DNA from: a virus | Strand: one strand, 5' to 3' | IMG/VR virus record: IMGVR_UViG_3300035698_013143 | Span: 1 to 26,495 of that record | Length of the DNA: 26,495 nucleotides | Shown: positions 1-26,495 of the stretch, piece after piece | Layout of the letters: every line of letters begins with the position of its first letter | Position numbering within the stretch: the first letter of the stretch is position 1 | Position numbers and translations under genes: made by a program | The notes under the pieces: generated by a model | The model's database searches: none | Told to the model about the DNA's origin: nothing | Seen by the model: the letters and a program-made list of their open reading frames with translations, nothing else

Positions 1-162
1 ATAGTTGAGCAGGAAAGTACGGATATAGGAAAAGAGTTAAATAATTATGTGTGGGCTAATAAATCAAAAGAAATTCCTGTCGATTTATATAATCATGCGA
101 TTGATGCAATTAGATACGCCGTTCAAAGCGCACTTAATCATTCGATTCAGCAGGTCTATTAA
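1..162 (+). CDS. Terminase large subunit, C-terminal end only (PBSX-type)
   Basis: The frame is open from the left edge and ends at TAA 160-162, giving 53 residues. The segment KELNNYVWANKSKEIPVD followed by YNHAIDAIRYAV matches the C-terminal end of PBSX/SPP1-type large terminases, where a W-containing strand leads to a [DN]HA[IL]DAxRY motif that carries a metal-binding acidic residue of the RNase H-like nuclease. In the family this enzyme cuts and translocates DNA into proheads. It clearly differs from the complete TerL at 14702-16228, which ends in its own DQVDAAGAGYAKL motif, so the window holds parts of two terminases. Whether the upstream gene is complete cannot be seen. The alternative is another RNase H-fold protein, but the NHAIDAIRY signature makes terminase much more likely. 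Confidence 0.78.
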   Translation: MVEQESTDIGKELNNYVWANKSKEIPVDLYNHAIDAIRYAVQSALNHSIQQVY

Positions 163-380
163 CTCACTTTTTTCAACAATCCCGAAAAATACGACGTTTT
201 TTTGTGTCATTTTCAGCAATAATTTCATAAAAAACAAAAGTTTTTTGTTAATTTGCAATATATCAATGCGTTACGGATGTAAAATAATTGCTGTTTTATT
301 TGGAATATGTACAATCGTGCAGTATATTAGTAATACAAACAAACGGCAATATTGCCAAACAACTAAAAAACTAAAATGTT
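163..380. other. Non-coding leader between terminase end and early genes
   Basis: These 218 bp hold no convincing gene; the open frame crossing them overlaps the terminase end and has no recognisable content. The sequence is AT-rich with T-runs. TTAATTTG at 248-255 is one base from the Bacteroidetes -7 consensus TAnnTTTG, but I see no matching -33 element at the right distance. The position, after a terminase stop and before a run of small + strand genes, is where an early promoter would be expected. Confidence 0.35.
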
Positions 381-659
381 ATGAAAACTTTAGACAGAAT
401 TACAGAACTTAATTTAAGCGTTATCAATGCTGATGAGACAAATACAGACGGGCGCAAAACAATTAAAGATTCCTGTATGGAACTTTTTACATTAATTTCT
501 GCTGATTATCAAAAGGTTGGGGCAGATGAGTTGGTATTGGGTATGCGAAATGACTTAACTTGCATCAATTTCAATGAACCTTTCTTGTGTGATAAGGCGA
601 GAGGGTCTTTTGAATTGTATAAGACAATTTACACACGCAATGTATATCCAAAATTATAA
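381..659 (+). CDS. Hypothetical protein, 92 aa
   Basis: I do not recognise this gene. It encodes 92 residues of mixed composition, with no signal peptide, membrane segment or cysteine cluster. The ATG at 381 lies in the A-rich context ACTAAAATGTTATG without a Shine-Dalgarno, as for several left-half genes. It is the first gene after the terminase fragment and a 218-bp leader, and a 45-bp gap with a small hairpin separates it from the next small gene. Its place at the head of the early block fits an early accessory protein, but that is inference from position only. Confidence 0.6.
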   Translation: MKTLDRITELNLSVINADETNTDGRKTIKDSCMELFTLISADYQKVGADELVLGMRNDLTCINFNEPFLCDKARGSFELYKTIYTRNVYPKL

Positions 660-669
660 ATATTAACCA

Positions 670-690
670 GCGGGCAGCCATAAGACCCGC
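670..690 (+). other. Small GC-rich hairpin in intergenic gap
   Basis: GCGGG at 670-674 pairs with CCCGC at 686-690 across an 11-nt loop, in otherwise AT-rich sequence 15 nt before the ATG at 705. No T-run follows on the + strand, so it does not look like an intrinsic terminator. It could be an mRNA-processing or translation-control structure. Confidence 0.3.
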
Positions 691-704
691 ACAAAACTAA
701 AATT

Positions 705-893
705 ATGAATTATAAATTTAAAAATAATGCGAGAGAAGAATTTAATTTTTTCTTGAACAAAGATGGTTATCTGAGATTAGATATCACTTTTGAGGAGGAA
801 CAGCTTGCGTCATTTCTATTATCAAAAGAAGAATTAGATGGCTTGATTAAAAGCCTTAAGGGAATGACGGTTTCAGCGAGGTCAATTGCGTAG
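705..893 (+). CDS. Hypothetical protein, 62 aa
   Basis: This small protein of 62 residues is not recognised. It starts with a charged segment (NYKFKNNAREEFNFFLNKDG), continues with an alternating hydrophobic/acidic strand and ends with a helix containing SKEELDGLIKSLKG. It is soluble, with no cysteine cluster. The start is preceded by ACTAAAATT, the same A-rich context used at 381 and 965, with no Shine-Dalgarno. A hairpin lies 15 nt upstream. Real coding status is supported by its place in a same-strand series and similar start context, not by homology. Confidence 0.55.
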   Translation: MNYKFKNNAREEFNFFLNKDGYLRLDITFEEEQLASFLLSKEELDGLIKSLKGMTVSARSIA

Positions 894-930
894 GCAGTGG
901 AATCCTTGCAATCAAAAAAGAACAAAAATC

Positions 931-946
931 TAAAAATTGTATAATA
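931..946 (+). promoter_or_regulatory. Candidate promoter element, copy 1 (TAAAAATTGTATAATA)
   Basis: The 16-mer TAAAAATTGTATAATA occurs here 18 nt before the ATG at 965 and again, identical, at 7961-7976 before the clamp-loader ATG at 7995. It contains TATAAT, and both copies sit in intergenic DNA at a similar distance from the downstream ATG. This suggests a shared promoter or translation leader. No clear -35 partner is visible. Confidence 0.4.
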
Positions 947-964
947 ACTAAAAACATAGAAATT

Positions 965-1669
965 ATGGAAAATTTACCGAAAAGATTAGCACTCATTAGT
1001 GCCGGAAAAGATTTGACGAAAGTCATGGAGTTAGAGCCTGCGATCCCTGTTGATTCTAAAGATGTCGAAGAGGTGGTAACGAAAATCGCAGAAGCATGTG
1101 AATTTATCACTCCTGAGGATACCTTTAAACCGGGAACACTCGTTGTGATGCGTAAATTGTTTGATTATAATCCAGAATTGTTTTCGGATGAAGCCTTAAA
1201 ATCCCTTAAACAGCAGGGTATTCACGATTCGGAGGAAGAGGTTGAAGAAACTGTGGAAACCGAAGAGGTTGAGGAGGTTAAAAAAGAAGCCCCGAAAACT
1301 GGGAAGCCTGCTACAAAAGGAAAACAAGCACATGAAGCTCCCAAACCAGCTAAAAAAGAGGTTGCGGACTCTGAGGAAGAAATGCCAGAAATGCCGAAAG
1401 CGCAGGAAACGAAAAAAGATGATGGGAAGAAAAGTACGGCAAAGGGAAAAATTTACTATGAGAAAAGTAAAGATAATCCAAAAATTGTTATTGGTAGTAT
1501 TGTTGAATTTGAACCAGCTAAACGCTTACGTCTTGATACAAATTTATCAGGGGATGTTACCAAAATTTTCTTTGAGAAAAGAGCAAACAAAGAATACATT
1601 CAAATAAAAGTTGATGGAAAAATTTACCACAAACGTCCCACAGCTGTGATTTTAAATTCAAAAAAATAA
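965..1669 (+). CDS. Hypothetical protein with charged linker, 234 aa
   Basis: There are three regions. Residues 1-85 look like a compact N-terminal domain. Residues 90-160 are a low-complexity linker of Glu/Lys/Pro/Ala. Residues 160-234 form a basic, strand-rich C-terminal domain (GKIYYEKSKDNPKIVIGSI, then a run ending KIYHKRPTAVILNSKK) of the size of a small SH3/KOW-like barrel. Such a layout often tethers a nucleic-acid or protein-binding domain, but no named family was recognised. The start follows a candidate promoter at 931-946 and lies in the context GAAATTATG without a Shine-Dalgarno. It is followed after 6 nt by the gene at 1676, so the two are probably co-transcribed with the glycosyltransferase. 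Confidence 0.65.
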   Translation: MENLPKRLALISAGKDLTKVMELEPAIPVDSKDVEEVVTKIAEACEFITPEDTFKPGTLVVMRKLFDYNPELFSDEALKSLKQQGIHDSEEEVEETVETEEVEEVKKEAPKTGKPATKGKQAHEAPKPAKKEVADSEEEMPEMPKAQETKKDDGKKSTAKGKIYYEKSKDNPKIVIGSIVEFEPAKRLRLDTNLSGDVTKIFFEKRANKEYIQIKVDGKIYHKRPTAVILNSKK

Positions 1670-1675
1670 GTATTT

Positions 1676-2080
1676 ATGCAACAGTTTGATTTTGGATTAC
1701 CTATTATTGAAAATAAATTGAAGACACAATACTCCACAAAGGTAAAGATTCCAATTTATACCCCACATAATCGGAAACCCAGAATTTCCGAATTAGTGGA
1801 TGAAAGGAGATATCGGGAAATTGTTCGTAAAATTAATAAATTTGAAATTTCGGATAAGGATAAATCTTTTTTATTGAAGGCAGCCGCAAGGCACAGGGTT
1901 TTTAATTACTCTTTGATTGCAGATTATTATTCACATGCAACGAAAGAAATTCAGGAATTAATGGAGGATTCTGCACTTGTAATAATTGATTTTGATAAGG
2001 CTATTGAACAAGGTTTTGGTAGACTTTCAGAAGACGTTGCAAAGCAGTATAAAAATGACTATCCAGATGATGAAAAATAA
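1676..2080 (+). CDS. Conserved-looking phage protein beside the TAGT gene, 134 aa
   Basis: A soluble protein of 134 residues. The central part is helical and distinctive: DKSFLLKAAARHRVFNYSLI, then ADYYSHATKEIQELMEDSAL and VIIDFDKAIEQGFGRL. I recall similar strings (AAxRHxVFNYxxIADYYxH, ELMExSALVIIDFDKAIE) in other phage genomes, but I cannot attach a function or family name. Its end overlaps the start of the TAGT glycosyltransferase gene by about 14 nt (stop at 2078-2080), which implies translational coupling and a possible role in the same modification process. Conserved His and Asp residues would suit a catalytic or metal-binding role, but this is inference. Confidence 0.65.
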   Translation: MQQFDFGLPIIENKLKTQYSTKVKIPIYTPHNRKPRISELVDERRYREIVRKINKFEISDKDKSFLLKAAARHRVFNYSLIADYYSHATKEIQELMEDSALVIIDFDKAIEQGFGRLSEDVAKQYKNDYPDDEK

Positions 2081-2933
2081 CGAAAATTACGCTGTATTTA
2101 TTTTTTCATTTGGGAGACCAAATAACGTTATTACCATTAACGCTCTACGTAATAGTGGTTATACTGGTAAAATTTATTTGGTGTGCTCAACTGATGATAA
2201 AACACTTCCTATGTATCAAAAATTATATGAAAATGTAATTGTGTTTGATAAAAATGATTATAAGGGTACGTTTGACATAGGTGATAATTTTGAAGCTATG
2301 AACGTTGTTGTTTTTGCAAGAAATGCCTGTTTTGATATTGCAAAAAATTTAGGATATACGTATTTCATTACACTTGACGATGATTATAGCTCATTTAGGC
2401 ATGCCAATAACCATAAATTTGAGTATCTCACAAAACACTCGAAAATCATTAACTTAGATAATATTTTTGATTATTATATGACTTTCTATAAATCCCTACC
2501 ACAATCAGTAAAGGCAGTTGCGTTTGCACAGGGGGGTGACTTTATAGGTGGCCCCTCTTCAAGCATGTGGAAACATGTATTAAAAAGAAAAGCAATGAAT
2601 GCATTCTTTTTATCAACGAAGCGACCTTTTAAATTTCTTGGCAGAATAAATGAGGATGTAAATACCTATACTGAAGGTGGGCCTCGTGGTGATATATACT
2701 TCACACCTGCGTGGATAAGATTGGAGCAATCCACTACACAGAAAACCCCTGGTGGATTGACTGAATGTTACCTAAATTCAGGAACATATGTAAAATCATT
2801 TTATACGGTGATGGTTGCCCCCAGTTGTACAAGCATATGGCTTATGGGTTGTAGTGATATGCGATTACATCATCGTATTGATTGGAATGCTTGCACACCA
2901 TTAATTTTAAATGAAAACCACAAAAAAACTTAA
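2067..2933 (+). CDS. TET-associated glycosyltransferase (TAGT), likely DNA-base glycosyltransferase
   Basis: The 288-residue protein matches the TAGT family as I know it. It has an N-terminal Rossmann strand (NYAVFIFSFGRPNNV), the segment VVVFARNACFDIAKNLGYTY leading to a metal-binding LDDDY (Asp104-106), GRINEDVNTY at 192-201, and C-terminal QKTPGGLTECYLNSGTYVKS. The family is found in phages and with TET/JBP enzymes and is thought to transfer sugar onto hydroxymethylated pyrimidines in DNA. No hydroxymethylating enzyme is visible here, so the acceptor may be made by genes outside the window. ATGs at 2067 and 2070 fit best because the family-like sequence starts just after them; starts further upstream lie deep in the preceding gene. 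The gene looks AT-richer than the clamp gene that follows, suggesting transfer. Confidence 0.85.
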   Translation: MMKNNENYAVFIFSFGRPNNVITINALRNSGYTGKIYLVCSTDDKTLPMYQKLYENVIVFDKNDYKGTFDIGDNFEAMNVVVFARNACFDIAKNLGYTYFITLDDDYSSFRHANNHKFEYLTKHSKIINLDNIFDYYMTFYKSLPQSVKAVAFAQGGDFIGGPSSSMWKHVLKRKAMNAFFLSTKRPFKFLGRINEDVNTYTEGGPRGDIYFTPAWIRLEQSTTQKTPGGLTECYLNSGTYVKSFYTVMVAPSCTSIWLMGCSDMRLHHRIDWNACTPLILNENHKKT

Positions 2934-2938
2934 AGAAA

Positions 2939-3958
2939 ATGAAAATACAGACAAGTAAATTAAAGGAAACCTTAGAAATGATCCGTCCCGGATTAGCGAC
3001 TAAGGAGATGATCGAACAAAGTACCTCATTCGCTTTCTCAGAAGGCAGTGTAGTTACTTTCAATGACGAACTATGCTTCCGAGCCCCTGTTGAGGGATTA
3101 GAGGAATTGACAGGTGCCGTACAGGCGGAGCAATTTTATCAAATAATCAATCGGTTTACGACTGATGAAGTCGTTGTAATGATTAAGGATGAGGAATTAC
3201 AGTTGAAAGCGGGTAAGAAACGAGCAGGCTTAAAATTAGCTACGGAAATCAAACTACCTTTTTCAGAGGTGGAGATTCCGGTAAAATTTACAAAACTTTC
3301 CGAGGCTTTTATTAAGGCTCTGAAATTTTGTGCCCCTGTCTGTAGTAAAGATATGTCGTCACCAATTCTAACAGCCGTACATATCACAGCAGAAGGTCTT
3401 GAATCTACAGACAGATATCGTATCGCACAATATGCCGTAAAGACTAATTTCAAAGAAAATGTACTTTTGCCTGGTGAATATGTAAGAGCAATTTGTTCTA
3501 TTTCCCCAACCCATTTCGCTATATCTGAGGGGTGGATACATTTTAAAAATGAAGATGGAATAATTTGTTCCGCCAGATTAATTGAGGGTGCGGAAAATTT
3601 TCCAAAAACTTCCCCTCTATTAAACGTTGATGGCGTGGAAAATGTATTTCCAACTGATGTAATAGAAGCACTTGAGTCCGCAGAGGTCTTTGGGAAGGCT
3701 GATTCTGAAATAGATTCTCAGGTGGACATCATATTTAAACCGGGGAAAATGACTATGGAAAGTTCCGGAGAGTTCGGCTGGTATAGGGAAGTACTGCCGA
3801 CAGAATATAAGGGAGAGGAAATGCAATTCGGGGTTACACCTTCTTTACTGCGCTATATACTTCGACAGAATCTAACATTTATCAAAACTTCAGAGGCTTT
3901 ATTTTTCAAAACAGAAAATTGGAAGTATCTTACGGTGTTGAAGAGGCATACTAAATAA
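2939..3958 (+). CDS. DNA polymerase sliding clamp (beta-clamp/DnaN-like)
   Basis: This 339-residue protein has the length and repeating strand-helix layout of a three-domain beta-clamp. The N-terminal segment MKIQTSKLKETLEMIRPGLA resembles the first clamp helix and strand. Later come SSPILTAVHITAEGLESTDR, with the typical 'ATDGYRL'-like turn (here STDRYRIAQY), and FAISEGWIHFKNEDGIICSA, a clamp-like central strand pair. It would encircle DNA and tether the polymerase at 5378, loaded by the AAA+ protein at 7995. It begins 5 nt after the TAGT stop, in AAAGAAAATG. Its last two codons and stop lie inside the first copy of a 45-bp direct repeat that recurs after the methyltransferase/SpeD cargo. 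Confidence 0.8.
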   Translation: MKIQTSKLKETLEMIRPGLATKEMIEQSTSFAFSEGSVVTFNDELCFRAPVEGLEELTGAVQAEQFYQIINRFTTDEVVVMIKDEELQLKAGKKRAGLKLATEIKLPFSEVEIPVKFTKLSEAFIKALKFCAPVCSKDMSSPILTAVHITAEGLESTDRYRIAQYAVKTNFKENVLLPGEYVRAICSISPTHFAISEGWIHFKNEDGIICSARLIEGAENFPKTSPLLNVDGVENVFPTDVIEALESAEVFGKADSEIDSQVDIIFKPGKMTMESSGEFGWYREVLPTEYKGEEMQFGVTPSLLRYILRQNLTFIKTSEALFFKTENWKYLTVLKRHTK

Positions 3959-3994
3959 GCTATTTTAAAGTACTTTTTCAGGGGTTTTATTTTT
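3950..3994. repeat. 45-bp direct repeat, copy 1 (left flank of MTase/SpeD cargo)
   Basis: Perfect 45-bp match to 5274-5318. It starts with ACTAAATAA, which here is the Thr-Lys-stop end of the clamp gene, and ends ...GGGGTTTTATTTTT. It contains the palindrome AAAGTACTTT and a weak AAATA-AGC-TATTT hairpin, but no convincing intrinsic terminator. Because this copy includes clamp codons, the copy after the cargo carries a non-coding remnant of the clamp end. Confidence 0.95.
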
Positions 3995-4023
3995 CTATTA
4001 TATGGTCATAAAAATATTTTAAA

Positions 4024-4971
4024 ATGAGAGACGACAAAAATGGTTTTGAAAAAAACAAAGAAAATGTAGTTATTGATTTGTTCGGGAACCCTATTTTCAA
4101 CGAAAAAAGAATAATGAGTGATTATTTTGGGGTAGCACCATTTTCAATATTAAACACAGTTGAGAAAGGCTGGCAAATGAGAAAGAGAGTATGGAACGCA
4201 TTAATTAAGGATAATGGGCAAACAAGAGAAAATGTTTTAGCTGGTGAAACGAGTATTATGAATAAAATTAACGGTGCAAGTATTTTAGACAGCGCATTAG
4301 CTGAATTAATGATAAATTGGTTTACGGAGGAAGGATTTAAAACGTTTGACCCCTTTGCAGGGGATACTATTTTTGGGTTTGTTAGTGGATATTTAAAGAG
4401 ACCTTTTGAAGGGATAGAATTAAGAAAAGAACAGGTAGAATTCAATCAAATACAATGTGATAGAGAAAAATTAGATTGCAAATATATTTGTGATACTGCT
4501 GAAAATATGGATAATTATATTGAAAATAACAGCAAGGATTTTATTTTTAGCTGCCCCCCATATGCCGATTTAGAAGTTTACAGTGATTTACCAGAGGATT
4601 TAAGTACAATGAGTCATGAAGATTTTTTTAAAATCTATAAAAAAGTGTTGCAAAATTCGTTTAATAAATTAAAAAATAATAGATTTGCAGTAATAGTAAC
4701 TAGTGAAATTAGAAATAAGAAAGGGGGGTACATAAAACTTGTACCAAACACGATTAACATAATGGTAGATGCTGGATTTATATATTACAACGATATAGTG
4801 CTTATAAATAGTGTTGGAACGTTACCACTAAGAGCTGGTAAGGTGATGAATGCTGGGCGTAAAATAGGTAGAAGACACCAAAACGTATTAGTATTCTATA
4901 AAGGAGAACCAAAAAAAATAAAAAATAATTTTTCTGATTTAATACCAAAGAATGAATATTATGGAAGCTAA
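4024..4971 (+). CDS. Phage DNA methyltransferase (amino-MTase, N4-C or N6-A)
   Basis: A 315-residue SAM-dependent DNA amino-methyltransferase. The N-terminal segment GVAPFSILNTVEKGWQMRKR is typical of phage modification methylases. Motif I is KTFDPFAGDTIFGFVSGYLK, followed by an acidic strand end (EGIEL) that binds SAM. Motif IV is FSCPPYADLEVYSD, the catalytic PPY loop. The C-terminal HQNVLVFYKGEP is the usual final strand. Whether the target is C or A cannot be told, since Cys precedes PPY. It most likely protects phage DNA from restriction; no restriction enzyme gene is adjacent. It overlaps the SpeD-like gene by 20 nt. Local G+C is strikingly low (lines around 4441-4740 run about 13-30%, against about 42-52% in sampled clamp and polymerase lines), which with the flanking repeats marks it as acquired. 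Confidence 0.85.
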   Translation: MRDDKNGFEKNKENVVIDLFGNPIFNEKRIMSDYFGVAPFSILNTVEKGWQMRKRVWNALIKDNGQTRENVLAGETSIMNKINGASILDSALAELMINWFTEEGFKTFDPFAGDTIFGFVSGYLKRPFEGIELRKEQVEFNQIQCDREKLDCKYICDTAENMDNYIENNSKDFIFSCPPYADLEVYSDLPEDLSTMSHEDFFKIYKKVLQNSFNKLKNNRFAVIVTSEIRNKKGGYIKLVPNTINIMVDAGFIYYNDIVLINSVGTLPLRAGKVMNAGRKIGRRHQNVLVFYKGEPKKIKNNFSDLIPKNEYYGS

Positions 4972-5266
4972 GATTTACAATACCAGCCTATGGGTGGAGG
5001 AAACAAACCCAGACAAATTAAAAAATTTTTATAGTGATTTACTTGGATTAAGTGGTTTTGAAATACTTAATTTTCAGGAGCATTATTTTGAACCTGAAGG
5101 ATATACTGCTTTATGGTTATTAGGAGAAAGTCATTTGGCAATACATACTTTTCCAGAAGAAAACAAAACTTATATAGAATTAAGCAGCTGCACCGAAGAA
5201 TACTATAAGTTTTTTAAGGCAAACTTAAATACAACGGATATTATTAGATATAGCCCGGTTAATTAA
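4952..5266 (+). CDS. speD-like: SpeD-family pyruvoyl-dependent decarboxylase (S-adenosylmethionine decarboxylase-like)
   Basis: 104 residues. The core LLGESHLAIHTFPE is the hallmark of prokaryotic AdoMet decarboxylase, which cleaves itself between Glu and Ser (here Glu59-Ser60) to make a pyruvoyl cofactor. Ser60, His65 and Cys80 have the same spacing as Ser63, His68 and Cys83 of the Thermotoga maritima enzyme, so the active site looks intact. The protein is somewhat shorter than cellular SpeD (about 120-130 aa), mainly at the C-terminus. Substrate is open: AdoMet to decarboxylated AdoMet for polyamines, or an amino acid, as reported for some SpeD homologues. The gene overlaps the methyltransferase by 20 nt; ATG 4961 is a possible alternative start. 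No spermidine synthase is in the window. Confidence 0.8.
   Translation: MNIMEAKIYNTSLWVEETNPDKLKNFYSDLLGLSGFEILNFQEHYFEPEGYTALWLLGESHLAIHTFPEENKTYIELSSCTEEYYKFFKANLNTTDIIRYSPVN
4978..4997. repeat. 20-bp exact repeat, copy 1 (inside the SpeD-like gene)
   Basis: CAATACCAGCCTATGGGTGG matches 8271-8290 in the clamp-loader gene exactly, but the two copies are read in different frames (YNTSLWVE here, CQYQPMGG there), so shared protein ancestry does not explain it. Confidence 0.85.
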
Positions 5267-5273
5267 CGATAAA

Positions 5274-5318
5274 ACTAAATAAGCTATTTTAAAGTACTTT
5301 TTCAGGGGTTTTATTTTT
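5274..5318. repeat. 45-bp direct repeat, copy 2 (right flank of MTase/SpeD cargo)
   Basis: Identical to 3950-3994. It begins 7 nt after the SpeD stop and lies 59 nt before the polymerase start. The clamp-derived ACTAAATAA is non-coding here. Recombination between the two copies would remove 1324 bp, namely the cargo and one repeat, and join the clamp end directly to the polymerase leader. Confidence 0.95.
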
Positions 5319-5377
5319 AGGTATATGTTTATACTATTTAGGATAGAACCTCCGAAATATTAAAGGAAACAAGTCAT

Positions 5378-7963
5378 ATGAAAGGATTCTTCGATGGTAA
5401 TCAATACAAGACAAAAGAAGGTAGAAAAATTAAATCATGCGCCTCCTGTGGGTTGTTGACTGAAAACCCGCTACGGCAGCCCCAAGGTGAAGGCGGCAAG
5501 GGGATTTTAATCATAGTAGACAGGTTAACTCATACGGCGCATAGCAAGGGCAATTTTCTGGCAGATAAACATGGAAGATTCCTTACGAAAATATTAAGCG
5601 ATTTAGGTATTATAGTTGAACAAGACGTATGGCTTATGAGTGCTCACGCCTGCCCCTCACATACACAGGTGTCTAATCTTCAATACGATTGTTGTAACAA
5701 GAATTTGAAGAAACAAATAAAAGAAATAAAACCAAAACATATCATCTGCCTTGGAATTAGTGCCTTTCGTTCAGTTGTCAAGGAACATTATCACAAAGAT
5801 ATCACCGATTTAACCAAGTTTGAAGGTATAAACATACCGGATCAAACTTTAGGATGCTGGGTATCAGTGCTTCAATCACATGATAAAATTAACCAACAGA
5901 AGAATTATTCGGATGTTTTTCGTAATTGGAAAATTCAATTAAAACAGGCGTTTGCGATTGGAAATGAAGAAATTCCACCTTACACTCAATTACAAAACAG
6001 GTATAAGATAATCGAGGAACACAAAGAGCAAGTGCAATTTTTCAAATGGTTGGGGGAACAGAAGGAATTTACTACAGACATTGAAACAACGGGATTAAAA
6101 CCATATAACACAGACAGACATAAGATTGTGATTATTGGTTTCGCCGTCAATGATTGGGCTTATGTGATGCCCTTACCGAAAGGTAAGGCGTTACATTTGA
6201 TGAAAAAAGTTCTAAGTAATCCGGCTATTAAGAAAACTGCTCAGAATATGAAGTTTGAACATACGTGGTTCAAAACTATATTAGGAGTACATACAGAGGG
6301 GTGGCATTGGGATACAATGCAGGCACAGCATATAATAGACAATCGGGTAGGTATTACCGGATTAAAATTTCAAACCTATGTCAGGTTAGGAATAGCAGAT
6401 TACAGCTCACACATTGAAAAACATCTACAGGCGGAGGATAGTAATTCAGTTAATGGGATAGAGCTTGCCATGCAGGATACGACTATTCGGCACGATTTAA
6501 TGAAATACTGTGCTTTGGATTGTATGTGGACGGAAACCATCAAAAACCAGCAGAGAACGGAAATGACGGAGGGGCAGCAGGTTGCCTACGAATTAGTACA
6601 TACAGGTATTTTATCTTTCGCGGAAGCGGAGTGGCAGGGGATGAGAATTGACACAGATTACATTCATAAAACCTACATTGAAATTGACAACAAAATAGAA
6701 AGCTATGAAAAGAAATTAAAGAAAAGTAAATTCATAAGGGATTGGAAGAAACTATACAGGGAGAAAATGAACACCGGGAGTGGTACGCAATTGGCAGACA
6801 TCTTGTATAATCATTTAGGCTTAACCCCTCCGAAATTAACAGCTTCGGGAAAAGGGAGTACAGATGAAAATTCTTTATTCCAGTTAGATGTACCAGAATT
6901 ACATATGATACTGGAGATTAAGAAGTTACAGAAATTAAAGGCGACATATTTGCGTAATTTTGAAAAAGAAGCGATCGGGGGGTTCATGCACCCAGGATTT
7001 AATCTACATACTGTTCGTACTTATAGAAGTAGTTCCAATGCTCCTAATTTTCAAAACATTCCGAAACGAGATAAACAAGCCATGCAGACGGTTAGAGGAA
7101 GTATTTTTCCAAGAAAAGGGCATCAGTTAATGGAAGCAGATTTCTCAAAACTTGAGGTATCAATAGCTGCATGTTATCACAAAGACCCGGTGATGCTGGA
7201 ATATCTTACCTCAAATCACAATGATATGCACGGCGATTTGGCGCAACAAATTTTCTTTATTTCAGATAAAGATTGGGATAAACATTCCACCTGTCATAAC
7301 ATGTTAAGAGCGGCAACGAAGAACGGATTTATCTTCCCACAATTCTACGGTGATTATTACAAGAATAACGCTGAGGGTTTACGACAATGGGTAGAGCTCG
7401 GTACAGGGACTTGGAAACCTAACACAGGTATAGAAATGAATGATGGAACATTCATATCAGACCACATGAGAAATAACGGCATAAGGAGTTTTAAAGCCTT
7501 CGTAGAGCATCTTAGAATTATAGAAGAGGATTTCTGGAATAACAGATTTAAAGTGTATCAACAATGGAAGACAAAATGGATTCGCACTTTCCAAAAGCGA
7601 GGTTACTTTGATATGAAAACAGGGTTTCGGGTTTCTGGTAATATGCGGCAAAATGAAATTATCAATTACCCAATACAGGGAGCTGCATTTCATTGCCTAT
7701 TATGGAGCTTTATCCAATTGTCTGAGGAATTGAAAAGTAAGGGAATGGATACCAAGGTGATAGGTCAAATCCATGATGCAATTATCTTAGACGTTGCCCC
7801 TGACGAGTTGGATGAGATTTGCGTTATGATAAAAAGAATTACGACAATTGATTTACCAAAGGCATGGGATTGGATTATTGTACCGTTACAAATTGAGGCG
7901 GAATTATGCCCCGTGGATGCAAGTTGGGCGGAAAAGGCTGATTATTCGTTAGAAAAATATTAA
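5378..7963 (+). CDS. Family A DNA polymerase with N-terminal uracil-glycosylase-like domain (SPO1-type)
   Basis: 861 residues. Residues 1-190 resemble family-4 uracil-DNA glycosylase, with Cys21, Cys24, Cys92 and Cys105/106 in the pattern that holds a 4Fe-4S cluster; the usual glycosylase catalytic loop is not recognisable, so activity is doubtful. A DEDDy 3'-5' exonuclease follows (TDIETTG with Asp234/Glu236, AQNMKFEHTW, YCALDCMWT). The polymerase part has motif A MEADFSKLEVSIAA (Asp588), motif B RAATKNGFIFPQFYG and motif C QIHDAIILDV (His799-Asp800), where the usual HDE reads HDA but keeps the catalytic Asp. This is the domain order of SPO1-like replicative polymerases. It probably works with the clamp and loader nearby. 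The start has AAAGGA at 5362-5367, 10 nt upstream. Confidence 0.92.
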   Translation: MKGFFDGNQYKTKEGRKIKSCASCGLLTENPLRQPQGEGGKGILIIVDRLTHTAHSKGNFLADKHGRFLTKILSDLGIIVEQDVWLMSAHACPSHTQVSNLQYDCCNKNLKKQIKEIKPKHIICLGISAFRSVVKEHYHKDITDLTKFEGINIPDQTLGCWVSVLQSHDKINQQKNYSDVFRNWKIQLKQAFAIGNEEIPPYTQLQNRYKIIEEHKEQVQFFKWLGEQKEFTTDIETTGLKPYNTDRHKIVIIGFAVNDWAYVMPLPKGKALHLMKKVLSNPAIKKTAQNMKFEHTWFKTILGVHTEGWHWDTMQAQHIIDNRVGITGLKFQTYVRLGIADYSSHIEKHLQAEDSNSVNGIELAMQDTTIRHDLMKYCALDCMWTETIKNQQRTEMTEGQQVAYELVHTGILSFAEAEWQGMRIDTDYIHKTYIEIDNKIESYEKKLKKSKFIRDWKKLYREKMNTGSGTQLADILYNHLGLTPPKLTASGKGSTDENSLFQLDVPELHMILEIKKLQKLKATYLRNFEKEAIGGFMHPGFNLHTVRTYRSSSNAPNFQNIPKRDKQAMQTVRGSIFPRKGHQLMEADFSKLEVSIAACYHKDPVMLEYLTSNHNDMHGDLAQQIFFISDKDWDKHSTCHNMLRAATKNGFIFPQFYGDYYKNNAEGLRQWVELGTGTWKPNTGIEMNDGTFISDHMRNNGIRSFKAFVEHLRIIEEDFWNNRFKVYQQWKTKWIRTFQKRGYFDMKTGFRVSGNMRQNEIINYPIQGAAFHCLLWSFIQLSEELKSKGMDTKVIGQIHDAIILDVAPDELDEICVMIKRITTIDLPKAWDWIIVPLQIEAELCPVDASWAEKADYSLEKY

Positions 7964-7976
7964 AAATTGTATAATA
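7961..7976 (+). promoter_or_regulatory. Candidate promoter element, copy 2 (TAAAAATTGTATAATA)
   Basis: Identical to the 16-mer at 931-946. It overlaps the polymerase stop codon and ends 18 nt before the clamp-loader ATG, the same distance as the first copy from its gene. The TATAAT core suggests a promoter. Confidence 0.4.
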
Positions 7977-7994
7977 TATTAATAAAAAGAAATT

Positions 7995-8924
7995 ATGAGT
8001 TTATACCAGAAACACAGACCCTCAACACTATCAGAGGTGGTAGGCAATCAAAAAACGATTAGCATCCTTGAGAAATATATCTCGAATGAGCTAGAAGGAA
8101 ATAAAACCATGCCTCACGCCTTGTTATTAACAGGGGAAACTGGTTGTGGCAAGACTACAATTAGCAGAATTTTGGCAAATTTATTGGTAAAAAATGCTCA
8201 GAATTACATTGAGTTAGATGCCGCAGATTTCCGGGGAATTGATATGGTTAGGGATTTACGTAAGAAATGCCAATACCAGCCTATGGGTGGTGGGCGTAGA
8301 GTTTACTTATTAGATGAATGCCACAAACTAACAGGGGATGCGCAAAATGCCTTATTAAAACTATTGGAAGATCCACCATATCATACTTTTTTCATATTGG
8401 CAACGACTAACCCCCAACAGCTTATTCCTACGATTAGGGGCAGATGCAGCCATTTAAAGTTAAATAGGTTGTCAGACATTGAGATGAGTAAACTCCTGCG
8501 AAAAACGGCTAAAAAAGAGGGTGTACGCCTTACCGTTGAGGTCATTGATGCCTTAGTGATTGCTAGTCAAGGACACCCCCGAAATGGCTTAACATCTTTG
8601 GAAAATGTTTTAGCCGCATCAGAGGAGGACAGAGTGATAGTGGCAGCGCAAGCCGAGCAGGTCAAAATTGATGCCATAGAGCTTGCCCGGGAATTACTTA
8701 AACCCGGTGGCAGTTGGAGGAAAATCGCTGCCATCTTGCAAGGCTTAAAAGAAGAAAATCCAGAATCTATACGTAGGCTGGTAATCCATTACACGCAATC
8801 AATTCTATTGAAAAGCGATAATGAGCGGGCGGGACTAATGTTAGAATGTTTTATTGAGCCGAATTTTACAAACGGTTTTCCGCAATTAGTGTATAATAGT
8901 TACCAGGTTTATAAGGAGGGATAA
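7995..8924 (+). CDS. AAA+ clamp loader subunit (DnaX/RFC-like)
   Basis: 309 residues. The N-terminus MSLYQKHRPSTLSEVVGN is the classic start of DnaX/RFC proteins. Walker A is GETGCGKT (47-54), Walker B YLLDECH (104-110), sensor 1 is in ILATTNPQQL, and IRGRCSHLKL carries the conserved arginine and Cys of the SRC motif. The zinc-finger cysteines of bacterial DnaX are absent, so it is closer to small RFC-type loaders. The C-terminal helices probably form the collar. It should load the clamp at 2939-3958 for the polymerase at 5378-7963. No second loader subunit is visible. The start is in AAGAAATTATG without a Shine-Dalgarno, preceded by a repeated promoter-like 16-mer. Confidence 0.9.
   Translation: MSLYQKHRPSTLSEVVGNQKTISILEKYISNELEGNKTMPHALLLTGETGCGKTTISRILANLLVKNAQNYIELDAADFRGIDMVRDLRKKCQYQPMGGGRRVYLLDECHKLTGDAQNALLKLLEDPPYHTFFILATTNPQQLIPTIRGRCSHLKLNRLSDIEMSKLLRKTAKKEGVRLTVEVIDALVIASQGHPRNGLTSLENVLAASEEDRVIVAAQAEQVKIDAIELARELLKPGGSWRKIAAILQGLKEENPESIRRLVIHYTQSILLKSDNERAGLMLECFIEPNFTNGFPQLVYNSYQVYKEG
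8271..8290. repeat. 20-bp exact repeat, copy 2 (inside the clamp-loader gene)
   Basis: Second copy of CAATACCAGCCTATGGGTGG, just before the Walker B codons of the loader. See 4978-4997; the reading frames differ. Confidence 0.85.
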
Positions 8925-8926
8925 AA

Positions 8927-9232
8927 ATGAAATTGATAAAAATGAAAAAAGATAAAAAACACAAAGAAATAGAAACAATTTCGGAAACAAAAATGAAGGA
9001 ATATTTTGTTGAGTTTCTTGAAAAAGAAGGTGTGAAAGACAAGTTTGTGAAAAATTTAATGAAGGCTCCCATGGAACCTCTCGTTACAACCTTAGATGAC
9101 TTTTTAAAAGGAGACGGGCACTGGTTGACAATTATGTCGATGGGCTTCTGGTTTTATAAGACGGAAGATGGCCTACACTATTGGGTGGTAATAACTAAGG
9201 CATGGTATGAATTTTTAAGAACGAAAGTATGA
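8927..9232 (+). CDS. Hypothetical protein, 101 aa
   Basis: Unrecognised. The first third is lysine- and glutamate-rich and probably helical; the second half is rich in aromatics (GHWLTIMSMGFWFYKTEDGL) and is likely a folded core. No membrane segment is evident. It starts 2 nt after the clamp-loader stop behind AAGGAGGG (8913-8920), the clearest Shine-Dalgarno in the left half, so it may be translated strongly. It overlaps the next start by 4 nt. Its place between loader and SSB genes suggests a replication accessory protein, but that rests on position alone. Confidence 0.65.
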   Translation: MKLIKMKKDKKHKEIETISETKMKEYFVEFLEKEGVKDKFVKNLMKAPMEPLVTTLDDFLKGDGHWLTIMSMGFWFYKTEDGLHYWVVITKAWYEFLRTKV

Positions 9233-9729
9233 CATTGAAAAAAGAATTAAATTACAAACAGGACGTTACAATTGACGAAGGTGCGCTGGATTATGAATTA
9301 TTGATCCAAGCTGATTTGAGAAGAAAATACGGAGAAAATCTTTCCGAAATGGAAAGCAGGCGGGATAGGATGCAAGATCAACTTGACGTTGTTAAGGCGG
9401 AAATTGATAGAGATATCAGAAATGCGCCAGAAAGTTTTGATATTTCAGTAAAATTGACTGAAACGGTTGTAACGAATACCATTCTACTACAAGAAGATTT
9501 CCGGGAGAAATTAGAGCTTGTACGGGATTTAGAATATGAGGTAAAATACGCTAAACACGCTGTGCAATCAATCGACCACAAAAAATCTGCCTTAGAGGAA
9601 TTGGTGAAATTACACGGACAATCATATTTTGCAGGACCCAGTATCCCAAGGAATTTATCGGAAGAGCGGAAGAAAAAGAATGTAAGTGCTGAAAGTACGT
9701 CAAAAAAAGCAATGAAGAGAGGTAAATAA
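9229..9729 (+). CDS. Coiled-coil protein, possible recombination mediator, 166 aa
   Basis: The protein is mostly helical. Residues 40-75 form a charged coiled coil (SEMESRRDRMQDQLDVVKAE), followed by VKLTETVVTNTILLQEDFRE, a second coil and KKSALEELVKLHGQSYFAGP, and a basic C-terminal tail. I recall proteins of this layout (a TE-hydrophobic segment, then a coil, then ALExLVxLxxxxYFAxP) beside SSB and RecA-like genes in other phages. A UvsY-like mediator that helps load recombinase on SSB-coated DNA is a plausible role, but this is inference from layout and neighbours; no defined motif proves it. It overlaps the previous gene by 4 nt and is followed within 1 nt by a small membrane protein gene. 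Confidence 0.6.
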   Translation: MTLKKELNYKQDVTIDEGALDYELLIQADLRRKYGENLSEMESRRDRMQDQLDVVKAEIDRDIRNAPESFDISVKLTETVVTNTILLQEDFREKLELVRDLEYEVKYAKHAVQSIDHKKSALEELVKLHGQSYFAGPSIPRNLSEERKKKNVSAESTSKKAMKRGK

Positions 9730-9730
9730 T

Positions 9731-9886
9731 ATGACAATAATTGTGAAAATTTTAGCCGGTGTATGCCTATACTTAGCAGGCTTTATCGCCTTCTATATGA
9801 TAGGCTGGGCATTGACAGCAGGAGTATTAAATTCACTGAATAATCATTTTAAAAACAACCAAAAAAATGGCAAAGAAAACGAGTAA
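9731..9886 (+). CDS. Small membrane protein, 51 aa
   Basis: ATG 9731 to TAA 9884-9886 encodes 51 residues. Residues 3-34 are hydrophobic (IIVKILAGVCLYLAGFIAFY then MIGWALTAGVL) and should form one membrane helix, or a tight helical hairpin. The tail, residues 37-51, is polar and ends NQKNGKENE. AGAGGT at 9719-9724 can serve as a ribosome site. It overlaps the start of the SSB gene by 20 nt, and the A-run before the SSB ATG lies inside this gene. Single-helix phage proteins of this size can be holins, superinfection-exclusion proteins or membrane anchors; nothing here tells which. Confidence 0.6.
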   Translation: MTIIVKILAGVCLYLAGFIAFYMIGWALTAGVLNSLNNHFKNNQKNGKENE

Positions 9887-10967
9887 AAAAAGCACATTTC
9901 GTAAGAAAGTGACAAAAGACATCCAAAATCAAAAGGATAGAAAAACGGGCTTTGGATATCTTAATCTACCCAAAGGGGTTAGTATGTATAAACCGAAACC
10001 AAGTGAGGGCAGGAAACGAGCGTACCTTGATTTTATTCCTTATGTAATTTCCTCAAAACACCATGCGGATTTAGATGACGATTTGCAGGTAGGGGATATC
10101 TGGTACAAAGCGCCTTTCCTTGTTCATAACAATATCGGAATTGACAATGACTCCGTAATTTGTTTGAAAACTTTTGGTAAGAAATGCCCCGTTTGTGAAT
10201 ATCGTGAGAAACTGCGAAGCGAAGGGGCTGACAAAGACGATGTAAAAGCCTTAAATTGTAAACAAAGGGTATTATATGCTGTGATTCCGAAAAAAGATAA
10301 GGAATTTGAAGAGGAAATACATATATGGGATGTATCTCCCTACGTGTTTCAAGACAAATTAAACGATGAGATTGACGAGAATGAGGAATTTGCGGATTTC
10401 CCGGCGTTATCGGGTGGTTACACTTTGAAAATTCGTTTTACAAAAGAGGTGTTTAATGGGAATGTTTGGGCGGACGTTGGTAGAATTGATTTTGATGCAC
10501 GTGATGAAGATTATGATGATTCTATTTTGGATGATGTACCTGCCTTAGATGCGTGTTTTAAAGAACTTTCTTATAAGAAATTGGAAGCTATGTTCCTTGA
10601 AGATGACACCTTATCTGATGACGAAGCTGTTGACGAAGAGGATTTAGACGAGGAGGAGGAAGAGGAAGAAAAACCCAAACCTCGACAACGTAAAAAATCC
10701 AAACACGTATCCGAACCTGAGGAGGAAGAAGAGGAAGAGGAGCAAGAGGAAGAAGAGGATTTAGGCGAGGACGAGGAAGAGGAAGAAAAGCCTAAAATTA
10801 AGCGTAATAAATCAGCAGGCAACGCAAACACAAAGAAAAAAGATAAGTGCCCTTATAATCACACATTTGGAGTAGATTGCGATGCAGAAGGCAATGAGGA
10901 AGATTGTGATGAATGTGACATTTGGGAGGCTTGTTCTAAGGCTACGGAGGAATCAAATGATGAGTAA
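9867..10967 (+). CDS. Single-stranded DNA-binding protein (gp32-like, zinc-binding, acidic tail)
   Basis: 366 residues. The basic N-terminus (MAKKTSKKSTFRKKVTKD) resembles the cooperativity arm of gp32. His87, Cys99, Cys107 and Cys110 (KKCPVCEYREKL) reproduce the His-Cys-Cys-Cys zinc pattern of T4 gp32 (His64, Cys77, Cys87, Cys90) with close spacing. After the OB-type core, residues 235-320 are almost pure Glu/Asp with Lys/Arg patches, an acidic tail used by SSBs to recruit partners. The last 40 residues are unusual: KCPYNHTFGVDCDAEGNEED then CDECDIWEACSK, a second Cys cluster that may bind another metal. It would coat ssDNA for the polymerase and RecA. The stop overlaps the next gene's start. 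Confidence 0.75.
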   Translation: MAKKTSKKSTFRKKVTKDIQNQKDRKTGFGYLNLPKGVSMYKPKPSEGRKRAYLDFIPYVISSKHHADLDDDLQVGDIWYKAPFLVHNNIGIDNDSVICLKTFGKKCPVCEYREKLRSEGADKDDVKALNCKQRVLYAVIPKKDKEFEEEIHIWDVSPYVFQDKLNDEIDENEEFADFPALSGGYTLKIRFTKEVFNGNVWADVGRIDFDARDEDYDDSILDDVPALDACFKELSYKKLEAMFLEDDTLSDDEAVDEEDLDEEEEEEEKPKPRQRKKSKHVSEPEEEEEEEEQEEEEDLGEDEEEEEKPKIKRNKSAGNANTKKKDKCPYNHTFGVDCDAEGNEEDCDECDIWEACSKATEESNDE

Positions 10968-11280
10968 AAAACATTTCATGGCAACCTATGTAGAGGACGG
11001 GATTCATTCCCGCCTCTGCCTATATCGTGAGGCTGAAAAAACATCATTGGCTGCGATAATTAAGAAACGGCTTGTAGAATTTTCAAAGAAAACAAATCAT
11101 GAAGCGCTTTTGAAAAAAGTTCGAGAACGTTGCCTCATAGAATTTAAAACCTTACGATTAGATGGTGTTGTGACAAATTGGAATGAGTATAAGAAATCTA
11201 AAATACTCCTATTATCCAATAGTGGTATTTGTGAGGAGGATATTGTTGAAGTTTTTAACTTTGAATTTAGCGACAAATGA
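10957..11280 (+). CDS. Hypothetical protein between SSB and RecA genes, 107 aa
   Basis: Unrecognised soluble protein with basic helices in the first two thirds (EKTSLAAIIKKRLVEFSKKT) and an acidic C-terminus (GICEEDIVEVFNFEFSDK). The start is placed at ATG 10957 (10960 is equally possible) because GGAGG at 10945-10949 sits at good distance and the ATG overlaps the SSB stop by 11 nt; the open frame upstream lies within the SSB acidic tail region. The end overlaps the RecA-like gene start by 4 nt. Such coupling suggests a role in the same recombination step, unproven. Confidence 0.65.
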   Translation: MMSKKHFMATYVEDGIHSRLCLYREAEKTSLAAIIKKRLVEFSKKTNHEALLKKVRERCLIEFKTLRLDGVVTNWNEYKKSKILLLSNSGICEEDIVEVFNFEFSDK

Positions 11281-12311
11281 AAAGAGGTAGTAAATTATCT
11301 GAGCAGGTAAAAACACACGCTGAAAGACCCGTGAAAAAAAGTAAAAAGGAAGGTAATACGGAGGTGATGATTTCCACGGGCTCAACGTTATTGGATCTTG
11401 CAATTTCCGGTAAAAGAGTAAAAGGTGGGGGGTTGCCGGGAGGGATTATGGTAGAAATCTTCGGGCCTTCCGGCTGTGGTAAAACTGTTTTACTTAGTGA
11501 AATAGCGGGTGATATTCAAAGAAAAGGTGGGGACGTAATGTTTCGGGATCCTGAGGCTCGGTTAAATAAGGTGTTTGCAAGCATTTTTGATGTAGATTTT
11601 GATTCCTTAGATTATGGCACGCCTAATACAGTTACCGAGGTTTTCACGGATATAAATAAATTCAAAGGCTCCGGTAAGATTAATGGCTGTATGACTGATT
11701 CTTTAGCTGCATTATCTACCGATATGGAAATGGAGAATGCCGATGGAGATAAAATGGGTATGAGGCGTGCTAAGGAATTTAGTGAGGGTTTTCGGAAAAA
11801 TGCGAGAATCCTGCACGAAAATAATATTCTGATGGTTTGCAGTAACCAGATTCGGGAAAATACAGATGCAGGACCATATGGGCAGAAACACACAAGTCCC
11901 GGAGGACATGCTATTGGCTTTTATTCCTCCGTCCGTCTTCGAGCACTTAACCCTAAGAAATTGAAACGGGTTGTAAAAATTCATGGTAAGGAAATTCATC
12001 GAGTATATGGTGTGCAAACACAGATAGAAGTCTATAAGAATACCGTAGATGCACCATACCGAACAGCACCCGTCTCTATCATTTTTGATTATGGAATTGA
12101 CGATATCCGGGAGAACTTACAATTTCTCAAAACGTACACAGGTGCCAGTACCTATGAATTTGGCGGAGATTCTTTAGATAAGAGTATAGAAAAGGCTATT
12201 AATATAATAGAGGAAAAGGGTTTGGGGGAAGAATTAAAACAGGAAGTCATTACCCTTTGGGAAAGTATTGAAAAGAAATTTCAATCTGACAGAAATAAGA
12301 AAAAACGTTAA
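11277..12311 (+). CDS. RecA-like recombinase
   Basis: 344 residues with a RecA ATPase core. Residues 1-30 are a basic extension. The fold begins at ISTGSTLLDLAISGKRVKGG, the usual RecA/UvsX lead-in, with Walker A GPSGCGKT at 63-70. ARLNKVFASIFDVDFDSLDY resembles the RecA ssDNA/ATP region, the Walker B strand is KINGCMTDSLAAL, and NILMVCSNQIRENTD contains the conserved NQIR of RecA L1/L2-region recombinases. It should carry out strand exchange and repair with the SSB and RuvC-like genes around it. UvsX and phage RecA are alternatives within the same family. The start ATG overlaps the previous stop (ACAAATGA). Confidence 0.88.
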   Translation: MKRGSKLSEQVKTHAERPVKKSKKEGNTEVMISTGSTLLDLAISGKRVKGGGLPGGIMVEIFGPSGCGKTVLLSEIAGDIQRKGGDVMFRDPEARLNKVFASIFDVDFDSLDYGTPNTVTEVFTDINKFKGSGKINGCMTDSLAALSTDMEMENADGDKMGMRRAKEFSEGFRKNARILHENNILMVCSNQIRENTDAGPYGQKHTSPGGHAIGFYSSVRLRALNPKKLKRVVKIHGKEIHRVYGVQTQIEVYKNTVDAPYRTAPVSIIFDYGIDDIRENLQFLKTYTGASTYEFGGDSLDKSIEKAINIIEEKGLGEELKQEVITLWESIEKKFQSDRNKKKR

Positions 12312-12338
12312 GTAGAAATTAATATAACAAAATTTAAT

Positions 12339-12887
12339 ATGGAACGACTTAAGAAATCACAAGAAGCCACATTAATTTCATTTGATCCTTCGTTTACAGG
12401 TTGGGGGTGGGTAGTAATGAGTAGACAGGGAGAAATTCTTGCTACGGGTTGTATCAAAACGGAACCATTAGCAAAGAAATTGAAAATCCGTAAAGGGGAT
12501 GATACTAATCGCAGAATAAATCAATTAAATGGGGAATTGCTACCAGTAATGAAACGTTGGAATGTCAAGGCTATTGTAAGTGAACAACCAAGTGGAAGTC
12601 AAAATGCCAATGCTGCCAAAATGATAGGAATTGTCTTAGGAATGATACAGACGTATGCTGATATTCTTGAATTACCCATTGAATGGTATAGTGAGGGGGA
12701 TTGCAAAGTGGCTACATTAGGTAAGCGAGCAGCAACAAAGGGGGAAACGATTGAAAAAATGCAGGTGTTGTATAATATACCCATAGGGGGAGAGCCGAAA
12801 TATAAGAAAGAGGCTATTTGTGATGCCTTGCAGGTTTACCATACCGCTAAATTAACAGGGACTTTGATTAAAATGATGAAATTATGA
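12339..12887 (+). CDS. RuvC-like Holliday junction resolvase
   Basis: 182 residues with RNase H-fold catalytic carboxylates where RuvC has them: Asp16 in ISFDPSFTGWGWV, Glu82 in AIVSEQPSGSQNANAA, and a C-terminal acidic pair in KEAICDALQVYHTA. RuvC-family enzymes cut four-way junctions and resolve recombination or packaging intermediates. Phages with RecA-like proteins often carry one. A 27-nt AT-rich gap separates it from the RecA-like gene, and its last codons overlap the next gene by 4 nt. Start ATG 12339 has no Shine-Dalgarno. Confidence in the fold is high; natural substrate is inferred. Confidence 0.85.
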   Translation: MERLKKSQEATLISFDPSFTGWGWVVMSRQGEILATGCIKTEPLAKKLKIRKGDDTNRRINQLNGELLPVMKRWNVKAIVSEQPSGSQNANAAKMIGIVLGMIQTYADILELPIEWYSEGDCKVATLGKRAATKGETIEKMQVLYNIPIGGEPKYKKEAICDALQVYHTAKLTGTLIKMMKL

Positions 12888-13135
12888 GCCGGGAAAAGAA
12901 AGTTAAATATGATAGTAATGTACGTCCTATAATGAGGGGCTCCGATAAAATTCTTTTTATAGATATAGATTTTTCTGCCAGTATGAAAAGGGAAACAACA
13001 GAAAAACATTTGAAAGAAATACAAAAAGAATTTCCTGATAGGAAATGGGTAATTAAAAGAGTTCCTTTTTATAAAAATGGAACAACTGAACTTTCCCGAA
13101 AAGGATATCAAGTCTTTGAAGAAGTAGTGGATTAA
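12884..13135 (+). CDS. Hypothetical protein, 83 aa
   Basis: Unrecognised. The N-terminus is basic, followed by a hydrophobic strand ending in acidic residues (SDKILFIDIDFSASM) and a charged helix (ETTEKHLKEIQKEFPDRKW). The strand-helix-strand layout could be a small alpha/beta fold. The start overlaps the RuvC-like stop (ATTATGA), implying coupling. An 86-bp AT-rich gap follows. Confidence 0.55.
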   Translation: MSREKKVKYDSNVRPIMRGSDKILFIDIDFSASMKRETTEKHLKEIQKEFPDRKWVIKRVPFYKNGTTELSRKGYQVFEEVVD

Positions 13136-13221
13136 AAATCATTAAATCACATGTCATAAGTAAATACGTTACGATTTTCCAAAAATTCAATGAATCTGTA
13201 AAATAAATAAAAGAGAAAATT

Positions 13222-13425
13222 ATGTTAAAAAAATTAGAATTAACAGTAGAAGAAAGCGAAGATAAATACGGAGGTAAAGATGTAAAAGATGCTTATTTCG
13301 CGATAACATTAGTTGTAGATAAGAACGATAATCTTCGCATTTACAACACGAAAGAAGATGGAGATTGGAAAGAAAATGCAGATTGCAATACATTAATAGT
13401 AAAGGATATTAAACTACGACCTTAG
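13222..13425 (+). CDS. Hypothetical protein, 67 aa
   Basis: Unrecognised acidic small protein of 67 residues with alternating strands (KKLELTVEESEDKYGGKD, DAYFAITLVVDKNDNLRIYN). No membrane segment or cysteine cluster is seen. The start lies in AAAGAGAAAATTATG, the A-rich leader style of the left half. It stands alone, with 86 bp before it and 54 bp after it. Confidence 0.5.
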   Translation: MLKKLELTVEESEDKYGGKDVKDAYFAITLVVDKNDNLRIYNTKEDGDWKENADCNTLIVKDIKLRP

Positions 13426-13479
13426 CCTTGCATATAACAAAGTGATAATATTAATTTAAATAAATAAAAAGGATAAATT

Positions 13480-13839
13480 ATGTATGAAATTACGAAGAAG
13501 TTTGAGTTTGCAGCAGCACACAAATTAAGTCATTTGGAAGCGGGGCACCCTTGTACTAAGACACATGGCCACAATTACGAGGTGATTGTTTGCCTACGTA
13601 CACACAGATTAGATAAAGATGCGATGGTTTTAGATTACCATAGGCTTAAACCTATTAAGGAGTGGCTCGATAAAACGGTTGATCATACTATGTTAAATGA
13701 GGTATTTCATTTTCCTGCTACGGCGGAGAAGATGGCAGCTTTCTTCTTTTCTGCCTTCAAGGCACTATTAAACACCAATGATCTATATTCTGTCACAGTC
13801 AAAGAAACCCCTAATACAACCGCAACCTATTATGGATAA
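13480..13839 (+). CDS. queD: QueD, 6-carboxy-5,6,7,8-tetrahydropterin synthase
   Basis: 119 residues, full length for QueD. It converts 7,8-dihydroneopterin triphosphate to 6-carboxytetrahydropterin in the route to preQ0. Zinc ligands are His14 (FAAAHKL), His29 and His31 (KTHGHNY), and the catalytic Cys is Cys25 (GHPCTKTHGH). Asp and His of VDHTMLNE and the Glu of VTVKETPNTTATYY complete the active site. In phages this enzyme usually feeds 7-deazaguanine modification of DNA or host queuosine synthesis. Only a stump of queE follows and no queC, folE or DNA-inserting transglycosylase gene is in the window, so the product may be a dead end or depend on host enzymes. Start has AAAGGA 8 nt upstream of ATG. 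Confidence 0.9.
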   Translation: MYEITKKFEFAAAHKLSHLEAGHPCTKTHGHNYEVIVCLRTHRLDKDAMVLDYHRLKPIKEWLDKTVDHTMLNEVFHFPATAEKMAAFFFSAFKALLNTNDLYSVTVKETPNTTATYYG

Positions 13840-13921
13840 GAATTATAAATTACGAGTGAATGAGATTTTTATCTCCTTGCAGGGAGAAGGTGCCCGTACG
13901 GGGGGCAAGTATCAAAATTGA
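13832..13921 (+). pseudogene. queE: queE remnant (7-carboxy-7-deazaguanine synthase), N-terminal 29 codons
   Basis: A frame starting at ATG 13832, inside the last codons of queD, reads MDKNYKLRVNEIFISLQGEG then ARTGGKYQN and stops at TGA 13919-13921. VNEIFxSLQGEGxxTG is the unmistakable N-terminus of QueE. The radical-SAM cysteines (CxxxCxxC) that should come soon after are missing, and no downstream frame restores them, so the enzyme is broken. The queD-queE overlap of 8 nt looks like an intact operon that was later cut. In another frame, 13930-13966 reads KVSDWDKPIPPTLF and then a stop, which could be the tail of an unrelated gene joined by deletion, but it is too short to assign. Confidence 0.8.
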
Positions 13922-14102
13922 AAGTTTCAGATTGGGATAAACCAATTCCACCAACTTTGTTTTAATTAAAATAGTGCCTAATTTTTAAAGCTCTATTTTC
14001 TTTATTTTCAACGCATTAAACACTATTATTTCCAACCCCTTATTTATTTTATTTTTATACATTTCATACTTTTTGTATTTTCCTCCAAATATAGATGGGA
14101 TA
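13922..14102. other. AT-rich junction between the queE stump and late genes
   Basis: This 181-bp stretch is very T-rich on the + strand and has no supported gene. It separates a truncated queE from the packaging and head module. TACTTTTTG at 14067-14075 resembles a Bacteroidetes -7 element (TAnnTTTG) with one extra T, but no spaced upstream element is clear. A late promoter or recombination scar is the likely content. I see no strong intrinsic terminator. Confidence 0.5.
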
Positions 14103-14705
14103 ATGCAAAGAATGAAACCTCCAGGAGAGAAAAGAAATGGAAACCGTACAGGTCCTAAACCAAAATGGTTGGTAATGCCTGACGGTCTTCTGTACGTTAA
14201 GAATCTTGGTAGGTTAGGATTGACGAATACGGAGATATGTGATGCCTTCGGTGTAGTAGAACAGACTATTTATAACTGGTTAGCCGATTACCCACAATTT
14301 GCCGAAGCCTTAGACAGCGGAAGACTGCAATCAACGGCTAAGGTAATAGACGCGGTATATAGAAGAGCCACCGGGTGCAGTGTTCCAGAAACAAAAATCT
14401 TAACACAGAATGTGAAGGAGTACGATGAGCAAGGTCATCTATTGCGTGAATATACGAAACCCTTGGTTGTAGAAACAGTAAAACATTTCCCACCAGATAC
14501 CGGAGCGGCAATTTTCATTCTACACAATAGAACTCGTCATTTAACCAACGCCTGGTCAAATAGACAGAATATAGAATTGACAGGAAAAGATGGAAAAGAA
14601 TTAGTAATACAACCTAAGGTGAACACAGAGCATTTTACTTTAGAACAATTGAAGGCGGCTAAGACCCTATTTCCGGAAATCGTTGTAAATAGTAATAAGA
14701 ATTGA
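14103..14705 (+). CDS. Terminase small subunit
   Basis: 200 residues from ATG 14103 (ATG 14112 is also possible; a TTG at 14073 opens the frame but adds only ten poorly supported codons). The N-terminal third contains a helix-turn-helix, LGLTNTEICDAFGVVEQTIY then NWLADYPQFAEALDSGR, as in phage small terminases that bind pac or cos DNA. The middle (KVIDAVYRRATGCSVPETKI) and C-terminal part suit an oligomerisation domain. It recognises phage DNA and passes it to TerL; its stop codon overlaps the TerL start. The gene order TerS-TerL-portal supports the assignment. Confidence 0.78.
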   Translation: MQRMKPPGEKRNGNRTGPKPKWLVMPDGLLYVKNLGRLGLTNTEICDAFGVVEQTIYNWLADYPQFAEALDSGRLQSTAKVIDAVYRRATGCSVPETKILTQNVKEYDEQGHLLREYTKPLVVETVKHFPPDTGAAIFILHNRTRHLTNAWSNRQNIELTGKDGKELVIQPKVNTEHFTLEQLKAAKTLFPEIVVNSNKN

Positions 14706-16228
14706 GCGATTTAATTAACATATCGCAGTTACCGAAAGAGATGAGAAAACTAATCTCTAATCCTACCTTATTACAACAAGAAATTAATAATAGATCATTC
14801 TATGAATTTGTGAAGTATTTTTGGCAAGAAATATCAACCGAGGTACTCATAGATAATTGGCATATAGAAATTATCTGTAAAGAATTACAGAGATTAGCAG
14901 AGAGGGTATCAAAAGGATTGGTATTAGAGCATGATATTTTATTGAATGTTCCTCCTGGTACAAGTAAGACGACAATCACAGGGATTCTATTTCCGGCATG
15001 GTGTTGGAGCAGATGGTATTGGTTGAAATTCATTACGGCTTCTTATAGTAGTACCTTAGCGTTAGAATCAGCTGAAGTATGTAGGGATTTGATTAAGAGT
15101 GATAGGTATCAAACGTTATATCCAGAATTAGGTATTAAGACGGATAAAGACCAGAAGTCGAATTTTAGAGTTATAAAATTCGTTCGTTATGGTAAGGGCA
15201 AGAGAGTTAAGCAGTTAGTGGGTGGTGCTCGGTTTTCAACATCGGTAGGTGCAACCTTAACAGGGATGCATTGTCATATTTGGGTAGTGGATGATCCTTT
15301 GTCTGCGCAAGATGCTATTAGTAAGGTGAAAAGGGATACGGCAATACATTGGATGTCGCAGACACTTTCCTTAAGAAAAATTAATAAAGAAACAACCGCT
15401 GGTATTTGTGTGATGCAAAGGCTACATCCAGATGACCCAGCAGGTTATCTATTGAAACTAAAAGAAGAGCAAGGAAAGAAACTTAAACATCTTTGTTTTC
15501 CTGCGGAATTAGGTCCATATGAGTATAAGGTGAGGCCATTCAAATATCGAAAGTATTATAAAGACGGATTATTCGATAAAAATAGAATGCCTAGACAAGT
15601 GTTATTAGATTCCTTAATTGATTTAGGGCAATATGGGTACGCCGGACAAATGGGACAGGATCCCGCACCTCCTGAAGGTGGAATGTTCAAAGTTGATATG
15701 ATAAACATCGTTGATACTATTTCATCCGCCGGTACAATTACATCAATTGTTCGTTATTGGGATAAGGCTGGAACAAAAGATGGTGGGGCATTTACAGCCG
15801 GAATAAAGATAGCTAAAACCTCAGCAGGCAAATACATTGTCTTAGATATTAAACGGGGGCAATGGGCTTCACAGGAGCGAGAGCAGGTAATTAAAGCCAC
15901 AGCGGAAGCCGATGGAAGAGATGTGGAGATTTGGGTTGAGCAGGAACCGGGAAGTGGTGGAAAAGAAAGTGCAGAACAGACAATAAGAATGTTAGATGGT
16001 TTTGTGTGTAAAGCGGAAAGACCTTCGGGAGATAAAATATATAGAGCAGACCCGTTTTCTGTACGTGTTAATTTAGGCGATGTTTATTTAATTCGCGCAC
16101 CTTGGAACACTACTTTTACACAGGAGATGAGATTGTTCCCAAATTCTACGTATAAGGATCAGGTAGATGCTGCAGGTGCCGGTTATGCTAAGTTAAATGG
16201 AAAGAAAACGGTTAAGATAGGAAAATAA
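14702..16228 (+). CDS. Terminase large subunit (TerL), complete
   Basis: 508 residues. The ATPase part has a Walker A variant LLNVPPGTSKTTITG (84-90 core), Walker B CHIWVVDDPL (Asp197/Asp198), and QRLHPDDPAGYLLKL downstream. The RNase H-like nuclease begins at VRYWDKAGTKDGGAFTAG (Asp354), with a second acidic motif in EIWVEQEPGSGGKESAEQ and a third in STYKDQVDAAGAGYAKL. It packages DNA into the prohead through the portal next door. The start is the TTG at 14702 overlapping the TerS stop, or the ATG at 14741; the former keeps the coupled overlap. It is unlike the terminase fragment at 1-162, which ends in NHAIDAIRY. Confidence 0.93.
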   Translation: MSDLINISQLPKEMRKLISNPTLLQQEINNRSFYEFVKYFWQEISTEVLIDNWHIEIICKELQRLAERVSKGLVLEHDILLNVPPGTSKTTITGILFPAWCWSRWYWLKFITASYSSTLALESAEVCRDLIKSDRYQTLYPELGIKTDKDQKSNFRVIKFVRYGKGKRVKQLVGGARFSTSVGATLTGMHCHIWVVDDPLSAQDAISKVKRDTAIHWMSQTLSLRKINKETTAGICVMQRLHPDDPAGYLLKLKEEQGKKLKHLCFPAELGPYEYKVRPFKYRKYYKDGLFDKNRMPRQVLLDSLIDLGQYGYAGQMGQDPAPPEGGMFKVDMINIVDTISSAGTITSIVRYWDKAGTKDGGAFTAGIKIAKTSAGKYIVLDIKRGQWASQEREQVIKATAEADGRDVEIWVEQEPGSGGKESAEQTIRMLDGFVCKAERPSGDKIYRADPFSVRVNLGDVYLIRAPWNTTFTQEMRLFPNSTYKDQVDAAGAGYAKLNGKKTVKIGK

Positions 16229-16231
16229 AAT

Positions 16232-17599
16232 ATGGGATTTAAAGCATATACGAGAGAATTGATAAATAGAATGAACATTGCTCGTTTGACAGGAAAGTCA
16301 TACGGTGGTGAACGTGACATTTATAAGGTTTTGGGGTATAAGGAACAATTATCTTTTTCAGATTATTTTGCGTATTACACGAGACAAGATATAGCGAAGG
16401 CCATCATTGACCGCCCCGTACAGATGACATGGAAAGGCTCCTTTGCTATCACGGAAGAAGGGGAAGATGATTCCCAATTTGCGGAGGTGTTTAGGGAACT
16501 TTCTAAGCGATTAAAAATAGAAGAGATATTCCGCCGGGTAGATAGATTGTCCAGTCTAGGAGAATTTGCCGTATTATTTGTTGGTTTTAATGATGTGAAA
16601 TTAAGAGCCCAGCAAGCAGAACCGGTAACCAATGCCAAAGAAATTCTATATATCAAACCGATTGGGCAGAATAATGTCGCAATCACAACGTATGATACAA
16701 ACCCCGCATCTCCTCGGTATATGATGCCTTTGTTATATGCGGTAGAAATCTCGGAAGGAAATACAACCGCACAGACATTGATTGTTCATTATACGAGAAT
16801 AGTACACATTGTAGAGGATCCGTTTGAATCCGAACTATTTGGTACCCCGAGGTTAGAAGCCGTATTTAACAGATTAATGGATTTGGAGAAATTAGTGGGT
16901 GCGAGTGCAGAAATGTTTTGGCGAGGTGCGAGACCTGGTTATCAGAGCATTGTCGATGCCGATTATCAATTAGATGCGGATACGGAAGAGACATTGAAAG
17001 AGCAGATGGACGAGTATGAAAATGGCTTGCGTAGGATTATAGCGGTACAGGGAATGTCATTAAAAGAATTAGCACAACAGGTATCAGACCCGAAATCGCA
17101 TGTAGATATCCAATTAATGATGATATCAGCAGCCACGAATATACCTAAACGACTGCTAACAGGAAGTGAATCAGCTGAATTAGCATCCTCTCAAGACGCT
17201 TCGAACTGGAAAGAATACATTGTGAGCAGAAGGACGGAGCATGCTGAAAATCATATTATCAATCCGTTTGTTGTGTGTTTAATGAATGCAGGAGTACTGG
17301 AAGATAATGAGTATGAAATTATATGGGCTGATTTATTCTCCCTATCTGATAAAGACAGAGCCGAAGTGGGTAGAATTAGAGCGCAGGCATTGAAAGAATA
17401 TACTTCCAATGCCCTTGCCTCTTCTATTGTATCGGTAGAAGGCTTTTTCAAGTGGTTTTTAGGGCTTGAAGAGAACGAGATAACTGTTATACTAAGCCAG
17501 ATGGAAGAAGTGCGACAAACGGAGGAAAACGAGGGATTTACGGAAGAAGAGGAAGAACTTGAAAAAGAGATACGACAAACGAATAAAACAAACGAATAA
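16232..17599 (+). CDS. Portal protein (DUF1073 type)
   Basis: 455 residues. Recognisable features of DUF1073-type portals are the early DYFAYYTRQDIAKAIIDRPV, a segment RRVDRLSSLGEFAVLFVGF, the RIVHIVEDPFESELFGTPRL clip/crown region, and QLMMISAATNIPKRLLTGSE with downstream DASNWKEYI. The C-terminus is a Glu-rich tail (KRQTEENEGFTEEEEELEKE-like). It forms the ring at the vertex where TerL docks and the neck proteins later attach. It starts 3 nt after TerL, and its stop overlaps the MuF-like ATG (TAATG). One family with this domain carries an anti-CBASS phosphodiesterase; I see no such part here. Confidence 0.87.
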   Translation: MGFKAYTRELINRMNIARLTGKSYGGERDIYKVLGYKEQLSFSDYFAYYTRQDIAKAIIDRPVQMTWKGSFAITEEGEDDSQFAEVFRELSKRLKIEEIFRRVDRLSSLGEFAVLFVGFNDVKLRAQQAEPVTNAKEILYIKPIGQNNVAITTYDTNPASPRYMMPLLYAVEISEGNTTAQTLIVHYTRIVHIVEDPFESELFGTPRLEAVFNRLMDLEKLVGASAEMFWRGARPGYQSIVDADYQLDADTEETLKEQMDEYENGLRRIIAVQGMSLKELAQQVSDPKSHVDIQLMMISAATNIPKRLLTGSESAELASSQDASNWKEYIVSRRTEHAENHIINPFVVCLMNAGVLEDNEYEIIWADLFSLSDKDRAEVGRIRAQALKEYTSNALASSIVSVEGFFKWFLGLEENEITVILSQMEEVRQTEENEGFTEEEEELEKEIRQTNKTNE

Positions 17600-18588
17600 T
17601 GTGTGAAGTTTGTACTACATATAAGTCAATGACAGCTTACGGAGCGAATAGTTACGATCCTACCCGTACTCTTACACTTAGGCGAGCGTTTGAACGTGCT
17701 ATGAACAAACGCTTCGATAAAGTGGCGCGGTTAATGCGTCAGGCTATTGTAGAGAGAGATGTATTTGGTTTGATGGATATACAAGCAAACGAACTGCCTA
17801 ATCCGGGGGCATTTAATTTCCCTCGTAAAAGCCAGAAGATAGCCGCTTTCATGGAATGGATAAGGGTGCAGATGTGGAATGAAATTCTACAAGTAACTAA
17901 TATTAATACAGTAGGATCATCAATTGATGCAGCTTGGACAAACTTATATATCGCAGACAGTTATCAGAGGGGTTTACAGAGAGGTAGAATTGAATTAAAA
18001 CATGCAGGATTTTCCGGGATTCCTTCAATAGAGGAAACAGGTGGAATAGATGTTTCATTTAATACCCCTGTTAATTTAGATAGAGTAGGAACATTATATA
18101 CCAGAGCATTTAACGATTTAAAAGGAATTACAGATGCCATGGATACCCAGATTAGTCGGGTATTAAGTGAGGGAATGATAAACGGTGATAATCCTCGTTT
18201 GTTGGCGAGGAAACTAAATAAAATTATCACAGGCAGAGGTGAAACTTTAGGAATCACCGATACCTTAGGTAGATTTATACCCGGGAAGCGCAGAGCCCAG
18301 ATGCTTGCAAGAACGGAAGTTGTTAGGGCGCATCATTTAGGTACCATACAGGAATACCGAAATTACGGTGTTGAAGGCGTAAATGTACAGGCAGAATGGA
18401 GAACGGCAGGTGATAGTAGGGTTTGTGATGCTTGTCAGAGCCTTGAAGGAACTATACATACATTAGATCAAGTAGAGGGTATGATACCCGTCCACCCCTC
18501 ATGCAGGTGCTTGGCGTTACCATTTAACCCCGGCAAGTCAACGGTATTACCTAGCCAATTCGATATGACGGGTAACCCATTACAATAA
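17599..18588 (+). CDS. Head morphogenesis protein (MuF/SPP1 gp7-like)
   Basis: 329 residues. The C-terminal signature is the MuF-type one: RAQMLARTEVVRAHHLGTIQ, then AEWRTAGDSRVCDACQSLEG (Cys276, Cys279) and IPVHPSCRCLALPF, a Cys/His cluster probably holding zinc. The N-terminal 200 residues are helical, with RRAFERAMNKRFDKVARLMR. Such minor head proteins bind the portal and are packed inside the head; some are ejected with DNA. The operon position, right after the portal and before the protease, matches the family. It starts within the portal stop codon (TAATG). Confidence 0.85.
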   Translation: MCEVCTTYKSMTAYGANSYDPTRTLTLRRAFERAMNKRFDKVARLMRQAIVERDVFGLMDIQANELPNPGAFNFPRKSQKIAAFMEWIRVQMWNEILQVTNINTVGSSIDAAWTNLYIADSYQRGLQRGRIELKHAGFSGIPSIEETGGIDVSFNTPVNLDRVGTLYTRAFNDLKGITDAMDTQISRVLSEGMINGDNPRLLARKLNKIITGRGETLGITDTLGRFIPGKRRAQMLARTEVVRAHHLGTIQEYRNYGVEGVNVQAEWRTAGDSRVCDACQSLEGTIHTLDQVEGMIPVHPSCRCLALPFNPGKSTVLPSQFDMTGNPLQ

Positions 18589-18605
18589 CGAAAGAGGAAT
18601 AAAGA

Positions 18606-20042
18606 ATGATAAATCAAATAGAAAAATTGCAGACAAATCTCACCGGATACACTATTCGGCAGGCGACAGTTAGAGGTGTGAAATATATAGTTGTACCTGT
18701 CGTGATGATGAGGAATGGCGTACATACAGGCAGTCAAGGCGCTGTTAGGCATACGACAGAAGAGTTATCTAAGTATGTAGAGTGCTGGAATGGGATACCG
18801 GTAACAATACAGCATCCAAAAGTCGATGGGCAATTTGTATCTGCCAATTCACCTGAGATATTAGAACAGTTTTCCGTTGGTACTATTTTTAATTCCCACA
18901 TGGACGGGCAGGCATTAAAGGCAGAGGCGTATATAGATGAAGCCGCTATAGATATAATTTCGGCAAGCGCACTTATAGCAATAAAAAATCAATCCCCCTT
19001 AGATGTTAGTGTAGGCGTGTTTAGTGATGACGTGGCTGGGCAAGGTGAATGGGAAGGAGAATCGTACATTGCAACGGCAACGAATTATAGGCCCGATCAT
19101 TTAGCATTGTTACCCGGACAGCAAGGGGCTTGCAGTTGGGAAGATGGTTGTGGTATTCGTGTAAATAAAAATGATAATGATATGAGATATACAAATGAAA
19201 ATATGGAGAAAATGCTTTCCGTTAATAAACAAGCATTCCCAGAACCAAAAGAGTTACAATTTAATGAAATAGGCTATCTTGCCTTACGGGAAATAATACA
19301 ACGTATGTTAGACCGCTTAGATGGTCCTGAGGGTATGTATTTCTTAGATGAATTGTATCCTGAGTATTTGATTGCACGGCTTAATAGAGCTGGTTATGAT
19401 ACCTATTACAAACAAACATACACCATTACACCAGCGGGTGAAATAGAGCTGGTTGGAGAGCGTGTAAAAGTAAAGAAAGAAATCACATATATACAAATTA
19501 ACGAAAAAGGAGAAACAAAAATGAGTGAAACAAAAAAACCTTGTTGCCCTGAGAAGGTGACAGAGTTAATCAATCATGAATTGACTTCATATCAAGAGTC
19601 AGACAGAGATTGGTTAAATGGTGTGGAATCCGATAGACTGGAACGCATGTTCCCAAAGGCACCACAAGTGAACGTCTCGGAGAAAGACGTAAAAGATTTT
19701 ATCAGCAAGTATGACGCTGATAAATTAATCAAATTATTTCCAGAAACTTTGCAGGCAAATGTCGCCTCAGGTCTTCAGATTTTGGAAGAATCTAGGAATG
19801 TTAAAATCGAGAAAATTATTACAAATTCTGAGGAAGGGATTTGGGGCAAGGAAGAATTATCCGCTATGTCAGATTCCATGCTTGACAAACTTGAGAAAAC
19901 TGTTAAGGTACAGGAAGATGGTTCCCTTGTAGATTACAGCGGACAGGGTGCTGGGACAGAAAGAACAAAAGTACAAACCAATGAAGCAGGCACACCAGAA
20001 CCAATGTTACCTGCTGGAGTAGAAATTAAGGAGGAAAAGTAA
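18606..20042 (+). CDS. Capsid maturation protease (DUF2213-like) with C-terminal scaffold
   Basis: 478 residues. The N-terminal 200 residues resemble DUF2213 phage proteins, with WNGIPVTIQHPKVDGQFVSA, SPLDVSVGVFSDD and ATNYRPDHLALLPGQQGACS, where a His and a Ser lie where prohead proteases keep catalytic residues (assignment by analogy). After a variable middle part, the segment from residue 306 is Glu/Lys-rich and helical, typical of scaffolds, and ends MLPAGVEIKEEK. A strong internal ribosome site (19506-19512) before Met306 suggests that the scaffold is also made alone. The position before decoration and capsid genes fits. The start has AAAGAGG 8-14 nt upstream. Confidence 0.75.
   Translation: MINQIEKLQTNLTGYTIRQATVRGVKYIVVPVVMMRNGVHTGSQGAVRHTTEELSKYVECWNGIPVTIQHPKVDGQFVSANSPEILEQFSVGTIFNSHMDGQALKAEAYIDEAAIDIISASALIAIKNQSPLDVSVGVFSDDVAGQGEWEGESYIATATNYRPDHLALLPGQQGACSWEDGCGIRVNKNDNDMRYTNENMEKMLSVNKQAFPEPKELQFNEIGYLALREIIQRMLDRLDGPEGMYFLDELYPEYLIARLNRAGYDTYYKQTYTITPAGEIELVGERVKVKKEITYIQINEKGETKMSETKKPCCPEKVTELINHELTSYQESDRDWLNGVESDRLERMFPKAPQVNVSEKDVKDFISKYDADKLIKLFPETLQANVASGLQILEESRNVKIEKIITNSEEGIWGKEELSAMSDSMLDKLEKTVKVQEDGSLVDYSGQGAGTERTKVQTNEAGTPEPMLPAGVEIKEEK
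19506..19512 (+). promoter_or_regulatory. Internal ribosome binding site AAAGGAG
   Basis: AAAGGAG is followed after 8 nt (AAACAAAA) by the in-frame ATG at 19521 within the protease gene. It is as good as the sites before the major capsid and decoration genes, and much better than most starts in the left half. Confidence 0.7.
19521..20042 (+). CDS. Nested scaffold protein, 173 aa (in-frame internal start)
   Basis: This shorter product would share the reading frame and stop of the protease gene, starting at MSETKKPCCPEKVTELINHE. It contains charged helices (KDVKDFISKYDADKLIKLFP; EELSAMSDSMLDKLEKTVKV) and an acidic Pro-rich end, as expected for a capsid scaffold. Phage lambda C/Nu3 gives the precedent: a full-length protease-scaffold and a separately translated scaffold from an internal start. 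In-frame spacing (915 nt from the main ATG) and the ribosome site are seen directly; expression is inferred. Confidence 0.6.
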   Translation: MSETKKPCCPEKVTELINHELTSYQESDRDWLNGVESDRLERMFPKAPQVNVSEKDVKDFISKYDADKLIKLFPETLQANVASGLQILEESRNVKIEKIITNSEEGIWGKEELSAMSDSMLDKLEKTVKVQEDGSLVDYSGQGAGTERTKVQTNEAGTPEPMLPAGVEIKEEK

Positions 20043-20043
20043 G

Positions 20044-20547
20044 ATGGCAAAAAACACAATTATTTTGAAAAATTACCTCAATATATTTGAGGAGTATTGT
20101 GCCGCAGGAGCAATCACCCCGGGTATGATGGTAACATTAGACACTTCAGGAGAGGTAAAGGCTCATGATGGTGCCGGCACCAATTTATTACCTATTGTAG
20201 CCACAGAAGATGAGTTACAAGGTAACGGAATTGATACCGCCTACGCTGCCGATGATCAAGTGCAATGCTGGATACCTCAACGAGGTGAAGAAGCTAATTT
20301 AATTCTTGCGGATGGCGAGAGTGTCGTAATTGGCGATTTCTTAGAAAGTGCTGGGGATGGTACGTTGGTAAAACACGTTCCAGATACAGAAAGTCTTGGA
20401 GCAGATTCTGCAGAGAATCTTACCACTATTTATACCAATCAGATTGTTGGTATGGCTTTGGAAGCCGTGGATTTGAGCGATAGTTCAGGAGCAGAATCAA
20501 GTGGTGCTCTCGGTTATAACAAAAGAATTCAAGTGAAATTCGTTTAA
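20044..20547 (+). CDS. Head decoration / capsid-stabilising protein
   Basis: 167 residues, all-beta looking, with GAITPGMMVTLDTSGEVKAH near the N-terminus and YAADDQVQCWIPQRGEEANL followed by ILADGESVVIGDFLES, which resembles the sugar-free beta-tulip decoration proteins encoded before major capsid genes. It would sit on the outer capsid surface. It is preceded by AAGGAGG 8-9 nt before ATG 20044, and the start lies 1 nt after the protease stop. Position directly before the capsid gene supports the call; a head-fibre base protein is an alternative. Confidence 0.7.
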   Translation: MAKNTIILKNYLNIFEEYCAAGAITPGMMVTLDTSGEVKAHDGAGTNLLPIVATEDELQGNGIDTAYAADDQVQCWIPQRGEEANLILADGESVVIGDFLESAGDGTLVKHVPDTESLGADSAENLTTIYTNQIVGMALEAVDLSDSSGAESSGALGYNKRIQVKFV

Positions 20548-20549
20548 TC

Positions 20550-20562
20550 CCTGTTATACAGG
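20550..20562 (+). other. Small hairpin before the capsid gene
   Basis: CCTGT (20550-20554) pairs with ACAGG (20558-20562) around a TAT loop, 3 nt upstream of the AAAGGAG ribosome site (20566-20572) of the major capsid gene. It has no T-run and so is more likely an mRNA-stability or processing element than a terminator. Confidence 0.35.
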
Positions 20563-20580
20563 AAGAAAGGAGATAAAGAT

Positions 20581-21672
20581 ATGAATGTAAATGTAGATTT
20601 AGTTGGAAAAGGACAAACCAAAGGCGATTTAGCGAATCACGCTGCCTTAGACGGTTTGAATGTAGGGATGATGAGACCTTACCTTGCTGAGAATAAACAA
20701 GGTGTTTTAGGAGCTTATGCCACAATTTTTAATGGTGGAAACCCTGCAAACCCTAAGAGTTATGGAGTAATCCAAATTAATGGGGATGCCACGCTTCGTA
20801 GAGATGAATGGAAACACCTTGATGACGCTGTGTTACGGGTTGCCGAACAACGTTTAGTAGGTATTGACGATTTGAGAACACATGGGCTTGTGTATAATCT
20901 TGGAAATGCTTTTGCTACCACTGTTTTGGAAAATCACACAATGAGTGATGCCTTAGAGGCGGAATTGACTATGGATGCTAAAACCCGCAGTAAGAATGAC
21001 AGAGTAACGTTTGACACAACGTACACACCAATTCCTATTATCCACGTTGATTACCAGATCAATGCCCGAACATTGGCATCAAGTCGGAAACTAGGAAACG
21101 CCTTAGACACAAGTCAGGCAGAACGTGCGGCACGTAAAGTATCACAGAAGTTGGAAGATATGCTGTTTACGGATACTTCTTACAAATTCGGTGGTGGTGC
21201 GATTTATTCGTACCTGAATTATCCGGACAAAAATGATGTCACATTAACCTCGGAATGGGATGCATCTGCGAAGACTGCCACCCAGATTCTTGAAGATGTG
21301 ATGAAAATGAAGCAGGAAATGCTTTCCAATTACCAGTATGGACCTTGGATGCTGTACATTCCATCTAATTACGAAACCGTATTAGATGAGGATTATGATA
21401 GTACTACTCCGGGAACTACCTTACGTGAGCGCATTTTGAAAATTCAAGGAATTGACGGTGTCAAAACTGTTGACAGACTACCAGATGACAAGGTCGTAAT
21501 GGTTCAAATGAGTACGGATACCGTACGTTTGGTGAATGGAATGACTATGCAGAACGTTCAGTGGAGTTCTGAGGGTAACATGGTGAATAACTACAAAGTT
21601 ATGACTATTCAGGTTCCGCAATTGCGTTCCGATGACAACGGTCGTACGGGAATTGTTGTATTAAGTGCATAA
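20581..21672 (+). CDS. Major capsid protein (HK97 fold, encapsulin-like)
   Basis: 363 residues. WKHLDDAVLRVAEQRLVGID then DLRTHGLVYNLGNAFATTVL resembles the encapsulin/linocin-like branch of the HK97 fold, where a variant of this 'xxDxAVxRVAxxRLVGxDDLRxxGL' string forms the N-terminal helix region. A later KLEDMLFTDTSYKFGGGAIY corresponds to the 'EnkllF.G' loop, and PWMLYIPSNYETVLDEDYDS is the usual P-domain segment. It is the shell subunit. The start has AAAGGAG 8 nt upstream and a hairpin before it. A long-loop terminator-like structure follows the stop, consistent with high expression of this gene. Confidence 0.88.
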   Translation: MNVNVDLVGKGQTKGDLANHAALDGLNVGMMRPYLAENKQGVLGAYATIFNGGNPANPKSYGVIQINGDATLRRDEWKHLDDAVLRVAEQRLVGIDDLRTHGLVYNLGNAFATTVLENHTMSDALEAELTMDAKTRSKNDRVTFDTTYTPIPIIHVDYQINARTLASSRKLGNALDTSQAERAARKVSQKLEDMLFTDTSYKFGGGAIYSYLNYPDKNDVTLTSEWDASAKTATQILEDVMKMKQEMLSNYQYGPWMLYIPSNYETVLDEDYDSTTPGTTLRERILKIQGIDGVKTVDRLPDDKVVMVQMSTDTVRLVNGMTMQNVQWSSEGNMVNNYKVMTIQVPQLRSDDNGRTGIVVLSA

Positions 21673-21678
21673 ACTAAA

Positions 21679-21731
21679 TCGCTTAGATGTTAATCACACA
21701 TTTTAAGGTGGGTTTAAGCGAGTTTATTTTT
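21679..21731 (+). terminator. Terminator-like stem-loop after the capsid gene
   Basis: TCGCTTA (21679-21685) pairs with TAAGCGA (21715-21721) across a 29-nt loop, then GTTT and A plus a T-run (21725-21731). A partial inner helix (CACAC with GTGGG) may close the loop. It begins 7 nt after the capsid stop. It is a plausible partial terminator that lets capsid mRNA outnumber downstream genes, though the loop is longer than usual. Confidence 0.5.
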
Positions 21732-21810
21732 TAGACACATATACATACTAAAATCGTAATAAAATAGCACACACAAAAGAAAAACAAGTAAAGAAAGGGG
21801 AATTCTAATC

Positions 21811-22344
21811 ATGAAAAGAAATGCACACGTAGAAATAGAAAAAGGTATGAAACAATTTTGTAAGATTGGTGGAGGAAGTCTTAGGCTTGCCGATGGTAGA
21901 AGGATTAAACCAAATCAATTATTTTGGGAGCATCCTGAAGTATTATCTAAGTCAGCTCTTATGGCAGTCAAAGAGGTACAGGGGAATGATATCCCAAAAC
22001 AGAAACAGGATAAGCCTAAAGACGTTAATTCGTTCAAATACTCAACAAAAGAAACCGATGAGGGATTTGTTGTAATAGATGAGAATGAGAAGGTGTTATC
22101 TGAGCCGGCTTCCGCCGAACAAGCAGAGGAATGGGCTTTCCTTCTAAGCTCCGGGAAAAAAGTCAAAGACTTAAACTTACACCCACAGGAGCAGGATACG
22201 GGGGATACTGTAATTGAATTTCACAAAGAGCAAGTGAGCCCAGGTTGGTTTGTCGTTAAAAATACGGCCGGAACACAAGTAAGTGAAGGTAAGATGCATA
22301 GCAAGAACGCAGATGCCTATATAGCTGAATTGTTAGAGGAGTAA
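21811..22344 (+). CDS. Hypothetical protein with two similar domains, 177 aa
   Basis: Unrecognised. The N-terminal part contains a basic KQFCKIGGGSLRLADGRRIK patch and a short helix. Two later segments look alike: KETDEGFVVIDENEKVLSEP and KEQVSPGWFVVKNTAGTQVS, each a beta hairpin of the form G[FW][VF]V followed by an acidic helix (EQAEEWAFLL; KNADAYIAELLEE), so an internal duplication is likely. AAAGGGG (21794-21800) precedes the ATG by 10 nt, and the gene starts a new transcription stretch after the capsid terminator. It could be a capsid-associated or connector-related protein; function unknown. Confidence 0.65.
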   Translation: MKRNAHVEIEKGMKQFCKIGGGSLRLADGRRIKPNQLFWEHPEVLSKSALMAVKEVQGNDIPKQKQDKPKDVNSFKYSTKETDEGFVVIDENEKVLSEPASAEQAEEWAFLLSSGKKVKDLNLHPQEQDTGDTVIEFHKEQVSPGWFVVKNTAGTQVSEGKMHSKNADAYIAELLEE

Positions 22345-22348
22345 GAGG

Positions 22349-23059
22349 ATGCGGGTATTACCTAAGATATGGACGAAAGCAGACGTTTGGTTAATTGGAG
22401 GCGGTGCGAGTGTGTTAGAGCAGTTTGCTATCCCTTCTGATATCATTGACGAGGTAAGAAACAAGGAGAAAGATGTGTCTTGTTTTAGTCCTTATCTTTC
22501 CGCCTTACATGACAAACACGTAATAGGTGTCAATGTGGCATTCAAGTTAGGTGATTGGGTTGATATTTTGTTTTTCGGAGATTTTAAATTCTTCGAAGGT
22601 TTTAGAAAGGAAATTGCGGCGTTTAAGGGAATTAAAGTCAGCTGTCACAAACGTTTTCGAGGTAATGAGTTTCGTGCGGAAAATATTAAATATTATTCCC
22701 GATCAAGAGAACAAGGATTGAGTAATAGCCCAGACAGCATATTATGGCACGGAAACTCCGGCGCTGCGGCGATTAATTTTGCCATTCATTTAGGCGTCAA
22801 AAGAATTTTTCTATTAGGGTTTGATATGGATTTGAGCGAGGAAGGATTTCAGCATTTTCATAATGAGTACACCTTACCCGGTAAATCTGGAGTAAAAGTA
22901 ACAAGTAAAGACCTTCCATTTAAGAGACAATCTACCGGATTTGCCGCAATAGCAAGCGCATCAAGAAAATTAGGTGTTGAGGTAATTAATGTATCACCAA
23001 ATAGCACGATTAACGTGTTTAGAAAGATGACAGTAAAAGAGGCATTGAGTTATGATTAA
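22349..23059 (+). CDS. DUF115/MptE-like Rossmann protein, probable sugar-modification enzyme
   Basis: 236 residues. The N-terminus ADVWLIGGGASVLEQF is a Rossmann nucleotide-binding start. HVIGVNVAFKLGDWVDILFF then GDFKFF is the 'viGvNxxxxlxxxvDxxffxD' pattern, and ILWHGNSGAAAINFAIHLGV followed by KRIFLLGFDM is the second conserved block of the DUF115/MptE-like superfamily. Members include enzymes of glycan synthesis (for example motility-associated glycosyltransferases) and a pterin pyrophosphokinase. Phage copies are mostly uncharacterised. It starts in AGAGGAGTAAGAGGATG and overlaps the next glycosyltransferase by 8 nt. With the GT and sulfotransferase that follow, a carbohydrate role is the best guess. 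Confidence 0.65.
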   Translation: MRVLPKIWTKADVWLIGGGASVLEQFAIPSDIIDEVRNKEKDVSCFSPYLSALHDKHVIGVNVAFKLGDWVDILFFGDFKFFEGFRKEIAAFKGIKVSCHKRFRGNEFRAENIKYYSRSREQGLSNSPDSILWHGNSGAAAINFAIHLGVKRIFLLGFDMDLSEEGFQHFHNEYTLPGKSGVKVTSKDLPFKRQSTGFAAIASASRKLGVEVINVSPNSTINVFRKMTVKEALSYD

Positions 23060-23693
23060 GAAATTTGTTTGTGTACTAAAATCAGGGGGTGACTATCAGC
23101 CAAAACAGGTGATAAATTTATTTCATCAATGTGCGAAATATCTTTCACAAATGGATGAATTTATCTGTTATACGGATGTCCCGATCAATTACCCAGGGGT
23201 AATTGAAAAACCTTTGATAGGAGATTTAGAAGGGCGGTGGAATATGCAAGAGGTTACCCGGGAAACTGGGCATGTTATTGCCACAGGTTTGGATATCTTG
23301 TTTCGTGAAAATTTGAATTGGTTGTGGAAAATAGAAGTGCAACCAAACGAAGTGTATGGGATGCACGCATTTAAGGCGTCTAAGAAATGGGCGAATGGAG
23401 TCACATTGTGGAAAGGTGATTGGCGGAAAATTTATACAAATTACAATAACAGAATTGCGTATAGAAAATATGACTTAGAACAAAACTGGACGGCGGAGAA
23501 ATTAAGACGGGAAAAGGCGCAATTGTGTTACCTCGAAGATAAGGGGCTTAAAATCGCTTCATATAAGGTACATCTTTTGACACTGCAAAAGGGTTTAGAG
23601 GACGTTGATATAGTGATATTTCACGGACAACCCAGGCCTCACAATTTACCCAATGAAAGTATTATAGGAAAATTATATAAAGATTTTGATTAA
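23052..23693 (+). CDS. GT8-like glycosyltransferase
   Basis: 213 residues. The N-terminal KKFVCVLKSGGDYQPKQVIN resembles the opening strand of sugar-nucleotide glycosyltransferases. GHVIATGLDILFRENLNWLW sits where a 'DxD'-like metal site follows a Leu-Asp strand, although the canonical DxD is not seen. The end VDIVIFHGQPRPHNLPNE is very like the HG-x-PRP end motif of phage and bacterial GT-A proteins. It overlaps the preceding DUF115-like gene by 8 nt and is followed by the sulfotransferase after 1 nt, so all three are one expression unit. The probable reaction is sugar transfer to a virion or cell-surface acceptor; donor unknown. Confidence 0.65.
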   Translation: MIKKFVCVLKSGGDYQPKQVINLFHQCAKYLSQMDEFICYTDVPINYPGVIEKPLIGDLEGRWNMQEVTRETGHVIATGLDILFRENLNWLWKIEVQPNEVYGMHAFKASKKWANGVTLWKGDWRKIYTNYNNRIAYRKYDLEQNWTAEKLRREKAQLCYLEDKGLKIASYKVHLLTLQKGLEDVDIVIFHGQPRPHNLPNESIIGKLYKDFD

Positions 23694-23694
23694 A

Positions 23695-24405
23695 ATGAAA
23701 CAACCTATTTTAATCACAGGCGCAGCACGGAGCGGAACCAGTATGGTTGCCGGGTGTATTGAATTGGCAGGAGCCTTCGGGGGAATTACCAGTCCTCCAA
23801 ACAAGAATAACGCCAAAGGGATGTTTGAAAATATATACATTCGGAACAACGTTGTAAAGCCTTATCTAAGGGGGTTAGAAGTAGATTCAAAATGCCAATT
23901 TCCTCTCCCAGAAATTGATCACACACCATTACCTTGTGATTGGAAGGAAAGAATCGAAATAAATATTATCCACCAAGGGTACGATGGCAGTGGCGAATGG
24001 TATTACAAAGGTGCTAAAATGTGCCTGATGTGGAAATTGTGGAAAGAAGCATATCCAGATGCGAAATGGTTAATCGTACGACGGGACACGGAAGAAATTG
24101 TCTCTTCATGTATGAAAACGGGATTTATGACCGCTTTCGCAAATTCTCATAATCAAAGAAAAGTCGGGGTAACCTCAGAACGGGCAGGTTGGAGATGGTG
24201 GGTTGATCAGCACTTGAAGCAATTTGATTCCATGTTAGCAGATGAGGAATTAAATGTACGGGTAATACGACCAGAAAAATTGCTCTTAGGAGATTACAGT
24301 GAAATGTATGAAGTATTGCCTTGGTTAGGCTTAGAATGGAACCCGGAAATTGTTAATTTCATTGAACCAAAATTATGGAAAACAAGAAAAAAAGGACTTA
24401 AATAA
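23695..24405 (+). CDS. PAPS-dependent sulfotransferase
   Basis: 236 residues from ATG 23695. The TTG three codons earlier lies in the previous gene's stop region, so ATG is preferred. The 5'-phosphosulfate loop is ILITGAARSGTSMVAG (Thr8-Ser16), and the 3'-phosphate site is KWLIVRRDTEEIVSSCMKTG (from Arg129), both classic sulfotransferase signatures. The end (LPWLGLEWNPEIVNFIEPKL) is also typical. It moves sulfate from PAPS to a hydroxyl or amine acceptor, most likely a sugar given its neighbours. Phage sulfotransferases are rare and usually of unknown target. Its stop overlaps the connector gene (TAATG), so it is translated within the late operon, indicating expression during virion assembly. 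Confidence 0.85.
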   Translation: MKQPILITGAARSGTSMVAGCIELAGAFGGITSPPNKNNAKGMFENIYIRNNVVKPYLRGLEVDSKCQFPLPEIDHTPLPCDWKERIEINIIHQGYDGSGEWYYKGAKMCLMWKLWKEAYPDAKWLIVRRDTEEIVSSCMKTGFMTAFANSHNQRKVGVTSERAGWRWWVDQHLKQFDSMLADEELNVRVIRPEKLLLGDYSEMYEVLPWLGLEWNPEIVNFIEPKLWKTRKKGLK

Positions 24406-24779
24406 TGGGACGAACTACGGCAGTCGAGGTTAAGCAGATAATTGAAACATCATTAGAGGATGCCATTGTAGATAGTTATATCAAGGGGGCAAATTTACTG
24501 GTAACTCAGGTATTAGGGGCATCGGCATTACCCTCCGAATTATTGGCGGAAATTGAAAGGTGGCTAACGGCTCATAATATCGCGATCACACGAGAACGGA
24601 TGGCGAAAACGGAAGGTGCTGGAGGGGCGTCTATTACATACATAGGCGAGGCTGGTGTTGGTTTGAATGCGACACCTTATGGACAAATGGTAGTAACGTT
24701 AGATACGTCAGGGAAAATGAAAGCATTAGGCAGTAAGCCTATCAAATTTCATGCAGTGCCTAAACAAATGGAGAATTAA
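24405..24779 (+). CDS. Head-to-tail connector (gp6-like adaptor)
   Basis: 124 residues, with an N-terminal helical half (TAVEVKQIIETSLEDAIVDS, LPSELLAEIERWLTAHNIAI) as in adaptor proteins that sit under the portal, and a small C-terminal beta part (GEAGVGLNATPYGQMVVTLD). It is the first of three short genes between the sulfotransferase and the tail-terminator-like gene, the standard order for adaptor, stopper and completion proteins in siphoviruses. Its start overlaps the sulfotransferase stop. No strong motif defines it; assignment rests on fold-like pattern and order. Confidence 0.65.
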   Translation: MGRTTAVEVKQIIETSLEDAIVDSYIKGANLLVTQVLGASALPSELLAEIERWLTAHNIAITRERMAKTEGAGGASITYIGEAGVGLNATPYGQMVVTLDTSGKMKALGSKPIKFHAVPKQMEN

Positions 24780-24782
24780 AAA

Positions 24783-25154
24783 ATGGGAATTGAAGCCACG
24801 GTTGCGAAATTTACAGTACAGACGGCGGTCTACTGGGGGGCACCAATTCCTGATGGTTTTGGGCAAAAGACTTTTACCAATCCTGTAGAAATTAGTTGTA
24901 GATGGGATGGGGATTTAACTTTGAAAGCGATAAGCAATCAGCAAGCCCCCGGACAGGCGAAGGATTCACATGCAAAGGTTTTGGTGACACAGGATTTACA
25001 GGTCGGGGGTTACCTAATGTTAGGCACGTTAAATGATTTAGATAGTGGAGAAACCAACCCAACCACAATTGAAGGGGCATATAAGATTATAAGATTTGTG
25101 AAAACTCCTATGGTACGCAAGACAGATGAATTTGTAAGAACAATTTATGTATAG
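24783..25154 (+). CDS. Head-tail connector (stopper-like)
   Basis: 123 residues, mostly beta: AKFTVQTAVYWGAPIPDGFG, a Trp-containing strand EISCRWDGDLTLKAISNQ, KDSHAKVLVTQDLQVGGYLM and YKIIRFVKTPMVRKTDEFVR. This barrel-like pattern is what head-closure (stopper) proteins show, plugging DNA exit after packaging. Family identity is not proven by a motif; order (adaptor before, gp10-like completion protein after) supports the role. The ATG has GGAG at 24771-24774, 8 nt upstream. Confidence 0.6.
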   Translation: MGIEATVAKFTVQTAVYWGAPIPDGFGQKTFTNPVEISCRWDGDLTLKAISNQQAPGQAKDSHAKVLVTQDLQVGGYLMLGTLNDLDSGETNPTTIEGAYKIIRFVKTPMVRKTDEFVRTIYV

Positions 25155-25159
25155 ATGAT

Positions 25160-25648
25160 ATGGCACGCAAAAAGGCACGATTAAAAGGAATACAGGATGT
25201 GACGCAAGGTCTAAATACAGCTTTCGCCAAAATAAAAGGCGGTAGTAAGAAAGGTCTTATTGAAGCGTCAATTTTGATTAGAAGGGATATGGAGGCTACC
25301 TCGCCGAAGATTCCTTTGGATACTGGAAACTTACGTGCCAGTTGGTTCAGTGTCATAGGAAATGGAAATATAGCAAACTCAGGACAATTTAAGGGGAAAG
25401 GTGCTGGGAACGAAAAAGCACTTCATTCCCAGGCAATCTCGGTTGCAAATAATATCACAAAATCTACGGTTAATCCGGTTATCATTTTAGGTTTTTCAGC
25501 CAGTTACGCTGAAATCGTACACGAGGTAATGGATAGTAAGATTTCTTATAATCGGGCTGGTAGTGGGCCCAAATTCTTTGAGTCCGCTCTATACAGAAAT
25601 AAACAGCAGATTTTGAAAATAATTATGGAAAACACAAAGGTAAGATAA
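25160..25648 (+). CDS. HK97 gp10-like neck/tail completion protein
   Basis: 162 residues. LKGIQDVTQGLNTAFAKIKG at the N-terminus, ILIRRDMEATSPKIPLDTGN followed by LRASWFSVIG, and the C-terminal ILGFSASYAEIVHEVMDSKI plus GPKFFESALYRNKQQILKII are the standard gp10-family blocks, notably 'P.dTGnLRaSw' and 'YA.iVHe'. This protein completes the head-tail joint. It starts 5 nt after the stopper-like gene and is followed within 1 nt by the tail-terminator-like gene. Confidence 0.85.
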   Translation: MARKKARLKGIQDVTQGLNTAFAKIKGGSKKGLIEASILIRRDMEATSPKIPLDTGNLRASWFSVIGNGNIANSGQFKGKGAGNEKALHSQAISVANNITKSTVNPVIILGFSASYAEIVHEVMDSKISYNRAGSGPKFFESALYRNKQQILKIIMENTKVR

Positions 25649-25649
25649 T

Positions 25650-26495
25650 ATGAATAGTGTATCCTATGACATATCGCAATTAATTGAGTTTCAGAGTGAG
25701 GGGGAGATGGTATTTGCGCAGAATCTTTTCATCGGAAGGGAGCCTGCGGAAATCCCGGCATCTACCGTCATTACGTTATTCGATACAAGTTCCGCAAGTC
25801 CCTCCTCTACCTATTCTGGCAGTGATTACATGTATGATTCTATTCAAATTAGGATTAGAAGTAATTATGAAGATGCCTTTGTGATGGCAACGAATTTGAA
25901 ACGTTGGTTACACAACAAGATACCGGGGCTTATTAACGGAACCTATTATAAATTGGTACGGTTAAATTCAGGCCCTGCGGTACTGGATTATGATGAAAAA
26001 GACCGTGTAAGAATAGTAATGAACTTTATCATCCACAGAACGGATGATACAAACATTGTAATTATGAATTTAGGTGATATAGAATTTCATGTAGGAATTA
26101 CGGATTCCTCAGACCCTTTCCCAGATGTCGGGCAGTCAAACGTCTTATACGTTGATAAAGGCGAGCAATCCCAATATCTTTGGGATATTGTTTCCGAGGC
26201 ATACGTACAGATAGGCGGTGGCGGCGGTGGTGTGACTGTTCACAATGAAACGACAGACAGGGATGCAGAGGATGCTCATCCTCAGAGTGCTGTTACTGGG
26301 TTGGTTGATGATTTGGCAGCGAAGCAGGACAAACCAATAGTCTCAAGTTTAACTATTCCAGCAGCCAGTTGGGTTGCAGATGAACAAACGGTTACAGTAA
26401 CAGGTGTAACAGCTGATAATGAAGTAGATGTAATTATAGAAACGCAAGTTGATGGTGATTTGTGGGCGGATGCTAACATCTATGTAATTTCACAG
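25650..26495 (+). CDS. Tail terminator-like protein with C-terminal fibre-like extension, partial
   Basis: The frame from ATG 25650 stays open to the right edge (282 codons, no stop seen). Residues 1-130 (SYDISQLIEFQSEGEMVFAQ, then YDSIQIRIRSNYEDAFVMAT and a final strand VRIVMNFIIHRTDDT) resemble small tail-terminator proteins that cap the tail tube (about 130 aa). Unusually, the protein continues with NVLYVDKGEQSQYLWDIVSE, six glycines (189-194), HNETTDRDAEDAHPQSAVTG, and a beta domain starting IVSSLTIPAASWVADEQTV. The AHPxSAxTGL segment and Gly linker are typical of phage fibres and baseplate or head whiskers. It looks like a terminator carrying a neck fibre. It has no usual stop position, so the true length is unknown. 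Confidence 0.7.
   Translation, partial: MNSVSYDISQLIEFQSEGEMVFAQNLFIGREPAEIPASTVITLFDTSSASPSSTYSGSDYMYDSIQIRIRSNYEDAFVMATNLKRWLHNKIPGLINGTYYKLVRLNSGPAVLDYDEKDRVRIVMNFIIHRTDDTNIVIMNLGDIEFHVGITDSSDPFPDVGQSNVLYVDKGEQSQYLWDIVSEAYVQIGGGGGGVTVHNETTDRDAEDAHPQSAVTGLVDDLAAKQDKPIVSSLTIPAASWVADEQTVTVTGVTADNEVDVIIETQVDGDLWADANIYVISQ

Follow-up and report, generated by a model that had tools for sequence, protein, structure and literature searches.

A methyltransferase-speD gene pair between 45-bp direct repeats in a phage replication block: a mobile module with a predicted role in DNA aminopropylation

In the CmoA-CmoX-CmoY system of Synechococcus phage S-B43, a phage enzyme makes a modified S-adenosylmethionine (SAM), and the DNA methyltransferase homologue CmoX transfers the altered group (PMC12783734). 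The choice between SAM and its decarboxylated form (dcSAM) has been traced in spermidine synthase, where Asp103 of motif I binds the amine of dcSAM and is thought to repel the carboxylate of SAM, and where a D103I exchange yields a weak methyltransferase (PMC3725402). Phages also possess SpeD, the S-adenosylmethionine decarboxylase (AdoMetDC); the SpeD protein of the Croceibacter phage P2559s is a bona fide AdoMetDC (PMC9992855). Here we describe a virus record in which the genes for a DNA methyltransferase (MTase) homologue and for SpeD overlap and are bracketed by two identical direct repeats.

We analyzed the entire 26,495-base virus record, an assembled contig that we refer to as the window. 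A repeat search of the window revealed a 45-bp direct repeat whose two copies, at positions 3950-3994 and 5274-5318 (both on the + strand), are identical, just as an earlier reading of the sequence had reported; no other repeat family of comparable identity spans the region. That sequence-only reading had also considered that the 45-mer might be scattered over many sites of the phage as a general regulatory element. In the entire record, its 20-nt core was found at no more than two sites even with up to two or three mismatches allowed; both are the repeat copies, and none was expected from 100 shuffles. Between the two copies lie the MTase-like gene (4024-4971, + strand) and speD (4961-5266, + strand), which overlap, and nothing else that is coding. 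A separate short similarity links positions 4978-5000 in speD with 8271-8293 in the clamp-loader gene, which match in 22 of 23 nucleotides in a different frame (about 0.001 expected by chance according to a rough hand estimate).

The pair lies within a block of replication genes. On its left side, the repeat copy holds the last codons and the stop codon of the gene for a beta-clamp-like DNA polymerase sliding clamp (2939-3958, + strand; PHROG 947, processivity factor, 1.8e-40), which is syntenic in relatives. On its right side, the copy starts 7 nt past the speD stop codon, is non-coding, and is joined to the leader of a gene for a family A DNA polymerase (5378-7963, + strand), in which a domain search recognized UDG-family and 3'-5' exonuclease domains. 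The open reading frames thus bear out what had been said about the coding and non-coding status of the two copies. Directly upstream of the clamp gene resides a gene of the TET-associated glycosyltransferase (TAGT) family (1986-2933); no TET oxygenase was recognized among the window genes examined. A gene related to QueD/6-pyruvoyl-tetrahydropterin synthase is present at positions 13480-13839 and may have a role in 7-deazaguanine DNA modification.

Folding of the right junction predicted an RNA hairpin (5300-5357, + strand) whose 5' arm (5300-5317) lies in the 3' half of the right repeat copy and whose 3' arm (5340-5357) lies in the unique leader of the polymerase gene; no such hairpin forms at the left copy. 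When the repeat was kept fixed, 21 of 2,000 shuffles of the downstream sequence folded as well, which provides moderate evidence since this test was made post hoc. The hairpin moderately suggests that the right junction is the native one. With clamp bases at the left end of the repeat and the leader hairpin at its right end, the locus has the target-duplication geometry expected for an entering cargo, and its arrangement is likely to reflect such an insertion. Recombination across the repeat is predicted to excise the cargo cleanly. An empty version of the site with a single copy of the 45-mer was not found in the collections searched, which contain no close relative; neither the exact 45-mer nor its 22-mer core had a match in IMG/VR, and blastn searches with the left junction against phage records returned only weak, chance-like matches.

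Several other readings of the repeat and of its cargo were rejected. The 45-mer does not fold when taken alone and contains no terminator-like site, and it was dismissed as an intrinsic terminator. A transposon or insertion sequence, already disfavored by the sequence-only reading, was rejected as well, since only the MTase and SpeD genes lie between the repeats and neither a transposase nor a bracketing inverted repeat was seen among the window's open reading frames and repeats. The G+C content of the MTase and speD genes (30.5% and 30.7%; GC3 24-26%) is indeed lower than that of the clamp (39.3%) and polymerase (38.2%) genes, as had been pointed out, but composition alone is weak evidence for a foreign origin since some other small genes of the window reach the same AT-richness (GC3 20-25%).

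To place the repeat in a wider context, we compared the sequence preceding the MTase gene with that following speD at 119 loci. A long exact match was present only in the window (45 nt) and at locus L187 (73 nt); the longest exact match at the remaining loci was 16 nt or less. L187 derives from a phage unrelated to that of the window and is an independent contig. It carries an intergenic leader of about 160 nt that is repeated with few mismatches, the first copy preceding two small open reading frames and the gene pair, and the second lying directly before the next gene. This leader occurs only twice in the L187 record. Two independent bracketed cases around the same module support its homology-mediated gain or loss, though two out of 119 loci are a minority.

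The duplicated element of L187 is a leader-like intergenic region, and T4-type phages have shuffling cassettes termed PeSL (cited in PMC4503421). By analogy with such promoter/stem-loop cassettes, the 45-bp repeat might be a selected regulatory leader in front of the MTase and polymerase genes and not an insertion scar. We regard this as doubtful, although it deserves the most attention among the alternatives. PeSL-type elements are repeated promoter and stem-loop units at many gene borders, whereas the 45-mer occurs only twice in the record, contains no sigma-70-like promoter match, and is associated with a hairpin at its right copy only. Moreover, its left copy starts inside the clamp coding sequence. 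Duplication of a target at insertion accommodates this position, and we infer that such a duplication took place.

The sequence-only reading had named the cargo genes correctly (Pfam N6_N4_Mtase, 1.4e-11; AdoMet_dc, 2.9e-14). It had treated them as generic cargo; our data show that they form a conserved operon that bears the signature of a change in cofactor. The MTase-like protein, for which we propose a function as a DNA aminopropyltransferase, was assigned from its Pfam match, which lies above the cut-off, from PHROG 12517/498, from its predicted structure, and from a motif contrast described below. Its structure model (pLDDT 83, pTM 0.82) has the Rossmann architecture of class I MTases and matches members of this fold; together with motif I (FAGDTIFG) and motif IV (SCPPY), it places the protein among the N6/N4 amino-DNA MTases. 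SpeD is an S-adenosylmethionine decarboxylase proenzyme whose gene starts at position 4952 in the list of open reading frames. Its residues E59, S60, H65, and C80 are conserved, and S60, H65, and C80 align with S63, H68, and C83 of the Thermotoga maritima AdoMetDC, the self-processing and catalytic residues of class 1b enzymes. Within the set of partnered SpeD proteins, the E/S/H/H residues are present in 130 of 131 (one gap) and the cysteine in all 131. The window SpeD is 51% identical to that of phage P2559s, whose gene likewise overlaps a homologous MTase gene, and this homology suggests that it decarboxylates AdoMet and not Arg or Orn.

Unrelated phages share the MTase-SpeD pair, among them Croceibacter phage P2559S, Pseudomonas phage ZRG1, L019-L021, and many IMG/VR contigs. 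Cultured, prophage-bearing strains that have the pair include Spirosoma spitsbergense DSM 19989, Dysgonomonas sp. PF1-14, and Phocaeicola coprocola DSM 17136. SpeD adjoins the MTase in 76 of the 77 nearest viral MTases, a set retrieved with a scan pattern that contained FAGD and hence favors the D form of motif I, a bias that affects neither the SpeD scan nor the genome scan with the FSCPPY pattern. Conversely, 67 of the 72 loci of this SpeD subfamily have the MTase next to speD, and the two genes overlap or lie no more than 20 nt apart in 127 of 131 distinct pairs. An enzyme that makes a SAM analogue is thus encoded beside a DNA transferase in overlapping genes of unrelated phages. In the MTase tree, the window protein groups with those of the unrelated phages L104-L108 (SH-aLRT 95). 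Apart from L041/L108, the L104-L108 records, which are fragments, yielded no family A polymerase of this type. These data demonstrate that the module is horizontally mobile between phages. Several pair-bearing phages encode the MTase as a fusion with a ParB-type domain, and the length of most viral MTases of our set would allow for one; the window MTase has no ParB domain and is located in a replication block. At L202, MTase and speD are separated by a second ParB-fused MTase-like open reading frame (3986-5020), which seems to have neither the motif I nor the SCPPY stretch.

Partnered MTases differ from their partnerless homologues in motif I. Those that are paired with SpeD have FAGD(T/S/A)xFG, whereas the partnerless homologues, a clade mostly from bacterial genomes without SpeD, have GGSVRG. 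D114 and F117 (I117 once) are present in every readable partnered MTase, and G114/R117 in 39 partnerless ones; two exceptions, L179 and L312, have the aspartate and no SpeD that we could find. When the genome scan is taken alone, all 22 MTases with SpeD have GD, and those without SpeD comprise 38 with GG and one with GD (Fisher's exact test, 1e-15, with relatedness ignored). Columns 61, 114, 117, 119, 140, and 224 separate the dereplicated partnered and partnerless rows completely. Since the D/G exchange and the presence of SpeD both map to essentially a single branch of the MTase tree, this correlation represents one event that was kept over much divergence, not many.

The loop that follows the first strand in class I enzymes is the place where the methionine part of SAM is bound, and the structure model puts D114 into this loop. 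Judged by motif order, it would correspond to the loop of spermidine synthase that carries Asp103. The pairing with SpeD leads to the prediction that decarboxylated SAM is the donor and aminopropyl the transferred group, and the SCPPY motif suggests that an exocyclic amine is the target. Use of dcSAM by the MTase would be in keeping with the acidic residue at position 114.

It is conceivable that the MTase methylates DNA with SAM in the usual way, that SpeD serves spermidine synthesis for DNA condensation or packaging with the aid of the host SpeE, and that both genes travel together since each of them benefits the phage DNA. E. coli regains spermidine through phage SpeD homologues, that of P2559s among them (PMC9992855), and in most phages the pair has terminase-like genes close by. 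Recurrent hypermodification genes did not stand out among the neighbors of the pair, which are mainly terminase-like families. We nevertheless consider this explanation unlikely. A search that was positive for control genomes detected no spermidine synthase in any of 30 module-bearing records, many phages carry SpeD outside this pairing (PMC9992855), and neither the near-obligate overlap with a single MTase clade nor the motif I exchange in exactly that clade is explained by it.

The position between clamp and polymerase was assessed in other phages. The nearest polymerase in the collections searched, that of L003, is 62% identical. We compared 56 non-redundant clamp-polymerase junctions, all from more distantly related phages. 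In 44 of them the two genes are less than 70 nt apart; the other 12 hold cargo, for example a D12 adenine MTase in L013, a C5 MTase in L032, and an SspD-like protein in L099, and in L058 an N6/N4 MTase accompanied by an SNF2 helicase and a radical-SAM-like protein. These empty and occupied junctions indicate that a real and variable slot for DNA-modification genes exists at this position. The gap between the polymerase and clamp-loader genes contained neither any of the homologous MTases nor any of the cargo queries. The sequence-only reading had proposed a swap site marked by the repeat and had suggested looking for other cargo between two copies. Its slot finds support here, but no bracketing repeats were present at the other cargo-bearing clamp-polymerase junctions examined, and the repeat is therefore not a general signature of the slot. 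As for the polymerase genes, L009/L077 have an intein-like insertion in the UDG domain (about 3755-5971), and L011 and L013 have inserts of about 1 kb inside the polymerase domain.

Two relatives possess the module itself near this slot. L109 has the order clamp-MTase-SpeD as found in the window, and no repeat; in L041, the MTase, a 284-aa open reading frame, and SpeD lie directly before the clamp. This open reading frame (4883-5737) gave a weak match to LPG_synthase_C (E 0.037), a lysyltransferase-type acyltransferase domain; if real, it could extend the aminopropyl group as an acyltransferase. A TTGTATAATA-like upstream element, probably a phage promoter, occurs in L041 at 946-981, 3290-3325, and 9337-9372 and in the window at 924-967 and 7954-7997; it is absent from the 45-bp repeat. 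On account of L109, one might assume that the pair is ancestral at this place and that the repeat arose later through an unrelated local duplication or repair event. We hold this to be distinctly unlikely: in the polymerase tree, the sister of the window is L003, which is without the pair, followed by L041, with L109 far away, and in the MTase tree the window protein clusters with L104-L108 without a specific affinity to L109. The earlier reading had stated that finding the same two genes without repeats in all relatives would speak against an insertion; they are unbracketed in L109 and bracketed in the unrelated L187. Taken together, the observation on the repeats has been confirmed, their interpretation as the trace of an insertion is likely, and that of a swap site is supported in part. 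We consider the cargo a more important finding than the repeat.

Phage SAM lyases are known for counter-defense (PMC7877911), and SpeD could similarly act as a SAM sink against host restriction or methylation while an MTase with low SAM demand protects the phage DNA; this is very improbable, since a SAM-needing partner would be starved and D114/F117 would not be accounted for. That the repeat is an artefact of a metagenomic contig assembly is hardly credible, given that both junctions are gene-coherent with borders that fit clamp and polymerase, and that the independent contig L187 has a comparable bracket with diverged copies.

The explanation that we favor is that a mobile two-gene DNA-modification module entered the variable clamp-polymerase slot, whereby a 45-bp stretch of the clamp tail and polymerase leader would have been duplicated on either side. 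In this way, the clamp would keep its stop codon and the polymerase its leader hairpin, and a crossover between the copies could delete the 1,324-bp cassette scarlessly. The phage's own RecA/UvsX-like recombinase (11277-12311, + strand; PHROG 97, 2.9e-47) and RuvC-like Holliday junction resolvase (12339-12887, + strand; PHROG 159, 2.2e-18) would probably act on this 45-bp homology and in gain or loss of the cassette. SpeD is envisioned to convert SAM into dcSAM, and the MTase-like partner, its motif I changed from G..R to D..F, to move the aminopropyl group from dcSAM to the amino group of a DNA base, which may protect the DNA from host nucleases. As a whole, this combination of slot insertion with duplication and a dcSAM-based modification module appears reasonably probable to us, with ample room for error.

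Extending this proposal, we lean slightly toward the view that many phages and prophages carry a DNA aminopropylation system composed of SpeD and a charge-switched N6/N4 MTase, that the cationic bases block nucleases or mark phage DNA, and that the module spreads, in at least two cases between duplicated leaders that permit excision by homologous recombination. A search of the open-access full-text literature retrieved no report of dcSAM-dependent DNA modification or aminopropylated DNA, an absence that is weak since only open-access literature was covered. To the best of our knowledge, no aminopropylated DNA is known. If the proposal holds true, a phage DNA transferase would use decarboxylated SAM and place a cationic aminopropyl group on DNA, a new kind of DNA modification with aminopropyl instead of methyl; it would join carboxy-SAM as a second natural route via a SAM analogue and directly explain a class of phage SpeD genes that have so far been read as polyamine genes. 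Croceibacter phage P2559S is a cultured phage with a proven SpeD, and the chemistry can be tested there. The repeat and the variable slot would also show how modification genes are gained and lost in the replication blocks of phages.

The arrangement at the locus resembles the PeSL cassettes of T4-type phages (cited in PMC4503421) and moron insertion in that accessory genes sit between intergenic leaders that are repeated, one of them with a stem-loop, and that provide homology for gain and loss; in the window, a single pair of copies includes clamp coding bases and is not used recurrently in the record. The ParB-fused N6/N4 DNA MTases (PHROG 498/12517; Listeria phage B054, Enterococcus phage phiFL3A) have a homologous catalytic domain with SCPPY, and the window protein is without ParB. 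The main text on the class 1b SpeD of P2559s, the 51% identical and proven AdoMetDC encoded in overlap with a homologous MTase gene, is silent on methyltransferases and DNA modification and assigns the enzyme to polyamine metabolism (PMC9992855). Spermidine synthase and putrescine N-methyltransferase differ in a single acidic residue after motif I that determines whether dcSAM (aminopropyl) or SAM (methyl) is used (PMC3725402), and the MTases studied here are similar in having Asp in the motif I loop of the partnered clade and Gly in that of the partnerless clade; they differ in belonging to another family and in having DNA, not a polyamine, as the proposed substrate. CmoX is a C5-cytosine MTase homologue that uses carboxy-SAM, whereas the window encodes an N6/N4-type (SCPPY) homologue together with SpeD, with dcSAM as the predicted donor and aminopropyl as the predicted group. 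Both systems place a SAM-analogue enzyme beside a DNA MTase homologue, with analogue transfer predicted in the present case; in both, a key charged residue goes with the choice of cofactor, again as a prediction for the present case, and ParB-domain proteins occur in many neighborhoods.

Follow-up and report, generated by a model that had tools for sequence, protein, structure and literature searches.

Genes for Maf enzymes are often found in variable sugar islands near flagellin genes. In several bacteria, these enzymes O-glycosylate serine and threonine residues of flagellin; the PF01973 domain, which forms their central part, resembles CstII (PMC11339370). Phage particles can be glycosylated as well: glycans are described on the capsids and tail tubes of the mycobacteriophages Che8, Rita and their relatives (Freeman 2023, cited in PMC12619734, PMC11256854). 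Phage sulfotransferases have been treated as auxiliary metabolic genes in OM43 phages (PF13469), glacier ice and estuary viromes (PMC10580990, PMC8290583), and a statement in the first of these accounts is that their biological function "remains unclear" (PMC10580990).

A sulfated, capsid-linked version of the virion glycosylation already known in mycobacteriophages would be new. Searches of the open-licence literature turned up no sulfated phage particle, and we know of no sulfated virion of a bacterial virus. The window analyzed here is a virus record of 26.5 kb, whose head genes and island all lie on the + strand. Three enzyme genes in it, encoding an MptE-like protein, a glycosyltransferase (GT) and a sulfotransferase, are a copy of a cassette that recurs between the major capsid protein (MCP) and head-tail adaptor (Ad1) genes in a large group of uncultured tailed phages.

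Gene content of the window

Upstream of the MCP gene, the window encodes a terminase, a portal, a MuF protein, a protease-like DUF2213 protein and a 167-aa protein, and the Ad1-like gene is followed by a small neck protein, then Neck1 and the tail terminator (Table 1). Ad1 had 124 matching ORFs across the fetched loci. As originally predicted, three intact enzyme genes run in one direction, tightly packed between the MCP region and Ad1, and both the coordinates and the junctions agree with that description. The gp21811 gene is separated from the MptE-like gene by a 4-nt gap, the latter overlaps the GT gene by 8 nt, and the sulfotransferase gene overlaps Ad1 by 1 nt. The junction between GT and sulfotransferase is a 1-nt gap with the ATG start (236 aa) and an 8-nt overlap with the TTG start at 23686 (239 aa). 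Because relatives begin at the matching position, ATG 23695 is the most likely start. Elsewhere in the window, positions 5378-7960 encode a DNA polymerase A that has a 3'-5' exonuclease domain; toward its N-terminus, residues 53-146 match the uracil-DNA glycosylase superfamily (E 5e-6).

Table 1. Island genes and their neighbors in the window.
Feature	Position	Strand	Evidence and place in the island
Major capsid protein (MCP; DUF6260/Linocin)	20581..21672	+	PF19774 E 2e-21, PF04454 E 3e-12, phrog_771 E 5e-26; upstream anchor of the island
Small protein gp21811	21811..22344	+	N-terminal GGGS(F/L)R domain and C-terminal repeat; possible acceptor or docking protein
MptE-like / Maf-fold glycosyltransferase	22349..23059	+	236 aa; phrog_4603 E 4e-29; first island gene; predicted protein-linking enzyme
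GT-A-like glycosyltransferase, phrog_1962 type, TGLD motif subfamily	23052..23693	+	213 aa; phrog_1962 E 4e-10
PAPS-dependent sulfotransferase (predicted)	23695..24405 (alternative TTG start 23686)	+	PF13469 E 2e-7; last island gene
Head-tail adaptor Ad1-like, DUF4054	24405..24779	+	PF13262 E 8e-5, slightly below cut-off; downstream anchor
Neck1/tail completion protein	25160..25648	+	phrog_5 E 1.5e-7; context gene
Tail terminator	25650..26495	+	PF12691 E 5e-10; continues past the window end; context gene

Recurrence of the island between capsid and adaptor genes

A scan of IMG/VR with the single sulfotransferase protein retrieved 8 loci, and a scan with the alignment of those 8 retrieved 281, of which 80 were retained; the MptE-like alignment retrieved 73 relatives. 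The sulfotransferase is under purifying selection (median dN/dS 0.096, 92 pairs), and median values for sulfotransferase, MptE-like protein and APS kinase lie between 0.06 and 0.11, comparable to the MCP, with the MptE-like value drawn from 4 pairs only. With 281 sulfotransferase and 73 MptE relatives and such low dN/dS, the three-gene set is no chance occurrence. Since only 2 loci of the sulfotransferase clade were present in 84,980 bacterial and archaeal species genomes, and tblastn gave no match in cultured phage records, the clade is essentially viral. Stop codons interrupt two sulfotransferase copies, in L131 (record G015, 51047-51717) and L061 (record G006, 38397-39044), possibly through decay or sequencing error.

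Over the loci, the gene order is portal, MuF, DUF2213, a 20044-type protein, MCP, gp21811, MptE-like, variable genes and sulfotransferase, followed by an optional APS kinase, then Ad1 and the neck genes. Ad1 lies at most three genes after 91 of the 116 distinct sulfotransferases, directly in 67 and via an APS kinase in 20; among the rest, the next neck gene is downstream in 4 and the contig end is reached in 8. The sulfotransferase tracks Ad1 with rho 0.43, no worse than the head genes do among themselves (Ad1-neck, rho 0.31).

Because these loci had been fetched by island proteins, we repeated the sampling from the MCP alone, using the closest 80 of 334 matches, a result valid for the near lineage. 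Among the 29 complete MCP-Ad1 intervals of this sample, none was empty, 28 contained the MptE-like gene and 20 the sulfotransferase. As ~30% of the sampled relatives lack the latter, the system can do without sulfate. Hardycor1 and StAshley, cultured relatives at a greater distance, carry a single small ORF between MCP and Ad1, without the island. The smallest islands contain the MptE-like gene and sulfotransferase (L115, L140) or the MptE-like gene only (L097, L153), and the larger ones hold up to ~13 kb of sugar enzymes between the two. Both genes are present on 22 long contigs, and on every one of these the MptE-like gene precedes the sulfotransferase on the same strand, with a spacing of 2.0-13.4 kb. 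The idea of a cassette of three enzymes therefore stands as to its location in the head operon, but the set is no one-off; it is rather a variable island whose first and last genes are conserved.

Other arrangements were also seen. In L024 (1173-3393) and L045 (2-2438), the MptE-sulfotransferase pair lies downstream of Ad1, not upstream. L139 (1569-4143) carries an MptE-like gene, a GT/MptE fusion and a sulfotransferase together, and no structural match was found in its flanks. Because no head gene is recognizable in this locus, the set may be able to spread to phages of other types. In the jumbo Stenotrophomonas phage RAS14 (L164, 5957-8642), a cluster of three MptE-like ORFs and one GT of the window type stands beside ribonucleotide reductase genes.

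Predicted enzymes and a shared domain

The MptE-like protein of the window scores 17.1 bits against PF01973, below the curated cut-off of 34.6, and we therefore describe it as working like Maf and not as a PF01973 member. Its AlphaFold2 model (pLDDT 92.7) has the predicted fold of the central Maf/CstII domain: the best structural match is Maf of Magnetospirillum (5mu5; Z 15.1, rmsd 3.8, 192 residues aligned), followed by CstI (Z 11.8), CstII (Z 11.4) and the archaeal pterin kinase HPPK (Z 10.4). A role as a pterin enzyme was considered and rejected, as HPPK ranks under Maf and CstI/II and the setting is one of sugar chemistry. MptE-like domains also occur in longer frames of 454-501 aa, probably fusions, in L097 (record G010, 14830-15516) and L128 (record G014, 32214-32894).

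In the second enzyme, the DxD motif is reduced to its final Asp (TGLD). The same motif is found in the closest relatives in the alignment (up to 43% identity); it is therefore a trait of the subfamily, and we rejected the reading of this GT as a decayed gene. We profiled 120 representatives of the variable island genes. Methyltransferases and glycosyltransferases, including GT2, were the commonest matches, and rarer ones were nucleotide-sugar epimerases/dehydratases, a carbamoyltransferase, an aminotransferase, radical-SAM enzymes and extra sulfotransferases. A strong transmembrane score was obtained for 19 of the 886 island ORFs, and from its gene content the island appears to be a set of soluble enzymes that build sugars in the cytosol.

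The last enzyme matches PF13469 with 31.8 bits (cut-off 27); an NCBIfam search gave nothing useful. Among 77 relatives, residues R15, S16, R133 and S141 never vary, G17, T18 and S19 are conserved in at least 90%, and E48, K108 and K111 are nearly invariant. The 5'-phosphosulfate loop (RSGT/S) and the 3'-phosphate site (R-x7-S) are conserved in the relatives, and R15, S16, R133, S141, E48, K108 and K111 fit PAPS sites and candidate catalytic residues. For the predicted structure (pLDDT 94.1), sulfotransferases take the first 28 places among the fold matches (Z 15.3 to 10.4). PAPS as the donor is independently supported because APS kinase genes, whose product carries out the PAPS-making step, adjoin the sulfotransferase directly in 30 of 32 distinct cases. 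The first 24 PDB matches of the APS kinase profile are APS kinases, alone or in bifunctional sulfate-activating enzymes (best E 1.7e-25), over approximately the first 100 positions only, the phage C-terminus being different. No APS kinase above cut-off was found in the window, where PAPS would therefore come from the host. Sulfate transfer by the window enzyme is a prediction, to which the APS kinase neighbors in relatives lend indirect support.

Of a different kind is gp21811, which follows the MCP in nearly all cases and by this position would be a head protein. Its N-terminal domain of 45 residues (K-x-GGGS-(F/L)R...IIKPNQ-x-F) is encoded immediately before the MptE-like gene in 26 of the 26 records tested. 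In seven proteins, the domain is fused to cassette enzymes or other island proteins; the partners are MptE-like and FkbM methyltransferase domains, GT8, a capsule-synthesis-like protein (Capsule_synth E 2e-4) and a 314-aa protein. Among the seven carriers, L109 is separate and the other six are relatives of one another (MCP 73-95% identical). Within the 26 long records, the domain is confined to gp21811 or fused island enzymes. Because it is common to gp21811 and the enzymes and otherwise unused, both may dock on one partner, and the pattern suggests that this partner is most simply the capsid. A PHROG search with gp21811 gave no informative match, and the domain profile did not match the small ORFs of the cassette-less Hardycor1 and StAshley, to which a faint likeness is visible by eye. 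The C-terminal repeat of gp21811 apparently occurs twice in the window and once in relatives, judging by eye from the alignment.

Possible targets of the proposed modification and relation to described systems

The acceptor of the sulfate may be a sugar or a protein. The glycosyltransferases could decorate a virion protein while the sulfotransferase acts directly on a tyrosine of a head or neck protein. Among solved structures, tyrosylprotein sulfotransferases are indeed closest to it, both in the profile search (E 5e-5) and in the fold comparison (Z 15.3 vs 12.8 for the next group), and it is the constant last gene, next to Ad1, of an island whose sugar enzymes vary. Identity to them is only ~16%, however, and sugar sulfotransferases have the same fold (Z ~11). 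The pairing with sugar enzymes and the extra sulfotransferases of larger islands also favor a sugar acceptor, and we consider direct tyrosine sulfation unlikely. Enzyme genes in a late operon can also be present without acting on the virion. The island could instead remodel a capsule, O-antigen or other host surface glycan for superinfection exclusion or release, with its place in the late operon serving timing only. Serotype-modifying glycosyltransferases do occur in temperate phages (PMC12619734), and some island proteins are akin to capsule and polysaccharide enzymes, namely the capsule-synthesis-like protein above and a Polysacc_synt_2 match (E 4e-85). Against this stand the strict link to the capsid gene, the few membrane proteins, the fusion to enzymes of a head-operon domain that is absent elsewhere in the 26 records, and a search for the GtrA flippase (PF04138) that found none in 26 long records and scored in 7 of 14 control genomes. 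Such host remodeling appears to us quite improbable.

Hypermodification of phage DNA, or synthesis of a small sulfated compound with a metabolic or counter-defence role, is a third alternative. Systems of base glycosylation and sulfation have been proposed from genomes, as the citing source reports (Iyer 2013, cited in PMC10829341), and the islands include FkbM methyltransferases and radical-SAM enzymes. The genes nevertheless lie among head and not replication genes, the folds are Maf-like and protein-sulfotransferase-like, and no Tet/JBP oxygenase matched in 26 records, in a search where no control genome scored either. We regard this explanation as very improbable.

We favor, with moderate confidence, the reading of the window trio as a capsid-linked glycosylation-sulfation island whose enzymes, acting in the cytosol, add sugar and sulfate to a virion protein. 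The island genes would be transcribed together with the head genes; late expression would follow from gene position, and no promoter signal above shuffled sequence was detected at the island. While the virion protein is still in the cytosol, the Maf-fold MptE-like enzyme would place a sugar on its Ser/Thr residues, and the GT, joined in relatives by many further sugar enzymes, would lengthen or vary the glycan. The terminal sulfotransferase would then transfer sulfate from PAPS, supplied by the host or topped up by a phage APS kinase, so that the particle would bear a coat of sugar and sulfate, negatively charged and specific to the lineage. Candidate acceptors are the MCP, gp21811 or the 20044-20547 protein. 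We infer the order of these reactions and any benefit. As the original prediction suggested, such a virion might attach to sulfated host glycans or evade antibodies or mucus. That prediction of a glycosylated and sulfated virion is partly upheld, in that a PAPS sulfotransferase and glycosyltransferases are tied to head genes, and modification of the virion itself is probable; the support comes from the position fixed in a capsid lineage, the Maf-like and TPST-like folds, the adjoining APS kinases, the lack of GtrA and the head-operon domain fusions.

More tentatively, a widespread phage group might coat its capsids with sulfated glycans through a dedicated island, a docking domain bringing the enzymes to the capsid. 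Such an island may consist of a constant Maf-like starter, a variable lineage-specific sugar section and a near-constant sulfotransferase, in many cases accompanied by a kinase that makes its PAPS. With hundreds of clade members tied to a capsid gene, PAPS synthesis and a Maf-like enzyme, the particle surface becomes a concrete, testable target. Should the proposal hold, the chemistry of phage surfaces would be more varied than has been assumed, with consequences for stability, host-surface interaction and immune recognition.

The island would then be to the capsid what glycosylation islands are to flagellin. Maf is the closest fold to the MptE-like protein and O-glycosylates Ser/Thr on a self-assembling surface protein (PMC11339370). 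Unlike Maf, the phage proteins consist of the central domain only and fall under the PF01973 cut-off. NeuB, for nonulosonate donor supply, was not found in 26 records, possibly fragments, with a control positive in 9 genomes, and the host may supply the donor. In mycobacteriophages, phage-encoded glycosyltransferases are held responsible for the capsid and tail-tube glycans; the window group, too, encodes glycosyltransferases, here linked to virion genes. The accounts of Maravista place its glycosyltransferase genes near the genome 3' end and, in the parts concerned, leave sulfation unmentioned, whereas in the window group the island keeps its place between MCP and Ad1, with the Maf-fold enzyme first and the sulfotransferase last.

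TPST1/2 and other PAPS sulfotransferases (PF13469) share the fold and PAPS-binding motifs of the phage enzyme, whose clade, unlike TPST1/2, is almost only viral. The auxiliary metabolic sulfotransferases, in the passages that treat them, are described without a link to the head operon, APS kinase coupling or a virion target. A related setting is seen in the D3-like Pseudomonas phages, which have a phrog_4603-type gene (PmgO / "alpha-2,3-sialyltransferase"; ORF010 of PAJU2) in the head operon beside connector genes; in D14O, GT9 and methyltransferase genes lie between the adaptor and neck genes. Their phrog_4603-type protein is shorter (134-189 aa), the phages lack a sulfotransferase and have another capsid family, and the PAJU2 copy is annotated as a structural protein. 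As cultured phages, they offer a related system for bench work.

Follow-up and report, generated by a model that had tools for sequence, protein, structure and literature searches.

Does the last open reading frame of this virus of bacteria, in which a tail terminator-like domain runs on into a fibre-like extension, encode a genuine fusion protein, and what might such a protein do at the neck of the virion? The window, i.e., the whole 26,495-base IMG/VR virus record analysed here, carries capsid, neck and glycan cassette genes in order, and its last frame exits the right edge. This frame begins at the ATG at 25650 and stays open through base 26495, which gives a protein of 282 aa, a lower bound set by the contig edge (Table 1). 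As judged from the sequence, the fusion of a terminator domain to a fibre-type module is confirmed as real, and the interpretation given in the initial annotation is borne out in part. The whole reading favoured here, that the one tail terminator detected in this phage is fused in frame to a fibre and forms host-contact arms rooted in the neck, is given a probability of about two in three.

Table 1. Position of the fused gene, its parts, its upstream context and the parallel fusion in a related contig.
Feature	Position	Strand	Evidence or context
Sulfotransferase-like gene, cassette context	23686..24405	+	PF13469 2.2e-7
Tail completion / Neck1-type protein	25160..25648	+	phrog_5 1.5e-7; directly 5' of terminator
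Tail terminator domain, residues 1-131	25650..26042	+	PF12691, AlphaFold2 model, VIA-align, 118 aligning relatives
Connector, residues 132-188, including NVLYVDKGEQSQYLWDIVSEAYVQI	26043..26213	+	Open frame, continuous codon usage
Six-glycine linker, residues 189-194	26214..26231	+	Sequence
Fibre-type motif VTVHNETTDRDAEDAHPQSAVTGLVDDLAAKQDK, residues 195-228	26232..26333	+	Motif loci, blastp, PHROG names
Beta-rich C-terminal start, residues 229-282, truncated at the contig edge	26334..26495	+	Low-confidence predicted strands
Fused terminator, 847 aa, complete ORF	L088:5001-7544		Inside contig

The initial annotation had proposed an N-terminal domain of about 130 aa resembling a tail terminator, and this is borne out. 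Residues 15-130 match PF12691 (Phage_tail_terminator_6) with 39.9 bits vs. a cut-off of 23.8 (E 5.2e-10), and the frame also matches the head-tail connector family phrog_2595 (3.4e-4). An AlphaFold2 model built with an alignment of 52 homologues adopts a terminator fold, with a pLDDT that is mostly >90 for residues 1-131 and low beyond them; single-sequence fold prediction was uninformative (mean pLDDT 33). When compared by VIA-align, residues 1-135 of the model match the mycobacteriophage Douge connector (Z 15.7), T5 p142 (Z 13.9) and lambda gpU (Z 12.1). The last two proteins, with chains of ~160 and 131 residues, respectively, share the fold of this part but are without a fibre extension. 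Gene order is in keeping with a neck position on the upstream side, where the tail completion gene precedes the terminator; a homologue of that gene is found in all 75 relatives with at least 3 kb of upstream sequence, and the downstream side of the window gene lies past the edge. The terminator is the sole PF12691 match in its record, which is a fragment.

Past the terminator domain, at least 151 further residues follow in a single open frame with a continuous coding signal, in agreement with the claim of at least 150. R130 marks the point where the relatives end and the window frame carries on. From the base composition of the window, 152 codons without a stop would arise by chance with a probability of ~6e-6; the alternative forward frames of the extension contain 15 and 14 stops, and the frame favoured by codon usage does not change from one side of the terminator/extension junction to the other. 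A frameshift at this junction, which would have joined two genes, was looked for; none was found, and the coding signal is unchanged across it. Since the gene is cut at 26495, the tip of the fibre and the following gene lie beyond the edge. The six-glycine linker and the AHPQSAVTGL motif described earlier are both present, while the beta domain is suggested by predicted strands, mostly of pLDDT <60. Pfam and PHROG scans name no family in the extension at a credible E-value. Alignment with the ORF L221 covers extension residues 7-148 at 30% identity and spans the beta-rich part. Close relatives of the whole window protein were found neither in the viral contigs nor, at E 0.01, among 50,697 phage records, and a search of 50 records (the longer ones of ~120) for homologues of the extension gave no match at E 0.1 in the 49 records other than its own.

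The fibre-type character of the extension comes from its motif. The segment HNETTDRDAEDAHPQSAVTGL fits the phage-fibre pattern HNxxxxRDAxDAHPxSAVTGL, and a scan of viral contigs for the core DAHPxSA[IV]TGL returned 47 loci. Flanks outside the searched core match as well, in line with a tail-fibre module of the HNxLTGRDAxDAHPxSAITGL type: by blastp, the extension is 68% identical to L232 over 38 aa (1.3e-10), 45% to L192 over ~65 aa and 48% to L231 over ~65 aa (extension residues 28-94). Rheinheimera phage tail fibres reach 60% over 30 aa (E 0.2-0.3). Of 45 motif rows, 8 have a GGG/GGS/GGD-type stretch a short way ahead of the motif. Ten motif ORFs were scanned against PHROG: in eight, the matching family is named tail fibre, tail or minor tail protein, L204 matches tail-fibre as well as head-decoration families, and L232 is without a match. 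The ORFs of the 47 motif loci contain no match to the terminator profile. The window therefore joins a common fibre module to an uncommon anchor. A joint alignment of fibre fragments and terminators was set aside, as MAFFT placed the fragments on the terminator. A related form of the motif, HNxLxGRxAxDAHPISAITGL, is also encoded in many contigs by small free-standing ORFs (~100 aa), which share the conserved N-terminal part YKMRALVDDL (L193, L196, L199, L202, L207, L209, L211, L214 and others).

How rare such an extension is can be read from the relatives of the terminator domain. Two viral contig scans, from which the best 80 of 214 and the best 80 of 205 relatives were taken, were merged and complemented with one contig from a Halanaerobiaceae MAG, giving 118 distinct relative contigs. 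The terminator ORF measures 127-145 aa in 117 of these 118; the exception, L088, has 847 aa. Plain terminators are also found in four further relatives, of 137 aa in G004, 131 aa in G007, 149 aa in Brevundimonas phage MaInes and 145 aa in Nitrincola phage 1M3-16. The earlier statement that terminators end at about 130 aa therefore holds for this lineage but not for terminators in general, since some are enlarged by sheath-binding or duplicated domains (PMC11784142). In a survey of 398 genomes of one phylum, to which an overlapping second sample added nothing, PF12691 had 29 matches in 28 genomes, in open frames of 84-160 aa save one of 294 aa. This one, in the bacterial genome G207, is a 290-aa ORF (L182:4314-5186) with an N-terminal PF12691 domain and a long unrelated C-terminal part. 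By eye, it lacks the fibre motif and adjoins a tail-sheath-like ORF; on these grounds it was kept out of the tally of fibre fusions and is a different kind of enlarged terminator.

The relatives were also inspected for split genes. Among 38 of the 118 loci viewed by eye, none has a separate next gene resembling the extension, and 37 have one conserved, tail-protein-like type of ORF after the terminator. The start of this next ORF is conserved and unrelated to the extension, and the idea that the extension is a displaced major tail protein is thus not supported. In L031 the first ORF past the terminator, from 5399, has 186 aa and takes the place of the tail protein; it resembles a GIY-YIG homing endonuclease.

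The one extended relative, L088, provides a parallel case. Pfam finds in it PF12691 (2.1e-17), fn3 (7.3e-10) and a GDSL lipase match (6.3e-5) that stays under the curated cut-offs (PF13472, 24 bits vs. 32.9; PF00657, 20.7 vs. 23.6). Its flanks are in order, with the tail completion gene upstream and a tail-protein ORF 190 bp downstream, and its record, also a fragment, has no PF12691 match besides the fused copy. At the C-terminus, GDST, GLND and DHIH are readable in the sequence, which may correspond to the GDS, GxND and DxxH blocks of SGNH/GDSL hydrolases. Over its last 158 residues, L088 shares 40% identity with the C-terminus of gp28 of Vibrio phage 1.013.O, the last gene of a tail-tip block, and the GLND and D.IH end aligns with it. 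The C-terminus of L088 thus looks GDSL/SGNH-like and is possibly an enzyme. Because the L088 fusion is intact inside its contig, it removes most of the concern that the window fusion arises from a contig edge, without thereby proving the window's own junction. Among 50 records (the longer ones of ~120), the L088 extension matches its own record alone at E 0.001, and neither of the two extensions matches the other's record. Since the extensions are unrelated, separate origins of the two fusions are likely. A tree of 94 terminator rows, for which identical rows were merged and L058, the start of which is cut, was left out, requires two changes for the two fused rows; it leaves the window unplaced, and one origin of both fusions is compatible with its well-supported branches. 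Taken together, L088 and the window indicate that terminator-fibre fusions do occur, though rarely, and that they draw on fibre parts unrelated to each other.

In the proposed arrangement, residues 1-131 would assemble into a hexameric ring, closing the tail tube and joining it to the head. From the C-terminus of each ring subunit, the connector, the glycine hinge and the fibre module would extend and bear a further domain past the contig edge, so that up to six covalently rooted arms per virion could stand at the neck and act as accessory host-contact appendages. In L088 the arm would be made of FN3 repeats with a GDSL/SGNH-like hydrolase at the end. A host-contact function is proposed because of the fibre motif and the hydrolase-like tip of L088; ring assembly, outward projection and a part in the binding or processing of surface glycans are inferred. 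Against this reading, fibre modules mostly form trimers, which a hexamer would have to accommodate. Hexameric terminator rings are reported for lambda (PMC10721106) and T5 (PMC11784142). In contractile particles (XM1, PMC10457771; Milano; pyocin), the C-terminal arm of the terminator is described as reaching the outer sheath, which fits an outward projection. The T5 source also describes that a C-terminal tag on the terminator led to aberrant fibres and suggests that the tag folds back into the lumen (PMC11784142); outward projection is therefore not assured.

Other explanations of the frame differ in whether the fibre is attached to every ring subunit, whether it is adhesive and whether it belongs there at all. 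An unlikely one is that the gene yields two products, either because a fibre started at an internal ATG is made alongside small amounts of the full-length fusion or by proteolysis between ring and arm, in which case the fibre would not be covalently rooted in every ring subunit. In fact, the connector contains an in-frame ATG (26064, Met139) right past the conserved end of the terminator. However, no clear Shine-Dalgarno sequence is seen by eye ahead of it, the next Met of L088 lies >30 residues beyond the terminator end, within the following domain region, and no such gene stands on its own at this position in the inspected relatives. Distinctly improbable is a structural rather than adhesive extension, which would brace the head-tail joint or decorate the first rings of the tube like the additional terminator domains of contractile tails. 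The larger terminators cited above and the G207 ORF beside a sheath-like gene speak for it; against it, the added parts are of fibre type and that of L088 ends in a hydrolase-like domain. Very improbable is an artefact in which a sequencing error or a chimeric contig end joins the terminator to part of a foreign fibre gene: although the extension is located where the contig ends and the exact junction recurs in no other contig (0 matches), the single open frame keeps the phage's own codon usage throughout, and L088 has its fusion inside a contig with ordered flanks.

Neck appendages as such are already known, and the sources cited here describe them as separate proteins docked on the neck or collar. 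One system close to the proposed arms is the neck passage structure (NPS) of the lactococcal 936 and P335 phages, which likewise places fibres with carbohydrate-binding or esterase-type modules at the head-tail joint, in addition to the tail-tip receptor binder (PMC6669499). The NPS is a separate protein of 500-900 residues, of which the first ~130 are BppU-like and make up a collar proposed as an 18-mer (PMC6669499), whereas the window anchor is the tail terminator itself. Pfam and PHROG scans name no BppU or fibritin family in the window protein, the N-terminus of which is a terminator; the protein may work like the NPS or a fibritin whisker, yet it is not classed as one. The collar spike gp40 of Vibrio phage XM1 is a neck appendage bound to the terminator gp5 and to gp4, for which host sensing or attachment has been proposed; it is a separate trimeric protein, unfused to the terminator, in a contractile phage (PMC10457771). 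Long fibres at the neck are also present in cyanophage A-1(L) and in T4, as fibritin whiskers, but as separate proteins, and those of A-1(L) are anchored on a gp5 15-mer and not on the terminator (PMC10966104). Caution is advised by the finding that the distal module of the A-1(L) neck fibre showed no host binding in the reported assay. Ring-forming tail proteins that likewise carry a host-binding module include evolved Dit and the MTP-TpeX of 936 phages (PMC6669499); these rings are found at the tip of the tail or along its tube, whereas that of the window is the head-proximal terminator. No terminator-fibre fusion was found in print by title or start of abstract in open-licence PMC papers, a search that does not prove absence. 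If the covalent neck arm holds true, the terminator would be a third ring, after Dit and the major tail protein, that displays host-contact modules, in a defined sixfold copy number, and would serve to test how large a load the proximal tail cap can bear and still dock to the head. As a single-gene case, it would make the function of neck fibres testable by trimming one gene.

The initial annotation had further suggested the extension as the acceptor of the glycan cassette nearby, and the relatives argue against this. Among the 75 with at least 3 kb of upstream sequence, a sulfotransferase homologue lies upstream of the neck genes in 72, and 71 of these have no extension, L088 being the only extended one; glycosyl- or sialyltransferase homologues are found upstream in 63 of the 75. 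G004 combines a sialyltransferase-like gene and a sulfotransferase with its plain terminator. As the cassette is lineage-wide and the extension almost confined to this phage, the cassette more probably has a general acceptor in the virion. The sulfotransferase gene (in relatives, L029-L160) is usually accompanied by other glycan genes, forming a lineage-wide cassette within the head-neck block.

Elsewhere in the window, the ORF at 5378-7963 encodes a family A DNA polymerase with exonuclease and polymerase domains, ahead of which lies an N-terminal match to the uracil-DNA-glycosylase superfamily (PF03167 5.1e-6, residues 53-146). A further ORF, at 1986-2933, matches the TET-associated glycosyltransferase family (PF20691 1.8e-27), which suggests, from the family match, that the DNA of this phage may contain modified bases.
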